DNA from: Alphaproteobacteria bacterium
GTDB lineage: Bacteria > Pseudomonadota > Alphaproteobacteria > Micavibrionales > UBA2020
Length of the DNA stretch: 64,000 bases
Reading direction: 5' to 3'
Assembly (NCBI GenBank): GCA_025934695.1
Contig: JAICWS010000002.1
Coordinates: 620,001 to 684,000 of the forward strand
This document shows positions 1 through 64,000 of the stretch, in pieces. The notes under the pieces were generated by a model, which searched no databases, had not been told where the DNA came from, and saw only the letters and a list, made by a program, of their open reading frames with translations. The position numbers and the translations under genes were made by a program. The stretch's first letter is position 1. Each line of letters begins with the position of its first letter.

Positions 1-281
1 AGCCCGTAGGCGGCGACGACCGCGAGATCGAGGTTCAGCGCCTTGAAATCGGCGCGCGCCTGTTCGCTTTTCTTGAGCGATTTCGGGTGGCGCACGGGGA
101 TGCCCAGTTCTTCCGCGCGCTTGTGCACGGGCGAGGGCTGCAACTTGTGGCCGCGTCCCGCGGGCCGCGGCGGCTGGGAGTAAACGGCCACGATCTCATG
201 CCCCGCCGCATGCAGCGCGTTCAGCGCCTGCACGGCGAAGTCCGGGGTGCCCATGAAGGCGATGCGGAGTTTCTTCGTCAT
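1..281 (-). CDS. fmt: Methionyl-tRNA formyltransferase, 5' part only
   Basis: This enzyme formylates the initiator Met-tRNA in the cytoplasm. Only about 93 codons are inside the window; the rest lies past the left edge. The N-terminus ([17 protein letters not shown]) and the following PPRPAGRG and SPVHKRA segments match the start of the formyl-tetrahydrofolate-binding Rossmann domain. The catalytic region cannot be seen. It lies 111 bp downstream of def on the same strand, the usual def-fmt order of Alphaproteobacteria, so co-transcription is likely. The ATG at 279-281 is the only start that keeps the conserved GTPDF near residue 10. Confidence 0.95.
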
Positions 282-310
282 GTTAGAGGTTTAGCAGTTT
301 TCCCCGCTGC

Positions 311-339
311 CGTCATCCCTGCGCAAGCGGGGATCTCGT
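311..339. repeat. Solo unit of the GCGNAAGC palindromic repeat
   Basis: A single imperfect palindrome (GTCATCCCTGCGCAAGCGGGGATC core) lies between def and fmt. It belongs to the same family as the paired copies near 48.05 kb and 53.0 kb but has no inverted partner here. It could fold into a hairpin in the def-fmt transcript. Confidence 0.7.
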
Positions 340-392
340 AAGGAAAAGGGAGGGGTCGGTTCATGCGGCGCGGGATGGTAAAACGGGAATGA

Positions 393-986
393 TTAAAGCA
401 CATGCGACGCGGCGAGATCGTCGGCGTTTTCCTTGGTGAACTTGCGCAGCTTGCGCATGACGATGTCGCGCTTGAGGGTTGACAGATGATCAACGAAAAG
501 TATGCCGTTGAGATGGTCCATCTCGTGCTGCAGGCAGGTGGCGAGCAGCCCGTCGGCTTCGATCTCCTGCTGCTTGCCGTCATAGCCGAGGAATTTCACG
601 CGCACGCGCTTGGGGCGCTCGACCTCGGCATACTGACCCGGAACGGAAAGGCAGCCTTCGTCATAGATATTGCTTTCTTCCGAAGACCAGACGATTTCCG
701 GGTTCACGAAGAACTGCGGCTTGCCAGGCCTGCGCACCTTGGGCAGCCCGTCATCGGGCTTTTCGCCGTCTGTCTCGTCATCATCATTCTTCTGGTCGAC
801 GTCGAGGACGAGGAGGCGGACGGATTCACCCACCTGCGGCGCGGCGAGGCCGATGCCGGGCGCTGCATACATGGTCTCCAGCATATCGTCCATGAGCTTG
901 CGCAGCTCGTCGTTCACCTGCGCCACCGGCTCGGCGATTTTCTTCAGCACCGCGGCGGGTGCGACGTATATCTTTTTAATGGCCAT
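393..986 (-). CDS. def: Peptide deformylase
   Basis: It removes the formyl group from the N-terminal methionine of new proteins. All three family motifs are present in order: GIGLAAPQVG, EGCLSVPG and QHEMDHLNG, which carry the metal ligands (one Cys, two His) and the catalytic Glu. The 197-residue length is slightly above the usual 165-185 because of an acidic insertion (DQKNDDDETDGEK) between motifs 1 and 2. I chose the ATG at 984-986 (MAIKKIYVAP), where family homology begins. An upstream in-frame start would translate through the 1004-1023 hairpin. It is followed by fmt. Confidence 0.96.
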   Translation of the reverse strand: MAIKKIYVAPAAVLKKIAEPVAQVNDELRKLMDDMLETMYAAPGIGLAAPQVGESVRLLVLDVDQKNDDDETDGEKPDDGLPKVRRPGKPQFFVNPEIVWSSEESNIYDEGCLSVPGQYAEVERPKRVRVKFLGYDGKQQEIEADGLLATCLQHEMDHLNGILFVDHLSTLKRDIVMRKLRKFTKENADDLAASHVL

Positions 987-1003
987 ATAAACTTCTTGCT
1001 CTG

Positions 1004-1023
1004 CTCCTCCCCAAGGGGAGGAG
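1004..1023. repeat. 9-bp perfect hairpin upstream of def
   Basis: CTCCTCCCC at 1004-1012 pairs with GGGGAGGAG at 1015-1023 across a 2-nt gap. It lies 18 bases upstream of the def start codon, so in the transcript it would form a stable stem in the leader. It resembles one arm of the larger CTCTCCC repeats near 45.3 and 62.3 kb. Function is unknown. Confidence 0.6.
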
Positions 1024-1066
1024 ATCAAGCGCGAATATAGGCGATTTGTTTAAAAAATCAAGAAAA

Positions 1067-2347
1067 TCAGCCGTTTTCGACCGTTTTCAAGGGGGTGACG
1101 GTGGCTTCATGTTCGGCGCTATCGTCTTCCAGAAGCCCTTGCGGCATGGTCTTCGAGGCCTTGATCCCCAAAGCCTGCAGGTCCTGCGTCTTTTTCAGGA
1201 TATTGCCGGGACCGGTGGTGAGGTTCTTATAGGCCTTGTCATAGGTGTCATGCGCGGCGGAGAGTTTCTTGCCGAGATCGTCCATGTCTTTGACGAAGAC
1301 GGCGACCTTGTCGTAGAGCAGCCCGCCCTGCTTGGCGATTTCCAGCGTATTGCGGTTCTGCCGCTCGATGCGCCAGAGCGACGCGATCGTGCGCAGCGTG
1401 GCAAACAGCGTGACGGGCGAGACGATGACGACCTTCTTTTCCCAGGCGTTCGAATGCAGGCTCGCGTCTTCCTGCACGGCCAGCGAATAGGCGCCTTCGA
1501 TGGGCATGAACAGCAGCACCATGTCGGGCGCGCCCAGCCGGTCGAGATCCTGGTAGCGCCGCGCTTCCAGCCCTGCCACATGGGCGCGGATGGAGTTGAG
1601 GAATTCTTTCAGCGCGAGAGCGCGCGCGGTTTCATCCTCCGCGCCGCAGAAACGCTCGTAATGCGTCAGCGAAACCTTCGCATCCACGATGATGTGCTTG
1701 TTGTCGGGCAGGTTGACGATGACATCGGGGCGCTGCGCCCGGCCCTCGGCATCCTTCAGGCCCAGGTCGGCGCCCTGCACGATATAATCCTCGTCGCGGC
1801 GCAACCCGGACTCCTCGAGGATTTTCTCGAGCATCACCTCGCCCCAGTTGCCTTGGGCCTTCACGTCGCCTTTGAGCGCGCGGGTGAGGCTCTCGGTCTG
1901 GGCCGACATCTTCTCATTCACCGAGACGATGTTCTCGATCTCCTTGCGCAACGAAAACTGCTCTTTCGCCTGCTGGCCGAAGGACTCGTCGACCTTCTTC
2001 TGGAATTCCTGAAGCTTCTCTTTCAGCGGATTCAAAAGCTGGCCCAGGCCTTCCTGCGACTCTTTCTTAAAGGTCGCGGATTTCTGTTCGAAGATGCGGT
2101 TGGCGAGGTTTTCGAATTGCAGTGTAAACTTCTTTTCCATTTGCTCGAGGTCGGTCTTCTGGCGCTTCAGCGCCTCCTCGAGCGCGAGCGCCTCCGTCTC
2201 GGCCCTCGTTTTTTCCTGCAGCAGTTCCTGCACCTGTGCGGTTAGCTTCTCGCTAACCGATCTGTATTTGCCGTAAGCAAGCCACGCGGCCAAGAACCCC
2301 GCGACGGCGCCGGCAAAAAGCGAGAGTGCATCAGGCGTGAAAGGCAT
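1067..2347 (-). CDS. rmuC: DNA recombination protein RmuC homologue
   Basis: RmuC proteins limit sequence inversions and resemble nucleases; the exact role is not settled. This 426-residue protein has one N-terminal membrane segment (about residues 9-25, LFAGAVAGFLAAWLAYG), a long charged coiled coil (about 30-130) and the conserved C-terminal domain with NWGEVMLEKILEESGL, RPDVIVNLPD and IIVDAKVSL, the last carrying nuclease-like Asp and Lys. Length and domain order are normal for the family. It sits upstream of def and fmt on the same strand, about 80 bp from the def start, a recurrent alphaproteobacterial arrangement. Confidence 0.93.
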   Translation of the reverse strand: MPFTPDALSLFAGAVAGFLAAWLAYGKYRSVSEKLTAQVQELLQEKTRAETEALALEEALKRQKTDLEQMEKKFTLQFENLANRIFEQKSATFKKESQEGLGQLLNPLKEKLQEFQKKVDESFGQQAKEQFSLRKEIENIVSVNEKMSAQTESLTRALKGDVKAQGNWGEVMLEKILEESGLRRDEDYIVQGADLGLKDAEGRAQRPDVIVNLPDNKHIIVDAKVSLTHYERFCGAEDETARALALKEFLNSIRAHVAGLEARRYQDLDRLGAPDMVLLFMPIEGAYSLAVQEDASLHSNAWEKKVVIVSPVTLFATLRTIASLWRIERQNRNTLEIAKQGGLLYDKVAVFVKDMDDLGKKLSAAHDTYDKAYKNLTTGPGNILKKTQDLQALGIKASKTMPQGLLEDDSAEHEATVTPLKTVENG

Positions 2348-2502
2348 GATTGACGGGCCTTTATTGACGAATGTGACGGGAATCGAACCGCCGGATTCTA
2401 GAGTAGCTCAATTGGAATACCAAGAGGGCAGAAAAGAAAAAAAATGGCGGTCTATGAAAAAGACGAGCCAAAAACTATTAGGCGAACGGGTGTTCATTCA
2501 AC

Positions 2503-2536
2503 TAAATTACCTTATCGCGGTGCGAGGGGTAATTTA
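2503..2536. promoter_or_regulatory. 9-bp perfect inverted repeat upstream of the AAA+ gene
   Basis: TAAATTACC at 2503-2511 and GGTAATTTA at 2528-2536 are exact reverse complements with a 16-nt spacer. The site ends 60 bp before the ATG at 2597, in an AT-rich stretch (about 2420-2560) that contrasts with the GC-rich surroundings and probably holds the promoter. It could be an operator or a leader hairpin. No T-run follows the right arm, so it is not an obvious terminator. Confidence 0.5.
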
Positions 2537-2596
2537 AATAACATGCATCTGTCTCAAGGGTAAGAAAATTGCCCAGGACAGCCAGTAGGGGGTTTC

Positions 2597-4036
2597 ATGC
2601 CTGAAATGACCAAACACCTGATCGTCGACCTGAAAACAGGATATGCTTACGGCGTTAAGCTCGACGAGAACGGCGAATGCAAGGCCGTCCAGCCGCTGAA
2701 TTCCGCCATCGAGTCTCTCGACGGCCGCGTCATCAACAAATTCGGGCCGCTGCTCGCCGACCGCAATCCCTTCGGCGGCACGCCCGAGAATCCGAACACG
2801 CTTCCCTACGGGCAAACCACCTATGCCGTCGAAATGACGGCTGACGGAAAAACCGGCAAGCTCTTCACGCTGGTCTGGCCGAAGAAGGAAGACGCCGACA
2901 AGGGCGTTCTCCCCGTCGTCGCCACCAAGCCGCTGCCCGAGAACCTGATGGAAAGCGGCATCGCCGCCACGCCCAAGGGCCTCAAAGACGCCAAGGGCGC
3001 GGGCGTCGACGACGAAACGACGCTGAAAAAGGCGCTCGAGAACATCGACAATATGATCGGCCTCGACACGGCCAAGCGCGACATCAAGCAGAACATCGCC
3101 GTCGCCCGCTTCAACCGCATGAAGACGGAACTGGGCCTGGCGACCAAGCCGATCTCGCGCCACATGGTCTTCACCGGCAACCCCGGTACGGGCAAAACCA
3201 CCTTCGCCCGCGAAGTCGCCAAGGTTTATCATGCGCTGGGATTCATCGAAAAACCCATCGTTCACGAGGTTAAACGCGAAGATCTGGTCGCCGGTTTCGT
3301 CGGCCAGACCGCGCTGAAAACCAAGGAGCAGATCGACAAGGCCAAGGGCGGCATCCTCTTCATCGACGAGGCTTATGCCCTGTCGCGCGAAGCGGGCCCC
3401 GGCTCTGACTCGAAAGACTTTGGCCGCGAGGCGATCGACACGCTGGTCGCCGCGATGGAAAACATGCGCGAAGACCTGATCGTCATCGTCGCCGGCTATC
3501 CGGACCCGATGAAGAAGTTCATCGATTCCAACGAAGGCCTCAAGTCGCGCTTCATGACCTACATCAGCTTCGACGACTACACGCTGCCGCAGCTGGGCCA
3601 GATCATGGACAGCATGCTCAAAGAACGCGGCTACACCATGACGCCCGAAGCCAAGGATCACTCCATGAAGATCCTGGGCGAAGAACAAGCCCGCGCCAAG
3701 AAGGACTTCGGCAACGGCCGCACCGTGCGCAACATGGTCGAAAAGGCCGAAAAGGAACTGGCGCTGCGTCTCGAAGTCGAGCACAAGCTGGACCGCAACT
3801 CCGGTATTTCGACCGACGATCTCAAGAAGGCGCTTACGACCATCACTTTCGCCGATGTGAAGGACATCTCGCTGCAGGGTCTGACCGGTCCGAAGGCGAA
3901 GCCGGCCAAATTCGGTTTCGACACCGACGAAAGCCCGATGGCCAAAGCCTTCAACGACAACAAGCCGGCGGCTCCCGCCGTCGAAGAGCAGAAGCCTGCG
4001 CCGCGCAAACACGGGAAGCAGCCCAAGCCGCAGTGA
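2597..4036 (+). CDS. AAA+ ATPase of the CbxX/CfqX (SpoVK-like) family
   Basis: A 479-residue single-AAA protein. The N-terminal ~150 residues have no motif I recognise. The AAA+ module follows, with Walker A GNPGTGKTTFA, the pore-side segment VGQTALKTKEQ, Walker B GGILFIDEAYAL and a sensor region KSRFMTYISF. Walker A plus the FIDEAYAL Walker B is diagnostic of the CbxX/SpoVK group, which includes the Rubisco activase CbbX. No Rubisco gene is near, so that substrate is not implied. The C-terminus is a Pro/Lys-rich tail. The ATG at 2597 has a G-rich Shine-Dalgarno (AGGGGG) 4-5 bases upstream. A strong terminator follows. Confidence 0.88.
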   Translation: MPEMTKHLIVDLKTGYAYGVKLDENGECKAVQPLNSAIESLDGRVINKFGPLLADRNPFGGTPENPNTLPYGQTTYAVEMTADGKTGKLFTLVWPKKEDADKGVLPVVATKPLPENLMESGIAATPKGLKDAKGAGVDDETTLKKALENIDNMIGLDTAKRDIKQNIAVARFNRMKTELGLATKPISRHMVFTGNPGTGKTTFAREVAKVYHALGFIEKPIVHEVKREDLVAGFVGQTALKTKEQIDKAKGGILFIDEAYALSREAGPGSDSKDFGREAIDTLVAAMENMREDLIVIVAGYPDPMKKFIDSNEGLKSRFMTYISFDDYTLPQLGQIMDSMLKERGYTMTPEAKDHSMKILGEEQARAKKDFGNGRTVRNMVEKAEKELALRLEVEHKLDRNSGISTDDLKKALTTITFADVKDISLQGLTGPKAKPAKFGFDTDESPMAKAFNDNKPAAPAVEEQKPAPRKHGKQPKPQ

Positions 4037-4066
4037 TATAATTTACATAAAATAAAAGACAACCAG

Positions 4067-4100
4067 GGCGGGATGATTTAATCGATCATCCCGCCTTTAT
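4067..4100 (+). terminator. Rho-independent terminator after the AAA+ gene
   Basis: A perfect 11-bp stem, 4067-4077 with 4085-4095, closes a 7-nt loop and is followed by TTTATTTAT. It lies 30 bp past the stop codon at 4036 and ahead of the predicted cysD promoter, which separates the two transcription units. Confidence 0.9.
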
Positions 4101-4114
4101 TTATGCCTGCCGGG

Positions 4115-4143
4115 TTGAGGCAAAAGCCTTCTCCTGCTATATC
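4115..4143 (+). promoter_or_regulatory. Candidate sigma-70 promoter for cysD
   Basis: TTGAGG at 4115-4120 and TATATC at 4138-4143 are spaced by 17 bp and lie just downstream of the 4067-4100 terminator and 35 bp before the cysD ATG. Hexamer match and spacing are reasonable; there is no experimental support. Confidence 0.45.
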
Positions 4144-4178
4144 AACTGCATTATCCGAAAAGGGGGCAAGGACGGAAA

Positions 4179-4976
4179 ATGCAGGATTATCTCGACGACC
4201 TCGAATCCAGGTCCATCTACATCCTTCGCGAAGCCTATAACCGCATCAAGCCTTTGGGCATGCTCTGGTCCATCGGCAAAGATTCGACCGCCCTCCTGTG
4301 GCTGATCCGCAAAGCTTTCTTCGGCCGCATCCCTTTTCCGATGATCCAGCTCGATACCCAGATGGAGCTTCCGGAAGTCTATGAATTCCGCGACATGCTC
4401 ATCAAAAAGTGGGGTTTTGAATTCCATGCCGAAATGTGCCCGCCGGAAGAGGAGATGGACCAGACGCTTCCTCCCGCGACGCGCGCGGCTTCTCGCAAGA
4501 CGCAGGGCCTCAAGAACCTCATCACCCGTGACAAGTATAAAGGCATCATCGTCGGCATCCGCCGCGACGAACAGGCCATGCGCGCCAAGGAACGCGTCTT
4601 CAGTCCGCGCTCCTTCGACGGTGCCTGGGATTATAAAGACCAGCCGGCCGAATTCTGGGACCAGTACAAGACCGAATTCCCCGAAGGCACGCATGTGCGC
4701 ATCCATCCCATCCTGCACTGGCGCGAGATCGACATCTGGCGCTATACGCTGCGGGAGAATATCCCTTACGTGCCGCTGTACCTTGCGAAGAACGGGCTGC
4801 GTTACCGCTCGCTCGGCGAAAAGAACATCACCACGCCGATCCAGAGCAACGCCTCGACGCTCGAGGAAATCATCGCCGAGCTTGAGACCACCAAGGCGTC
4901 CGAGCGCGCGGGCCGCACGATGGACCATGATTCAGAAGACAGCTTCGAGCGCCTGCGCCGCAGCGGGTATATGTGA
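4179..4976 (+). CDS. cysD: Sulfate adenylyltransferase subunit 2
   Basis: With CysN it makes adenosine 5'-phosphosulfate from ATP and sulfate, the first step of sulfate assimilation. The PP-loop SIGKDS is at residues 31-36, followed by family segments GIRRDEQAMRAKER and RYRSLG, and the C-terminus RLRRSGYM. At 265 residues it is shorter than the 302 of E. coli CysD. The missing part is mainly an insertion just before the RYRSLG segment, so this is a compact variant rather than a truncation. The ATG has AAGGACGG upstream. It is the first gene of the cysD-cysNC-cysQ unit, with a 184-bp hairpin-rich gap before cysNC. Confidence 0.95.
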   Translation: MQDYLDDLESRSIYILREAYNRIKPLGMLWSIGKDSTALLWLIRKAFFGRIPFPMIQLDTQMELPEVYEFRDMLIKKWGFEFHAEMCPPEEEMDQTLPPATRAASRKTQGLKNLITRDKYKGIIVGIRRDEQAMRAKERVFSPRSFDGAWDYKDQPAEFWDQYKTEFPEGTHVRIHPILHWREIDIWRYTLRENIPYVPLYLAKNGLRYRSLGEKNITTPIQSNASTLEEIIAELETTKASERAGRTMDHDSEDSFERLRRSGYM

Positions 4977-5008
4977 TGCGCGGTATCTGGGCAAATATAT
5001 GCGCTGGC

Positions 5009-5025
5009 GGCGAGCGCAGCTCGCC
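5009..5025. repeat. 7-bp hairpin in the cysD-cysNC gap
   Basis: GGCGAGC (5009-5015) and GCTCGCC (5019-5025) are exact reverse complements with a 3-nt loop. It is the first of three consecutive stems between cysD and cysNC. Confidence 0.6.
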
Positions 5026-5043
5026 AATCGACTTTTGCAATTT

Positions 5044-5108
5044 CGCGCGAAGTAACGAAGTTACGAAGAAAGGTCGCAACGCCCTTCGTAACTTCGTAAC
5101 TTCGCGCG
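5044..5108. repeat. 25-bp inverted repeat between cysD and cysNC
   Basis: The arms 5044-5068 and 5084-5108 are reverse complements over 25 bases with one mismatch, around a 15-nt loop. Each arm contains an internal direct repeat of the unit CGAAGTTA. No T-run follows, so simple termination is unlikely. It could act as a transcript-stabilising or attenuating stem, or be a small dispersed element inserted between two operon genes. Confidence 0.75.
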
Positions 5109-5125
5109 GTTTCCCGCATTTTAAT

Positions 5126-5144
5126 GAGCGGACCGCGTCCGCTC
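5126..5144. repeat. 8-bp hairpin before the cysNC ribosome binding site
   Basis: GAGCGGAC (5126-5133) and GTCCGCTC (5137-5144) are exact reverse complements with a 3-nt loop. The right arm ends just before the cysNC Shine-Dalgarno (AGGAG, about 5147-5151), so folding could affect access to the ribosome binding site. Confidence 0.6.
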
Positions 5145-5160
5145 GCAGGAGCGTTATCTA

Positions 5161-7068
5161 ATGTCTGACCAGGCACAGAAACTCGGCGTCGTCATCGTGG
5201 GCCATGTGGACCACGGCAAATCCACCCTGATCGGCCGCCTGCTGCACGATACGGGCAGCTTCATGGAGGGCAAGCTCGAGGAGCTCAAAGCCGTCTGCGC
5301 GCGCCGCAACGTGGAATTCGAATGGTCCTTCCTGCTCGATGCCTTCCAGGCCGAGCGCGACCAGGCCATCACCATCGACACGACGCAGATCTGGTTCAAG
5401 ACCAAGAAGCGCAACTACGTCATCATCGACGCGCCGGGCCACCGCGAATTCCTGAAGAACATGGTCTCGGGCGCGGCCTTCGCCGACGCCGCGATCCTCG
5501 TTGTCGACGCCAAGGAAGGCGTGCGCGAGCAGACCAAGCGGCATGCGTACCTGCTGCACCTGCTGGGCCTCCAGCAGATCACCGTGGTCATCAACAAGAT
5601 GGACATGGTCGGCTATGCCGAAGAGAGATTCAAAGAGCTGTCGAAGGAAATCACCGCCTACCTGAAGGGCATCGGCGTTACGCCGCATTCAATCATCCCC
5701 ATCGCGGCGCGCCATGGCGACAATATCGCGCACAAGGCGGACAAGGCGATGCCCTGGTTCAAGGGGCTGACGCTGCTTGAAACGCTCGACGTGTTCGAAC
5801 CCATCGCCGCGCCCGTCGACCGCCCCTTGCGCTTCCCGGTGCAGGACGTCTACCGCTACGACGAAATCCGCTACATCGCAGGCCGCGTCGAGGCGGGCAA
5901 GATCCGCAAAGGCGATGTGCTGACCTTCTCGCCCTCGAACCGCACGGCCAAGGTTGTCTCCATCGAGAAATGGGGTTCCAAGCACGATATCCTGTCCGCG
6001 CAGGCGGGGGAAAGCATCGGCGTCACGCTCGACCAGCCGATTTTCGTCGCTCGCGGCGATATCGCGAGCCTGTCCGACAAGGCGCCCGTGCTTGTCAACG
6101 CCTTCCGCGCCAACGTCTTCTGGCTCGGCAAGAAGCCGTTGAAGGTGGGCAGCCATTACAAGATCAAGCTCTCGACTTACGAGGCCACGGTCACGGTACA
6201 GTCCATCGACCGCGTCATCTCCACGGACGATCTGTCGCGCGTCGAGAAAGATTCCGTCGACATCAATGAAATGGCGGAAATCACATTTCATAGCCGCGAA
6301 CTGCTGGCGCTCGACCCGTACCAGGAAAACGCCAAGCTCGGCCGCATCGTCATCGTCGAAAACCATGACGTGGTGGGCGGCGGCATCATCAGCTCGGAAG
6401 GGCTGCACGACATGCGCCACGTCCTGCACAGAACGCAGGATAACCTCCACGCGGTCGATCACCTGCTGGCGCCGGCGGCGCGTGCGGTGCGCAATGGCCA
6501 TCGCGGCGCGGTCATCTGGCTCACCGGACTCTCGGGCGCGGGCAAGTCGACGCTCGCCATGCGCGTCGAGCATGCCTTGTTTAGCCGCGGCATCCAGACC
6601 TACGTGCTGGACGGCGACAACGTGCGCAAGGGCCTGTGCTCCGACCTCAGCTTTACCGCTGAGGCGCGGACCGAAAACATTCGCCGCGTCGGCGAAGTTG
6701 CCGCCCTCATGGCGGACGCGGGGCTTGTTGCCATCACCGCTTTTATTTCGCCTTTCCGTTCCGACCGCCGCCGCGCGCGCGACGCGGGCGGCCAGGCCTT
6801 CCACGAGATTTACGTGAAGGCCGATCTGCAGACCTGCGAAAAGCGCGACCCCAAGGGCCTGTACAAGAAGGCCCGCAAAGGCGAGATCAAGGAGTTCACG
6901 GGCATTTCTTCTCCCTATGAGCCGCCCGAGGCGCCCGAGCTGGTCGTCGACACGACGACCCACGGCATCGACGCCTGCGTCGAGATGATCACCGAGTACA
7001 TTATCAAGACCATTCGCGGCGACCTGCGCCAGAACGTTTCGAGCCTGGCCGGCAAGGTATCGGCATGA
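5161..7068 (+). CDS. cysNC: Bifunctional sulfate adenylyltransferase subunit 1 / APS kinase
   Basis: The N-terminal part is the GTPase subunit of ATP sulfurylase and the C-terminal part phosphorylates APS to PAPS. GTPase motifs are clear: GHVDHGKS (14-21), DAPGH (90-94) and NKMD (145-148), followed by EF-Tu-like beta-barrel domains. The APS kinase domain starts near residue 445 with P-loop GLSGAGKS (456-463) and continues with DGDNVRKGL and FISPFRSDR. The 635-residue length fits a CysN-CysC fusion. The start has AGGAG upstream. The stop overlaps the cysQ start as ATGA. Confidence 0.97.
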
Positions 7069-7877
7069 CGGATACGCTGAAGCTGGCGCGTGACCTGATC
7101 CCCGTCGCGCGGGAGGCGGGCGCGATCGAACTGAAGTATTACAATACCGGCGCCGAGATCGTCGACAAGGCCGACGGTTCGCCCGTCACTATCGCCGACG
7201 AGGAGGCCGAAAAGTTCATTACCGCGCGGCTCAGGGAAATCGCGCCCGGCATTCCCATCATCGGCGAAGAGGCCGTTGCGGCAGGGACGATTCCCGATAT
7301 CTCGGCCGGCACTTTTTTTCTCGTCGACCCGCTCGACGGCACCAAGGAATTCATCACCGGCGGCGGCGATTTCACGGTCAATATCGCGCTGCTCGTGAAT
7401 AACGAGCCCGTCATGGGCATTATCTATGCGCCTGTTTCGGACGAGCTTTATTTCGCAGGCGGCGGCAAGGCTTTCGCGGTCATCAAGGGCGGACCCGAAA
7501 AACCGATTTCGATCCGTGGCGTGCCCAAGGACGGACTCACTGTTGTCGCTAGTAAACGTCACGGCGACCCCGAAAAACTTGCGGATTTCCTGCGCGGCCG
7601 GAAAGTGGATGCGCTCATCAACCGCTCGTCGTCGCTGAAGTTCTGCGCCATGGCGGCGGGCGAGGCGGATCTTTATCCGCGCCTCGGACCAACCTGCGAA
7701 TGGGACATCGCGGCGGGCGAGGCCATTCTGCGTGCCGCGGGCGGGCAAACTGTCACGCTGGAGGGAAAGCCGATGCCTTATGGCAAGGCGGACCGAAAAT
7801 TCCTCAACCCCGAATTCATCGCCTTCGCTTCCAACGACGCCTACCCCGCGGACAAGCGCGGCAGCGGCGGGAAATAA
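7065..7877 (+). CDS. cysQ: 3'(2'),5'-bisphosphate nucleotidase
   Basis: It hydrolyses PAP, the by-product of PAPS use, to AMP, relieving inhibition of the sulfate pathway. The inositol-monophosphatase fold motifs are present: GEEAVA (near 68), the metal-binding DPLDGT at 88-93 and WDIAAGEA at 213. The 270-residue length is typical of CysQ. It overlaps cysNC by 4 bp (ATGA), so translation is probably coupled. It converges with the TPR gene with only 3 bp between the stop codons. Confidence 0.95.
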
Positions 7878-7880
7878 TCT

Positions 7881-8846
7881 CTAGAAATCCTTCTTCAGGT
7901 CCTGCGGCGCGAGGTAGTTCTTGCGCACGTAGCGCCGCATGTTCTTCAGCGACAGGTTGATGTAGATCACGAAAATCGTCGGCACATAGAAGGCAAGCAC
8001 GCCCGGGATGTGAAAGCGCTCGAAAAGCCAGAACAGCGCGAGCATCACCGCGGGGAAGAGGAGGAGATGCAGGTAGCGCCTGCGTATCTGCGCGTACCAT
8101 ACCGCCGCCCGGAAGCCGAAGCCGCGAAACGGATTGCGGCGCGTCTCGATGGCGGCGATAAGATAGAGCGCATCGTAATTATTGGGATCCTTCGCGACGA
8201 CGAGCCGCGCATGTTCCATCGCCTCCGCGACTTTTCCTTCGTGCAGCAGCAGCTGGCCCATCAGGATCAGTCCCACCGGGTGGTCGGGCATCAGCCGCAA
8301 CGCTTCCGCGGCGTATTCGCGCGTCTTCCCCCGATTGCCCTTGGTGTAGAACCAGTAACGCGCGCAGTTGATGAGAGCATGGGCATTATGGGGCGAAAGC
8401 TGCAGCGCCTTTTCATAGCATTCGAGCGCCTGCTTGAACTTGCGCTGGCGCCAGCGGATATTGCCCAGCGTTACATGGATATCGGCGCTGCCCGGCATCA
8501 GTTCGAGCGCCTTCTTCGCGTGCTCTTCGGCGCCTTTTTGCCCGGCCTCGCTCAGGATGCTGGCGCAGAGACGGTGTGCCTCCGCCGACAGGGGCGACTT
8601 CGCGACATACGCGCGCGCCATCGTGACGGCTTCCTGCAGCAGTGCTCGGTCCTGCCGCCGCCGGTATTCCTGATACAGGCAGCGCGCGACGCCGCCATAG
8701 GCCGCGCCGGATTCCGGATCCGCTTTCAACGCTTCGCGATACGCTTCGAGCGCCGCCGTGAAATTATTGATGCGGAGCTGGTAGTCGCCGAGACGCATAT
8801 TTCTGCGAAACGGGCTTTCCGGTGGCGGTGCGGTATTACTTTCCAT
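7881..8846 (-). CDS. TPR-repeat protein with C-terminal membrane segments
   Basis: A 321-residue protein built largely of tetratricopeptide repeats (for example NFTAALEAYREALKADPESGAAYGGVA region, about 20-200), which mediate protein binding. The C-terminal part has two hydrophobic stretches (about 265-305, LHLLLFPAVMLALFWLF and VLAFYVPTIFVIYINL), so it is probably anchored in the inner membrane with TPRs in the cytoplasm. It overlaps the upstream AAA+ gene by 11 bp, suggesting a functional pair. No specific family function can be assigned. Confidence 0.8.
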   Translation of the reverse strand: MESNTAPPPESPFRRNMRLGDYQLRINNFTAALEAYREALKADPESGAAYGGVARCLYQEYRRRQDRALLQEAVTMARAYVAKSPLSAEAHRLCASILSEAGQKGAEEHAKKALELMPGSADIHVTLGNIRWRQRKFKQALECYEKALQLSPHNAHALINCARYWFYTKGNRGKTREYAAEALRLMPDHPVGLILMGQLLLHEGKVAEAMEHARLVVAKDPNNYDALYLIAAIETRRNPFRGFGFRAAVWYAQIRRRYLHLLLFPAVMLALFWLFERFHIPGVLAFYVPTIFVIYINLSLKNMRRYVRKNYLAPQDLKKDF

Positions 8847-10203
8847 GCCGGTTCAGGAATTCGAGGACTTCGTCGTACTGGCCGCCTTCGTTCGAATAAC
8901 GCGCGTAGTTGCGCACGGTCGCCAGCCATTCGGCGGTCGTCGGCTTCTGCTCGCGCACGGCGGCGGAAAGATGCTTCATGCTGACCGGAATCTCCTTGCC
9001 GGCATCCAGCGCGTCCTCGATGGCGAGGTCGCAGGCGGTGTCCACCACATGCTCGATATCCGCGCCCGAAAAGCCCGAGGTGCTTTTGGCCAGCAGGTTC
9101 AGGTCGAGCTTGTCTTCGATGGGACGCTTGGCGAGGTGGATCTCGAAGATGGCGCGGCGCGCATCGAGGTCGGGCGGGGGGATGAACTGCACGCGGTCGA
9201 AGCGTCCGGGCCGGCGGAAGGCCGCGTCGACCGCCCAAGGCACGTTCGTGGCGCCGATGATCAGCACCCCCGCATTGTTCTTGGAAAACCCATCCATCTC
9301 GGTCAGGAACTGGCTGATCGCGCGGGAGCCCGCCGAGGCGCCTTCGTACTGACGCTTGCCGGCGAGGCCCTCGAGTTCGTCAAAGAACAGGACCGACGGC
9401 GCCGTCCGGCGCGCCTGTTCGAACAGCGCGTGCAGGCGTTTTTCCGAATTGCCGAGCCACATGTCGAGTACGTCAGAAATCGCGACGTTATAGAACTTCG
9501 CCTTGCATTCGCCGGCCGTTGCGCGCGCCATCAGCGTTTTGCCGCAACCCGGCGGCCCGTACATCAGCACACCGCCGCCCGCGCTGCGCTTGTACTTTGC
9601 GAGCAGTTCCGGCTTCTGGAACGGCAGGATGATCTTGCGGGTGATGATTTTCTTGACCTCGTCAAGGCTGCCGACCTCGGCGAAGGTGATGGGCGGCGAA
9701 TTGTCTTCGGCGATGACGGCTGGTTTCTGGCCGAACTCGCCGTCGTCGCCGTCCGCGGTCACGGCGGGCGGTCTTTCGTTTTTGATGACCTTGAAGCCTA
9801 CGACATTGTCGCCGCCTTTGGCCTCGGTCACGGAAGAGGAGAGCGACTGCATCAACTGCTGATCCTCCAGCGCCGGGTTCAGCGCGACAGCTTTTTTATA
9901 GGCCGTAAGGCCAGTCAGATGATCGAGCGTCAGGAGGCAGGCCTTCGCCTTCAGGAACAGGGCGTCCGCCGTTTCGGCATCGAGGAACGCGAGCGCCTGC
10001 TTCGGCTCGTTTGCGACGAGCGCGATGCGCGCCGCGGCCAGCTTATCGGCGTCGCCCAGACCGCGCAGCTTGACGACGATCTCGACCGCCTCCTTCGGCG
10101 CACCGCTGTCGGCAAGTCCCTTGGCCAGCAGTAGGCCCAAGGTGGCATTCTCGGGGCTCTGGCTATAGGCCAGCCGCAGGGAGTCGAGCGTTGTCTTGTC
10201 CAT
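8836..10203 (-). CDS. AAA+ ATPase with helical-repeat N-terminus
   Basis: The N-terminal ~150 residues are Ala/Leu-rich helical repeats resembling TPRs. The C-terminal half is a classic AAA module with Walker A GPPGCGKTLMARA, Walker B VLFFDELEGLAG, and the second region of homology ATNVPWAVDAAFRRPGRFDR with its arginine fingers; an ADIEHV sensor-2 region follows. This most resembles the Cdc48/FtsH-type AAA clade, but no protease domain is present. I chose the ATG at 10201-10203 because ACGGGGCC lies about 6-10 bases upstream; in-frame starts further up lack a ribosome binding site. It is co-transcribed with the TPR gene. Confidence 0.85.
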   Translation of the reverse strand: MDKTTLDSLRLAYSQSPENATLGLLLAKGLADSGAPKEAVEIVVKLRGLGDADKLAAARIALVANEPKQALAFLDAETADALFLKAKACLLTLDHLTGLTAYKKAVALNPALEDQQLMQSLSSSVTEAKGGDNVVGFKVIKNERPPAVTADGDDGEFGQKPAVIAEDNSPPITFAEVGSLDEVKKIITRKIILPFQKPELLAKYKRSAGGGVLMYGPPGCGKTLMARATAGECKAKFYNVAISDVLDMWLGNSEKRLHALFEQARRTAPSVLFFDELEGLAGKRQYEGASAGSRAISQFLTEMDGFSKNNAGVLIIGATNVPWAVDAAFRRPGRFDRVQFIPPPDLDARRAIFEIHLAKRPIEDKLDLNLLAKSTSGFSGADIEHVVDTACDLAIEDALDAGKEIPVSMKHLSAAVREQKPTTAEWLATVRNYARYSNEGGQYDEVLEFLNRHGK

Positions 10204-10354
10204 GAAAGGCCCCGTTTTCAAATGCATAATATTCACATAATAATATGCGCTGTGAACATTCCTATTTTAAAAGACAGACGTTAATACCGGCTTACTGCCG
10301 TTCCTAGCGGCGGCGTCGCTTCCCTTCGGCAAGGGGCGTCTATATGCTAAGACC

Positions 10355-11629
10355 ATGAATACAAAGGGCCGTGATAATCGAACCTGGCTATTTCCGGTGC
10401 TGGCCATTTCCCTCACTTGGGCTGTTGTGCTGGTTGTGGGCGGGATGACATCCGTTTTTTCCACTTCCTGCGAAGATCTGGTTCTGGCCTATGAAACGGC
10501 GATGGTGGCCGCGCTTTACGCCCTTTGTCGTGCCTATGGCCTCCGCAAAGAGTCGGCGGCGGTGCTGGCGCTCTCGATCAGCATCACCCCTTTCATGTTT
10601 TATTTCCAGATTGGCGGACGCGGCCCGCTATTCGGGGCGCTGCCGCTGGTGTTCGGCGCCTGGGCATTGCTGCGGTGCTTAATGGCAACAAAAACGCCGT
10701 CGCTCATGGCGCTTCCCGCGGCGTTTCTGGTTTTTCTGACGCTCAGTTGGGGCCGAGCGCAGGAGGGGGCGGCACTGCTTATCATCGCCGCTGCTTGCGC
10801 CGGCGAGGTTTTTGCGAAAGATCGCCGCCGGGCCGGATGGATCGCGGCATCTGTGCTTCTCGGCATCGCGGCATATGCTCCCGTCGCGGGCGACCTCGCG
10901 GGCTGGAATGGCGGACTGTTCAACAGCGGACGGCTGGTGCCGACGCTAGGGCAGGTCCTGAACCTGAGCAACCCGGTCTGGATGCCCCATGTTCTGTCGG
11001 GCACGGGCGAATTTCTTCCGGCCGCGCCGATATTCTTCGCGGCATGGTTCGCGCAGCCGCTGCTGTTCTTTATCGACTGGCGGCGGCTTGAATGGAAGGG
11101 CACGGCGGGAATCGCCGGCCTTGCGGGCATATTCCTCTTTCTCGCCGTTGGGCCGGAACGGCTGGGACCTCTCTCTTTCCCGCTGCTCTGGGTGCCATAT
11201 GTGCAGGCGGCGCTGCTGGTCCTGCTGTTCACGCTGGCGGAACAGGGAAATCTTGTGGTCAGCCGCGCGCGGCTGGGCTGGGCCTTCGCGGCATTTGCAG
11301 TTACTTCTTACTGCGCGGTGATGGAATACCCCGAACCGGCCCTTCATGCGGCGCCCCTTCTCCTTCTGCCAGCCGTATTCATCGCCGCTTTGCCGAAATT
11401 CCTGCGCACCGCGTCGCTGCCATTTTTTCTGGCGGTGACGACAGCTATTCTGGCCGTCGCGACCATCTGGACCTTTTCCGGCGCAGAGCTTGCCATTCCG
11501 CACCCTTCAGCGCTGCTGGCGCATCCTGCGGCATGGCATCCGTTCGCCTTCCTGGCGCCAGCGATCGGGTTCGCGATCTGGGCTTATTTTGCGGCAGCCG
11601 AGGCGCGGAGCGCCGGGCGGCATTCGTGA
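10355..11629 (+). CDS. Polytopic membrane protein, shortened paralogue of the next gene
   Basis: A 424-residue protein with about ten hydrophobic segments. It shares clear landmarks with the following YfhO-like protein: CRAYGLRKESAAVLAL against GRAYGLQRNFAALLGL, and GGLFNSG...LNLSNPVWMPH against GGLFNNG...LNFSNPAWLPH. Compared with that protein it lacks the first ~70 residues, with the acidic MDDRQIQY loop, and the whole C-terminal soluble domain. If the family is glycosyltransferase-like (GT-C fold) the catalytic loop may be absent, so a regulatory or degenerate role is possible. The stop overlaps the next start as GTGA. Confidence 0.75.
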   Translation: MNTKGRDNRTWLFPVLAISLTWAVVLVVGGMTSVFSTSCEDLVLAYETAMVAALYALCRAYGLRKESAAVLALSISITPFMFYFQIGGRGPLFGALPLVFGAWALLRCLMATKTPSLMALPAAFLVFLTLSWGRAQEGAALLIIAAACAGEVFAKDRRRAGWIAASVLLGIAAYAPVAGDLAGWNGGLFNSGRLVPTLGQVLNLSNPVWMPHVLSGTGEFLPAAPIFFAAWFAQPLLFFIDWRRLEWKGTAGIAGLAGIFLFLAVGPERLGPLSFPLLWVPYVQAALLVLLFTLAEQGNLVVSRARLGWAFAAFAVTSYCAVMEYPEPALHAAPLLLLPAVFIAALPKFLRTASLPFFLAVTTAILAVATIWTFSGAELAIPHPSALLAHPAAWHPFAFLAPAIGFAIWAYFAAAEARSAGRHS

Positions 11630-13788
11630 CTGGCAGGCTCGATAAGTTTCGTCCACTCGGCTTCGCCCTGCTCGGCGTTTTCGGGGTCATGAGCTTTATC
11701 TATGAACTCGATCACCGTTTCTTTTTTATGGACGACCGGCAGATCCAGTATTTCCCTTACGGCCTCGTCATCCGCGACGCGCTGTTGCACGGGAATTTCC
11801 CGTGGGTGACAATTCGCACCTTCTTCGGCGGCGCTTTGTGGCTCGATCCGCAATACGGGCTCTATAATCCCTTGTCGCTCGCGATGGACTTCCTCATTAA
11901 CCGCGAAGACCTGTTGTTTTCCGCCTTCCTGATTTCTCTTATTCTGAACCTGCTGCTGACCGCTTCGGCCTATACGCTCGGCCGCGCTTATGGTCTCCAA
12001 CGGAATTTCGCGGCGCTGCTGGGACTGATGGCCGGCATCAATATCTACGTGCTCTATTTTCTCTCCGACACCTGGCAGCCGGGGCTTATCAGTCTGGTCT
12101 GGTTCCTTCTGGCCTGGGCGGGGCTCAAGAAGCTGGCGGAAACCCGCGGCAACGTGGCGCTGCGCGTGCTGGGCGCGAGCGCACTGATTTTCCTGACCGT
12201 CAGCAGCGGCTGGCCGCATCAATATGTGGCGCTTGCCGCCGTCATGGCCGTGCTTTTTGCCGATACCTGGCGGCAGGATCGCAAGCGCGCTCTTCGCCTC
12301 GTCTGGGCGGGAGCACTGGGCGCCATCTTCAGTCTGCCCGTCCTGGCGCCGGTCGCGACCGCCGCGGGATACTGGACCCGCGCGGGCGGTTTATTCAACA
12401 ACGGCGTTTTTACGCCTGACCTCGGCGATATTCTCAATTTCAGCAATCCGGCCTGGCTGCCGCATTACCGGAACGCTTTTATGCGAGTGTCGCCGGTGCC
12501 GCTCTTCTTCGCCGGATGGTTTGTCCTGCCGCTGCTGATGATGGCGAACCTGCGCCGCGCGGCGCGCAAGCTCTGGAAAGAGCAGGGCGGACTTTTGGCG
12601 ATTCTCGGCGTATTTATCCTGCTGGTCTTTTCGGCGCAGAACATGGGCCCGCTGCGCTGGCCAATGCGCTGGCTGGTGGATGCGCAGCTGGCATCGCTGG
12701 CGACCGTATTATTGTTGGCCCAGACCACGACCTTGCGCGCCGATGCATTGCGGATAAAGGTCGCGCTGGGTGCGCTCGGTGTCACAACGCTCGCCGCCAT
12801 CGTCGAAAGTCCACCCGAAACCGCCGCCGTTTTATGGCTCGTCGTTCTGCCCGCGCTGTTTATCGGCGCGCTGCCCTTCATCAAGGACCGGCTGGCCGGC
12901 TTTCTCGGCGCGACATCGGTCGTGATGGTGATGGCGATGGCCTTGTGTTTTCACAGCAGCAGCCTCTTCATCGACCATGGGAAACGCGCCGACAGTCCCG
13001 GCGCGGCGGTTGCGGATGATGGTTCGCAGGGATACACATTTTACTGGGGCATCAAGGAAGGTTTCGACGATCTGTCGGACGAGCGCGACTTCCTGCTCGG
13101 CGGCATGGGTGGCTATTACAATATCAACACCACGAACGGCTATTCGTCTTATTCGTACAAAGGCCTGGACGAGGTCTTTCCCGGATTTCATGATTTTTCC
13201 TATTTCGCCGGCACCGAAAAGCCGCATCTCGCGGCGCGCGAGCCGGAAACCGGCGCGGCCTTCGTCGATCTTCTCAAGATCAGCAAGATCGTCACCGAGA
13301 AGAAGGCGGCGCCTGAAGGGCTCGGCAATGGCTGGCATCAAAGCGCGGAAACCACGCCTCTGACATTTGAAAAGCACGTAACGGGCGGCATGGCGTTCGA
13401 CAAGGACAGGCTGGTGACGTTGCGCCGGCGCGACGCGAACAAATTGCCGGGCACCGTGTCCTGGTGGTCGCCCGGCATGGCTGTCGGCGGCGCCGCGCGG
13501 CCGGAAGCGAATGGTGAAACGATCGATATCAAAAACGGCGCGCAGGCGGGGCTGGTCGTCTTCGCGCGGCTTTACTATCCGGGCTTCCGTGCGACACTGG
13601 ATCATGCGCCGCTGCGCGTGCGGCCGCTGGACGGCATGCTCGTGGCGGTGGAGATACCGCCGGACGCGGCAGGCGCCTTGACGCTGTCTTTCGTGCCGCC
13701 GTTCTTCGGCGCCTGTCTCACGCTGGTTGCGCTCGCGCTGGCAGGCTGGGCGGCGTTCTTCGTCGCTGAAACAAAAGGAAGGTTTTAA
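11626..13788 (+). CDS. YfhO-like polytopic membrane protein
   Basis: A 720-residue protein with about 12 membrane segments and a C-terminal soluble region. After the first membrane helix comes MDDRQIQYFPYG (35-46) and then LDPQYGLYNPLSL, the pattern of YfhO-family GT-C-like proteins. Near the C-terminus, LYYPGFRATLDHAPLRV followed by a last membrane helix is also typical of YfhO. YfhO of Bacillus is linked to glycosylation of lipoteichoic acid; the substrate here is unknown. I place the start at GTG 11626-11628, which overlaps the previous stop (GTGA). The open frame extends further upstream only as an overlap with the preceding gene. Confidence 0.82.
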   Translation: MTGRLDKFRPLGFALLGVFGVMSFIYELDHRFFFMDDRQIQYFPYGLVIRDALLHGNFPWVTIRTFFGGALWLDPQYGLYNPLSLAMDFLINREDLLFSAFLISLILNLLLTASAYTLGRAYGLQRNFAALLGLMAGINIYVLYFLSDTWQPGLISLVWFLLAWAGLKKLAETRGNVALRVLGASALIFLTVSSGWPHQYVALAAVMAVLFADTWRQDRKRALRLVWAGALGAIFSLPVLAPVATAAGYWTRAGGLFNNGVFTPDLGDILNFSNPAWLPHYRNAFMRVSPVPLFFAGWFVLPLLMMANLRRAARKLWKEQGGLLAILGVFILLVFSAQNMGPLRWPMRWLVDAQLASLATVLLLAQTTTLRADALRIKVALGALGVTTLAAIVESPPETAAVLWLVVLPALFIGALPFIKDRLAGFLGATSVVMVMAMALCFHSSSLFIDHGKRADSPGAAVADDGSQGYTFYWGIKEGFDDLSDERDFLLGGMGGYYNINTTNGYSSYSYKGLDEVFPGFHDFSYFAGTEKPHLAAREPETGAAFVDLLKISKIVTEKKAAPEGLGNGWHQSAETTPLTFEKHVTGGMAFDKDRLVTLRRRDANKLPGTVSWWSPGMAVGGAARPEANGETIDIKNGAQAGLVVFARLYYPGFRATLDHAPLRVRPLDGMLVAVEIPPDAAGALTLSFVPPFFGACLTLVALALAGWAAFFVAETKGRF

Positions 13789-13804
13789 CACTGGGGAGGA
13801 TAAC

Positions 13805-14413
13805 ATGACGACAGATACTGACATCGTTGCGAAACTCGACAAGCCCGGCGCGGGAGTGCCATTCATTCAAAGCCTGTTCCTGCGCTGGATCGTGGGGCCG
13901 GTGTTGTCGCGCCTACAGGCCGACTGGGAGAAGGACAAGAAACGCTTCGATGCCATCTCGCAAAAGCTGCTGCAGGAAATCGAGGGCTTGAGCGATGCGC
14001 AACTGACCACAAAGATACTCGTGCCGCCGCAGCCAGGGCTTGAGGACAGCTCGCGCTACTGGTCCGCGGCGATGCTGCTTGAACACCTCATCATCGTGGG
14101 CGAGGCCGTGCGCGGCGGCATCCTTTCGCTCTCGAAGGGGGTCGTGCCTAACCGGAAGCCCGACACCGCGAAGGTCAAACCCAAGGGCGCCGCGACGCCT
14201 ACAGAAATCGTCGAAGCGTATAAAAAGTTCTCTTCAACGGTAATGGCGGAGATCGACCGCGACATCGGCGACAAGGACAGCAAGTTGGTCTACGCACATC
14301 CGTGGATGGGGCCTTTCACCTGCCGCCAGTGGCACTGGCTCCTGCCGACGCACCAGGCTATCCACCTGCGCCAGCTTCGCGAGATCGTGAAAGGCCTGCG
14401 AAACTCGCAATGA
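13805..14413 (+). CDS. DinB-like metal-binding protein
   Basis: A 202-residue protein of the DinB/YfiT four-helix-bundle type. Likely metal ligands are the His in LLEHLIIVGEAV (about residue 96) and the HxxxH in LLPTHQAIHLRQLREI near the C-terminus. Members include thiol-dependent transferases, but most are uncharacterised. The ATG at 13805 has GGGGAGG upstream. Its 3' end overlaps the 3' end of the convergent FAD oxidoreductase gene by 56 bp. Confidence 0.75.
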   Translation: MTTDTDIVAKLDKPGAGVPFIQSLFLRWIVGPVLSRLQADWEKDKKRFDAISQKLLQEIEGLSDAQLTTKILVPPQPGLEDSSRYWSAAMLLEHLIIVGEAVRGGILSLSKGVVPNRKPDTAKVKPKGAATPTEIVEAYKKFSSTVMAEIDRDIGDKDSKLVYAHPWMGPFTCRQWHWLLPTHQAIHLRQLREIVKGLRNSQ

Positions 14414-15731
14414 CGTCGGCGGCGACTTTCGCCGCCTGGTGGCGCAGTTCGGGAACGGCCGTTGTTTCGAACAGCTGCCCGAACAGCGGCGTACCCAGTG
14501 CGTGGATGGTGCCGCCTTTGCCTTCGTATACACGAAGCTGCTCATTCGCCATGATGCCATAGGGCGTGTCGGCCGCCTTGATGAAGCCCTTGTCGATCAG
14601 CTTCATCAGCAGCGGATTGTTGGCAACCGCATAGTTGACGCCGATGCATTTGAAGACAAGGTCGAAGACCTGCGCCTTGGGCTGTCCGCCCTGCAGCAAG
14701 GCCACCTCGACGCCGTTCTCGACCGGGCGGAAACCGGTGCAGCGCGCCTTGATCATCTCCAGCGTGCCCCCGGCCCTGGCCTCGTCCGCCTGCGCGCGGA
14801 TCTCGGCGGCGCAGCGGTGGCGGTGGATGTTCCAGAGGTTGAAATACTTCTGCGACAGCCGCAGCCGGTCGCGCTTGCTGAAACCCGTCCACAGTTCCTG
14901 ATGCAAGGGCCGCAGGCTGTCGATGGCATAGGGCCAGTTAGGACCGCGCGCGGTTTTGCGCAATGATTTCAATACGCCCGACAGGCTCTTGCCGATGAAG
15001 TCCGTTCGCTCCGGCCTTTTGATCTGCGTGCTGTCATAAACGGGGGGATGCGCCTGCGGCAGCAGCGCGCTTCCCGACAGGCAGGTGATCTTGCCTTTCC
15101 AGCCACAGGTCAGCAGGCTAATGATGGAATCGAGCGCCGTCAGGCCGCTGCCGACGACGGCCACATTTTTAACGTCCGTCTGGCCTTTGAGCGATTCGTA
15201 ATCGTAACGCCAGACGTCGGTGACGAGGCGCGCGCCAACGCTATTATCTTCTTTCGCTTTTAAAGTATTGCCGATGGCGAGCACAATGTCGCGCGCGGCG
15301 ATTTCGCCCTGGTCGGTCTCGATCCTCAAGGTGGCTTCGGCGGGAATGATATCCTCAACCTCGGCGCGCAAAAATTCGAAAGCGATGGATTTCTTCTTGG
15401 CGGCGGCCAGCGTGTCCTTGCGTATCTCGGTCAGATATTCGGAAAAAAGGCGGCGCGGCAGATATTCATGCGGCTTGACGTTCTTATTCCGCGCGGCGGC
15501 CCAGGTGTAAAAGCCCCTATGATCGTCATCGAACAATCCCATGCCCTCGGCGCGCACGTTCAGCAGATGCTCCATGCGCGGCGTGGAATAGGCGGGGCCA
15601 AAGACGGTTTCGGCGTCCCGCGAAACAACGATGATGGAGAAGGGGCGCGCGGCGGTGCGTACGATGTTCGCCAGCACGGCAAGGCCGGAAAAACCGCCGC
15701 CGATGATGGCGATGTCGCAGGTGCGGGACAA
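14358..15731 (-). CDS. FAD/NAD(P)-binding oxidoreductase
   Basis: A 457-residue flavoprotein. The N-terminal dinucleotide-binding motif IIGGGFSGLAVLANI (about 9-23) and a second Rossmann motif VAVVGSGLTALDSI (about 195-208) fit the FAD-NAD(P)-binding family PF13454. The substrate is unknown. No ATG lies near the N-terminus, and the glycine motif requires a start close to residue 1, so TTG at 15729-15731 is the likely start, 5 bp after the Rrf2 stop codon. It is therefore probably in one operon with the Rrf2 regulator and cysE, pointing to redox or sulfur metabolism. Confidence 0.85.
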   Translation of the reverse strand: MSRTCDIAIIGGGFSGLAVLANIVRTAARPFSIIVVSRDAETVFGPAYSTPRMEHLLNVRAEGMGLFDDDHRGFYTWAAARNKNVKPHEYLPRRLFSEYLTEIRKDTLAAAKKKSIAFEFLRAEVEDIIPAEATLRIETDQGEIAARDIVLAIGNTLKAKEDNSVGARLVTDVWRYDYESLKGQTDVKNVAVVGSGLTALDSIISLLTCGWKGKITCLSGSALLPQAHPPVYDSTQIKRPERTDFIGKSLSGVLKSLRKTARGPNWPYAIDSLRPLHQELWTGFSKRDRLRLSQKYFNLWNIHRHRCAAEIRAQADEARAGGTLEMIKARCTGFRPVENGVEVALLQGGQPKAQVFDLVFKCIGVNYAVANNPLLMKLIDKGFIKAADTPYGIMANEQLRVYEGKGGTIHALGTPLFGQLFETTAVPELRHQAAKVAADVIASFAGLSRSREAGAGG

Positions 15732-15736
15732 GTCCG

Positions 15737-16174
15737 TTACCAGAAGATCTTTTGCTTTTGCTTCGGCGACATATCGAGAAGGTTCTGCACCGACATGCCG
15801 TCGAGTTTGTCCGAGAGCTGGTTGCGCACCTCGAGCATGGCGTGGCGGATCACGCAGACCTCTTCATGGGTGCAGTCGCGGCACTTCTTGTAATAGAAGG
15901 TGCTGGCGCAGGAAACGGGGGCCAGCATGCCGTCGATTGCGCGGATGATATGGCCGACCATGATCTTGGCCGGCGGCTTGGCCAGCCGGTGCCCGCCGAA
16001 GGCCCCGCGTTCACTGGTGATCGCGCCGTTCTTCTTGAGTTCGGTCAGGATGGCCTCGAGAAACTTCTCAGGCACCTTGGCCTTTTTGGCAATGGCTTTC
16101 GACGGCATCTTGTCTTCGGCTGCCGCCAGGACCACGAGCGCCTTGAGCGCATATTTGCATTTCATCGACAACAT
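15737..16174 (-). CDS. Rrf2-family transcriptional regulator
   Basis: A 145-residue repressor-type protein. The N-terminal winged helix (MKCKYALKAL, then AIAKKAKVPEKFLEAILTELKK and GAFGGHRLAKPP) is characteristic of Rrf2. Four cysteines, C89, C98, C101 and C107 (C-x8-C-x2-C-x5-C), could bind an Fe-S cluster as in IscR, NsrR or RirA. It sits between cysE and an FAD oxidoreductase, and faces cbs across cysE, so cysteine or iron-sulfur status is the likely signal. An exact palindrome directly in front of its start codon suggests autoregulation. ATG 16172-16174 is used; a second ATG at 16163-16165 is possible. Confidence 0.92.
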   Translation of the reverse strand: MLSMKCKYALKALVVLAAAEDKMPSKAIAKKAKVPEKFLEAILTELKKNGAITSERGAFGGHRLAKPPAKIMVGHIIRAIDGMLAPVSCASTFYYKKCRDCTHEEVCVIRHAMLEVRNQLSDKLDGMSVQNLLDMSPKQKQKIFW

Positions 16175-16175
16175 A

Positions 16176-16196
16176 TTCCTATAGACTTTATAGGAA
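16176..16196. promoter_or_regulatory. Perfect 8-5-8 palindrome, likely Rrf2 operator
   Basis: TTCCTATA (16176-16183) and TATAGGAA (16189-16196) are exact reverse complements with a 5-bp spacer. The left arm ends one base upstream of the Rrf2 start codon and includes its presumed Shine-Dalgarno (TAGGAA on the minus strand). Position and symmetry fit a dimeric winged-helix repressor site controlling rrf2 and the downstream oxidoreductase. Confidence 0.65.
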
Positions 16197-16232
16197 CAAA
16201 GGGTGGCTTTTCAATAGTTTCTTGAAAAAAAT

Positions 16233-16988
16233 CTAGCTGACGATGCGGGCGGGGGCGCCGGCGACGGTCGCGCCGGCAGGCACGTCCGAGAGCACGATGG
16301 CGCCTGCGGCCACCTTGGCGCCCTTGCCGATTTCGATATTACCGATAATCGTGGCGTTCGCGCCCAGGGCGGCTCCTGCGCGGATTTTCGGGTGCCGGTC
16401 ACCGGGGGCGAAGCTTTTGCCACCCAGAGTGACGCTGTGCCAGAACAGCACATCGTCCTCGACCACGGCAGTCTCTCCGATGACGATGCCGGTCGCATGA
16501 TCCATCATAATGCCGCGCCCAATGCGGGCGGCGGGATGGATATCGACGCCGAAGAGGTCGGAAATGCGGTTTTGCAGGAACAGCGCCAGGTGCTGGCGGT
16601 CGGCGTTCCACAGGTAATGGGCGAGGCGATAGGCCTCCAGCGCGTGGAACCCCTTGAAAAACAAAAACGGCGCGACCCAGTCGCGCGCCGCGGGGTCGTG
16701 CTCGGCAACCGCCCGCATGTCGCGCTCGACGATGTTTTCGGCATCCGCCACGGCACCGGCGAACTCGCCGAACAGCTGCAGCAGCAGCCCTTCCGGCAGA
16801 TGCTTCGTTGCGAGTTTTTCAGACAGCAACCGGCCCAGGGCTTCGCACAGGGTCTTTGATGGCAGGAGGATCGTCGAAATGAGGGGAGCGAGGGCCGGGT
16901 CGCTTTCGGCCAGCTTTGCCGCCTCGGTCAGCAGGGCGGCTAAAATCTCGGACTGCATGCCGGTTTTCAATGTATGCACCTTGCTCAT
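16233..16988 (-). CDS. cysE: Serine O-acetyltransferase
   Basis: It acetylates L-serine with acetyl-CoA to give O-acetylserine. The N-terminal helical domain (about 1-140) precedes the left-handed beta-helix with hexapeptide repeats: [24 protein letters not shown], then HSVTLGG and [17 protein letters not shown]. The DHATG and HSVTLGG motifs contain catalytic residues. The ATG at 16986-16988 has GGGGGC directly upstream; a TTG 18 bases earlier is less convincing. It is followed by the Rrf2 gene (58 bp) and is divergent from cbs, so both may share the 130-bp regulatory region. Confidence 0.94.
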
Positions 16989-17117
16989 GCCCCCATCATT
17001 ACTCAATCAAGGGTATGAAGTCACGCGGTTTATGTATTATGGAAGGGGTTTACTTTTGGGGGGAAACGGCCTAGCATCACCCCGTTTTCATAGAGGTTTT
17101 TTGCCAAGAGAAGCGCC

Positions 17118-18500
17118 ATGAAGCAGCACGCTCCCGGAATTCTCCAGCTCATCGGCAACACCCCGATGGTGGAAGTCACCCGCATCGATACCGGCCCCTG
17201 CCAGCTGTTCCTGAAACTGGAATCGCAGAACCCCGGCGGCTCGATCAAGGACCGCATCGCCCGCTCGATGATCGAGGCAGCGGAAAAGGACGGGCGCCTA
17301 AAACCCGGCGGCACCATCGTCGAGGCAACGGCAGGCAATACCGGCCTCGGCCTCGCGCTGATTGGCGTGCTGAAGGGCTACAAGATCATACTGATCGTTC
17401 CCGATAAAATGTCGCGCGAGAAGATTTTCCACTGCAAGGCGCTGGGCGCCGACGTGCGCGTGACGCGGTCCGACGTCAACAAGGGCCATCCGGAATACTA
17501 CCAGGACATGGCCGAGCTCATCGCGAAGGAGACCGGCGGCTTCTACGTCAATCAGTTCTCCAACCCCGCGAACCCGCTGGCGCACGAAATTTCGACCGCG
17601 CCCGAAATCTGGGAACAGATGCAGCATGACGTCGACGCCATCGTGTGCGGCGTGGGCTCCGGCGGCACCATGTCGGGCATCGGGCGCTTCATGTCGCGCG
17701 TCAGTCCGAATACCGAGATGATCTTGGCCGACCCGGTCGGTTCCATCCTCGCGCCGCTTGTTAATACCGGCAAAATGACCACGCCCGGTTCCTGGCTGGT
17801 CGAAGGTATCGGCGAGGATTTCGTGCCCGGCATTCTCGATATCAAACTGCCGAAAAAAGCTTACGCCATTCCCGACGAGGAAAGTCTCGCGACCGCGCGC
17901 CTTTTGCTCAAGAACGAGGGCATCCTGGCCGGCCCGTCCTCGGGTACGCTGATCGCGGGCGCCCTGCGCTATTGCCGAGAGTCCAAAGAACCGAAGCGTG
18001 TCGTCAGCTTCGTCTGCGACCGCGGCGACAAATACCTGTCCAAGACCTTCAGCGATTTCTGGATGACCGAGCAGGGCTTCACGCCGCGCAAGCCGACCGG
18101 AACGATCGAAGACCTGATCGTGCGCCGCCATGACAGCGGCGATACCGTCGTCGTCCGCGCGTCGGACACGCTGCAAACTGCCTATAAACGCATGCGTTTC
18201 GCCGACGTCTCGCAGCTGCCGGTGCTGGATGACAACGGCACCTTGGTCGGCCTCGTCGATGAAAAGATGCTGCTGGAAGGTCTCACCGTCGACGGCAAGG
18301 TGATTTCGCTTGCCACCGCCGTCTCCGAAGTCATGCGCGAGGCAAAGCCGTCGCTGCCCAAAGAGACGAAGATCGAAGATGCATCCGCCCTCATGCGCCA
18401 GAACCCGCTGATCATGGTGACCGACAACGGCAAGCTGCTCGGCCTGATCACGCGCGTCGACATGCTGAACCATCTTTACCTGAAGGGACACGCCGCCTGA
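17118..18500 (+). CDS. cbs: Cystathionine beta-synthase with C-terminal CBS pair
   Basis: A 460-residue PLP enzyme condensing serine (or O-acetylserine) with homocysteine to cystathionine. The fold-type II core shows LIGNTPMVEV, the PLP lysine in NPGGSIKDR, TAGNTGLGLAL and GVGSGGTMSG. After residue ~340 come two CBS domains (VRASDTLQTAYKRMRF and LPVLDDNGTLVGLV, then a second copy). Proteins with this C-terminal pair are usually cystathionine beta-synthases rather than simple CysK. The stop overlaps the next start by one base (TGATG). With the lyase it forms the reverse transsulfuration pathway. Confidence 0.92.
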   Translation: MKQHAPGILQLIGNTPMVEVTRIDTGPCQLFLKLESQNPGGSIKDRIARSMIEAAEKDGRLKPGGTIVEATAGNTGLGLALIGVLKGYKIILIVPDKMSREKIFHCKALGADVRVTRSDVNKGHPEYYQDMAELIAKETGGFYVNQFSNPANPLAHEISTAPEIWEQMQHDVDAIVCGVGSGGTMSGIGRFMSRVSPNTEMILADPVGSILAPLVNTGKMTTPGSWLVEGIGEDFVPGILDIKLPKKAYAIPDEESLATARLLLKNEGILAGPSSGTLIAGALRYCRESKEPKRVVSFVCDRGDKYLSKTFSDFWMTEQGFTPRKPTGTIEDLIVRRHDSGDTVVVRASDTLQTAYKRMRFADVSQLPVLDDNGTLVGLVDEKMLLEGLTVDGKVISLATAVSEVMREAKPSLPKETKIEDASALMRQNPLIMVTDNGKLLGLITRVDMLNHLYLKGHAA

Positions 18501-19669
18501 TGAGCGCTCCAAAGAAAAACCGCGCCTTTTCGACGCGCTGCATCCACGGCGGCCAGATGCATGACCCGACGACCGGCGCGGTGAATGTGCCGATCTACCA
18601 GACCTCGACCTACGCGCAGGACGCGCCAGGCGAACATAAAGGTTTCGTCTATGCCCGCGGCCATAACCCGACGCGCCACGCTTTCGAGCGCGCGATGGCC
18701 GATCTCGAAGACGGCTCGGCGGGCTATGCCTTCGGCTCCGGCCTCGCCGCCATGTGCGCGATCCTCGACCTGCTGCCCGCGAACGCGCATATGATCGCCT
18801 CCGACGATCTTTACGGCGGCAGCTATCGCCTGTTCGAGCGCGTGCGTAAGCCCGCTTCGGGCCTGAACGTGTCGTATGTCGATATGTCGGACCTGAAAAA
18901 CGTCGAGGCCGCCATTCGTCCCGAGACGAAGATGATCTGGATCGAGACGCCGACGAATCCTTTGTTGAAACTGACCGACCTCGAAGCCGTCGCGGCGCTG
19001 GCGAAGAAACACAAAGTAATGTCCGTCGTCGATAATACTTTCGCGACGCCCTGGATCCAGCGGCCGATCAACCTCGGCATCGATCTTGTCGTGCATTCGG
19101 CGACCAAATATATCGGCGGCCACAGCGATATCATCGGCGGCGTTACGATCGTGAATGACAATAAAGAGGTCAGCGACCGCCTCAAGTTCATCCAGAATGC
19201 GACGGGCGGAATCCTAGGTCCCTTCGACAGTTTTTTGGCCCTGCGCGGCGTGAAAACGCTCGACGTGCGCATGGAACGCCATTGCGCCAGCGCCATGAAG
19301 ATCGCGGAATGGCTCTCGAAGCATAAGAAAATCGAAAAAGTCTATTATCCCGGCCTGTCCAGCCACCCGCAGCATGCGTTGGCGAAGAAACAGATGTCCG
19401 CCTTCGGCGGCATGATCACGGCCATCGTCAAGGGCGATCTTGAATCCTCTCGCCGCATGCTCTCTGCCTGCAAAGTCTTTACGCTGGCGGAATCCCTGGG
19501 TGGCGTCGAAAGCCTGATCGAGCATCCCGCCATCATGACCCACGCCTCAGTGCCGAAGGACCAGCGGGAAAAGCTGGGGATCAGCGACGGGCTCGTGCGT
19601 TTGTCAGTGGGCATCGAAAGCGCGGACGACCTGATCGCCGATCTCGACGAGGCGCTGGCAAAAGGATGA
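18500..19669 (+). CDS. Cystathionine gamma-lyase (Cys/Met PLP enzyme)
   Basis: A 389-residue fold-type I PLP enzyme that would cleave cystathionine to cysteine, 2-oxobutyrate and ammonia. Family signatures: YARGHNPTRHAFERAMADLE, the PLP-stacking Tyr in DDLYGGSYRLF, DNTFATPWIQRP, the PLP lysine in VVHSATKYIGGHSD, and SLGGVESLIEHP. Sequence alone cannot exclude beta-lyase or homocysteine-forming activity. The direct coupling to cbs (1-base overlap) supports gamma-lyase. The stop overlaps an ATGA preceding glk, so the three genes form one unit. Confidence 0.88.
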   Translation: MSAPKKNRAFSTRCIHGGQMHDPTTGAVNVPIYQTSTYAQDAPGEHKGFVYARGHNPTRHAFERAMADLEDGSAGYAFGSGLAAMCAILDLLPANAHMIASDDLYGGSYRLFERVRKPASGLNVSYVDMSDLKNVEAAIRPETKMIWIETPTNPLLKLTDLEAVAALAKKHKVMSVVDNTFATPWIQRPINLGIDLVVHSATKYIGGHSDIIGGVTIVNDNKEVSDRLKFIQNATGGILGPFDSFLALRGVKTLDVRMERHCASAMKIAEWLSKHKKIEKVYYPGLSSHPQHALAKKQMSAFGGMITAIVKGDLESSRRMLSACKVFTLAESLGGVESLIEHPAIMTHASVPKDQREKLGISDGLVRLSVGIESADDLIADLDEALAKG

Positions 19670-19680
19670 AGGACCAGAAA

Positions 19681-20619
19681 ATGAGCAAGATCATCGCCGA
19701 TATCGGCGGTACCAACGCCCGTTTCGCGCTGGTCAACGACAACCATATCAGCAATATCGAAGTGCTCTCCTGCGCCGATTACAAATCTCCGGCCGAAGCC
19801 GCGCGGGTGTACCTCGAGCGCACCGGCGCGAAGCCCGAAGCGGGCGCCTTCGCGGTCGCGACCGCGCTCGATGGTTCCGACAAGGTCGCCATGACGAACC
19901 ATGTCTGGGCCTTTTCCATCGATGAGACGCGCAGCCATATCGGTCTTAACAAACTTGCTGTCATCAACGACTTCGCGGCGCTCGCCAATGCCGTGCCGTT
20001 CCTGACCGAAAAAGACCGGTATCAGGTCGGCCAGGGAACGCAAATGAGCGGCATGCCCATCGGCATCATCGGCCCCGGCACCGGCCTCGGCGTTGCGGCA
20101 ATCGTTTTCGGCGCGGATGGCAATCCCATCGTCCTCCCGACGGAAGGTGGACATGTCACCATGGCGGCCACGAATGCCCGCGAATGGGCGCTGTTCGAAT
20201 GGCTGCTGAAATCGAAATATCACCATATCTCGGCCGAACGCGTGGTGTCGGGCAAGGGCATCGTGAACCTTTATAATGCCGTGTGCGGCGTCGAGGGCCT
20301 CGACCTGCCCGAGCGTACGCCCGCGGAAATCACCAAAGCCGGCCTCGATAAATCCTGCAAAGTCTGCACGGAAGTGCTCGACCTCTTCTGTCATTTTCTG
20401 GGCGTGGCGGCGGGCAATCTCGCGCTTTCTTACGGCGCCTTCGGCGGCGTCTATATCGCGGGCGGCATCGTGCCGCAGCTGGGGGATTTCTTCAAAACCT
20501 CGCGCTTCCGCGAAAGCTTCCTCGCCAAGGGGCGCTTCAGCGAATATCTGTCGCGCATCCCGACCTACGTCATCACCCACCCCTATCCGGGGCTCGAAGG
20601 GCTGAAGAACATCGCCTGA
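19681..20619 (+). CDS. glk: Glucokinase
   Basis: It phosphorylates glucose with ATP at the entry to glycolysis. The N-terminal phosphate-binding motif IADIGGTNARFALV, the central GPGTGLGVAAIVFG, EGGHVTMAATNAREWALF and the C-terminal AGGIVPQLGDF match the PF02685 glucokinase family (non-ROK). Length (~312) is normal. An ATG at 19666 overlaps the lyase stop, but the ATG at 19681 has GAAGGA at a better distance. The gene is the last of cbs-lyase-glk; why glucokinase is linked to transsulfuration is unclear. Confidence 0.93.
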   Translation: MSKIIADIGGTNARFALVNDNHISNIEVLSCADYKSPAEAARVYLERTGAKPEAGAFAVATALDGSDKVAMTNHVWAFSIDETRSHIGLNKLAVINDFAALANAVPFLTEKDRYQVGQGTQMSGMPIGIIGPGTGLGVAAIVFGADGNPIVLPTEGGHVTMAATNAREWALFEWLLKSKYHHISAERVVSGKGIVNLYNAVCGVEGLDLPERTPAEITKAGLDKSCKVCTEVLDLFCHFLGVAAGNLALSYGAFGGVYIAGGIVPQLGDFFKTSRFRESFLAKGRFSEYLSRIPTYVITHPYPGLEGLKNIA

Positions 20620-20625
20620 GCGGCT

Positions 20626-20711
20626 GTAACCCCGGCGAAAGCCGGGGTCTAAAAATTCCCGGCAATACCGCTTGCGGATATATCGCAGACCCCGGCTTAC
20701 GCCGGGGTTAC
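20626..20711. repeat. Paired inverted repeat between convergent glk and a hypothetical gene
   Basis: Two 25-bp units, 20626-20650 and 20687-20711, are inverted relative to each other and match except for one loop base. Each is itself a palindrome (ACCCCGGC...GCCGGGGT). The pair lies 6 bp after the glk stop and 28 bp before the end of the convergent gene, so it may serve as a bidirectional terminator or mRNA 3'-end stabiliser. Confidence 0.85.
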
Positions 20712-20739
20712 GAAAGTAATGGCGGGAAGGATTTTAACG

Positions 20740-21222
20740 CTAATGCGGCGCGGACGCGGCAGGCCGGGTTGTCGGCTTCTGGGGCGCGGGCGGCTTGTCC
20801 TGTTCGATGGTGAAGGAGGCGCCCGCCGTCAGGGTTGAAGCGCTCGCGGTCGCCATCGCGAACCTGCTGCTCACCGCGGGTTGAGTGGTCGAAATGGCGC
20901 CCAGCATCTCCGCGCCGCCGAATGCAGAGGCGGGAGGATTGACCGGGGGCGTCGGTTTGGTTGAACCGTGGCTGATCGGCGCGCCGTCCTTATAATTCGT
21001 CCAGCTCTTGTGGCCGTCGTCATAGGTGCGCATGGAAGCGGGCTGGCCCTTGTTGTCGTCCAGCTTGCCGCCATGGGCTTTGCACCATTTATCGAGATCC
21101 TGGCCGGTCGTGTTCGGGTCCAGTGCCAGCATCTGCTTGGCGACTGTCGTGTCGAGCTTGTAGATATGCGTGACCTGATGGTCGCCGTTCCTGTAGTTCA
21201 CCGTGACATGCGATGTGCCCAT
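20740..21222 (-). CDS. Hypothetical protein
   Basis: A 160-residue protein I do not recognise. The first ~95 residues are polar and look folded (VTVNYRNGDHQVTHIYKL, WCKAHGGKLDDNKG, YDDGHKSWTNYKDG). The last ~60 residues are rich in Pro, Ala, Thr and Ser and are probably disordered. There is no signal peptide or membrane helix. The ATG at 21220-21222 has GGGGCGGG upstream and is preferred over longer in-frame starts. It stands alone, between a repeat pair and the dehydratase gene on the same strand. Confidence 0.6.
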   Translation of the reverse strand: MGTSHVTVNYRNGDHQVTHIYKLDTTVAKQMLALDPNTTGQDLDKWCKAHGGKLDDNKGQPASMRTYDDGHKSWTNYKDGAPISHGSTKPTPPVNPPASAFGGAEMLGAISTTQPAVSSRFAMATASASTLTAGASFTIEQDKPPAPQKPTTRPAASAPH

Positions 21223-21331
21223 GACCCGCCCCGTTAACCTTTTGCTAACCAGCTTCCATAACAATCTACGCCGAAACGTTTAAGAAACGGTTAAGGCAAA
21301 GGTATTTGGCCTGTTATCAGGGGGATAGAGA

Positions 21332-22312
21332 CTATAGCGCCGGTAGCTTGCTGAGATGGTCGTGCGCCCAGATTTTGCCGTAGGTCTCGCTGTCGAGGTT
21401 CGCGCCGGACAGGATGACGAGAATGCGCTTGTCGCGGTTGCCCTCGGCGATCCATTTATGCGCCGCCGCGATGCCGAGCGCCGAGGTCGGCTCGACCGTC
21501 ACTTTCAGCAGATGCATCAGCCACTGGCTCCAGTACAAAATCTCCGCCTCGGAAATTTCGTAGAAACCGTCGAGCTGGTCGATGTAATGAAAGGTGCGCT
21601 CGGAAATCCCCAGCGTGCGCGCGCCGTCGGCGATGGTCTTGGGCGCATCGCGGAAGCGGTAGATTTTCCCGGTCGCATAAGACCGCGCGGCGTCGTTGGC
21701 GATCGCGGGTTCCGCCGCATAGACCGCGGCATTCTTCGAAAACAGGCGCGTGGCCAGGAAGGTGCCGGAAATCAGCCCACCGCCGCCGCAGGGCGCAAAA
21801 ACCGCGTCGAATTTCTTTTCATCCTGCCAGGCTTCGAGCGCCGCTGTGCCTTGACCCGCGATGACATCGTCATGGTCATAAGGCGGCAGCAGGAACGAGC
21901 CGCCCCGGTCGGCGCGGTCATGCGCGATCTCTTCGGCCTCGCCGCGCGATTTCGCGATGACGACTTCCGCGCCATAGGCTTTCGTCGCGGCGATTTTTAC
22001 TTTCGACGCGCCCGCCGGGATGACGACGGTCGCCTTGATGCCCATCTGCCGCGCCGCCCAGGCGACCGCCTGCGCATGATTGCCGGAGGAATAGGCCACG
22101 ACTTCGAGCGGCACCTTCTTCTTTTCTCGCAGGTGCAACAGCGTATTGAGCGCGCCGCGCGCCTTGAAGGCGCCCACCTTCTGCGCGCCCTCGTATTTGA
22201 AGAAGATTTCGGTGCTTAAGAACCGGTTCAGCAGATGCGAGCGCAGGATGGGCGTCCGCGTGATGTGATGCCCCAGGCGCGCCTGCGCCGCTTCTACTGC
22301 GGCGGGTTTCAC
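21332..22312 (-). CDS. Threonine/serine dehydratase (catalytic domain only)
   Basis: A 326-residue fold-type II PLP enzyme. The PLP lysine is in KVGAFKARGA, the substrate-binding loop is SSGNHAQAVAWAA, the phosphate-binding loop is CGGGGLISG, and the C-terminal ILSGANLDSE contacts the cofactor. It lacks the ACT-like regulatory domain of biosynthetic IlvA, so a catabolic dehydratase or a serine racemase-like role is more likely. The start is GTG at 22310-22312 and overlaps the upstream GH13 stop as GTGA, so the two genes are translationally coupled. Confidence 0.87.
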   Translation of the reverse strand: MKPAAVEAAQARLGHHITRTPILRSHLLNRFLSTEIFFKYEGAQKVGAFKARGALNTLLHLREKKKVPLEVVAYSSGNHAQAVAWAARQMGIKATVVIPAGASKVKIAATKAYGAEVVIAKSRGEAEEIAHDRADRGGSFLLPPYDHDDVIAGQGTAALEAWQDEKKFDAVFAPCGGGGLISGTFLATRLFSKNAAVYAAEPAIANDAARSYATGKIYRFRDAPKTIADGARTLGISERTFHYIDQLDGFYEISEAEILYWSQWLMHLLKVTVEPTSALGIAAAHKWIAEGNRDKRILVILSGANLDSETYGKIWAHDHLSKLPAL

Positions 22313-23931
22313 TTCTTGCCGTAGAAACCGCCGAAGGCCGGCAGCGTCAGCGTCTTGCCTTCGAGCGTGTGCGGCAGACCGTGGCCCTCGAAGGGCTTAC
22401 AGTCGACGGGCAGCGCCAGCGACACCGGCTTGGGGTCGAGGTTGAACAGGCAGTAGATTTCCTCATCGCCCTTGGTGCGGCGGAAGCCCAGTACGGGCGC
22501 CTGCACGTCGAGGAAGCGGATATCGCCGTTTTTGATGATGGCTGATTGTTTGCGCCAGGCGAGGAATTTGCGCGCGAAGTTAAGGACCGAGTTTTCGTCC
22601 TTCTCTTCCATCTCGACCGATTTCTGGAGGTGCTCTTCGGGGATCGGCAGCCAGGTATCTTCGCCGCCCGAAAAGCCGGCATGCTTGCGCGCCCCGTCCC
22701 AAGGGAAGGGCGTGCGGCAGCCGTCGCGGCCTTTGTCTTCGGGCCACAGGAAGATGCCGAAGGGGTCTTTGAGGGATTCGAATGGAATATCCGCTTCCGG
22801 CAGGCCCAGTTCCTCGCCCTGGTACATGAAGGAGGTGCCCTTCAGCGAGGTCAGCAGCGCAATCAGCATTTTGGCCTGGCGCTCGTCGACATTGTCGTTC
22901 ATCGCCCAGCGCGATGCCACGCGCTTGACGTCGTGGTTCGAGAAAGCCCACGACGGCCAGCTGTCGCCCGGCTCGTTGATATATTCTTCGATGATGGCGC
23001 GCAGTTTCACCGGGTCGTAGATATTCGGACCGAGCAGGGCGAAGTTGTAGGCGGTGTGCAGCATTTCGGGGCCGTCGGTATAGGCGACCGAGGTCTTGAT
23101 CTGGAAGTCGTCGCCGATCTCCGCCACCATGAAGCGGTCGGGATACTGGTCGACCGTCTTGCGCAGGCGCTTGATGAAGGGGATCATCTCGGGCTGCGTC
23201 TTGTCGTAGAGGTGGCGCTGCCAATAGTAGGGATGCGTTTGGCGTCCGCCCGACATGGAACGGTCGAAACCTTCCAGCGGCGGATTGTCGCGCAGCTGGG
23301 CGTCGTGAATGCAATGGTTCAGCGCATCGAGGCGGAAGCCGTCGACGCCCTTGTCCAGCCACCATTTCGCGATGCCGAGCAGCGTGTCCTGTACTTCGGG
23401 GTTGCGGATGTTGAGGTCGGGCTGTTCTTTGAGGAACTGGTGGTAATAATATTGACCGCGCCGCGTGTCGAACTGCCAGGCCGGGCCGCCGAAGACCGAC
23501 AGCCAGTTGTTGGGCGCGCCGCCGTCGTCCTTGGGGTTCGTCCAGACGTACCAGTCGGCTTTCGGGTTCGTGCGGTTGCGCCGGCTCTCGACAAACCACG
23601 GGTGTTGTTCCGACGTGTGGTTGAGCACGAGGTCGATGATCAGTTTCAGGCCCCGCTTGTGCATCTCGGCGATCATCTCGTCGAAATCCTTCAGCGTGCC
23701 GAAGATGGGATCGATGTTCTGGTAGTCGGACACGTCATAGCCGAAGTCCGCCATCGGCGAGGTGAAGAAGGGCGAGAGCCATACGCCGTCGACGCCGAGG
23801 CTCGCCACGTAATCCAGCTTCTGGGTGATGCCTTTGAGGTCGCCGATGCCGTCGCCATTGCTATCGAGGAAGCTGCGGGGATAGATCTGGTAGATCACCG
23901 CGCCGCGCCACCATTCTTCTTTTTCCGCCAT
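22309..23931 (-). CDS. GH13 alpha-glucosidase / oligo-1,6-glucosidase
   Basis: A 540-residue cytoplasmic glycoside hydrolase with no signal peptide. Typical GH13 regions are present: WWRGAVIYQIYPRSF at the N-terminus, region I DLVLNHTS, region II DGFRLDALN with the Asp nucleophile, region III VAEIGD with the acid/base Glu, and region IV FSNHDVKR with the transition-state Asp. It should hydrolyse alpha-1,4 or alpha-1,6 glucosidic bonds of short oligosaccharides; trehalose-type substrates cannot be excluded. ATG 23929-23931 is chosen for its AGGAG; an ATG 18 bases upstream lacks one. It is divergent from the GlgE-like genes. Confidence 0.93.
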   Translation of the reverse strand: MAEKEEWWRGAVIYQIYPRSFLDSNGDGIGDLKGITQKLDYVASLGVDGVWLSPFFTSPMADFGYDVSDYQNIDPIFGTLKDFDEMIAEMHKRGLKLIIDLVLNHTSEQHPWFVESRRNRTNPKADWYVWTNPKDDGGAPNNWLSVFGGPAWQFDTRRGQYYYHQFLKEQPDLNIRNPEVQDTLLGIAKWWLDKGVDGFRLDALNHCIHDAQLRDNPPLEGFDRSMSGGRQTHPYYWQRHLYDKTQPEMIPFIKRLRKTVDQYPDRFMVAEIGDDFQIKTSVAYTDGPEMLHTAYNFALLGPNIYDPVKLRAIIEEYINEPGDSWPSWAFSNHDVKRVASRWAMNDNVDERQAKMLIALLTSLKGTSFMYQGEELGLPEADIPFESLKDPFGIFLWPEDKGRDGCRTPFPWDGARKHAGFSGGEDTWLPIPEEHLQKSVEMEEKDENSVLNFARKFLAWRKQSAIIKNGDIRFLDVQAPVLGFRRTKGDEEIYCLFNLDPKPVSLALPVDCKPFEGHGLPHTLEGKTLTLPAFGGFYGKK

Positions 23932-23988
23932 GACCGTCTCCTGCTGCATCGCAATAAAATTACCGGAAAAACTTTATAATTTAACGAG

Positions 23989-24016
23989 TTGCCAGTCCAG
24001 AGTATAAAAATAATAC
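23989..24016 (+). promoter_or_regulatory. Candidate promoter for the first GlgE-like gene
   Basis: TTGCCA (23989-23994) and TAATAC (24011-24016) are separated by 16 bp in an AT-rich intergenic region, about 57 bp upstream of the TTG start at 24073. This is an inferred site only. Confidence 0.35.
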
Positions 24017-24072
24017 ATTATGGGATATATTTGGTGATATATTGCCATAATTAATAAAGTCAGGTCATAAAG

Positions 24073-25782
24073 TTGCCGGGTCAACGAGTCTATTATGTGC
24101 CGCCGCGTCTGGTCGGTTCGATCGCGAACTGGTCGGGGGAAGATTCCCCGGACGGCCGCTCCTGGCTGCTCGACCATGCGCAGAGCCTCGGCTTCAACAC
24201 AATATGGTTCTCACCTTTCTTCGAAACATCCCACCGGCTGACGATTGACGCGGAGGGCAAGCCGGCCGCCCACAGTTTATATGCCACGCGCCATCACGGT
24301 GTCCTCGAGCCCGAATTCAGCGCAACGAAGATGGACGGGCCGCGCGACAAATATAGCGCGAAACAACTGGCCGAGATCGACAAGAAGGACCGCGAGCATC
24401 TCGATCATTTCGTGGCGCAGGCGGAAAAACAGGGCATGCGCGTCATGGCCATGGCCGACCTCGTGTTCAACCATGTGGCCTCCGACCATCCGCTGGTGCT
24501 GCAGGAGGAAGACGATATCAAGGGCATCCTCGACCGCAGCAAGGAAGAGGATGTGCAGCCCATCACCAAGACCGTCAAGGATAAAGACGGCAAGGACGAG
24601 CAGCGCGTCATCGGCTTGCGCTATGTCGACCACAGCTCCGTCGGCGCCTCGGTCGAAAAGGAATATTATTTCAAGTTCTGCCACAACGAGAAATTCGAAA
24701 CGCTGAACCTTGGCATGACGACCGGCTTCGACACGGCGCAGATCAACTATGAATCGCCGGAAGCCAAGGCCTTCTTCATCACCGGCGAGAACGGCCAGCC
24801 GGGCTACTGGAAGCAGGTAATCGACTGGTGCATGGACCGCGGCGTGCAGGACTTCCGTTGCGACATCGCCTACCGGCTGCCGCCCGACTGGTGGCAGGAG
24901 CTGATCACTTATGCGCGCAGCCGTGACCCCGATGCGACCTTCATGGCCGAAACGCTGGGCGGCAGCGCCGCGAGCGAACAAAAAATGGCCGAGATCCAGG
25001 TCACCGACAAGAATGGCAACAAGCGCCCGGGCTTCGACCTCGGCATGATCAGCAATTACTGGTGGAATTTCACCGACGACTGGCTGCCCGAGCAGGAGTT
25101 GCCACGCCTCAAATGCATGGCGAAATACGGCGGCGCCGCCTCGCCCGACAACCACGACACGCCCGAAACCCTTGCCGGCCACTTCCAGAAAGCGCTGAAG
25201 GACCAGGAGAAGCACGACCAGAAGGTCGCCGATATCTGCGCGCGCAACTACGCAATCTCGGCGCTCATCGGCAACGCCTTCTACATGCAGATGGGCTATG
25301 AATACTGCAATGAAAAACAAAGCGGCGTTTTCGCGGGCGTGGTCGGCCCCGATGACTGGAAGCGCCTGCAGCAGCGCGCAACGGATGGCAGCCCGCTGGA
25401 TATTTCCGCGCGCATCAAGGCGATCAACGAGCTGAAGGAAAGCCTGCACGTCGAAAATTGCCGCGTCGATATCAAGGAGCATAGGGAAGTCCAGGACGGC
25501 AAGCTGATCAAGATCACCTGCGAATATATCGACGCCGACACCGAGAAGAAAGTTTCCGACGTCATCATCATCGCCAACAAGCAGCCCGAAAACGGCGCCG
25601 TCGTCATGACGGATAAGGACCTGGTGGCGCTGAATGACAGCGGCCTGAAGCGCGAGGGTTCGATGGGTGAGGAAAAACCGCTGATCCGCGACGTGCTGAT
25701 CTATCACACGCCCGTCGCGACGGCGCCAGAGCCAGCCTCCAAAGCGGCACCCGCGAAACCACGGGTGATGGTCCCGGCCTGA
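24073..25782 (+). CDS. GlgE-like GH13 protein, copy 1
   Basis: A 569-residue GH13-type protein. The N-terminus QRVYYVPPRLVGS and the general layout resemble GlgE (maltosyltransferase, GH13_3) relatives found in alphaproteobacteria. The catalytic triad appears intact: nucleophile D264 in FRCDIAYRLP, acid/base E293 in FMAETLGG and D362 in DNHDTPET. Whether it transfers maltosyl units or hydrolyses is not known. The C-terminal ~150 residues form an extra domain shared with the next gene. The start is TTG at 24073: an in-frame stop lies just upstream and the conserved MPG-R-YYVPPRLVG segment begins there. Confidence 0.78.
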   Translation: MPGQRVYYVPPRLVGSIANWSGEDSPDGRSWLLDHAQSLGFNTIWFSPFFETSHRLTIDAEGKPAAHSLYATRHHGVLEPEFSATKMDGPRDKYSAKQLAEIDKKDREHLDHFVAQAEKQGMRVMAMADLVFNHVASDHPLVLQEEDDIKGILDRSKEEDVQPITKTVKDKDGKDEQRVIGLRYVDHSSVGASVEKEYYFKFCHNEKFETLNLGMTTGFDTAQINYESPEAKAFFITGENGQPGYWKQVIDWCMDRGVQDFRCDIAYRLPPDWWQELITYARSRDPDATFMAETLGGSAASEQKMAEIQVTDKNGNKRPGFDLGMISNYWWNFTDDWLPEQELPRLKCMAKYGGAASPDNHDTPETLAGHFQKALKDQEKHDQKVADICARNYAISALIGNAFYMQMGYEYCNEKQSGVFAGVVGPDDWKRLQQRATDGSPLDISARIKAINELKESLHVENCRVDIKEHREVQDGKLIKITCEYIDADTEKKVSDVIIIANKQPENGAVVMTDKDLVALNDSGLKREGSMGEEKPLIRDVLIYHTPVATAPEPASKAAPAKPRVMVPA

Positions 25783-25976
25783 CCTCAAAGATGCAGTCGG
25801 ACACGGCTTTTTCCAGAATCTTATAATCGTCCATTTATTTTATTTCGCGGTTTCGGAAACCCGAAATTTCCGTTCAGAGATATGCAAATCATCCTTCAGC
25901 GCCACGCAAAAAAATATTGTGGGAGGGCTGTTTTTTAGTACGATGTTCCCCACCTTCCAGAATTCGGGAACAAAAA

Positions 25977-27605
25977 TTGCCAGGTCATCGAATATATTAC
26001 GTGCCCCCGCGGCTCGTCGGATCTGTTCAGGAGTGGTCAGGATTGGACTCCAAAGACCACGACTCATGGCTGCTCAACCACATTCTTGATCTGAAGTTCA
26101 ATGCGGTCTGGTTCAGCCCCATGACGGTCGCGACCGACGTCGAAAAGACCATGCACGGCAAGGTAATGACCGGCAGCTATTACGCGACCAGGGACCATTT
26201 CCGCCTCGATGCCGACATGACCTCCGGCGACGACGCGCAGGACAAAAAGCACCTCCAGCACTTCGCCAAGCTCTGCAAAGACAATGGCGTCAAATTGTAT
26301 GCCGATCTCGTGTTCAACCATGTGGCGGCGGACCATCCGCTGGTGGCGCAGGAAGACCGCGAGATTTCCGACATCAAAAAGCGCGCGCACGGCCACCTGC
26401 ATCTTCTGCGCGGCAACAAGAACAAGCTCATCGGCGTGTCGTGGCAGGAAAACGGCGAGAAGAAGGAATTCTTCTTCAAGTTCCGCCGCAACGACGACCT
26501 CAAGCTGCAGTTCGGCGGCCCGCCGGAAGACCCTTGGACGGATGTCGCGCAGGTCAACTATTCATCGCCCGAGGGACGACGCTTCTTCGTCGAAGGCGAC
26601 GCGACGCACAAGGGCTACTGGAAACAGGTGATCGACTGGCACCTCGACAACGGCTTTACCGGCTTCCGCTGCGACGCGGCTTACCTGATCCCGCCCGAGT
26701 CCTGGGAAGACATCGTATCCTACACCAAGGCGAAACAGCCGGATGCCACCTTCATGGCCGAAACCCTGTGCCAGGACCTGCCGAAGGTCGTGCGCATGTC
26801 GGAAGCCAAGATCATCGAGAATGGCAAGGAACGCCCGGCTTTCGATCTCGGCATGCTCGGTTTCTACTGGTGGAACCTGCGCGATGACTGGCTGCCGAAA
26901 GACGAAAACAAGCGCGTGCAGGACATGTCGAAATTCGGCGGCGCCGGATCGCCCGACACGCATGACACCGAAGGCACCGTCGCGGGCGGCATCCGCAAGG
27001 CCTTTAACCACGCCGCGCGCGCCGATCACATCGTGGCGGAAGTTTCCATTCGCCAATACGCCGTGGCCGCGCTGGCCGCGAATTCGTCCTATGTGCAGAT
27101 GGGCTATGAATTCTGCAACGAAAAGCAGAACAGCGTTTTCCGCGGCCAGGTGAAGCCGCAGGATTTCTTCGACCTCGTCAAAAAGGCCAAGGGCCATGCG
27201 CTGGACATCTCGGATCAAATGCGCGCCATCAATGAGCTGAAGGAAAACCTGCACGTCGAAAACTGCCGCGTGCAGATCAAGGAGCATCACCCGATCCAGG
27301 ACGGGAAGATCGTCAAAATCCGCTGCGAATATATCGACGTCGACACCAACCAGAAAACCGCCGAAATCGTGATGCTCCTGAACCAGAAGCCCGAAAAGGG
27401 CGCGGTCGAACTGCACGATCACGGCCTCCTCGGCCACCTGCAGAAATCCGGCCTTGAAGCCCTGCAACTCGCCGGCGGCACGCCGGCTGCGAAACCGGTT
27501 ATCAGCGATGTGCTGATCTATCACACGCCGGTCACCAAGGTTCCCGCCAAGGCGCCCACCGCCGCTCCCGGCCACAAACCCCCGCCGCCGGCGCTGGCGG
27601 CTTAA
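25977..27605 (+). CDS. GlgE-like GH13 protein, copy 2
   Basis: A 542-residue paralogue of the preceding protein, alignable over its length (HRIYYVPPRLVGSVQEWSG; FRCDAAYLIP; FMAETL; QMGYEFCNEKQ; INELKENLHVENCRVQIKEH). The triad is D233, E262 and D330. It has a shorter insertion after region I than copy 1 and a Pro/Ala-rich tail. TTG at 25977-25979 is the preferred start, with GGGAA upstream, because homology begins exactly there as in copy 1. A tandem duplication of a glucan-active enzyme is implied; the two copies have diverged enough to have different substrates. Confidence 0.78.
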   Translation: MPGHRIYYVPPRLVGSVQEWSGLDSKDHDSWLLNHILDLKFNAVWFSPMTVATDVEKTMHGKVMTGSYYATRDHFRLDADMTSGDDAQDKKHLQHFAKLCKDNGVKLYADLVFNHVAADHPLVAQEDREISDIKKRAHGHLHLLRGNKNKLIGVSWQENGEKKEFFFKFRRNDDLKLQFGGPPEDPWTDVAQVNYSSPEGRRFFVEGDATHKGYWKQVIDWHLDNGFTGFRCDAAYLIPPESWEDIVSYTKAKQPDATFMAETLCQDLPKVVRMSEAKIIENGKERPAFDLGMLGFYWWNLRDDWLPKDENKRVQDMSKFGGAGSPDTHDTEGTVAGGIRKAFNHAARADHIVAEVSIRQYAVAALAANSSYVQMGYEFCNEKQNSVFRGQVKPQDFFDLVKKAKGHALDISDQMRAINELKENLHVENCRVQIKEHHPIQDGKIVKIRCEYIDVDTNQKTAEIVMLLNQKPEKGAVELHDHGLLGHLQKSGLEALQLAGGTPAAKPVISDVLIYHTPVTKVPAKAPTAAPGHKPPPPALAA

Positions 27606-27622
27606 GAGTCATATTTCCAGCT

Positions 27623-27727
27623 GGTCCATTCCGGCGAAAGCCGGGATCCAGCCCATGCGCGGCAGCGCATGCTATGAATCATTGACGCGCAGACGCGCTA
27701 CTGGACCCCGGCTTTCGCCGGGGTGGT
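27623..27727. repeat. Paired inverted repeat between convergent genes
   Basis: Left unit 27623-27651 and right unit about 27700-27727 are inverted copies of the CCGGCGAAAGCCGG palindrome, flanked by CCAG/CTGG. They fill the gap between the convergent second GlgE-like gene and the adenine deaminase gene and probably act in both directions at transcript ends. Confidence 0.8.
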
Positions 27728-27754
27728 ACTTAAGGGGAATTGCAGTCTTAGGTC

Positions 27755-28810
27755 TTAGGCCTTCGCCTTCAGCTTTACCTTCGCCTTCGGCGCGGGATCG
27801 TTCGCCGTCTGGTCCATATATGCTTTCAGCTTCTTCAGCAGCTTCTTCTTCTCTTTCTTCTTGAGGAAGCTGGCTTCGATGCTGTTGCGGCTGATGGTTT
27901 CGAGGTCTTTCTTGGACAGCTTCAGCCCGCTCGCGACGGCCTTGAAGTTTTCGTTCATGTAGCCGCCGAAATAGGCTGGGTCGTCGGAGTTGATGGTGGC
28001 TTTGAGGCCCAGTTCCAGCATCTTCTTGAGCGGATGCAGCTTGATGTCCTTGACCACGCAGAGCTTGAGGTTCGACAAGGGGCAGACGGTGAGGGGCGTT
28101 TCGTCCTTTACCAGGCGCTTGACCAATTTCTTGTCCTCGAGCGAGCGGTTGCCATGGTCAATGCGGTTGACGTTGATGGTGTCGATCGCTTCCCAGACGT
28201 ATTCGGGCGGGCCTTCCTCGCCGGCATGGGCGACGAGCTTGAGTCCGTGCTTCTTCGCCTTCTTGAAGACCTTGCGGAATTTCGAGGGCGGATGGCCTTT
28301 CTCGGATGAATCGAGGCCAACGCCGTAAATCTTGTCGGTATAGGGCAGGGCTTCCTTCAACGTCTTCAGCGCGTCCTTCTCGGGCAGGTGGCGCAGGAAG
28401 CACATGATGAGCTTCGACGAAATACCCAGTTCCTTCTCGCCGTCTTCCAGCGCGCGGGTGATGCCATTGAGGACGGTTTCGAACTTCACGCCGCGCGAGG
28501 TATGGCCCTGCGGGTCGAAAAAGATTTCGGTATGGACGACGTTCTGCGCGGCCACGCGTTTCAGATAGGCCATCGTCAGGTCGTAATAGTCCTGCTCCTT
28601 CTGCAGGACGTTCATGCCCTGATAATAGATATCGAGGAAGTCCTGCAGGTTGGAGAAGTTATAGGCCTTGCGCACTTCGGCAACGCTCTTGAACGGGATT
28701 TTGATCTTGTTGCGCTGGGCGAGCTTGAACATCAGCTCGGGCTCCAGGCTGCCTTCAATGTGCAGGTGGAGTTCGACCTTCGGCAGGCCTTCGATAAATG
28801 CATCGTCCAT
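27755..28810 (-). CDS. Adenine deaminase (adenosine deaminase superfamily)
   Basis: A 351-residue metal-dependent deaminase. Metal ligands are visible in [11 protein letters not shown] (HxH), [13 protein letters not shown] (His plus catalytic Glu) and [11 protein letters not shown] (Asp pair); RIDHGNRS carries the catalytic His. The segments [23 protein letters not shown] and [12 protein letters not shown] are typical of the adenine deaminase subgroup rather than true adenosine deaminase. The product, hypoxanthine, is the substrate of the divergently encoded xanthine dehydrogenase, which supports this call. The Lys-rich C-terminal tail ([13 protein letters not shown] and [10 protein letters not shown]) is unusual. 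The ATG at 28808-28810 is the start; the open frame continues upstream only as antisense to xdhA. Confidence 0.88.
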
Positions 28811-28930
28811 GCTTGAAAACCCTTTCAATATGAGCCAGTTAACTATGGGCGACCATGCTAACATTTTGCATGACTTGTGCCTATAAAAACGGTATCGTCT
28901 TGGAATTATTTTGGTTTTTGGAAGGCAGCC

Positions 28931-30370
28931 TTGACGGAGTCCATTCGATTCATCCTGAACGGTGAGCTGCGGGAAGTATCCGGCCTTCCGCCTTCCATGA
29001 CCTTGCTTCAGTATTTGCGCGAACGCGCTCATCTGACCGGCACCAAGGAAGGCTGCGCCGAAGGCGACTGCGGCGCCTGCACGGTTGCCATCGGCCGCCT
29101 GAACAACGGCAAGGTCGATTACCAGAGCATCAACGCCTGCATTGCCTTCCTGCCCACGCTCGACGGGCGCGAGGTGGTGACGGTCGAGCACCTCAAATCC
29201 AAAACCGGCCAGCTGAACCCCGTGCAGGACGCAATGGTGAAATGCCACGGCTCCCAATGCGGTTTCTGCACGCCGGGCTTCGTGATGGCGCTCTCCACGC
29301 TCATGCATAACTGCAAGGATGCGAAGGACGACGACATTCAGGACGCGATTGCGGGAAACCTGTGCCGCTGCACCGGCTATCGCCCTATCCTCGACGCCGC
29401 GCGCTTGGCGAATAAATCCAAAGACCGCGAACTGCCGTCGGACGTGAATGCGCTGGAGAAGATACAGCGCAAGAAGATGTTTGCGTACGAGGCCGGCGGC
29501 GCCAAGTTTTTCGCCCCCGTGACGGGCGAAGAACTGGTCGAGGTTTATGCACAATATCCAAACGCTACGATGCTGGCCGGCGGTACGGATGTCGGCCTGT
29601 GGGTGACGAAATTCCACATGGACCTGCCGGTGATCATTTACACCGGCAATGTCGAGGGCCTTCGCTCGATCCGGGAAACCGCTGAAGGTTTGGAGATCGG
29701 CGCGGCGGTCAGCTATACCGACGCTTTCGAGGCGCTGGCCGCCTACGACGGTTCTATGCTGGATATGTTCAAACGCTTCGCTTCCGTGCATATCCGCAAC
29801 GCGGGCACGGTGGGCGGCAATATCGCCAACGGCTCGCCCATCGGCGACGGACCGCCGCCGCTGATAGCGCTGAACGCGAAGCTGGTGCTGCGCTCCAAGG
29901 CGGGTGCGCGCACGCTGAACCTCGAGGATTTCTTCCTCGCGTATAAAAAGCAGGACCGCAAGCAAGGCGAAATCGTCGAAAAAATCATCGTGCCGAAGAA
30001 ACCGGCTGGCGTGCAATTCCGCGTCTATAAAATTTCCAAGCGTTTCGATCAGGATATTTCCGCCGTCTGCGGCGCTTTCGCGGCCGACATCCAGAACGGC
30101 AAGGTCGTGGAAGCGCGCATCGCCTTCGGCGGCATGGCCGGCACGCCCAAACGCGCGACGCATGCCGAGAATGCACTGAAGGGCCAGCCGTGGAATGAAG
30201 CCACGCTGCAAAAGGCCGTGGCCGCGCTGGACAAGGATTACGCGCCGATGACCGACATGCGCGCCTCGGCCAAATACCGCGCCGACGTGGCGCGCAACCT
30301 GCTGAAGCGCTTCTTCATCGAAACGACGGAGCCTGACGTGGAAACGCAGGTCTACCGCTATGCTGAATAA
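28931..30370 (+). CDS. xdhA: Xanthine dehydrogenase, Fe-S/FAD subunit
   Basis: It carries electrons from the molybdenum subunit through two [2Fe-2S] clusters to FAD and NAD+. The plant-type cluster ligands begin at C42 (CAEGDCGAC), the second cluster is in CHGSQCGFC and [10 protein letters not shown], and the FAD-binding domain shows [12 protein letters not shown] and [19 protein letters not shown]. Length (~479) is normal. GGAAGG at 28920-28925 followed 5 bases later by TTG 28931 marks the start; an upstream GTG at 28877 would add residues without homology. It overlaps xdhB by 11 bp. Confidence 0.93.
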
Positions 30371-32687
30371 GGCCGATCTCGAAACCAACGCCAGCATCGA
30401 CGGTGGCATGGGCCAGGCCAAGCCGCACGACAGTGCGCATCTGCATGTCGCGGGCGAGGCGACCTATACCGACGATATTCGCGAGCCGCGCGGCTGCCTC
30501 TACGCCTACGTCCTCAAAAGCCCGCATGCGCATGCGAAGATCAAGAAGCTCGACGTGTCGGCCTGTTCTATTCCCGGCGTGCATGCCGTCATGACGGCGA
30601 AGGATATTCCCGGCGTCAATGACGCGGCCCCCGTGGTCGGCGGCGACCCGATTTTCGCCGAAAGCGAAGTGCTTTATGCGGGCCAGTCCATTTTCGCGGT
30701 CGCGGCGGACAGCGTCGATATCGCCCGTAAAGCGGCAGCGAAAGCGGTTGTCGAATACGAACCGCTTCCTGCCATTCTCAATACCCATGACGCCATCAAG
30801 GCAAAGAAGTTCGTCGGCGACACCTATGTGATGGCGCAGGGCGACAGCACGGTGCTGAAAAAATCGAAGCACCAGTTTCACGGCGCAATCGATATTGGCG
30901 GGCAGGACCATTTTTACCTCGAAGGCCAGATCGCGCTGGCCACGCCGCTCGAAAACGGCGAATTCCATTGCTGGTCCTCGACCCAGCATCCGTCGGAAGT
31001 CCAGCATCTCATCGCGAAAATGCTGAAAATCCCCGATCATCTCGTGACGGTCGAAGTGCGGCGCATGGGCGGCGCATTCGGCGGCAAGGAAAGCCAGGCA
31101 TCATTGATCGCCTGCATCGCGGCGGCGCTGGCCTGGAAGTCGAAGCGCCCGGTCAAGCTGCGCCTCGACCGCGACGACGATATGCTGATGACCGGCAAGC
31201 GCCATCCGTTTCATATCTCGTGGGATGTCGGCTTCAACGACGAGGGGCTGATCGAAGGCATCGACTTCACGCAGGCCGCGGACGCCGGCATGAGCCCGGA
31301 TTTGTCGAATGCCATCGCCGACCGCGCGATGTTCCATGCCGACAACTGCTATTACCTCGGCAATTCGAAAGTCACCAGCTATCGCTGCTTCACGCACAAG
31401 GTGTCGAATACCGCCTTCCGCGGCTTTGGCGGCCCGCAAGGCATGCTGGCGATGGAATATGTGATCGACGATATCGCAAGGCAGCTCGGCAAGGATCCGC
31501 AAGCCATTCGCAAGGTCAATCTTTATGACCCTAAAGGCAAGCTGAAAGACCGCTGCACTACCCATTACGGCATGACCGTCGAAGACAATATCATCGCCGA
31601 TATTTTCGCGAAGATCGAAAAGACCGGCGACTACGCCAAACGGCGGGAAGAAATTGCGCGCTTCAACAGGACCAGCAAGATACTGAAGAAGGGCCTCGCG
31701 CTGACGCCCGTCAAGTTCGGCATCAGCTTCACATTGACGATGCTCAACCAGGCGGGCGCCCTCGTGCATGTCTACAAGGACGGTACGGTGCAGCTCAACC
31801 ATGGCGGCACGGAAATGGGGCAGGGGCTCCATACCAAGGTGGCGCAGGTCGTGGCCGATGTGTTCCAGATCGATCTCGACAAGGTGCGTGTGACGGCCAC
31901 GAATACCTCCAAGGTGCCGAACACCTCGGCGACCGCGGCCTCGAGCGGCTCCGACCTCAACGGCAAGGCGGCGGAAGCGGCCTGTGTCACGATACGCGAC
32001 CGGCTTATCGATTTTGCCGTCGGGCATTTCGGCGTGAAGAAGGATAATGTGCGCTTTACGCCCGCCGGCGTGCAGGTCGACGGCAAGATGCTCAGCTTCA
32101 AGGAGCTGGTGCAACTCGCCTATACTAACCGCGTGTCGCTCTCGTCGACGGGTTTTTATAAAACGCCGAAAATCGACTGGGACCGGCCGAAGGCCAAGGG
32201 CCGCCCGTTCTATTACTTCGCCTATGGCGCCGCCATCACGGAAGTCATCGTCGATACGCTGACCGGCGAATATAATTTCCTGCGCGCCGATTTGCTGCAT
32301 GACGTGGGCCGCTCGCTCAACCCCGCCATCGACATCGGCCAGATCGAGGGCGGTTTCGTGCAGGGCGTGGGTTGGCTCACCTCGGAAGAATTATGGTGGA
32401 ACGAGAAGGGCGAGCTGAAGACGCATGCCCCCTCGACCTACAAAATCCCGACCGGCCGCGATATTCCGAAAGATTTCCGCGTCGCGCTGTTCGACGGCGA
32501 TAATCAGGAAGAAACCATCTACCGTTCCAAGGCGGTCGGCGAACCGCCGCTTATGCTGGGAATATCCGCCTTCCTCGCCATCCGCGACGCGGTAGCTGCC
32601 TGCGGCAAGCCCCATTGTTTGCCGCCCCTGATGGCGCCCGCCACGCCCGAGAATGTGCTGAAAGCGATCCAGGCGGTGCAGGCATGA
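30360..32687 (+). CDS. xdhB: Xanthine dehydrogenase, molybdopterin subunit
   Basis: The 775-residue catalytic subunit oxidises hypoxanthine and xanthine to urate at the Mo centre. Family segments: [24 protein letters not shown] near the N-terminus, [58 protein letters not shown] and the catalytic Glu in [11 protein letters not shown] near the C-terminus. The protein is full length. It overlaps xdhA upstream and xdhC downstream (ATGA), so the operon is tightly coupled. Confidence 0.96.
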
Positions 32688-33499
32688 GCCACGTCAACCA
32701 CGAATGGCTTCCGGTGCTGACCGGCCTGACCGCGAAGAACGAGCCTTGCGTGCTGATCACCGTGCTCGAAGCCAAGGGCTCGACGCCGCGTGAAGCCGGC
32801 GTGAAGATGGTCGTAACGCCCAAGGAACAGTTCGGCACCATCGGCGGCGGCAATCTCGAATTCCAGGCGATCGAGGAAGCGCGCCAGCTGCTTGCCTCCG
32901 CGCAAGGGCCTGCCGTAAAAGATTATCCGCTGGGGCCGAAGCTCGCCCAGTGCTGCGGCGGTGCGGTGACGGTTTTCCTCGAGCCCTTCCTGCCCGCGAA
33001 ACAGGTTTTCTACCTGTTCGGCGCAGGGCACGTGGGAAAGGAAGTCGCCAAAGTGCTCGACGGGCTGCCGGTGCGCGTGAAATGGGTGGACGAGCGCGAG
33101 AATGAATTCCCGCGTGATATTCCTCACAACTGTGAAAAAATCGTCACCTCCGCGCCCGCCGCCGAATTGCGCGGGACGGACGAGAACACCTACGTTGCCG
33201 TGATGACGCATAGCCACGATCTCGATTACGACCTCGTGCGTGCGGCCTATAAGGGCAAATTCGCCTATCTCGGTCTCATCGGTTCAAAGACGAAGCGCGT
33301 TCGGTTCGAAAAGCGCTTGATGGCCGAAGGCGTGACGAAGCAGCAGCTGGAACAGCTCCATTGCCCGATCGGTCTCGGCGACGTGAACGGCAAGCATCCG
33401 CGCGAAATCGCCATTTCGGTCGCGGCGGAACTGCTGAGCCTCGGCCTGACCCGCCGCGCGGTCGAGCATGAAGAACACAAGGAAGCAGGTGCCGCATGA
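32684..33499 (+). CDS. xdhC: XdhC, molybdenum cofactor insertion factor
   Basis: XdhC binds the molybdenum cofactor and delivers its sulfurated form to XdhB. The 271-residue protein has the N-terminal XdhC domain (VLITVLEAKGSTPREAGVKMVV, GTIGGGNLE, QCCGGAVTVFLEP) and a C-terminal Rossmann domain (FYLFGAGHVGKEVAKVL, YLGLIGSKTKRVRFEKRL). ATG 32684 overlaps the xdhB stop and ATG 33496 of the desulfurase overlaps its own stop, both as ATGA. Confidence 0.95.
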   Translation: MSHVNHEWLPVLTGLTAKNEPCVLITVLEAKGSTPREAGVKMVVTPKEQFGTIGGGNLEFQAIEEARQLLASAQGPAVKDYPLGPKLAQCCGGAVTVFLEPFLPAKQVFYLFGAGHVGKEVAKVLDGLPVRVKWVDERENEFPRDIPHNCEKIVTSAPAAELRGTDENTYVAVMTHSHDLDYDLVRAAYKGKFAYLGLIGSKTKRVRFEKRLMAEGVTKQQLEQLHCPIGLGDVNGKHPREIAISVAAELLSLGLTRRAVEHEEHKEAGAA

Positions 33500-34647
33500 A
33501 AAAGCCCGTTTACCTCGATTATCATTCCACCACGCCCTGCGACCCGGCGGTCCTGGCCGCGATGACGCCCTATTTCGGCGCGGAGCGCTTCGGCAATCCC
33601 GGCGCGAAGTCTCATGCCCATGGCCGCGCCGCCGCCGACAAACTGGAAGAAGCGAAAGCCAATATCGGCGCCCTCATCGGCGCCGGGCCTGAATGCATCA
33701 CCCTCACCAGCGGCGCGACCGAATCGAATAACCTCGCGCTGCTCGGGGTCGCCGCGAAGGCGACGAACCGCAAGGAAATCGTCATCACGGCGATTGAGCA
33801 TAACTGCGTCTCGAACACGGCAGAACATCTGTCGAAACACGGCTTTACTTTGAAAATCGTGCCGGTGAACAAGGACGGTTTCGTCCAGCCGGAGGAACTT
33901 AAAAAACATGTCGGCGACAAAACGCTGCTGGTCTGCGTCATCACCGCCAATCATGAAATCGGCACTCTCCAGCCGCTGAAAGAATGCGCGAAGATCGCCC
34001 ATGCGGCAGGCGCCCTGTTCCAGACCGATGCAACACAGGCAGCGGGCAAGATACCGCTCAATGTGGCCGATATCGACGCCGACCTGCTCAGCTTCTCCGC
34101 CCACAAACTTTACGGCCCGGCCGGCGTCGGCGCGCTCTATGTGCGCCAGAAGCCGCCCGTGGCCATTGACCGCGTGTTCTTCGGCGGCGCGCAGCAGCAC
34201 TTGCGTCCCGGCACGCCGCCCTTGCCCCTCGCGGTCGGTTTCGGCGAAGCCTGCCGGCTTGCGGGAACACTAATGGAGGCGAACGGCAAGCGGCTCAAGA
34301 CTCTTGCCGACCTGCTCGAAAAGAAGCTGAAAGAGAATGTCGCCGGTTTCGCGGTCAATGGCGGCACTCCGCGCCTTCCCGGGCTGCTCAATATCCGCCT
34401 GCCCGGCGTGAATGCGCAGGATATCATGCTCGATCTTTTGGGTGATCTTTGCATGTCGACCGGTGCTGCCTGCGCCTCGGCACAGCGCAAGCCCTCTCCC
34501 GTGCTCAAGGCCATCGGCCTGTCCGACCGCGATATCGATTGCAGCCTGCGCCTGTCTTTGGGCCGCGGAACCACTGAGGAGGAAATCCTGTTTGCCGCCG
34601 AAGCGCTCGCTGTCAGCGCGCGCAAATTATCGAAACAGGCCGCTTAA
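33496..34647 (+). CDS. Cysteine desulfurase, NifS4-like
   Basis: A 383-residue PLP enzyme that takes sulfur from cysteine. The PLP lysine is in [14 protein letters not shown], the catalytic cysteine is in [16 protein letters not shown], and [12 protein letters not shown] is the cofactor-phosphate loop. Its place directly after xdhC (4-bp overlap) matches Rhodobacter capsulatus NifS4, which is known to sulfurate XdhC-bound molybdenum cofactor. No isc or suf genes are nearby, so a role in xanthine dehydrogenase maturation is more likely than general Fe-S assembly. Confidence 0.92.
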
Positions 34648-34654
34648 GCCTTCC

Positions 34655-36883
34655 ATGACCAGCGACCATGCCCACTGCCACGATCCCGCGCCGGAGCCTA
34701 AGGCCCCGCAAGAACCGGCACATGCCTGCTGCGGACATGATGCGGCGCCCCCGCCTTCTGCGGCGCTGAAGGGGGGCAAAGGCATTTACACCTGCCCGAT
34801 GCACCCCGAGGTGCGCCAGGAAGGGCCGGGGACTTGCCCCAAATGCGGCATGGCCCTCGAACCGCTGGTGGCGTCGGCGGAAGACGAGCCGGATGACGAG
34901 CTGACCGACATGAAACAACGTTTCTTCAGCGCGCTGGGGCTAACTTCGCCCATTTTCGCGCTCGAGGTCGCCTGGCGGCTGATCCCGGAACTGGCCTGGC
35001 TGCCGCCCGTGGCTATTTCGCGCATGGAAATGGCGCTGGCGACGCCGGTGGTACTGTGGGCCGGCTGGCCGTTCCTTGTGCGCGGCGCGAGGTCGTTGCG
35101 CACGGGGCAGCTCAACATGTTCACCCTGATCGCGCTCGGCACGCTGGTCGCCTGGGGTTACAGCGTCGTCGCCGCGCTGAAGCCCGATATTTTCCCCCCG
35201 GCCTTCCGCCAGAAAAACGGCGCGGTGGACGTCTATTTCGAAGCGGCGGCGGTCATCACCACGCTGGTCCTGCTGGGCCAGGTGCTGGAACTGCGCGCGC
35301 GCAAGGCCACCGGCGGGGCGATCCGCGGGCTGATGAACCTCGCGCCCAGGACGGCGCGCCGGCGCGTGGGCAACGAGGAAGACGATATCCCGCTGGAATC
35401 GGTTGCGGTGGGCGACATCCTGCGCGTTCTGCCGGGCGGTCTGGTGCCCGTCGACGGCGTGGTGACCGACGGCGACAGCAGCGTCGATGAATCCATGATG
35501 ACAGGCGAAGCCATGCCGGTTCATAAAACCGCCGGCGCGGCCGTCACCGGTGGCACGCTGAACGGCGACGGCAGCTTCCTGATGCGCGCGGAAAAGGTCG
35601 GCGGCGACACAGTCCTGGCGCATATCATTTCGCTGGTCGCCGAGGCGCAGCGCAGCCGCGCGCCGATCCAGCGCCTTGCCGATCTCATCGCCATGTGGTT
35701 CGTGCCCGCCGTCGTCACGGTTGCCATCATCAGCGCCATTTACTGGGTCATGTTCGGGCCGCAGCCGCCCTATGCCTTCGCGATCGTCTCTGCCGTTTCC
35801 GTCCTTATCATTGCCTGCCCCTGCGCGCTCGGGCTTGCCACGCCCATGTCGGTTATGGTCGGCATCGGGCAGGGGGCGAAGGCAGGCGTCCTCGTTCGCA
35901 ATGCCGAGGCGCTCGAGCTGATGCAGAAGGTCGACACGCTGGTGGTCGACAAGACCGGCACGCTGACGATGGGCAAGCCCGCCGTGACCGCGGCGGTTTC
36001 CGCCTCCGGCTTTGATGATAACGCCGTTCTCAATCTGGCCGCGGCGCTCGAGGCGGGAAGCGAACATCCGCTCGCCCGCGCGATCCTCGCCGCGGTGAAA
36101 GGCAGGGGCGTTCCTTCCGCATCGCAGTTCCAGGCCGTGGCGGGCCTCGGCGTAAAAGGCAATGTCGATGGCAAGCCGGCCGTGCTCGGCAACGCCGCGA
36201 TGATGGCGCAGGCGGGCATCGCGATCCCGCCGCCGTTGGCGGCCAGGGCGCAGGAGCTGCGTTCCAACGGCGCCACGGTCTTGCTTCTTGGCTTCAACGG
36301 CAATCTCGCCGGCCTCATCGCCGTGTCGGACCCGGTCAAGGAAACGACGCCCGCTGCCGTCGAGGCGCTCAAAAAATCGGGCCTGCGCATCGTGATGCTG
36401 ACCGGCGACAACAAGGCGACGGCGGAGGCGGTGGCCAACCAGCTCGGCATCGATGATGTCATGGCCGAAGTGCTGCCGCATGACAAGGCCGGCGCCGTCA
36501 AGCGCCTGCAGGAACAAAAGCATGTTGTAGCCATGGCGGGCGACGGGGTGAACGATGCGCCTGCGCTGGCCCAGGCCGATGTCGGCATTGCCATGGGTAC
36601 GGGCGCCGATGTCGCCATGCAAAGCGCCACGGTGACGCTGGTCAAGGGCGACCTGCAGGGCATCGTTCGGGCGCGCAAACTGTCGCAGAAAACGATGAGC
36701 AATATCCGCCAGAACCTGTTCCTCGCCTTCGTCTATAACGCGGCGGGCGTGCCCATCGCGGCGGGCGCGCTTTATCCGTTCTTCCACATCGTCATGAACC
36801 CGATGCTGGCGGCGGCCGCCATGTCGCTGAGCTCTGTCTCGGTGATCCTAAACGCGCTGCGGCTGAAGTGGGTAAGGCTATAA
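34655..36883 (+). CDS. copA: Copper-transporting P1B-type ATPase
   Basis: A 742-residue inner-membrane pump. The N-terminus is rich in His and Cys ([19 protein letters not shown]) and is followed by a heavy-metal-binding module [22 protein letters not shown]. The core shows the CPC metal motif C388-P389-C390, the phosphorylated D432 in [18 protein letters not shown] and [19 protein letters not shown] with these segments points to Cu(I)/Ag(I). Instead of a CxxC ferredoxin-like domain it has the CPMHP/CPKCGM type. The ATG at 34655 is 8 bases after the desulfurase stop, so it probably belongs to the xdh operon. Confidence 0.93.
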
Positions 36884-36996
36884 CGCGGCGATTCTCCGGT
36901 TATGGCAATCTCTTTCCACGTTGCCCGTACCCGTGGCTGCCCGTAAGATAATTCCACATCAACATTATCCGTTCTGTTCACGTCACGAGGAAGCTC

Positions 36997-39120
36997 ATGT
37001 CCAAACCGGCTGCGCCTGCAACGAATCCGTTATTGAATCCGCCCGAACTGCCCCATGGCGCGCCGCCGCTGGACCAGATCAGGACCGAGCATTTCCTGCC
37101 CGCTTTCCGCGCGGCGATGGCCGAGGCGAAGCAGCAGATCGCCGATATCAAGAACAACCGCGCGAAGCCGACATTCGAAAACACGGTCGAGGCGCTCGAG
37201 CTGTCGGGCCAGAACCTGTCGCGCATTTCAGCCGTCTTCGACAATTTTTCGGGCGGCAACAGCAGCCAGGAACTGCGCGCCATCGAGACCGAAATCTCGG
37301 TCGAGGGCGTCAAGCACAGCAACGACATCTGGATGGATGCCGACCTGTTCGCGCGCGTGAAAGCGGTTTATGACGACCGCGCCAGCCTGAAACTCTCGCC
37401 CGAGCAGAAGGTGCTGCTGAATGAAACCTATAAAGGCTTCGTGCGTTCCGGCGCGCTGCTCGACGACGGCAAGAAGGCGGAATTGCGCGCGGCCGACGAG
37501 AAACTCGCCGAACTCGGCACCACTTTTCGCAACAATACCCTCAATGCCACCGCGAGCTATCAGAAGACCGTCGATAACGAAGATGAGCTGAAAGGCCTGC
37601 CCGAGCGCGTCAAGGCCATGTACAAGCACAATGCCGTCGAAGCGGGCCAGCCCGACAAATGGATCATCAAGCTGTCGCCGCCGCCGATCGACATCTCGGA
37701 ATATGCCGAGAACCGGGCCTTGCGCGAGGAAATCTACAAGGCGCGCTGCGATATCGCCTTCGGCGGGCCATACGACAACCGCCAGGTGGTGCTCGACATG
37801 GTGGCTCAGCGCCAGAAAAAGGCCGAGCTGCTGGGCTACGGCGATTTCGCGTCCTTCGTCCTGTCCGAGCGCATGGCGAAAGACAGCAAGACGGTCCTCG
37901 ACTTCCTTGAAAAGAACCGCAGCGTCTACCAGCCGGCGGCGGAAGAATTCCTGCAGAAGGTGCAGGACTATGCGCAGAAGACGGATGGCCTCGCCGAAGT
38001 GAAGCCTTGGGACCTGTCCTATTATGCGCGCAAACTCAAAGAGGAGACCTTCCAGGTCAACCTCGAAGACGTGCGCCCTTATTTCGACCTTGAAAGGGTT
38101 CTCGATGGCCTGCGCAAGCATGCCGAGAAGCTGTTCAACATCGAACTGACCGAGACCAAGGGCAAATATCCGGTCTATAACGGCGACATCAAGGTTTATG
38201 AGGTGACGGACAAGAAGACCGGCGAAATGATCGGCCTCTTCTATGCCGATTACTACGCGCGGCCGGGCGAGAAGAGGAACGGCGCCTGGATGAGCACCTT
38301 CCGCAACCGCGGACTCTCAGACACGGGCGAAAACGAATTTTCCATCGTCACCAACACCTGCAACTTCGCCAAGCCGACGCCGGGCCACCCGACGCTCCTG
38401 TCGCTTGATGAAGTCCGCACCGTGTTCCACGAATTCGGCCACGGGTTGCATGCGCTCCTCGCGAACGGCGATTACCGCTCGCTCACCGGCACCAACGTGA
38501 AGTGGGACTTCGTCGAGCTGCCCTCGCAGCTGCAGGAGAACTGGGCCAAGCAGAAGGACGTGCTGGATACCTTCGCGAAGCACCCGGTCACGGGCGAGCC
38601 GCTGCCGCCCGCGCTCATCAAAAAAATCCATGAGATGGATAATTTCGATGCCGGGTACATGGGCCTGCGCCAGACTTTCTTCGGCCTGCTCGACATGAAG
38701 TGGCACACGATCGACCCGAAAACCATCAAGAGCGTCGAGGACCTCGAAGACGGCGTCATCAAGCAATCCTGGCTGTTCCCGCGCGAAGCGGGCACGCAGT
38801 CGACCGCCTTCGGCCACCTGTTCGGCGGCGGCTATGCGGCCGGCTATTACAGCTATAAATGGGCTGAGGCGCTGGAAGCCGATGTGTTCTCGAAGTTCGA
38901 GGCCAAGGGCCTTTACGACCGCGACACCGCCGACCGCCTCCGCGCCACTATCTATTCGCGCGGCGGCACCGAGGACCCCGAGAAGATTTTCGAGGATATG
39001 ATGGGCCGCAAACTGGACGCGACTGCCCTGTTCCGCCGCGAAGGCCTCCTGCCGCCCGCCAACGACGATGCGCCGCAGAAGCCCAAAGCGCCGCATATTC
39101 ACAGGAAGTTTGGATCATAA
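36997..39120 (+). CDS. M3-family metallopeptidase (Dcp/OpdA type)
   Basis: A 707-residue cytoplasmic zinc oligopeptidase with no signal peptide. The zinc site is HEFGH at 478-482 in VRTVFHEFGHGLHALL, with the third ligand expected in the following helix (WDFVELPSQLQENW). The C-terminal AFGHLFGGGYAAGYYSYKWAE is typical of Dcp and oligopeptidase A. It probably degrades short peptides. GAGG lies 7 bases before the ATG. A repeat pair follows the stop codon. Confidence 0.93.
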   Translation: MSKPAAPATNPLLNPPELPHGAPPLDQIRTEHFLPAFRAAMAEAKQQIADIKNNRAKPTFENTVEALELSGQNLSRISAVFDNFSGGNSSQELRAIETEISVEGVKHSNDIWMDADLFARVKAVYDDRASLKLSPEQKVLLNETYKGFVRSGALLDDGKKAELRAADEKLAELGTTFRNNTLNATASYQKTVDNEDELKGLPERVKAMYKHNAVEAGQPDKWIIKLSPPPIDISEYAENRALREEIYKARCDIAFGGPYDNRQVVLDMVAQRQKKAELLGYGDFASFVLSERMAKDSKTVLDFLEKNRSVYQPAAEEFLQKVQDYAQKTDGLAEVKPWDLSYYARKLKEETFQVNLEDVRPYFDLERVLDGLRKHAEKLFNIELTETKGKYPVYNGDIKVYEVTDKKTGEMIGLFYADYYARPGEKRNGAWMSTFRNRGLSDTGENEFSIVTNTCNFAKPTPGHPTLLSLDEVRTVFHEFGHGLHALLANGDYRSLTGTNVKWDFVELPSQLQENWAKQKDVLDTFAKHPVTGEPLPPALIKKIHEMDNFDAGYMGLRQTFFGLLDMKWHTIDPKTIKSVEDLEDGVIKQSWLFPREAGTQSTAFGHLFGGGYAAGYYSYKWAEALEADVFSKFEAKGLYDRDTADRLRATIYSRGGTEDPEKIFEDMMGRKLDATALFRREGLLPPANDDAPQKPKAPHIHRKFGS

Positions 39121-39128
39121 CAAAACGA

Positions 39129-39242
39129 AACCCCGGCGAAAGCCGGGGTCTATGTTCTATCAATGAGAATGGCGGATATCGTCTTCAAACGGTGTCCGCC
39201 ATTATTGCTGAGATATTCAAGACCCCGGCTTTCGCCGGGGTT
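39129..39242. repeat. Paired inverted repeat with a nested inner stem
   Basis: Outer units 39129-39151 and 39220-39242 are exact reverse complements, each containing the CCCCGGCGAAAGCCGGGG palindrome. Inside them is a second perfect 9-bp inverted repeat, AATGGCGGA (39168-39176) with TCCGCCATT (39195-39203). The whole lies between two convergent genes, starting 9 bp after the M3 peptidase stop. Confidence 0.85.
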
Positions 39243-39252
39243 GCAGAAGGAA

Positions 39253-39450
39253 TCAATCCGTCGCGCGGGAGCAGGCTTCGTGCTCCTTGGCGTGCAGGTT
39301 GTCTTTCTCGGGGCGGAGGACGGAGATCTTCTGGCTCTTCGAGGACGAGAGGACGTTACGATAGAAAGAGCGGGCAGAAGTCACGCGCGTCTGGGAATCA
39401 TCTTCGTGGCGGACGGTCGCGTTGCTGTTGAGCGCGCTTTTCTGTGGCAT
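39253..39450 (-). CDS. Small hypothetical protein
   Basis: A 65-residue polar protein rich in Ser, Lys and Arg, with no recognisable domain, membrane helix or signal. I accept it as a gene because an unusually good Shine-Dalgarno (AAAAGGAG) lies about 9 bases before the ATG at 39448-39450 and no other gene occupies the segment. The C-terminus carries two cysteine-free charged stretches followed by HAKEHEACSRATD. Function is unknown. Confidence 0.5.
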   Translation of the reverse strand: MPQKSALNSNATVRHEDDSQTRVTSARSFYRNVLSSSKSQKISVLRPEKDNLHAKEHEACSRATD

Positions 39451-39674
39451 CGAAACATCTCCTTTTCTTTTTTGGTCTCTATCGCGAATTAACCAGTTGA
39501 AAATTTGTTCCGTTTCAAAAACTGCGAGATCAGAATAGAGCCGAAGGCGCCGGAAAGTCGAATGCTCATTTGCGCATTTCGACTCATTTTATTTCTTTTT
39601 CGCTCATTTTCGCCGCGATCTTTCCAGAACGGACATGCTGCATCGCAGCGAAGCAGTGTCCAAAAATATTCGGC

Positions 39675-40565
39675 TCAGGCGCTACCGATAACCTTGTAGA
39701 TGAATTGTTGCGACGCAGCATCGGCGAGCGAAGGAACATGGCCCGCGGTGGGCACGACATGCAGTGCAAGCGAGGGTTGCACCGCCTTGGTGGCGTCGAT
39801 TTCGGCCTTGGTGCAGATGTCGGAAACGCCGCCGGCGACGAGCGCGACCGGACATTCGACTTTTGTCATGCCGTCGCTGAGGTCGACGCCCTTTTTGAAA
39901 TCCTCGGACGCGCGGCGCGCGATCTTGGGGTCGAAATGGAAGGCATAGCCGCCGGGCACCTTTTTCAGCTGGTGAGCGACGTAATGCTTCCAGACATAGT
40001 CCGGCGTGGAATCGCCGAGCGGCAGGTTCTTCTTGATGATGTCGAGATATTGGTCGGGCGTCTGGAACACGGGCAGGTCTTCGGTGATATAGCCCATGAT
40101 GCGTTCCAGCCCCGCGCGGTGGGGCTTGGCCGTGATGTCGATGAGGGTCAGCGACCGCAACAGCTTCGCCTTGGCTTTCTCCGCCATCTTGAGCGCGATC
40201 AGCCCGCCCATCGAGGTGCCGACCCAGTGTGCGCGCGTGAAGCCGAGCTGCTTCATGAAGGCCGTGAAGACATCGGCATAGAAATCGAGGTTGTAGAGGT
40301 TCGGGTCGCCCAGCCAGGAGGAGCCGCCGCGCCCCGGCACGTCGACCGCCAGCACCTGGTAGCCGTTCTTCGACAGCGTGGCCGCCATGAAATCGAAGTC
40401 GCGCTTCTGGCGCGTCAGCCCGTGCACGGCGATGACGGTGCCTTTATACGCGTCTTCCGGCGTCCATTCTGTATAAGCGAGGGTAATGGGCTTCGGATAA
40501 CCGGGAACGGTGATGTCCTGCTGCTTGATGCCAGCAGGTTTATCGAGCGGGCTTGCCAGTTTCAT
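39675..40565 (-). CDS. Alpha/beta-fold hydrolase
   Basis: A 296-residue serine hydrolase. The oxyanion-hole region VIAVHGLTRQKRDF, the nucleophile elbow GTSMGGLIAL, and a C-terminal His in VVPTAGHVPSL give a complete Ser-Asp/Glu-His pattern. It belongs to the broad esterase/haloalkane dehalogenase-like group; the substrate is unknown. Its start overlaps the stop of the upstream P450 gene as ATGA, so the two are probably co-expressed and could act on the same compound. Confidence 0.85.
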   Translation of the reverse strand: MKLASPLDKPAGIKQQDITVPGYPKPITLAYTEWTPEDAYKGTVIAVHGLTRQKRDFDFMAATLSKNGYQVLAVDVPGRGGSSWLGDPNLYNLDFYADVFTAFMKQLGFTRAHWVGTSMGGLIALKMAEKAKAKLLRSLTLIDITAKPHRAGLERIMGYITEDLPVFQTPDQYLDIIKKNLPLGDSTPDYVWKHYVAHQLKKVPGGYAFHFDPKIARRASEDFKKGVDLSDGMTKVECPVALVAGGVSDICTKAEIDATKAVQPSLALHVVPTAGHVPSLADAASQQFIYKVIGSA

Positions 40566-41893
40566 GGTGTGGGTTGGGCGGGATTAGGCTTTCTTTCCTT
40601 TGCTGTGGCCTCGAGTTTGCCGAGCGGGCGCATCGTGAAGACAAGCTGCTCGCCCGTGGGTCTCTCGGTCACATCAAAAGTAACGCGGTTGAAGATTTCC
40701 GCAAGGGCCAAGGTGCCCTCGGTCATCGCCATGGTCATCCCTAAGCAGACGCGCGGGCCGGTGCCGAAGGGCAGCCAGGCCCTGGGCATGGGTTCCTTCC
40801 TGAAACGCTCGGGCTTGAATTCCGCTGCATTCTGCCACAAATCCGGCGCGCGCTGCATCTCCAGCACGCTGATGCGAATGAGATCGCGTTCCTTGATCTG
40901 GACGCCGCCGACGACCGTGTCATGCTCGCACTCGCGCGCGATTTCGTAAGCGGAAGGGTGTAGGCGCATCGCTTCCTTGAAAGCGTCGCGCACATTGGGC
41001 AGCCGGTTGTAATCGCCCGGCGTCAGGCGCTGGCCGTGCGTAAAGTTGTCGACCTCGTTCTGCACCTTTTTCAGCTCCTTGTCGTTTTTCAGAAGCTCGT
41101 GCAGGGAGAAGGTGAGGCCGACTGCGGTGGTTTCGTGGCCGGCCACGATGAACATGACCAGCTGGTCCTTGATCTGCTTTTGCGTCAGCGGCTGGCCCGT
41201 CGCGACGTCGGTCGCTTCCAGCAGGCGGCCCAGGATATCGTCGGGCTGCTCTTTGAGCTTGCGGCGCTCGGCGATGATGGTTTCAAGGATGCCGTCGATC
41301 TTGGCGGCGCTTTCCTTATAGGTCTTCTTCATGGGCGGAATATATTCCTTGTGGATGCCCAGCATGCGCATCGCCACGGTCAGCTTGTGCGGCTTGCGGA
41401 AGGATTCGATCGTGACTGTGGAAGCGTCGATGATGTCCTGCGCCTGTTTTTCATTGATGCTGTCGCTGAAGACGACGCGCATGACGACCTTTGCGGTTAG
41501 GCCGCGCATTTCATGCTCGAGGTCCAAGGGCTTGCCGTCTTTGAGCCAACGATCGATCATCTTGTCGCACTCGTCGGTGATGACGGGGGCGATGGTCTTG
41601 TTCACGCCCTTGGGCGAGAAGATATCGACCATCAGGTTGTGCATGTTCTGCCAGCTTTCGCCCTCGTCGAGGATCAGCGCGTTGCCGATGAAGCGCCCGA
41701 TGCCCTTCTTGACGAAGCGCGGCGTGCCGAAATTGGCATCCTGCCGCAGGATCTCGCGGGCGGCGACAGGGTCGGTGAATTCATGGACGCGGAGCTTGCC
41801 GATCTTGTTGAACTTGTAATGCGCGGTTTCCTTCTTTTCGCGGAAGGTATGGACAATGCGCTTCCAGAGTCCTTCCTTTTTCGGCTTTTCGGA
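40562..41893 (-). CDS. Cytochrome P450
   Basis: A heme monooxygenase of about 443 residues, without a membrane anchor. The I-helix motif FIVAGHETTAVG, the K-helix ExxR in FKEAMRLHP, the PERF segment FKPERFRKEP and the heme-binding FGTGPRVCLG (Cys near residue 383) are all present, so it is probably active. The general type resembles CYP102/CYP4-like fatty-acid hydroxylases, but the substrate is not predictable. No ATG exists near the N-terminus: I prefer TTG 41891-41893, preceded by GGAG at 7 bases; a TTG 30 bases upstream has no ribosome binding site. No ferredoxin gene is adjacent. Confidence 0.9.
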   Translation of the reverse strand, partial: SEKPKKEGLWKRIVHTFREKKETAHYKFNKIGKLRVHEFTDPVAAREILRQDANFGTPRFVKKGIGRFIGNALILDEGESWQNMHNLMVDIFSPKGVNKTIAPVITDECDKMIDRWLKDGKPLDLEHEMRGLTAKVVMRVVFSDSINEKQAQDIIDASTVTIESFRKPHKLTVAMRMLGIHKEYIPPMKKTYKESAAKIDGILETIIAERRKLKEQPDDILGRLLEATDVATGQPLTQKQIKDQLVMFIVAGHETTAVGLTFSLHELLKNDKELKKVQNEVDNFTHGQRLTPGDYNRLPNVRDAFKEAMRLHPSAYEIARECEHDTVVGGVQIKERDLIRISVLEMQRAPDLWQNAAEFKPERFRKEPMPRAWLPFGTGPRVCLGMTMAMTEGTLALAEIFNRVTFDVTERPTGEQLVFTMRPLGKLEATAKERKPNPAQPTP

Positions 41894-42140
41894 CAAGGGC
41901 CTGCTCCACTTAAAAAACGACAATGTTTTGCTTCGGGGAAACTGTAAAAAATCAAAGGGTTAATGTCAATGGAAGGAGCGCGGAGCTTTCCCAGAATGGG
42001 CCGGAACCTTCAGGATAAATCGGCGTTGAATGATTTGAGGCGAATGCATCTAAAAAGTATTTAAAAATCAAGGCAATGTTCACGGGGATTTAAGCCGAAT
42101 ATGCTACGATAAAGATAATGGGGAGAGTTTGGGGGCGATC

Positions 42141-42437
42141 ATGGACAGCGAAAATACCTCTGTTGAATGGGAACGGCTCTGGACCCTGAATGTGGGCGAA
42201 CGTCGCGCCCAGCATGTGCCGACCGGGCTGCTGGTCGAAATGCGCCAGACCGACAAGCAGATCTGGTATCCCTTTGCCTTGAACGGGGAGGAATGGGTCG
42301 CCGAAGATCCGTCGCGGCTGGAATATTTTACGCCGCTGATGCTTCAGGCATTGACCCTCTATCGCGAGCGCGCCGTGGAGACAGCGCTGCTGCCGTACCT
42401 TGGCGCCGTGCAGGCCATCGAAGCGCCGAAAACTTAA
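42141..42437 (+). CDS. Small hypothetical protein
   Basis: A 98-residue soluble protein with several Trp and acidic residues (VEWERLWTLNVGE, IWYPFALNGEEWVAEDPSRLEYF). I do not recognise it. ATG 42141 with GGGGGC upstream is preferred; a TTG 12 bases earlier is also possible. It is monocistronic, with its own strong terminator at 42463, and divergent from the P450 gene. The ~240-bp gap upstream is AT-rich and probably holds both promoters. Confidence 0.6.
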   Translation: MDSENTSVEWERLWTLNVGERRAQHVPTGLLVEMRQTDKQIWYPFALNGEEWVAEDPSRLEYFTPLMLQALTLYRERAVETALLPYLGAVQAIEAPKT

Positions 42438-42462
42438 AAGAACATAAGCCAGAGGCATAGGA

Positions 42463-42499
42463 AAGAGCGGGCTTAAAACGCCCGCTCTTCACTCTTTTA
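42463..42499 (+). terminator. Rho-independent terminator
   Basis: A perfect 10-bp stem, AAGAGCGGGC (42463-42472) with GCCCGCTCTT (42480-42489), closes a 7-nt loop and is followed by CACTCTTTTAT. It lies 26 bp after the stop of the 98-residue gene and just before the end of the convergent ABC-F gene, so it may also act on that transcript, although the T-run is poorer in that direction. Confidence 0.85.
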
Positions 42500-44383
42500 T
42501 CCTTCGGCGGCGTCGCGCAGGTCCTGGGCTTCGAGCCAGAGGCTTTCCTGGGTTTCCAGGTCCTTCAGGATGCGGTCATAATTTTCTTTCGCCTGCCTGG
42601 CCTTCTCGGGATCGTTATAGAATCCTGCCGCAGCCATCTGCGATTCGAGCCCTTCCTTTTCCTTCGTCAGGCGGCTGATGGCCTTTTCGGCGTCGGCCGC
42701 GCGGCGGGCGAGGGTGGATTTGGAGACTTTCGGCGCGAGCGCGGAAGCGGTTGCGGCCGGCGCGAGTTCCGCCGGCTTGTCCTTCTTCTCGGCCTTTTTG
42801 TCTTCGCGGCGCGATTGCAGGATGAAGTCGCGATAATCGTCGAGATCGCCGTGGAAATCCTGCACCGCGCCGTCCTTCACCAGCCACAGCCGGTCCGCCA
42901 CGCGCTCGACCATGATCGGATCGTGGCTGACAATGACCACGGCGCCGTCGTAATTGTTCAGCGCCTGCACCAGCGCCTCACGCGCATCGATGTCGAGGTG
43001 GTTGGTTGGTTCATCCAACAGCAACAAATGCGGAGCGTCGAAACTCATGAAGGCGAACAGCAAGCGCGCCTTCTCGCCGCCGCTTAAGGATTTGATGGTG
43101 TTATCCGCGAGGTTCTTGGAAAAGCCGAAGGCGCCCAGTTTCGCGCGCACGGTAGATTCCTTGTAGTCGCCGGTCTTTTGCTTGGTGAGGCGCGCCATTT
43201 CCTGGAAGGGCGTCGAATTGACGTCGAGTTCTTCCGTCTGGTGCTGCGAGAAGTAACCGATGCGCAGCTTGCCCGACCGCACCATTTCGCCGGACATGGG
43301 CGGCAGGCGGTTGGCGATGAGCTTCATCAACGTCGATTTGCCGTTGCCATTCGCGCCGAGGAGCGCGATGCGGTCGTCGGTGTCGATATTCTCGTGGATG
43401 CGGCGCAGGATCGGCTTGCCCTCGGTATAGCCCACGTCGACCTGGCGGATCGCAATGAGCGGCGGCGATAGTTTTTCCGGGTCGGGGAAGGAAAAGCGGA
43501 TCGCGCGGTCGGCAATGACGGCGTCGACGAGGTCCATGCGCTCGAGCGCCTTGATGCGGCTCTGCGCCTGCGCGGCCTTGGCGGCCGAGGCGCGGAAGCG
43601 GTCGACGAAAGCCTGCATATGGGCGCGCTGCGCCTGCTGCTTTTCGAACATCTTCTGCTGCAGGCCCAGCTTGGCCGTGCGCTCGCGCTCGAAGGTGTCA
43701 TAGTTGCCGGTGTAGAGATTCAGCCGCTGTTTTTCTAGATGCACGACATGGTCGACGCATTTGTTCAGAAGGTCGCGGTCGTGCGAGATGACCATCAGCG
43801 TATGCGGATAGTCGGCCAGGTATTTTTCCAGCCACATGATGGCCTCGAGGTCGAGGTGGTTGGTGGGTTCGTCGAGCAGCAAAAAGTCCGGCTCGACGAA
43901 GAGGACGGACGCGAGCGCCACGCGCATGCGCCAGCCGCCCGAGAAGGAGGAGAAGGGCTCCTTCAACTGGTGATCCTTGAAGCCGAGGCCGGTCAGCAGT
44001 TTCGCCGCCTTGGCGGGCGCCGCATAGGCGTCGAGCTCGATCAGGCGCTGGTAGACGTCGGAAAGCTTGTAAGGGTCGGTCTCCGTTTCGCTCGCCTTCA
44101 ACAGCATGGCCATTTCCTCGTGCGCGTTGATGACCATGTCAATGAGCGGCGTGTCGGTGTCGGGGATATCCTGCCGCACCATGCCGAAACGCTGGCGCTG
44201 GCTCAGCGAAACGGTGCCACTGTCCGCATGCAGCTCGCCCGCGATCAGCTTGAACAGGGTCGATTTGCCCGTGCCGTTCGCCCCCACCAGGCCCACCTTC
44301 CAGCCGTCCATGATGTTGACGCTGGAATCTTCGATCAGGGTGCGCGCGCCGATTTTGTAGGTGAGGTTCGTGATGCTGAGCAT
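42497..44383 (-). CDS. ABC-F family ATPase (Uup/YheS-like)
   Basis: A 628-residue soluble protein with two ABC domains and no membrane segments. Walker A motifs are GANGTGKST and GANGNGKST, signatures are SSFSGGWRMR and KSLSGGEKARL, and both Walker B regions read LLLDEPTNHLD. A charged linker separates the two domains and a coiled coil forms the C-terminus (about 560-625). ABC-F proteins act on the ribosome or in DNA transactions; the coiled coil favours the YheS/Uup branch. AAGGAC lies 8 bases before the ATG. Confidence 0.93.
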   Translation of the reverse strand: MLSITNLTYKIGARTLIEDSSVNIMDGWKVGLVGANGTGKSTLFKLIAGELHADSGTVSLSQRQRFGMVRQDIPDTDTPLIDMVINAHEEMAMLLKASETETDPYKLSDVYQRLIELDAYAAPAKAAKLLTGLGFKDHQLKEPFSSFSGGWRMRVALASVLFVEPDFLLLDEPTNHLDLEAIMWLEKYLADYPHTLMVISHDRDLLNKCVDHVVHLEKQRLNLYTGNYDTFERERTAKLGLQQKMFEKQQAQRAHMQAFVDRFRASAAKAAQAQSRIKALERMDLVDAVIADRAIRFSFPDPEKLSPPLIAIRQVDVGYTEGKPILRRIHENIDTDDRIALLGANGNGKSTLMKLIANRLPPMSGEMVRSGKLRIGYFSQHQTEELDVNSTPFQEMARLTKQKTGDYKESTVRAKLGAFGFSKNLADNTIKSLSGGEKARLLFAFMSFDAPHLLLLDEPTNHLDIDAREALVQALNNYDGAVVIVSHDPIMVERVADRLWLVKDGAVQDFHGDLDDYRDFILQSRREDKKAEKKDKPAELAPAATASALAPKVSKSTLARRAADAEKAISRLTKEKEGLESQMAAAGFYNDPEKARQAKENYDRILKDLETQESLWLEAQDLRDAAEG

Positions 44384-44486
44384 TCTTCTTGTCCTTCAAG
44401 GTTGAAGGTTATGACATAAAGCCCTGAAAATGGGAAGAAGATTAGGATTTGCAAGGGGGCTTTTGCCGTGTTGTAATCCTTCCCGC

Positions 44487-45272
44487 ATGGACCAGAACCC
44501 GAAAACCATCACCAGTGCCGCCAATCCGGCGGTCAAGCGCCTGAAAGCGCTGGACCTCAAGAAGAACCGCGACGCGGAAGGCGTGTTCATGGTCGAGGGC
44601 GCGCGCCACGTGAATGAGGCGCTCGGGGCGGGCTGGCAGCTCGATACGCTGGCTTTTTCTGGCCGCGCGGGTGACGATCCGGCCATCGCCGCCGCTGCCA
44701 AGACTCATGCAGCATCATACGAAGTCACAGACGAGCTGCTGAGCCGCATCACAGGCCGTGACAATGCGCAGCCGCTGATCGGCATTTTTCGGCAGCGCTG
44801 GGCGGACCTGAAAGACGTGCAGGGCGGCTTGTGGGTCGCGCTTGAGGGCATCCGCGATCCCGGCAACCTCGGCACCATTCTCCGCTCCGCTGATGCAGTG
44901 AAGGCGGAAGGGGTTATCCTAGTCGGCCAGACCTGCGATGCTTTTTCGCCCGAAGCGGTGCGGGCCAGCATGGGCTCGTTCTCACGCGTGAAGCTCGCGA
45001 AGGCTTCGCTGCCGGACGTGCAGAAATGGCGTTCGGGGTGGAAAGGCCGCGTCGTCGGCACGCATCTCGATACGAAAACCGATTACCGCAAGGCTGATTA
45101 CGCCCTGCCGCTGCTGCTCGTCATGGGCAGCGAACAGGCGGGCCTCTCGCCCGAAATGGCGAGGCTGTGCGATACGCTCGTCAAAATTCCCATGCCCGGC
45201 GGCGCGGAGTCATTGAACCTGGCCGTGTCGACGGGGATAATGTTGTACGAGATTTGCCGGAGCAGAATATGA
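44487..45272 (+). CDS. SPOUT-family (TrmH-like) RNA methyltransferase
   Basis: A 261-residue RNA 2'-O-ribose methyltransferase. The N-terminal substrate-binding domain (VKRLKALDLKKNRDAEGVFMVEGARH) precedes the knotted SPOUT domain with motif 1 GIRDPGNLGTILRSADA, motif 2 VMGSEQAGLS and motif 3 PMPGGAESLNLAVSTGIMLYE. The target (rRNA or tRNA) cannot be told. The ATG at 44487 is supported by where homology starts. There is no strong Shine-Dalgarno. Confidence 0.93.
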   Translation: MDQNPKTITSAANPAVKRLKALDLKKNRDAEGVFMVEGARHVNEALGAGWQLDTLAFSGRAGDDPAIAAAAKTHAASYEVTDELLSRITGRDNAQPLIGIFRQRWADLKDVQGGLWVALEGIRDPGNLGTILRSADAVKAEGVILVGQTCDAFSPEAVRASMGSFSRVKLAKASLPDVQKWRSGWKGRVVGTHLDTKTDYRKADYALPLLLVMGSEQAGLSPEMARLCDTLVKIPMPGGAESLNLAVSTGIMLYEICRSRI

Positions 45273-45280
45273 ATGAAAGT

Positions 45281-45392
45281 CCCCTCTCCCGCGCCTGTCG
45301 CGGGGGAGGGTTAGGGAGAGGGAGTGTCCCGAATTCGACGTTCAGGACATCCCTCTCCCCAACCCTCTCCCAACATGCGTTGGGAGAAGGAG
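45281..45392. repeat. CTCTCCC-type paired repeat that ends in the bgl ribosome binding site
   Basis: Two inverted units, each with a CCCTCTCCC...GGGAGAGGG pattern, occupy the gap between the methyltransferase stop and the GH3 gene. The outer right end reads TGGGAGAAGGAG, whose AAGGAG (45387-45392) is 6 bases upstream of the GTG start of the GH3 gene. The same repeat family occurs at 62254-62382. Confidence 0.75.
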
Positions 45393-45398
45393 CAAGAT

Positions 45399-47606
45399 GT
45401 GAGTGCCATGAAATCCTTTATCGACGACCTGATGAACAAGATGTCGTTGGACGAAAAAATCGGCCAGCTCAACCTGGTCGCGCCGGGCGGCTTCACCAAT
45501 ACGGGGCCTGAAACGACGAAAAACGTCTCTGAAAAAATTCGCGCGGGGCAGGTCGGTGGCATGTTCGGCTTCTGGGGCGTGCAGAACGTGAAACCGTGGC
45601 AGGATATCGCGGTGAAGGAGACGCGTCTTGGCATCCCGCTGATCTTCGGCCTTGACGTCATTCACGGCCACCAGACGGTGTTTCCCATTCCGCTCGCGCT
45701 CTCCTGCACCTGGGATATGGCGCTGATCGAAAAGTCGGCGCGTATCGCGGCGGTTGAAACCGCGGCCGACGGCGTTAACTGGGTTTTTTCGCCGATGGTC
45801 GATATCTGTCGCGACCCGCGCTGGGGCCGCATCGCCGAAGGCGCTGGGGAAGACCCTTACCTGGGCTCGAAAGTCGCGCACGCCATGGTGCACGGCTATC
45901 AGGCGGGCGACCTGTCGAAGCCCGACACGGTCATGGCCTGCGTCAAGCATTTCGCGCTCTATGGCGCGGCGGACGGGGGCCGCGACTATAACACCGTCGA
46001 CATGAGCCGTATCAAGATGTTCGAATATTACCTGCCGCCCTACCGCGCCGCGATCGATGCCGGCGCCGGCAGCATCATGACGGCATTTAACGAAGTCGAC
46101 GGCGTGCCCTGCAGCGGCAACAAGTGGCTGCTGACCGACCTGCTGCGCCATGAATGGGGCTTCGACGGTTTTGTTGTGACAGACTTTACCTCGATCAATG
46201 AGATGTCGGCGCATGGAATGGGCGACCTGCAGACCGTCTCGGCGCTCGCGGCCAATGCCGGCGTCGATATGGACATGGTGGGCGAAGGTTTCGTGCGCAC
46301 GCTGAAATCCTCCATCCAGGAGGGCCGGGTCAAGACCGAGGCCGTCGATGCCGCCTGCCGCCGCATCCTCGAAGCCAAGCAGGCGCTAGGCCTGTTCGAC
46401 GACCCGTTCCGCTATTGCAGCGGCAAGAGCGTCGAAAAAATCCTTTCGCCCGAACACCGCGCCGCCGCGCGCGAGATGGCGGCGAAAAGCTGTGTGCTGC
46501 TCAAGAACGACAGGCAACTGCTGCCGCTGAAAACCTCCGCCACCATCGCGCTGATCGGTCCCTTGGCAAACGACCGCAAGAATATGCCCGGTACTTGGGC
46601 AGTCGCGGGCGACTGGCAGAAGTGCGTCACGCTGCTCGAAGGCATGCAGCCGCGCGCGAAAGTGCTTCACGCCAAGGGCGCCAATATCACGAACAGCAAG
46701 GAATGGGCCGAACGCCTCGCCATTTACGGCAACAACCGCATCGACATCGATGCGCGCGATCCTTCCGACATGATCCGCGAAGCGGTCGAGATCGCATCAA
46801 AGGCCGATGTTATCGTCGCCGCCGTCGGCGAGGCGCAGGAAATGTCGGGCGAGGGCGCGTCGCGCAGCGACATCGGCATTCCGCCCGATCAGCGTCCCTT
46901 GCTGGAGGCGCTAAAAGAAACCGGCAAGCCGCTGGTTCTCGTCGTTTTCGCCGGGCGGCCGCTGACGCTGGAATGGCAGCACGCGAATGCCGACGCCATG
47001 CTGCTGGTCTGGTTCGGCGGCACCGAGGCGGGCAACGGCATCGCGGACGTATTGTTCGGCGAGGTCAATCCTGCCGCGAAACTCACCGCGACTTTCCCGC
47101 GCAATGTCGGGCAGATCCCGATTTACTACAATCACAAGAATACTGGGCGTCCCTATCTCGCTGCCGGCGGCTATGAAGACAAGTTCAAGTCGCGCTATCT
47201 CGATGTCGTGAACGAGCCGCTGTATCCTTTCGGGCACGGGCTGAGCTACACGAGCTTCGAATACGGGCCGGTCAAGCTTGACAAGGCCGAAGTAGAAGGC
47301 GACGGTCGCCTGACCGCGTCGGTGACGATACGGAATACCGGCAAATATGCCGGCGAAGAGATCGTCCAGCTTTACATCACCGATCCCGTCGCCAGCGTGA
47401 CACGCCCGGTGAAAGAGCTGCGCGGCTTTGAAAAGATCATGCTGAAACCGGACGAAAGCCGCGAAGTGTCCTTTGTCATCACGGTCGAGCAGCTGAAGTT
47501 CTTCAACAGCGCGCTCGAACATGTCTGGGAGCCCGGCGAATTCCTCATCCATATCGGCTCAAGTTCGGCAGCGGTGCAATCGGCGAAAGTGGTGTGGAAT
47601 AAGTGA
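45399..47606 (+). CDS. GH3 beta-glucosidase (BglX-like)
   Basis: A 735-residue glycoside hydrolase removing terminal beta-linked glucose. The N-terminal TIM barrel (GIPLIFGLDVIHGH, RDPRWGRIAEGAGEDPYLG, CVKHFALYGAADGGRDYNTVD) contains nucleophile D262 in FVVTDFTS. The alpha/beta sandwich follows and the C-terminal fibronectin III-like domain starts near 640. E. coli BglX is periplasmic, but this protein has no signal peptide and should be cytoplasmic. GTG 45399 is chosen because AAGGAG lies 6 bases upstream; an in-frame ATG is at 45408. It begins a run of glycan genes. Confidence 0.93.
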   Translation: MSAMKSFIDDLMNKMSLDEKIGQLNLVAPGGFTNTGPETTKNVSEKIRAGQVGGMFGFWGVQNVKPWQDIAVKETRLGIPLIFGLDVIHGHQTVFPIPLALSCTWDMALIEKSARIAAVETAADGVNWVFSPMVDICRDPRWGRIAEGAGEDPYLGSKVAHAMVHGYQAGDLSKPDTVMACVKHFALYGAADGGRDYNTVDMSRIKMFEYYLPPYRAAIDAGAGSIMTAFNEVDGVPCSGNKWLLTDLLRHEWGFDGFVVTDFTSINEMSAHGMGDLQTVSALAANAGVDMDMVGEGFVRTLKSSIQEGRVKTEAVDAACRRILEAKQALGLFDDPFRYCSGKSVEKILSPEHRAAAREMAAKSCVLLKNDRQLLPLKTSATIALIGPLANDRKNMPGTWAVAGDWQKCVTLLEGMQPRAKVLHAKGANITNSKEWAERLAIYGNNRIDIDARDPSDMIREAVEIASKADVIVAAVGEAQEMSGEGASRSDIGIPPDQRPLLEALKETGKPLVLVVFAGRPLTLEWQHANADAMLLVWFGGTEAGNGIADVLFGEVNPAAKLTATFPRNVGQIPIYYNHKNTGRPYLAAGGYEDKFKSRYLDVVNEPLYPFGHGLSYTSFEYGPVKLDKAEVEGDGRLTASVTIRNTGKYAGEEIVQLYITDPVASVTRPVKELRGFEKIMLKPDESREVSFVITVEQLKFFNSALEHVWEPGEFLIHIGSSSAAVQSAKVVWNK

Positions 47607-47613
47607 GGTCTCC

Positions 47614-48018
47614 ATGAAAATCTTTATGCTCGCTACACTTCTGCTTCTGGGCACGGTATCTCCCGCGATGGCGGGAAGCAGCGTGGCCGACGGCAAGAAC
47701 GCGCCTGTCAGTCCCAGCGACGCCATGACGATCCAGAAAAATTACGCCGATTACGCGGACCTCATGACCAGAAACATCGACGTCGTGCTGCTCAATGGCA
47801 ATGTCATCCACATCAACGGAATTTATGCGTTTGTGACCGACGATGACGGTAAGCTGGTGAAAGCGCCCGACGGCAATTACCTGCTGCAGGATCATAGTCA
47901 GATGAACGTGATGGGCGGCATGGTGAAGATGGAACTGAGCGACAAAATAGCCGGTGTCACCGTCCATCCGCCGTCCGCGAACCCAACGCCACCCGCTGAC
48001 TCGCCGGCCAGCCAGTAG
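47614..48018 (+). CDS. Small exported hypothetical protein
   Basis: A 134-residue protein with a clear signal peptide (MKIFMLATLLLLGTVSPAMA, cleavage expected after AMA), so it is probably periplasmic. The mature part contains LLNGNVIHINGIYAFVTDDDGKLVKAPDGNYLLQ region, which looks like a small beta-rich domain, and ends in a Pro-rich tail. No family is recognised. GAGG lies 6 bases before the ATG, and the gap to the GH3 stop is 7 bp, so it is likely in that operon. Confidence 0.75.
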   Translation: MKIFMLATLLLLGTVSPAMAGSSVADGKNAPVSPSDAMTIQKNYADYADLMTRNIDVVLLNGNVIHINGIYAFVTDDDGKLVKAPDGNYLLQDHSQMNVMGGMVKMELSDKIAGVTVHPPSANPTPPADSPASQ

Positions 48019-48045
48019 ATTTTCCCTACGGCGTTCACCACCAGC

Positions 48046-48124
48046 GTCATTCCCGCGCAAGCGGGAATCCCTTGGGGTTTTCAGTGCAAGATTTCATCGA
48101 GATCCCCGCTTGCGCGGGAATGAC
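48046..48124. repeat. Paired inverted GCGCAAGC repeat
   Basis: Left unit 48046-48068 and right unit 48102-48124 are inverted copies of the palindrome GTCATTCCCGCGCAAGCGGG. They lie between two genes transcribed in the same direction, 28 bp after the upstream stop. A near-identical pair, with GAAAGC in place of GCAAGC, is at 52990-53073. Confidence 0.85.
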
Positions 48125-48198
48125 ATCATCAAATCAATGGCTTAACAAAAGATTCACCTCTTTTGTTTATCATAATGTCAGGTTTAAAGAGGATATGA

Positions 48199-48891
48199 AT
48201 GACCCGCAACGCCAGCATCATCGAGGACTTCCGCGACAAGGCCCGCGGCTATACGGCGGGCGAGACGATCTTCATGATCGACGGCAGCGAGGAATTCCAC
48301 GACGCGCGCATCAAATGCGTCAGCTGCATCGAGCGCATCAAAGGGCAGATCGGCAGCAAGGTGCAGACCTATCTGTGGGGCAATGACAATGGGAGCGTCA
48401 TGGTGACCCATGGCCTCGACGACGTCAAACGCCTTGGCGATCTCGAAAACCATATGCTGCTGCCGACGCTGGATGAAACCCGGATGATGCTTGAAATCGG
48501 CGTGAATAAGACGCCAGCGCATATTCTCGTCGCCGGCGCGGGCGAGTTCTGGGACGATGACAGGAAACTGGCGCGATGCTTCCGGCAACTGATAGCCGAT
48601 CCCGGCGTCCAGATCGACGTTATCCTCGGCAGCAACGCCGGCACCAAGCTCGAAAAGCTGATCCTCGGCCTCAAGGACGAAAAGGCCATCGCGCGGGAAG
48701 GCGAGCCGCTGCGCCTCACCTGCCTCAAGGACGCCGCTGACGTGAACACCGAGCTGGTCGATGCCATCAACGCCCGCTTGTTCTATGAATCCGAAGCGCC
48801 CGACCGCGCCGCCGCCGCATTCCTGAACGGCACAGCGGGCAAAGTCGCCCCCATGCGCAGGCTCAAGCTGCGGCCGCTGGTGAAGGACTAG
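48199..48891 (+). CDS. Hypothetical protein
   Basis: A 230-residue soluble protein that I do not recognise. It has a CVSC pair near residue 40 (RIKCVSCIERIKGQIG), a segment HILVAGAGEFWDDD that resembles a nucleotide-binding beta-alpha turn, and DVILGSNAGTKLEKL further on. It has no signal peptide or membrane helix. GAGGAT lies about 7 bases before the ATG. It is preceded by a repeat pair and followed by the GH144-like gene 76 bp downstream. Confidence 0.65.
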   Translation: MTRNASIIEDFRDKARGYTAGETIFMIDGSEEFHDARIKCVSCIERIKGQIGSKVQTYLWGNDNGSVMVTHGLDDVKRLGDLENHMLLPTLDETRMMLEIGVNKTPAHILVAGAGEFWDDDRKLARCFRQLIADPGVQIDVILGSNAGTKLEKLILGLKDEKAIAREGEPLRLTCLKDAADVNTELVDAINARLFYESEAPDRAAAAFLNGTAGKVAPMRRLKLRPLVKD

Positions 48892-48967
48892 GGGCGCTTA
48901 TTTTTCAATGTATTCAAGGGTCAAATTCCCCGTGTTCACATTACGGGAAAAATGCTATGCTATTGGA

Positions 48968-50293
48968 ATGTCACGGAAAGATTTCAACGACAAGGCGATC
49001 CGCAAGGATCTGACCGACGATGAGCTGCTCGACCTTGTCCAGCGGCAGACGCTGAAATATTTCTGGGATTTCGCGCATCCCGTCTCGGGCATGGCGCGCG
49101 AGCGCAGCAACGCCAGCAAGGCGGAATGGGGCTATGACCTCGACACCGTCACGACGGGCGGCACGGGTTTTGGCATCATGGCGCTGGTCGCGGGGGCCGA
49201 ACGCGGTTTCATCGCGAAGAAGGACCTGCTCGCGCATCTCGAAAAGATGGTCGATTTCCTCGACAAGGCCGATAAATTCCATGGCGCTTTTCCGCATTTC
49301 CTCAATGGCAATACCGGCAAAGTGGTGCCTTTCTCGAAGTTCGACGATGGCGGCGATCTTGTCGAAACCTCGTTCCTGATGATGGGACTGCTCACCGCGC
49401 GGCAATATTTCGCAGTCGAGCCTGCGGCCAAAGACCTCTGCGACAAGATCAACCGCCTGTGGGAAGGCGTGGAATGGGACTGGTACCGCAAGCCCGGGAC
49501 CGACGATCTCTACTGGCACTGGAGCCCGAACCACGATTTCGCCATGAACCACCGCATCCGCGGCTGGAACGAATGCTTGATTACCCATGTGCTGGCCGCT
49601 TCGTCGCCCACCCACGCGGTCGATGCGGTCCCCTATGAGAAGGGCTGGGCGCGCGGCCTCGATTTCGAAAATGGCGACCGGGTGAGCGGCATCGAGCTGC
49701 CATTGGGGCCCCATAAGGGCGGTCCGCTGTTCTTTTCCCACTATTCTTTTCTAGGCTTGAACCCCAAATTGCTGAAAGACAGGCACGCCGACTATTGGGA
49801 GCAGAACAAGGCCCATACCCTGCTCAACCGCCAGCACTGCATTGATAATCCCAAGGGTTTCAAGGGTTACGGGCCCGATTGCTGGGGCGTAACGGCCTGT
49901 GACAATCCGGATGGCTACGACGCCCATTCCCCGACCAACGACAAAGGCGTGATTGCACCTACTGCGGCCTTGTCATCCTTCCCCTACACCCCCATATATT
50001 CCATGCAGGCTTTACGTCATTTCTACGAGGACCTCGGGGATAAACTCTGGGGAGACTATGGCTTTGCGGACGCGTTCTGCGAAAGCAGGAACTGGACCGC
50101 CAAAAGCTACCTCGCGATCGATCAGGGACCGATCGTGGCGATGATCGAGAACCACCGCTCCGGCCTGCTGTGGGACCTCTTCATGAGCTGTCCCGACGTG
50201 AAACACGGGCTCGACAAGCTCGGCTTTGAAAGCGAAGAGAAAATGCAGCCCGTCCCGAAACCCGCGCAGCCGTCGAAGCCTCCCGCGCCCTGA
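48968..50293 (+). CDS. GH144-like glucanase (glucoamylase family, PF10091)
   Basis: A 441-residue (alpha/alpha)6-barrel enzyme. Diagnostic segments are [93 protein letters not shown] region and [10 protein letters not shown]. The family includes GH144 endo-beta-1,2-glucanases, so a beta-1,2-glucan substrate is plausible but not proven. Relatives are usually exported; this one has no signal peptide from the ATG at 48968. A longer start at 48908 gives no signal peptide either. It is followed 16 bp later by an ABC exporter-like gene. Confidence 0.83.
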
Positions 50294-50309
50294 TCTCAAA
50301 AGAAGACAC

Positions 50310-52064
50310 ATGAAGCAAATTTTCCGCGATGCCTGGAGACTGACCGCGCCGTACTGGCGTTCCGAAGAAAAATGGAAGGCGCTGGGGCTACTCGCGGTGG
50401 TCATCGGGCTCAATCTCGGCGCGGTTTACTTCAACGTTCTTTTCAATGACTGGAACCGAAAGTTCTATGACGCCATCCAGAACTTCGATGCGGCGGGTTT
50501 TTGGCATTTGCTGCTCGTCTTTACGGGTCTGGCGTTCGGTTATATCCTGGTCGCCGTTTACAAAACCTACCTGAACCAGATGTTGCAGATCAAATGGCGG
50601 CGCTGGCTCACCAATTATTATCTGGACACCTGGCTGGGCCGTCAGGCCTATTACCGCCTCCAGGTCGAAGGCAACCCCGCCGACAACCCCGACCAGCGTA
50701 TCAGCGAAGACATCAACAAATTCGTGGACCTGACACTCGGCCTGTCGCTGGGCCTGCTCAGCAACGTCGTCAACTTCTTTTCGTTTCTCACCATCCTGTG
50801 GGGGCTTTCCGGGGCGCTTGATTTTTCGTTTCACGGGACGGCCATCCATATTCCGGGCTATATGCTGTGGGCAGCGCTCGCCTATGCGGTCGTGGGCACA
50901 TGGGTGACGAAATGGATCGGCCGTCCTCTCGTCGGCCTGAATTACCAGCAGCAGCGGTATGAAGCGGATTTCCGCTTCAGCCTGATACGCCTGCGTGAAT
51001 ATGCCGAAAGCGTCGCCTTTTACCGGGGCGAAACGGCCGAGAAAACCAACTTCTCCGGACGCTTCACAAGCGTGGTCGACAATTTCTGGGGCATCATGCG
51101 CCGCCAGAAGAAATTGAACTTCTTTAACTACGGATATTCTCAGATCGCGATCATCTTTCCTTATCTGGTTCTCGCACCCGCCTATTTTGCCAAAAAAGGT
51201 TCCCTGGGCGTGCTGACCCAAACAGCGGATGCTTTTGGCCAGGTCCAGGGATCCTTATCCTTTATCATCGACTCGTACATGGATATCGCGACCTGGCGCG
51301 CGGTCATCGACCGTCTCAGCGGCTTTAACGCCGGCGTCGAACGGGTGAAAGCCGCGGCGGATAGCGAAAGCCTCCAGATCACGGCGGCAACTGGTTCCGC
51401 GATCGCCGCGAGCGGGCTTCATGTCCGGCTGCCGTCCGGCGACGAGCTGCTGAAAGATCTTTCGTTCCATGTCAAGGAAGGCGAAGCCCTTCTTATCCAG
51501 GGACCATCAGGCTCGGGGAAAAGCACGCTTCTGCGCACCATGGCCGGCATCTGGCCCTATGCGCAGGGGCGGCTTTCCCTGCCGGCCAACGCGAATAAGA
51601 TGTTCGTGCCGCAAAAGCCCTATATGCCGCTCGGCACGCTCCGGCAGGCGCTGATCTACCCCGGCACCGCAGCCGTGGATGACGCCGATATCCGGTCGCT
51701 GCTGAAGGTCTGCCAGCTCGGCCATCTCGAAGACCGCCTGGACGAGGTGCAGGTCTGGAATCACATCCTGTCGCTGGGCGAACAGCAGCGGGTGGCGTTT
51801 TTCCGGGCGTTTTTGTCGAGGCAAGACATTGTATTCCTTGATGAAGCCACATCGGCACTTGACGAACCCTCCGAAGCGTATTTTTATGGGCTCTTACGCA
51901 TGAAGCTTCCAAAAGCGGTCATTGTCAGCGTCGGCCATCGCAACACGCTGCACAAATGGCATGACCGCACGCTTGATCTGAGGGAAAAACAGGTATGCAA
52001 CGACACGGCGTCATCGTCAGCCCATCGGGGACACTCGGAGCCACTTTCAATCCTGCCGCAGTAA
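50310..52064 (+). CDS. Fused ABC transporter permease-ATPase (SbmA/YddA-like)
   Basis: A 584-residue half-transporter that should work as a homodimer in the inner membrane. The N-terminal ~330 residues have six membrane segments of the ABC_membrane_2 type (SbmA/BacA, YddA and peroxisomal ABCD relatives; [21 protein letters not shown] region, [13 protein letters not shown]). The ATPase has Walker [12 protein letters not shown], signature [11 protein letters not shown] and Walker [14 protein letters not shown]. Substrates of this family include peptides and acyl-CoA; linkage to glycan enzymes leaves the cargo open. Its last 70 bp overlap the start of the GH130 gene in another frame. Confidence 0.9.
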
Positions 52065-52984
52065 AGCTGGATGACGGGCGCTTTATCCTCCTCGTGCGCT
52101 CGGTGCCGAGCGGCTATACCAAGATCGGCAAGGTCAACCAGTTCGACGATAAATACACCTCGCACCTGAGCCTGTGGGAGTCGAAGAAGCCCGACGGCGG
52201 CTTCACGCTCGTCGATGCCGAAGCCATCAAGCCCGATCAGCCCTACGATAAATTCGGCGTCGAGGACCCGCGCATCACCAAGGTCGGCGACACCTATTAC
52301 ATCTTCTACACCGCACTCGCCAAAGGGCTGGGCCAACCCGACGCCGCGACCGGCATCCGCATTGCCATGGCGAGCACCAAGGATTTCAAAACATTCAAGA
52401 AGCACGGCGTCATTGGCCCCGACCGCACCTCGAAGGCGGGCGCGGTGTTCGAAAGCGGCGGCAAACTCTGGTTCCTCTGGAAGGACGAGCAGGGCATCGA
52501 GCGCACGATGATGACGCCCGCGCCGCAAAATTTCGAAGACGCGAACGAATGGAAGAAGCTCTGGGCCGGGCGCGACATCGGTCCCGACCAGCTCATCGGC
52601 CCGCAGAAGAACGGCTATGAAGACTTCGGCGTCGAACCCGGCGCGCCGCCGATCGAAATCCCCGAGGGGCTGCTGCTGGTCTATTCCTCCATCTCCAAAG
52701 ACATGAAATGGACGATCAGCCTGATGCTGCTCGACAAGGACGATCCGCGCAAAATCATCGCCAAGACCGAAGCGCCTTCGCTGCGGCCCGAGGCCGATTA
52801 TGAGCTGAAAGGCGACGTCAACAACGTCGTCTTCCCCTGCGGCGCGGTGATCGACAACGAAAAACTCTACGTCTACTACGGGGGCGCCGACACCGTCTGC
52901 GCGGTCGGCAGCGAAGACATGGCGACAGTGCGCAAGCTGCTGAAGCCGTTCAAAGACAATCCCGCGCCCAAGCCGCATAAATAA
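51995..52984 (+). CDS. GH130-family glycoside phosphorylase/hydrolase
   Basis: A 329-residue five-bladed beta-propeller enzyme. [22 protein letters not shown] and the C-terminal [23 protein letters not shown] are typical of GH130, which holds beta-mannoside phosphorylases and beta-1,2-mannosidases. The Asp in GVEDPR corresponds to the conserved catalytic acid. No signal peptide is present, which favours a cytoplasmic phosphorylase. The ATG at 51995 lies inside the ABC gene (70-bp overlap), so expression is coupled to it. Confidence 0.88.
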
Positions 52985-52989
52985 TTTAT

Positions 52990-53073
52990 CCGTCATTCCC
53001 GCGAAAGCGGGAATCTCGTGTAGCAAGTCCCGCTCAGATTTCGACGGGATCCCCGCTTTCGCGGGGATGACGG
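52990..53073. repeat. Paired inverted GCGAAAGC repeat between convergent genes
   Basis: Left unit 52990-53018 and right unit 53045-53073 are inverted copies of the GTCATTCCCGCGAAAGCGGG palindrome. They fill the gap between the convergent GH130 gene and the minus-strand peptide-MNIO unit. Confidence 0.85.
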
Positions 53074-53077
53074 AGCG

Positions 53078-53299
53078 CTAGGACGGCTTCCCCCTCGTAC
53101 CCCATTTCCTCACCAGCTCCGCCGCCACGTCCAGCATGTGTGGCTCCATGGCTTCGACATAAGCGTGAAATTCCTTCAGCTTTTCGTCCGCCAGCAATTC
53201 GGCGCGGACTTGCTCGTGCGTCTTGCCGGCGGCCAGCAGCTCCAGCAGCCGGTCCTGGAAGCGGGCGACGGGCGCGGGCTCAGGCGGCGGCTTTGGCAT
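53078..53299 (-). CDS. Small protein linked to the MNIO enzyme
   Basis: A 73-residue soluble, mostly helical protein: a Pro-rich start (MPKPPPEPAP) and then two amphipathic helical stretches (FQDRLLELLAAGKTHEQVRAEL; MLDVAAELVRKWG). I do not recognise a named family. It overlaps the MNIO gene by 20 bp and is the last gene of the unit. Known MNIO enzymes often work with a partner protein (MbnC, TglI, ChrI); this one is much smaller than those, so it may be a reduced partner, a second substrate or an unrelated helper. Confidence 0.7.
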   Translation of the reverse strand: MPKPPPEPAPVARFQDRLLELLAAGKTHEQVRAELLADEKLKEFHAYVEAMEPHMLDVAAELVRKWGTRGKPS

Positions 53300-54137
53300 G
53301 CGTCACCATCGATGTCAGGCGCAGGTAATCGTCGCGGAAACCTTGGGCCTCGTCCTCGTCCGTGAATGACCAGGGCAGCTTTTCAAGAATAACGAAGCGC
53401 GTGTTCGGGCACAGCGCCATGACTTTGGGAAGCGCGTCGAAGACGGCATCCGGCACGCGCCCATCGTGCGTGTCGCGGCGGACGCGGAGATCGCCGTGCT
53501 CCGACCAGGAGCCGCCCGCGACATGGATTTCCAGCACGCGGTCCAGCGGATAGGTCTTGACGATATCGAGGACCGGCACGCCGAAATTTTCCGACTGGCA
53601 GTAGATATTATGCAGGTCGAGCAGCAGGTAGCCATCGACCTCACGCAGCAGCTCATCGATAAAGCGGCCTTGGTCCGCGACATCTTTCTTTGAAAAGGCA
53701 AGCGCGAGATTCTCGATGCCGACCGGCGCATCGACGACGGCGGAAAGATCCCGCATCGCCCGTTTGCCGGTCTTCAGCGCGGCATCGCAAAGAGGCACCG
53801 GCAAGGGCGCGCCTTCGACGAATTCCCACCCGGCGGAAAAGCCGAAGTGGACCGAAATGCCGGCATATTTGCGCGCGCTCGTTTCACGGTCCAGGTTTTC
53901 CAGCCATTGGCTGCGTAAGCCCGCGGCATTTTCGGACAGCAGCGGATATTCGACGCCATGGCCGATGAGCAGGCCTTTTTCCGCGAAGCCGTCCAGCAGG
54001 CCTTCCGTTTCGGTGACAACATCATCCTGCGCGAAGGAATCGACAGACCATTCCGCCGCCTCAACCGACGATAACAGCGGGCGCGCGGCGGAAAGATATC
54101 GTTCGTCGCCGAACAGCGACAGGCCGCAACGCGGCAT
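53280..54137 (-). CDS. DUF692 / MNIO-family oxidative enzyme
   Basis: A 285-residue TIM-barrel protein of the multinuclear non-heme iron-dependent oxidative enzyme family (PF05114), whose members MbnB, TglH and ChrH modify cysteines or other residues of short peptides. Candidate iron ligands fit the family order: H60 (IGHG), H97 (SVHF), E142 (GIENL), D174 with H176 and N177 (DLHN), H205 (EIHVAGGS), D222 and H224 (DTHDG). Its ATG directly abuts the stop of a 39-residue peptide gene, and its 3' end overlaps a 73-residue gene. The pairing with a Cys-containing peptide suggests peptide modification; substrate and product are unknown. Confidence 0.87.
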   Translation of the reverse strand: MPRCGLSLFGDERYLSAARPLLSSVEAAEWSVDSFAQDDVVTETEGLLDGFAEKGLLIGHGVEYPLLSENAAGLRSQWLENLDRETSARKYAGISVHFGFSAGWEFVEGAPLPVPLCDAALKTGKRAMRDLSAVVDAPVGIENLALAFSKKDVADQGRFIDELLREVDGYLLLDLHNIYCQSENFGVPVLDIVKTYPLDRVLEIHVAGGSWSEHGDLRVRRDTHDGRVPDAVFDALPKVMALCPNTRFVILEKLPWSFTDEDEAQGFRDDYLRLTSMVTHAKAAA

Positions 54138-54257
54138 TTAGCCCCTGCCGCAGGCCGGGCAGAAACCGGGCGGACGCGGACGGCGCGGCGGTTGCGCGGG
54201 CGGCTGCTTCGGGGGTTCGGGTTGTTTCGGCTGTTTCGGGGGCGTCGGTTCGGTCAT
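54138..54257 (-). CDS. Candidate precursor peptide for the MNIO enzyme
   Basis: A 39-residue open frame, too short for usual gene finding, read from ATG 54255-54257 to TAA 54138-54140. It has 15 prolines, many in Lys-Gln-Pro and Glu-Pro-Pro repeats, and ends in PGFCPACGRG, with cysteines at 33 and 36. AAGGAG lies about 10 bases before the ATG. Its stop is immediately followed by the ATG of the MNIO gene with no spacer. Size, position and C-terminal cysteines are what a ribosomal peptide precursor would show. Alternatives are a tiny zinc-knuckle protein or a chance frame. Confidence 0.65.
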   Translation of the reverse strand: MTEPTPPKQPKQPEPPKQPPAQPPRRPRPPGFCPACGRG

Positions 54258-54345
54258 GGGCGTATGGCTCCTTGCTTGAAATGACGAATAAGAATAAGGA
54301 GCGCAGTTCGCCATCAATCGCGGCGCGAGTCAAGGGCCTGATTTT

Positions 54346-54915
54346 TTAACGTTTGTACCGAAAACAGCTGACGATATGGTCGTTGATCAAACCGGTCGCC
54401 TGCATATGGGCATACATGATGACCGAGCCCACGAAGGTCATGCCCCTTTTTTTCAGGTCTTTCGACAAAGCATCCGATTCCGCCGAGCGCGGCGGGATGT
54501 CCTTCAGTGTCTTGGGTGAATTCTTTATCGGCTTGCCGCCGACGAAGCCCCAGATATAGGCATCGAAACTGCCGAATTCCTTCTGGATTTCGAGGAAGGC
54601 GATGGCGTTTTTGCGCGTCGCGAAAACCTTCAGCCGGTTGCGGATAATGGCGGGGTCAAGCAGGCGCTTTTCGAGATCGGCGTCCGTGAGTTTTGCCACC
54701 TTCTTCGGGTCGAAGTTGCAGAAGGCCTTGCGGTAGCCTTCGCGGCGTTTCAGGATCGTCTCCCAGCTCAATCCCGCCTGCGCGCCTTCGAGGATCAGGA
54801 ACTCGAAATGCTTGCGGTCGTCATGGACGGGCACGCCCCATTCCGTGTCGTGATATTCCTCGTAGAAGGGTTTGCCGGTGCCGACCCAGCCGCAGCGTAT
54901 CTTTTCTTTGCTCAT
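54346..54915 (-). CDS. tag: DNA-3-methyladenine glycosylase I
   Basis: It removes 3-methyladenine from alkylated DNA. The 189-residue protein starts with the zinc-site region IRCGWVGTGKPFYEEYHDTEWGVPVHDD and has SWETILKRREGYRKAF, NRLKVFATRKNAIAF and the C-terminal MYAHMQATGLINDHIVSCFRY with the second zinc-ligand group. The protein is full length. Its start overlaps the asparaginase stop by 4 bp. Confidence 0.95.
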   Translation of the reverse strand: MSKEKIRCGWVGTGKPFYEEYHDTEWGVPVHDDRKHFEFLILEGAQAGLSWETILKRREGYRKAFCNFDPKKVAKLTDADLEKRLLDPAIIRNRLKVFATRKNAIAFLEIQKEFGSFDAYIWGFVGGKPIKNSPKTLKDIPPRSAESDALSKDLKKRGMTFVGSVIMYAHMQATGLINDHIVSCFRYKR

Positions 54916-55898
54916 GTCTTTCCCATCCTGATCTGTCCCACGTCTAGCCCGCGCCAGTTCTTCAGCACCGGGAAGGCGATGTTCCGCACCGCTCCAAGCA
55001 CCTCGGGCAAGGCAAGCCCATGACGTTCCAGCAAATGGACGAGCGCCGCCTGCGACGCGCGGCCCGCGCCGTCTTCCGCTTTCAAAGCGATCACCGCGTC
55101 TTTTTCAGGTATGACCGCGACATGCACGGCCTCGCCGCCGCCCTTGGCCATGATCCTGCCCTTTGCGGCTTGCATCAGGACCGTGTCGATGCGGCCCGTG
55201 CCGCCGACCAGTTCCGGGTGCTGCGTCATCGCGGCGAAGATGCGCGCGCAGGCGGCCTTGCGTTTCGCGTCAAATGCCGCGGGGTTCATCAGGCGGGCGA
55301 GGCCGCGGCCCAGATCTTCCAGCGGCATGGCCGGATTGGGTGCGGAGCAGCCGTCGATGCCGCAGCCCGCGGGGGTCAGGGCCTGCCCGCACATCTCCGA
55401 AATGGCGGCGAGGATTTTCTGCTGCACCGGGTGAAGCGGGTTGACGTAGTCCTTCGGCGAGACCTTTAAAAACTTCGCCAGCGTCAGCATGCCCGTATGC
55501 TTGCCCGAGCAGTTGTTGCAAAGGATGGTGGCGGGCGCGCAGGGGGCGGCGTAAGGCGCATGCGCCCCGCATTCCAGGTCGGCATCGCTGAAGCTTAAGC
55601 GCCTCAGCCAGCCGGCGACCGTCGTGGTGTGAAATTCCTCCCCGCTGTGGGAGGCGCAGGCGAGCGCCAGTTCCGCCGTCGACATGCCCGCTTCGTCCGC
55701 CGCCCCGCTTTCGACCAGGGCGAGGGACTGCAGCGGCTTCAGCGAGGAGCGCGGGAAGGTAAGGCGGCGCGGATTACCGTAAGCCGCCGTAATTTCGCCG
55801 CGCCCGTTCATAACGAGGGCATGCACGGCATGGCTGCTCTCGACGGCGGGGCCACGCGTGATTTCAACGGTTAAGGGGCTGTTCGCCGCCATTTGCAT
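54912..55898 (-). CDS. L-asparaginase, Rhizobium etli type (PF06089)
   Basis: A 328-residue amidohydrolase converting asparagine to aspartate and ammonia, of the class unrelated to E. coli AnsA/AnsB. Key segments are FPRSSLKPLQSLALV, ACASHSGEEFH, the NCSGKHTGMLTLAK loop with catalytic Ser-Lys, and GCGIDGCSAPNPAMPL. The cytoplasmic form has no signal peptide. An ATG at 55890-55892 is an alternative start; the Shine-Dalgarno AAGGAAA fits either. It forms a two-gene unit with tag. Confidence 0.9.
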   Translation of the reverse strand: MQMAANSPLTVEITRGPAVESSHAVHALVMNGRGEITAAYGNPRRLTFPRSSLKPLQSLALVESGAADEAGMSTAELALACASHSGEEFHTTTVAGWLRRLSFSDADLECGAHAPYAAPCAPATILCNNCSGKHTGMLTLAKFLKVSPKDYVNPLHPVQQKILAAISEMCGQALTPAGCGIDGCSAPNPAMPLEDLGRGLARLMNPAAFDAKRKAACARIFAAMTQHPELVGGTGRIDTVLMQAAKGRIMAKGGGEAVHVAVIPEKDAVIALKAEDGAGRASQAALVHLLERHGLALPEVLGAVRNIAFPVLKNWRGLDVGQIRMGKT

Positions 55899-56005
55899 AT
55901 TTCCTTATTCAATCTCCCGTTCGCCGATCGCGGGAATCATGCTTATATATCTATCGGCCCGCCCAAGAAGGCCACTCCGTTTTGTCGCGTCTACGGTCGA
56001 GAGCA

Positions 56006-57445
56006 ATGCCCCTGCCTGTCAAATACCTGAACTTCTATCGAAATATCAAGGGCAGGTGGGATTTGATGCTGTTTCTGGGCAAATGGGACGCTGATTATCG
56101 CAAAAGCCTGATCATCACCGCGCTCGCCTTCGGGCTGCTTTTTTACGCGCTGGCCTCTTTTCACACCGTCTGGGACATCCTGGCGACCGCCGCGGCCCTC
56201 GGCATTATCCTCGCCCAGTTCGGCGGCGATATGTCGATTCTACCCGCCGACTACCGGCCTTCGCAGGGCAGGGTGAGATATTCGGTGCAGGCAAGCACGC
56301 ATATTGCCGGCGAAGAGCAGAGCTTCCTCATGTCGAATGTCTTCCCCTGCGCGGCGGAAGAACCTTACGGCTTTCGCAACCCCATCCTCGGCAAGGGCCT
56401 GTGCCGCGAAAGCCCGCTGGTCAGCGACCGCACCGACGACGCCCTGATGCTGCGCCCGCGCCTCGCCTTCCACGAAGACACGGCGCCGATGAATTTCATC
56501 CGCTCGCGCCATCAATTGAGATATATCGCAATCCGCGTGGGCAACAAGCTTCAGCACACGACAAACGGCGTGAAACTGTCGATGCACGACACGGCGGATG
56601 CGATCGCGGCGGAACGGCCGATCATCCTGCGCAAATCCTTCTATTTCGACGCTCTGATGACGGAAGAAGCATTCCGCAGCCGCATCCTGCGCAACAACAT
56701 CCAGGGCGACAAGGAAGTCTATGCCGACCTGACCACCAACTTTCCCATCGTCGAGGAAACCATCGACGGCCGCGCCGGCGTGCGCTTCGCACCCGATATG
56801 TACAAGACGGTGCCAGGCCAGATTGGCGTCACGACGCTGCTGATCACCGAGAACCGCCGCGTGGCCATGCTGTTCCAGGGTTCAACCAAGGCCGTGGGCT
56901 CGCATACCGTCACCCTCGGCGGTTCGGGCTCGATGAATTATTCCGATATCGAGATCGCGAGAGAGTCGGGCGATCTGCGTACGGCCATCACCCGCGCCAT
57001 GGCGCGCGAACTGTGCGAGGAAACGGGGCTCGAAAAGCACCTCGACGAGGTCAGCCGCAACACGATGCTCACCGGCTTCTTCCGCTGGATCGACCGCTGC
57101 GGCAAGCCGGAATTCGTCGGCATCACGCGGGCCGAGGATGTGCCCTTCAGCCGCGACAAATCCATCGACGGCGACGAGGTCGTCAAGTACGAGGAAATTC
57201 CCGTGCTTATCAATACACTCGCGGACTTTCAAAAAGTCATCATCTGGCTGCGCGACCGCCGCCTGAATATGTCGCTCTCGTCGCTGATGGCGCTGCACCG
57301 CATGACCGTCATCGCCACCTACGCGCGGCCCGACGCGACGCCGGAGCAGAAGAAGGTTTACCAGTCCGTCTCCGAATTCCTTTTTGGGTCGCTCGCCTAT
57401 CTCGACAAAACGGTGGCGGCGCCGTATCAGCTGGGGCCGGGATGA
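56006..57445 (+). CDS. Membrane protein with Nudix-like segment
   Basis: A 479-residue protein with two hydrophobic helices near the N-terminus (about 34-75, SLIITALAFGLLFYALASF and ILATAAALGIILAQF) and a large cytoplasmic domain. Near residue 325 the sequence ITRAMARELCEETGLE matches the REUxEExGU half of a Nudix box, but the first Gly and Glu of the consensus are not in register, so hydrolase activity is uncertain. VTLGGSGSMNYSDIEIA and FFRWIDRCGKPEFVGIT are further landmarks. ATG 56006 is preferred; a TTG 24 bases earlier is possible. It overlaps the next gene by 4 bp. Confidence 0.7.
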   Translation: MPLPVKYLNFYRNIKGRWDLMLFLGKWDADYRKSLIITALAFGLLFYALASFHTVWDILATAAALGIILAQFGGDMSILPADYRPSQGRVRYSVQASTHIAGEEQSFLMSNVFPCAAEEPYGFRNPILGKGLCRESPLVSDRTDDALMLRPRLAFHEDTAPMNFIRSRHQLRYIAIRVGNKLQHTTNGVKLSMHDTADAIAAERPIILRKSFYFDALMTEEAFRSRILRNNIQGDKEVYADLTTNFPIVEETIDGRAGVRFAPDMYKTVPGQIGVTTLLITENRRVAMLFQGSTKAVGSHTVTLGGSGSMNYSDIEIARESGDLRTAITRAMARELCEETGLEKHLDEVSRNTMLTGFFRWIDRCGKPEFVGITRAEDVPFSRDKSIDGDEVVKYEEIPVLINTLADFQKVIIWLRDRRLNMSLSSLMALHRMTVIATYARPDATPEQKKVYQSVSEFLFGSLAYLDKTVAAPYQLGPG

Positions 57446-57930
57446 CCGAACCATCTGAACAAGCCGAGCGCCGGCCGAAGCTGAACAACAGCCACTTCCA
57501 CATGTGGCGCTGCATCATCGCGATCATCATGTCCGACGGCGTCTATCATCCGTCGGAGCGCAAGTTCGTCGACAAGGCCTTCGCCGCTCTCGACCAGGCC
57601 TATAACGTCACGAACGAGCAGAAGATGGCGTTCTTCGACGACCTCAAAAATCCCAAGGATGTCGACAAGCTTTTGACGCAGGTCGTCGACCCGCTGCACC
57701 GCGCGCTCATTCCCTGGTTCGGCCAGTTCATCACCATGATCGACGGGCGCAAGGACCCGCGGGAAAAAGCCTTCGTCCATTCGCTGCAGGTCAAAGTGCG
57801 CACTGCCGACACCGACGGCGTCGCCGCCGAGCTCGAGGTCGCCATCACCGAGCGCAAGGCGCAAAGCACGCGGTTTTTCAACCTCATCGATTTTCTATTG
57901 GAGCGCCTCGGTATTGGGCCGTTAGGGTAG
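57442..57930 (+). CDS. TerB-like small protein
   Basis: A 162-residue soluble helical protein. The segment IIAIIMSDGVYHPSERKFVDKAFAAL resembles the first helices of TerB-like domains, in which an acidic residue after a Met-Ser-Asp-Gly turn binds metal. The similarity is limited, so the assignment is tentative. ATG 57442 overlaps the stop of the Nudix-like membrane protein gene (ATGA), so the two are translated together and may form one membrane-associated system. Confidence 0.6.
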   Translation: MTEPSEQAERRPKLNNSHFHMWRCIIAIIMSDGVYHPSERKFVDKAFAALDQAYNVTNEQKMAFFDDLKNPKDVDKLLTQVVDPLHRALIPWFGQFITMIDGRKDPREKAFVHSLQVKVRTADTDGVAAELEVAITERKAQSTRFFNLIDFLLERLGIGPLG

Positions 57931-57987
57931 AATCTCCTCCCCCAAAGGAGAGGAGAAGGGGCGGCGATGCTGGCATTGAAGTATTTA

Positions 57988-60102
57988 TTAAATATGCCGC
58001 TTCATCTGCGGCGCGTGGCCTTGTGCGCTCGACGATTTGAACGTCACGCCCGGTGATTTTTCGATGCATTCCACGGCGGTGTGCCCGTTCTCGCGTCGGA
58101 ATTCGAGCGAGATGGTTGAATCGCCGATTTTCAGGCCGCTGATGGAGAGCGCGTCAAGCCAGTCGGGCAGTTGCGGGTTGTCGACCGATATGGTCTTGGT
58201 GCGCCCGTCGATCTTGATGCCCAGCATTGCCTGCATCATCAGGCTTTCCGACGCGCTCGCCCAGGCCTGTGGGTTGCAGGCGACGGGATAAAGCGCGGGC
58301 GGCTTGCCGGCTTCTTTCTGCAGTCCGCCGAACAATTCGGGCAGGCGCATGCGCGGGAAATGGGCGGCCGCGTTGAACAGCGCGGTCAGCAGTTGTGCCG
58401 CCTTGTCTTCGAAACCGTAGCGGGCGAAACCGGCGGCCGCGATGGCCGTGTCATGCACCCATACTGTCCCGTTATGATAACCTTCGGGCGGCTTCACGGG
58501 TTCATAGCGCTTTTCTTTCGACGACAGGGTGCGGATGCCCCAGCCGGTGAACATATCGGGCGCCATCAGCTTGTCGGCGACCTTGGCCGCGCGTTCGGGC
58601 GGCACGATGCCCGAGAACAGCAGGTGCCCGGGGTTCGAGGAATTCACGAGGCAGGGCTTCTTCGCGCCGTCGAGCGCCAGCGCATAGGTGCCAAGGCTGT
58701 CGGACCAGAAGGCCTTGTCGAAACGCTCGGCCAGATCTTCCGCTTCCTTCGCGAGGCGCGTCGAGACATCGGCTTTGCCAAGCGCCGCCGCGATCTGCGA
58801 GGCCGTGCGCTTGGCGTCATAGACATAGCCCTGCACTTCGCAAAGCGCGATGGAGCCGGGCGCCAGGTTTCCGTCGGCATGCGAGATGCTGTCGTTCGAA
58901 TCCTTCCAGCCCTGGTTGCCAAGGCCGCTCTCCTCGCCCCGGTAATATTCGACGAAACCGTCGCCGTCGCGGTCGCCGTATTTATCGATCCATTCCAGCG
59001 CCGCCTCGATATTCGGCCAGATTTTGCGCAGGAAAGCCTCGTCGCCGGTGCGCTCGAAATAGGCGCCGGCGAGGCTGATGAACAGGGGCGTCGCATCCGC
59101 CGTGCCGTAATAAGGCGCATGCGGCACTTCCTTGGCGCCCGCCATCTCGCCCTGGCGGATTTCATGCATGATCTTGCCGGGCTCGCTGTCATGGAATTTG
59201 CTGGTCTCGGTCGCCTGGTGATCGGAAAGATAGGTCAGCACGCCTTTGGCGAGATCCGGGTCCTGCCACAGCATCTGGAAAGCGGTAATGATGCCGTCGC
59301 GCCCGAAGGGCGTCGAGTACCAGGGAATGCCGGCGCAAGGGTAGGGGCCGGTGGGGAATTCCGTCGTCAGCAGCGCGATATCGGCGGCGTTCTGGCGCAG
59401 CCAGTTGTCGAAAGCGGCATTGGAGGAGGTGATGGCGGGCCGCCGCGCGATCTGCTCCTCGATGAAATCCATCGCGCCGGCTTTGGCTTGTTTGAAGGCG
59501 GCTTCGGAGACCGGCGCGTCGCCATTATCTTTGCCGAGACGCGCGTAGATGGTTTTGGTTTCGCCGGGCGCCAGAGCCAGATTGAAATGAGCGGTGCCGG
59601 GATCGGCGCCAAACGCCGCAGAAAAAGATACTTTCGCGCGACGAACGACATTGTCCGCGCCGTTATGGATGAAGGTCGTGCCGTCTTTATCCGCTTTCGG
59701 CGTTTCGGCTGTGCCTTTCTTCTTGCGCTCCCAGCCACGCACCTCGAACAGGTCCTTGAAATCGGCTTCATAGTTGTAATCGAGCTTCGCCGCCGCGGCC
59801 GCCGAACCGTTATTCTTCACCTCGATCTTCTCATAGAGGTTGTCGTTGAACAGCACGAAACTGCGCGTAATGCCGAGGTCGCCCGCTTTCAGCTTCGCGG
59901 TGAAGACGACATTGTCGTCATCGACATCGGCGTACTCGCTGTGCGGTTCCTGTCCGTTGACGGTCAGTATGGCGCGGGAAACCAGGCGCATGTCCTTGCA
60001 GATCAGCCCGTCGGCGGTATTGTGCTCTTTCTCGTTCAGTCCGCGGATATTGCCCTTCTCATCCAGCATGGCGAAACTGTCATTGTGCTTGAGGACGAAC
60101 AT
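57988..60102 (-). CDS. Glycogen debranching enzyme (amylo-alpha-1,6-glucosidase type)
   Basis: A 704-residue protein. The N-terminal ~210 residues form the GDE N-terminal beta-sandwich (FVLKHNDSFAMLDEKGNI; DGLICKDMRLVSR). The catalytic (alpha/alpha)6 barrel shows GIPWYSTPFGRDGIITAFQML, YYGTADATPLFISLAGAYF, EVQGYVYDAKR and HNGTVWVHDTAIAAAGFARYG. This fits bacterial amylo-alpha-1,6-glucosidase-like proteins. The gene starts directly after the stop of the upstream lipoprotein gene (TAAATG), so the two are coupled. It may act with the GH13 and GlgE-like enzymes near 23-27 kb. Confidence 0.9.
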   Translation of the reverse strand: MFVLKHNDSFAMLDEKGNIRGLNEKEHNTADGLICKDMRLVSRAILTVNGQEPHSEYADVDDDNVVFTAKLKAGDLGITRSFVLFNDNLYEKIEVKNNGSAAAAAKLDYNYEADFKDLFEVRGWERKKKGTAETPKADKDGTTFIHNGADNVVRRAKVSFSAAFGADPGTAHFNLALAPGETKTIYARLGKDNGDAPVSEAAFKQAKAGAMDFIEEQIARRPAITSSNAAFDNWLRQNAADIALLTTEFPTGPYPCAGIPWYSTPFGRDGIITAFQMLWQDPDLAKGVLTYLSDHQATETSKFHDSEPGKIMHEIRQGEMAGAKEVPHAPYYGTADATPLFISLAGAYFERTGDEAFLRKIWPNIEAALEWIDKYGDRDGDGFVEYYRGEESGLGNQGWKDSNDSISHADGNLAPGSIALCEVQGYVYDAKRTASQIAAALGKADVSTRLAKEAEDLAERFDKAFWSDSLGTYALALDGAKKPCLVNSSNPGHLLFSGIVPPERAAKVADKLMAPDMFTGWGIRTLSSKEKRYEPVKPPEGYHNGTVWVHDTAIAAAGFARYGFEDKAAQLLTALFNAAAHFPRMRLPELFGGLQKEAGKPPALYPVACNPQAWASASESLMMQAMLGIKIDGRTKTISVDNPQLPDWLDALSISGLKIGDSTISLEFRRENGHTAVECIEKSPGVTFKSSSAQGHAPQMKRHI

Positions 60103-60957
60103 TTACTTTTGCTCCTGGATGAAACTGTCGATGTCGCGCAGCAGCGGCGTCTTGCCGCGAAAGCCGTTCAGCAGCGACAGGATGATCGATTCATGATGCG
60201 CGTCGGGATAGATATGGACGGTGACCGGGTTGTTGAACTGGCGCAGCTTGTTGGCCATGTTGATGGTATTCTTTGGCTTCACCTGGCTATCAACCGCGCC
60301 CGTCACCAGCAGCATCGGCGGTAGGCCGGCATGGACGTAGTGGATGGGCTGCGTCAGTTCGGTGTCTTTCTCGGGGCTGAAAATGTCGATGACATCGGCT
60401 GAATCGAAGGGCAGGAAGTCATAAGGCCCCGAAACGCCGATCACGCCCCTGATCCATGACGCTTTGCCGCCGGCCTGATTTATATATGCCGGATTGACCG
60501 CCAGCATGACCGCGTTATAAGCGCCCGCCGAATGGCCGGCCACGAAGATACGGCTCAGGTCACCGCCATAGTCCTTCACATGGGCATGCAGCCAGACAAA
60601 AGCCTTCGCATTGTCCTGGAGGAAAACGGGATAGCGCACTTGCGGATAGAGGCGGTAATCCGCGATGGCGGTCACGCAGCCCTTCGAGGCGAAAGCCTGC
60701 CCGACGAAGCGATAGAGCTTGCGGTCGCCCGTCGACCAGCGACCGCCGTAAAAGAACAGGATAGTGCAGGATGGGTTTTTCAGATGGTCGGGGATATAAA
60801 TATCCAGCTTCTGGCGCGGCTCCGGTCCATAAGCGATGCCCTGGCGCAGCTGGTAGCCGGTCTTGGGCACAAAGGCATCGAGCGCCTTCTCGCCGCTACA
60901 GGCGGCAAGCGACAAGAGGACGGGAAGGCAGAAGAGAATCTTCAGCAGAGCTCTCAT
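60103..60957 (-). CDS. Alpha/beta hydrolase lipoprotein (carboxylesterase type)
   Basis: A 284-residue esterase-like protein with a lipoprotein signal: hydrophobic MRALLKILFCLPVLLSLAAC, lipobox LAAC, then Ser-Gly. It should be anchored in a membrane facing the periplasm. The oxyanion region LFFYGGRWSTGD, the nucleophile elbow VAGHSAGAYNAVML and the C-terminal His in YPDAHHESI give a full catalytic set. The substrate is unknown. The +1 Ser after the lipid cysteine suggests outer-membrane sorting if Lol rules apply. It is coupled to the debranching enzyme gene. Confidence 0.87.
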   Translation of the reverse strand: MRALLKILFCLPVLLSLAACSGEKALDAFVPKTGYQLRQGIAYGPEPRQKLDIYIPDHLKNPSCTILFFYGGRWSTGDRKLYRFVGQAFASKGCVTAIADYRLYPQVRYPVFLQDNAKAFVWLHAHVKDYGGDLSRIFVAGHSAGAYNAVMLAVNPAYINQAGGKASWIRGVIGVSGPYDFLPFDSADVIDIFSPEKDTELTQPIHYVHAGLPPMLLVTGAVDSQVKPKNTINMANKLRQFNNPVTVHIYPDAHHESIILSLLNGFRGKTPLLRDIDSFIQEQK

Positions 60958-61021
60958 ATTCCGGCCGTCAGTGATGGACTAAAAACGTGGAGGTACAGTC
61001 TACCCCCGACCCCAGAGTGGT

Positions 61022-62221
61022 TCAAGCAGCGGAGACATGCGCGCGGGAGGGGCCGCGGCTGGTGATCAAAAATTCGGCGCCGGTGCTGCGCTGCAGCAAG
61101 GCCGCCACGTCGTCGCGCCCCGCGGTTTTCAGTAATCCATCCGCGAAATAGGTCGCCTGCTCCTCCACCTGGTCGATGCAGGTGACGGCCAGGCCGGTTT
61201 TCAGCCGCAGTTTCGAGCGATTGTCGGACAGGTCCTGTTTTATGGACGCGGCCAGCAGGTCGGCATCCAGCCAGCCGAAACGGATGGCGCCCTGCCAGTC
61301 GTTGACGACATTCGTTTCATCTTTGATGCGCGGATAAGGCGGCTGGGGCAGTTCGTTGGGCAGCGGCCCCGCGCCGTGGCGCGTCGCATAGGCGCGCGTG
61401 GTATAGGTAACGTTAAGCGTTTCGATGCCCGCTTCTTCCGCCAGCGGCAATATGTTCCGGATACCGGTGTGAGAGCGCGTGACATGCGGAAACCAGCCGC
61501 GCTCCTGGTCGAGCAGCAGTCCCTGGGCGCCCTCGAAAACGATTTTCTGTTTCGTCTCGGCCAGCATGTTCGGAGCTGCCGCTCGCGTGGCCTGTAAAAA
61601 CGCGGCGACGTCCTGAATGAAATTGTCGATCACGGCATCCGATGCCAGGCGCTCGCGCCATTTTTCGGAGAGCGCCGCGACTTTCAGTGCCTGCAATCTC
61701 TTTTGCGTCCAGTGGTCGCGGATGTGGCGCAGTTTCTTCTTCAATTCGACGCGATCGGCAAGATCGCCATAGACGGTGGCAAATTCGGCATGGCTGTTGC
61801 GCTCGATGGTTTCGCCGAAGCCCATGCCGCAGCTGCCGTGACGGCCATGGCCGCGCGCTTCTTCGGCGATCTGGTTGATCATCATATCATAGGGAGTCGT
61901 CACGGCGGCGCGGGCATCGGCATAGACGGTGGGTATCGCCGTCTTTGCGCTGAGGATTTTCTGTTCTTTGAGGAACAGCAGCGGATTGCAGACGAAGAAC
62001 CGGCTCAAGTACGTGGCGGCGCTCGCGAAGCTGCCGCTGCCGAAATGGCTGAAGATGTGGCGCCGGCCTTCCGGCGTGGTGACAGTATGCCCCGCCTGCG
62101 CCCCGCCGTTGAAGCGCACGACCAGCGCATTTTCTCCTTGCCGCGCGGCGTAATAGTCGGTGATCAGGCCCTTGCCCTCATCCCCGAAATTCGCGCCAAT
62201 GACGACATCTGCGGTTTTCAT
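61022..62221 (-). CDS. Divergent adenylosuccinate synthetase homologue
   Basis: A 399-residue member of the PurA superfamily, which couples GTP to joining IMP and aspartate. The N-terminal loop GANFGDEGKGLITDY keeps the catalytic Asp (D14) and GKG, and NGGAQAGHTV keeps the catalytic His (H45). VFEGAQGLLLD and TRHGAGPLPNEL match PurA landmarks. Elsewhere it differs strongly from canonical PurA: HIFSHFGSGSFASAATYLSRFF replaces the usual segment, and the protein is ~30 residues shorter. ATG 62219-62221 is used because homology starts there. It is monocistronic. Confidence 0.8.
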   Translation of the reverse strand: MKTADVVIGANFGDEGKGLITDYYAARQGENALVVRFNGGAQAGHTVTTPEGRRHIFSHFGSGSFASAATYLSRFFVCNPLLFLKEQKILSAKTAIPTVYADARAAVTTPYDMMINQIAEEARGHGRHGSCGMGFGETIERNSHAEFATVYGDLADRVELKKKLRHIRDHWTQKRLQALKVAALSEKWRERLASDAVIDNFIQDVAAFLQATRAAAPNMLAETKQKIVFEGAQGLLLDQERGWFPHVTRSHTGIRNILPLAEEAGIETLNVTYTTRAYATRHGAGPLPNELPQPPYPRIKDETNVVNDWQGAIRFGWLDADLLAASIKQDLSDNRSKLRLKTGLAVTCIDQVEEQATYFADGLLKTAGRDDVAALLQRSTGAEFLITSRGPSRAHVSAA

Positions 62222-62253
62222 AGGAAGCAATATAGCGTTTCTTTTCTTCCTTG

Positions 62254-62382
62254 TCCTCTCCTCCGCCCTGCGGGGAGTTAGAGAGGGGGAGTCTCTCCGC
62301 AATAGCGGAAAGCGATTCATGTGACGCGCGGACGCGCTCACCCCCTCCCTAACCCTCCCCCCGCAGAGCGGGGGAGGGGATT
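62254..62382. repeat. CTCTCCC-type paired repeat
   Basis: Left unit (about 62254-62294, CTCTCCTCCGCCCTGCGGGG pattern) and right unit (about 62338-62382, CCCTAACCCTCCCCCCGC then GCGGGGGAGGGG) form an imperfect inverted pair between the vWA gene and the PurA-like gene, both on the minus strand. It is the second copy of the family seen at 45281-45392. Confidence 0.75.
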
Positions 62383-62424
62383 CTTAAAAAAGAAGCAGCC
62401 CCTTTCTGTGACGAAAGGGGCTGC
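62383..62424 (-). terminator. Rho-independent terminator of the vWA gene
   Basis: GCAGCCCCTTTC (62395-62406) and GAAAGGGGCTGC (62413-62424) make a perfect 12-bp stem with a 6-nt loop. Read on the minus strand the stem is followed by TTCTTTTTT. It lies 24 bp past the stop codon of the vWA gene. Confidence 0.92.
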
Positions 62425-62447
62425 CGCTCGTCCTTTAACGGTTGGTC

Positions 62448-63404
62448 TTAAGCCGCCTTGGGCGGATTCGAGGGAAGCTTCAGCTTGATGGTCGGAAGCA
62501 CCTTGAGGCCGGGCATCTTGCCGTCGGGCTTCACGTTCTTGATGGCGTCCTTGACGACGCCGACCGTCTTGCCCTGCCAGCTGTTCGCCACTTCGTCCTT
62601 GTCCTTGCCGGCATGGACTTCCATGACCGAGACCAGAATGGCCGGAAGCTGCGTATAATCCTTGACCGAGATGATGCGGTCGGCGGGCAGCACCTTGCTC
62701 CAGCTGTCGTAGACGTCTTTTTTGTGCGCGCGCGCATAGTCGCCCTGCTCGATGACGACATGGAAGACGTCGTATTTCTTCGACACCTGCTCCAGCAGGT
62801 CCTTCGTCGAAAGATCGCCCTGGATCTTGTCGCCCAGCACGCGCTTGATATGGTCGGCCTGGATGTCGGGCGGGCATTCCTCGTCGCCGAAGGTGAACAG
62901 CAGGCCCTTGCGGCCGTGTTTGACGCAATCGATATCGGTCTTCTCAGCCGCGAAGTACCAGGGCAGCGTATAGCTTTCGTGGTGGTTGCCGCCGCCGCCG
63001 TGCTCGAGGAAGATTTCCTTCAACTGGCTGGCGATCTTGATGTCCGCCTCGAACTGCGAGACCTGCAGGGGCGCGCGGTCGTAGGTGCTGTCGCCCACGC
63101 CCATGACCATGATATGCGGATCGGGAACCGGCTTGCGGTCGAGAATGGATTCAACCAGCGTGCCGAGGCCCTCTCGCGCCAGCGTATCGGCGATCATGCC
63201 CATGGAGCCCGTGACGTCGAGTGCAAGGATGATGGGGGTGGAGTCGGGGTTCTTGGCCGAATCGCGCGACTCGCGGACCTTGATGTTGCGCGGATCCATG
63301 TCCTTCTTCATGCTCGAGGCGTTGAAAATCTGGCTCGTCGACTTGCCGCGCGTGCTGGCCGCGTATTTATCCCAGTCGTTGTTGTCCCATCTGCCGTATC
63401 CCAT
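62448..63404 (-). CDS. von Willebrand factor A-domain protein
   Basis: A 318-residue cytoplasmic protein without signal or membrane segment. The vWA domain begins near residue 57 with PIILALDVTGSMGMIADTL, a metal-ion-dependent adhesion site of DxTxS type. GDEECPPDIQADHIKR and a His-rich loop GGGGNHHESY are further features. Function is unknown; such single vWA proteins often work with an AAA+ ATPase. ATG 63402-63404 has AGAGGAG about 9 bases upstream and is preferred to a longer in-frame start at 63458. It has a strong terminator and two operator-like palindromes upstream. Confidence 0.85.
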   Translation of the reverse strand: MGYGRWDNNDWDKYAASTRGKSTSQIFNASSMKKDMDPRNIKVRESRDSAKNPDSTPIILALDVTGSMGMIADTLAREGLGTLVESILDRKPVPDPHIMVMGVGDSTYDRAPLQVSQFEADIKIASQLKEIFLEHGGGGNHHESYTLPWYFAAEKTDIDCVKHGRKGLLFTFGDEECPPDIQADHIKRVLGDKIQGDLSTKDLLEQVSKKYDVFHVVIEQGDYARAHKKDVYDSWSKVLPADRIISVKDYTQLPAILVSVMEVHAGKDKDEVANSWQGKTVGVVKDAIKNVKPDGKMPGLKVLPTIKLKLPSNPPKAA

Positions 63405-63470
63405 CGTCTTGTGCTCCTCTAAGCCTTGTGCGTTTTTAAAATCGAGCTTTATGCTCAAATTGGTTTTTTA

Positions 63471-63513
63471 TATTCTCCAATGGAGTATATGTTTATTCTC
63501 CCACGGAGCATAA
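63471..63513. promoter_or_regulatory. Two operator-like palindromes upstream of the vWA gene
   Basis: TATTCTCCAATGGAGTATA (63471-63489) is a 19-bp pseudopalindrome with one mismatched pair. The sequence at 63493-63513 (TTATTCTCC then GGAGCATAA around a 3-bp centre) is a second one with two mismatched pairs. Their centres are 23 bp apart, about two helical turns, so dimers of one regulator could bind on the same face. They lie 67-109 bp upstream of the vWA start codon in an AT-rich stretch. Confidence 0.6.
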
Positions 63514-63780
63514 GTCAATAACAATTTTCAAAATCTTTTGGGCGAGCTATTTTTTACCATAACGCAAATGAATTTGGGACGATGGAATTGAGGCCGTCAG
63601 GCGTGGGAAGTCGCTGCAGGACTGGCGTTTCCGCGATTTCATGAGGGGCCGGTAAGCCGGCCCGTCGCACGGCGAGGGGGCACGCTACCGCCAAATCACG
63701 CTCCGTCGCACAAGGAATTTAAAAATGGAAAAAGGGAACGGCCTGACGCCGATTCCCGAACGGCGGGTTCACCCTCCAGC
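63514..63780. other. Non-coding stretch with a strong hairpin
   Basis: No convincing gene is visible. GGGCCGG (63646-63652) and CCGGCCC (63657-63663) form a 7-bp stem with a TAAG loop. CGTCAGGC near 63596 and GCCTGACG near 63751 could close a larger structure. These features allow a structured RNA, but I match no known class. Confidence 0.3.
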
Positions 63781-63880
63781 CCATCCCGGCGAAAGCCGGA
63801 TCCAGTTCATAGGATTCACTATCTCAATATTCATGAGATAGAAGTTGCATAAACTGGACACCGGCTTTCGCCGGTGTGGA
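63781..63880. repeat. Paired inverted GCGAAAGC repeat
   Basis: Left unit 63781-63808 and right unit about 63852-63880 are inverted copies of the CCGGCGAAAGCCGG palindrome with CCAGTT/AACTGG flanks; an inner ATCTCA/TGAGAT stem lies between them. It precedes the 3' end of the SRPBCC gene. Confidence 0.8.
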
Positions 63881-63897
63881 CAAGAAAAGAAGGCGGC

Positions 63898-64000
63898 TTA
63901 AATCTTCGCCAGATACTCTTCCAGCACGTCGATCGTGCCTTTCCAGCCGCCCTGCATCGACGCGTGGCTGTCGGCGAAGACCTTGCGTTCGGTCTCGGAT
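63898..64000 (-). CDS. SRPBCC/AHSA1-like protein, 3' end only
   Basis: The last 33 codons of a gene that continues beyond the right edge. The visible C-terminus (SETERKVFADSHASMQGG then WKGTIDVLEEYLAKI) resembles the final helix of START/AHSA1-type SRPBCC proteins, where a Gly-Trp-x-x-x-hydrophobic-Leu-x-x-Tyr-Leu pattern is common. The ligand-binding part is outside the window, so the call is tentative. Confidence 0.55.
   Translation of the reverse strand, partial: SETERKVFADSHASMQGGWKGTIDVLEEYLAKI

Follow-up and report, generated by a model that had tools for sequence, protein, structure and literature searches.

MNIO enzymes of the ChrH/DybH subfamily are known from the ChrA/ChrH/ChrI system of Chryseobacterium, the DybA/DybH system of Dyadobacter and the MelA1/MelH/MelHc system of Candidatus Melainabacteria; the reaction, the sufficiency of the substrate motif and the MelH/MelHc complex have been described (PMC12636315, PMC10214503). 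In the Chryseobacterium and Dyadobacter systems the precursor gene lies directly upstream of the MNIO gene, the precursor ends in CPxCGxG and the enzyme is fused to its C-terminal domain. Cyanobacterial relatives encode this domain on its own, as MelHc; it binds MelH in a stable complex and modification depends on it (PMC12636315). ChrA, DybA and MelA1 carry SPI or SPII signals, and a leader is unnecessary, as DybH modifies GFP bearing only CPACGMG at its end and tolerates changes inside the motif (PMC12636315). There is no mention of Proteobacteria or Pseudomonadota in the text of that paper (PMC12636315).

The window, the whole stretch of 64,000 nucleotides analysed here, carries on its minus strand one tight operon of three frames. 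A preliminary description had delimited them to the exact base, though without naming the strand: a 39-residue, proline-rich peptide gene abutting the ATG of an MNIO gene, which in turn overlaps a 73-residue gene by 20 bp. The features of the unit, and one neighbour discussed below, are as follows.

54268..54273, minus strand: AAGGAG, a ribosome-binding-like site read directly from the sequence, 10 nt upstream of the peptide ATG
54257..54138, minus strand: 39-aa precursor gene with a ChrA/DybA-type tail and homologues in a second species that differ mainly at third codon positions
54141..54161, minus strand: CPACGRG codons (residues 33-39), predicted modification site, matching the family motif CPxCGxG (PMC12636315, PMC10214503)
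54137..53280, minus strand: MNIO gene, 285 aa, ChrH/DybH/MelH subfamily, TIM barrel core
53299..53078, minus strand: 73-aa protein gene, separately encoded, MelHc-like ChrH C-terminal helical domain (HMM and four-helix model)
50226-52064, opposite strand to the unit: BacA/SbmA-like ABC transporter with fused ATPase (PF06472/PF05992/PF00005)

The ATG of the MNIO gene follows immediately on the TAA stop of the peptide gene, and no sigma-70-like promoter was found. The same gene order, with homologous peptides, is present in Alphaproteobacteria bacterium FW300_bin.31 (G001; loci L002 and L058), a second species of the genus. The earlier reading of a precursor-MNIO-helper unit is correct. The G001 MNIO is 66% identical to that of the window, the third protein there has 76 aa, and the genome holds two paralogous peptides ending in HCPGCGMG and SCPACGRG. 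A palindromic repeat was also seen in the window at 52990-53080, between the GH130 and 73-aa genes (CCGCGAAAGCGGG and its complement at 52999 and 53052), and a similar element lies at the corresponding place of L002 (2581-2660).

The MNIO matched PF05114 in Pfam (93.5 bits) and, in NCBIfam, the ChrH model NF050165 (277.7 bits), the next best model being BufB (78.1). The cut-off of NF050165 is 600, which suits Chryseobacterium-like enzymes: a Chryseobacterium enzyme scored 702, while a Dyadobacter relative (400) and split relatives from Melainabacteria (338) and Aphanothece (363) fall below it, as the window enzyme does. A 60-enzyme tree placed the window MNIO within the ChrH clade, and a branch with 100% support divides it from BufB-like MNIOs belonging to its order. 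Together with the enzymes of G001 and G033, a further genome of the order, it formed an alphaproteobacterial subclade with 99% support, in which G033 is a long branch and its placement less sure. It shares about 39-47% identity with family members outside the genus. The genome has another MNIO outside the window (L022, G000:C2:926760-927260), which groups with those MNIOs of the order that are not of ChrH type.

The predicted structure (pLDDT 91.6) had TglH and MbnB as its best PDB matches. The TglH ligands H71, H107, E151, D184 and N187 correspond to H60, H97, E142, D174 and N177 of the window enzyme, and H216, D229, H231 and E258 to H205, D222, H224 and E252, the first two histidines being mapped via a 3bww alignment. 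Among 27 family members, eight of these nine iron ligands were invariant and H97 nearly so. MNIOs of the MbnB, TglH and BufB types have the TIM-barrel fold and iron ligands in common with the window enzyme, but use other partners (MbnC, TglI, DUF2063-RRE) and other substrate motifs. No BufB/HvfB/MbnB/TglH-type enzyme with a DUF2063, MbnC or TglI partner was found in the unit, as a bufferin, oxazolin, methanobactin or pearlin system would have. By its sequence, the MNIO is a member of the ChrH/DybH subfamily already known.

The very small third protein had been regarded as a misfit with known MNIO systems, as had the absence of DUF2063 and DoxX genes. The latter is not odd because ChrH-type systems do not include such partners, and the former can be explained by the way in which the enzyme is encoded. 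Among 80 related loci, 70 have an MNIO frame that runs well past the barrel into a fused C-terminal part. The other ten include L103, which is truncated by a contig end and was counted as fused; eight of the remaining nine then have a separate frame of 66-89 aa, as in the window. A profile HMM made only from the 70 fused ChrH C-termini, run on 879 window frames, gave the 73-aa protein 32.1 bits (E 4.7e-9) and the next frame 4.7 bits. Stand-alone counterparts adjoin split MNIOs in Melainabacteria, Cyanobacteria and Planctomycetota. The 73-aa protein, of 8.2 kDa, was modelled as a four-helix bundle (pLDDT 87), which agrees with the helical bundle of about 7.8 kDa described for ChrH enzymes. A Foldseek search of this model against the PDB gave no significant match (best E 1.3), and a Pfam hit to DUF4148 (E 0.27 over 13 residues) was set aside as noise. 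Homology to the fused C-termini thus identifies the 73-aa protein as the ChrH C-terminal helical domain encoded separately.

The peptide, MTEPTPPKQPKQPEPPKQPPAQPPRRPRPPGFCPACGRG, ends in CPACGRG. A CPxCGxG-stop pattern occurs only twice in the 4.1-Mb genome, with no match for a reversed-pattern control; the frame is therefore not a chance occurrence. The other match is a 21-residue stretch lacking a precursor-like frame, and no further substrate was found in the genome. Compared with the closer G001 homologue, the peptide gene has 5, 4 and 16 differences at codon positions 1, 2 and 3 (dN 0.14, dS 0.76, rough values from 39 codons), a substitution pattern as in coding sequence, which indicates that the frame is under coding selection. 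The preliminary description had named loss of the peptide or its cysteines, or non-coding substitutions, as evidence that would count against it, and neither was seen here: the differences fall mostly at third positions and the tail is kept. It had also suggested looking for conserved short frames ending in CPxCG beside homologous MNIOs; a CPxCGxG-ending frame lies on the MNIO strand in 72 of 81 related loci.

Conservation in the peptide lies in the CxxC tail, which is therefore the likely modified core, as had been proposed; the proline-rich part, earlier taken for a leader or spacer, is a variable N-terminal region. The window peptide keeps both cysteines, Pro34, Gly37 and Gly39 of ChrH-type systems and has Arg at the sixth motif position in place of Met; among 74 precursor frames, 54 end in CPACGMG and four in CPACGRG. 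The available part of the family-paper text reports no experiment on a CPACGRG tail. The peptides gave no significant match to the NCBI precursor model NF050125 (E 0.42, 0.12 and 0.24). Since the C-terminal motif alone suffices for DybH, the proline-rich part would be free to vary.

It is in this part that the precursor is unusual. The window and G001 peptides contain 36-38% proline and have a net charge of +5, and no hydrophobic segment (signal peptide, lipobox or membrane helix) was found in them by hydropathy. The lack of a signal peptide, already noted from the sequence, was confirmed: the maximum 15-residue Kyte-Doolittle mean is -0.95 for the window peptide, and -1.02 and -1.09 for the two G001 peptides with their MTDE starts. 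Longer in-frame upstream starts (59-63 aa) added no signal peptide, the longest reaching 0.19. All 72 precursor frames outside the genus, that of G033 included, have a hydrophobic stretch (maximum mean at least 1.34), with frame starts assigned mechanically, so that individual values may shift. An export signal is variable rather than defining for precursors of the ChrH/DybH subfamily, the enzyme having no need of it, and it is absent from the window peptide. From these comparisons, the signal-less, cationic, proline-rich precursor is an unusual variant, seen in both genomes of the genus that have the operon.

The closest comparison is with MelA1/MelH/MelHc, which has in common with the window unit a ChrH-subfamily MNIO, a separate C-terminal helical protein and a CPxCGxG substrate tail; MelA1, however, is a 34-kDa secreted protein, whereas the window substrate is a 39-aa peptide without a signal (PMC12636315). 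The ChrA/ChrH/ChrI and DybA/DybH systems share the MNIO subfamily, the C-terminal motif and the upstream precursor gene, but their enzymes are fused. The G033 operon (L003) has the same gene order, with a precursor ending in CPTCGLG, a split MNIO and a 70-aa C-terminal-domain protein, but its precursor contains a membrane helix without being rich in proline, and enzyme identity is 42-44%.

Gene order, the homology of the enzyme and of its split domain, the iron ligands, the motif and coding selection on the peptide are established here. The unit is very likely a minimal split (MelH/MelHc-type) ChrH/DybH RiPP operon that makes a macrocycle and a hydantoin on Cys33 and Cys36, and its product is very probably a small, ring-containing modified peptide formed by the chemistry of Chryseobacterium and cyanobacteria. 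We infer this reaction, the complex and the lack of methylation from the homologues. The MNIO core and the 73-aa domain would form one enzyme, which would recognise the C-terminal CPACGRG of the peptide. Cys36 would be bound at the iron centre, where O2 would be used for a four-electron oxidation. The Cys33 sulfur would be joined to the former Cys36 beta-carbon, closing the macrocycle, and the Cys36 carbonyl would be moved between the amide nitrogens of Gly37 and Arg38, giving the hydantoin. The mass should shift by -4.03 Da, from 4252.17 to 4248.14 Da monoisotopic, or from 4121.13 to 4117.10 without Met1.

An S-methylated product of chryseobasin type (+10 Da), with SAM as methyl donor, would involve the same family and motif, and ChrH itself gives +10 Da while myxobacterial ArlH gives a mixture (PMC10214503, PMC12636315). 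This outcome is unlikely, though it is the strongest of the alternatives. A shift of -4 Da is what the split MelH/MelHc gives, as do DybH, ChsH and HymH, the homologues tested from Bacteroidota apart from ChrH, and in the tree the window enzyme stands apart from Chryseobacterium. Given these -4 Da results, the product is probably unmethylated. The chr operon also has the extra genes ChrI, ChrE and ChrP, none of which adjoin the window unit; with an NF050165 score below 600 and no ChrI (DUF1772), ChrE or ChrP among the neighbours, the unit does not qualify as a chryseobasin operon proper.

The unit is flanked on one side by GH130, the BacA/SbmA-like ABC transporter, a glycoamylase-like protein and GH3, and on the other by DNA-3-methyladenine glycosylase and L-asparaginase II; GH130 and ABC genes flank it in G001 as well. 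Glycan-related genes were noted across 45324-60102 (GH3, glycoamylase-like PF10091, GH130 and glycogen-debranching-like PF14742/PF22422), and two long frames (48199-48891 and 55982-57445) had no Pfam match at E 0.001. The BacA/SbmA-like family imports proline-rich peptides in other bacteria, and the RPRPP-type stretch of the window peptide may resemble antimicrobial peptides of the proline-rich kind, or else a rigid spacer as in TonB. A branch of the ChrH type that is cytoplasmic or exported by a non-Sec route, in which a cationic proline-rich peptide with a macrocycle-hydantoin cap is perhaps moved by the ABC transporter about 2 kb away, is conceivable but doubtful. A functional link with the ABC gene was rejected as unsupported, as the gene is also present in the unit-less genomes G002, G005 and G008 and lies on the other strand.

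The preliminary description had proposed a new class of modified peptide. On this account, the proline-rich precursor and the Arg-for-Met tail would mark a changed chemistry (e.g. thiooxazole or oxazolone-thioamide), and the precursor architecture, but only that, does differ. In the clade of its enzyme, in its split C-terminal domain and in both cysteines, Pro34, Gly37 and Gly39, the unit is of ChrH type, and DybH accepts changes within its motif (PMC12636315). A new reaction is therefore quite improbable, and a new MNIO class was rejected: the ChrH-type clade, whose substrates end in CPxCGxG, the tail itself, the helical bundle and the iron ligands are all present. ChrH, listed by the preliminary description among the known enzymes, is itself the family that matches. 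A decaying remnant whose peptide is not a substrate would suit the patchy distribution (3/142 genomes of the order) but is the least credible reading, given a peptide dN/dS of about 0.2, an intact enzyme with all iron ligands, stop/start coupling kept in two species and two peptide paralogues retained in G001.

The enzyme was present in 3/142 genomes of the order, 1/385 of a class sample and 1/398 of a phylum sample; from these counts, the system is rare in the phylum. No relatives were confirmed in viral contigs. In Planctomycetota (L089, L115 and L137), precursors of 264-275 aa were observed with ends YCPGCGMG, YCPPCGMG or HCPGCGMG and hydrophobic N-terminal parts, and large-protein substrates are therefore not confined to Cyanobacteria.

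To summarise, the split ChrH-type system is now extended to Alphaproteobacteria, in a very small complete set of a 39-aa peptide, a 285-aa core and a 73-aa domain. As this case shows, what looks like a very small helper beside an MNIO can turn out to be a detached domain of the enzyme. The signal-less soluble substrate fits the published finding that no more than the C-terminal motif is needed to direct the enzyme, and it separates the question of the role of the modification from that of secretion.
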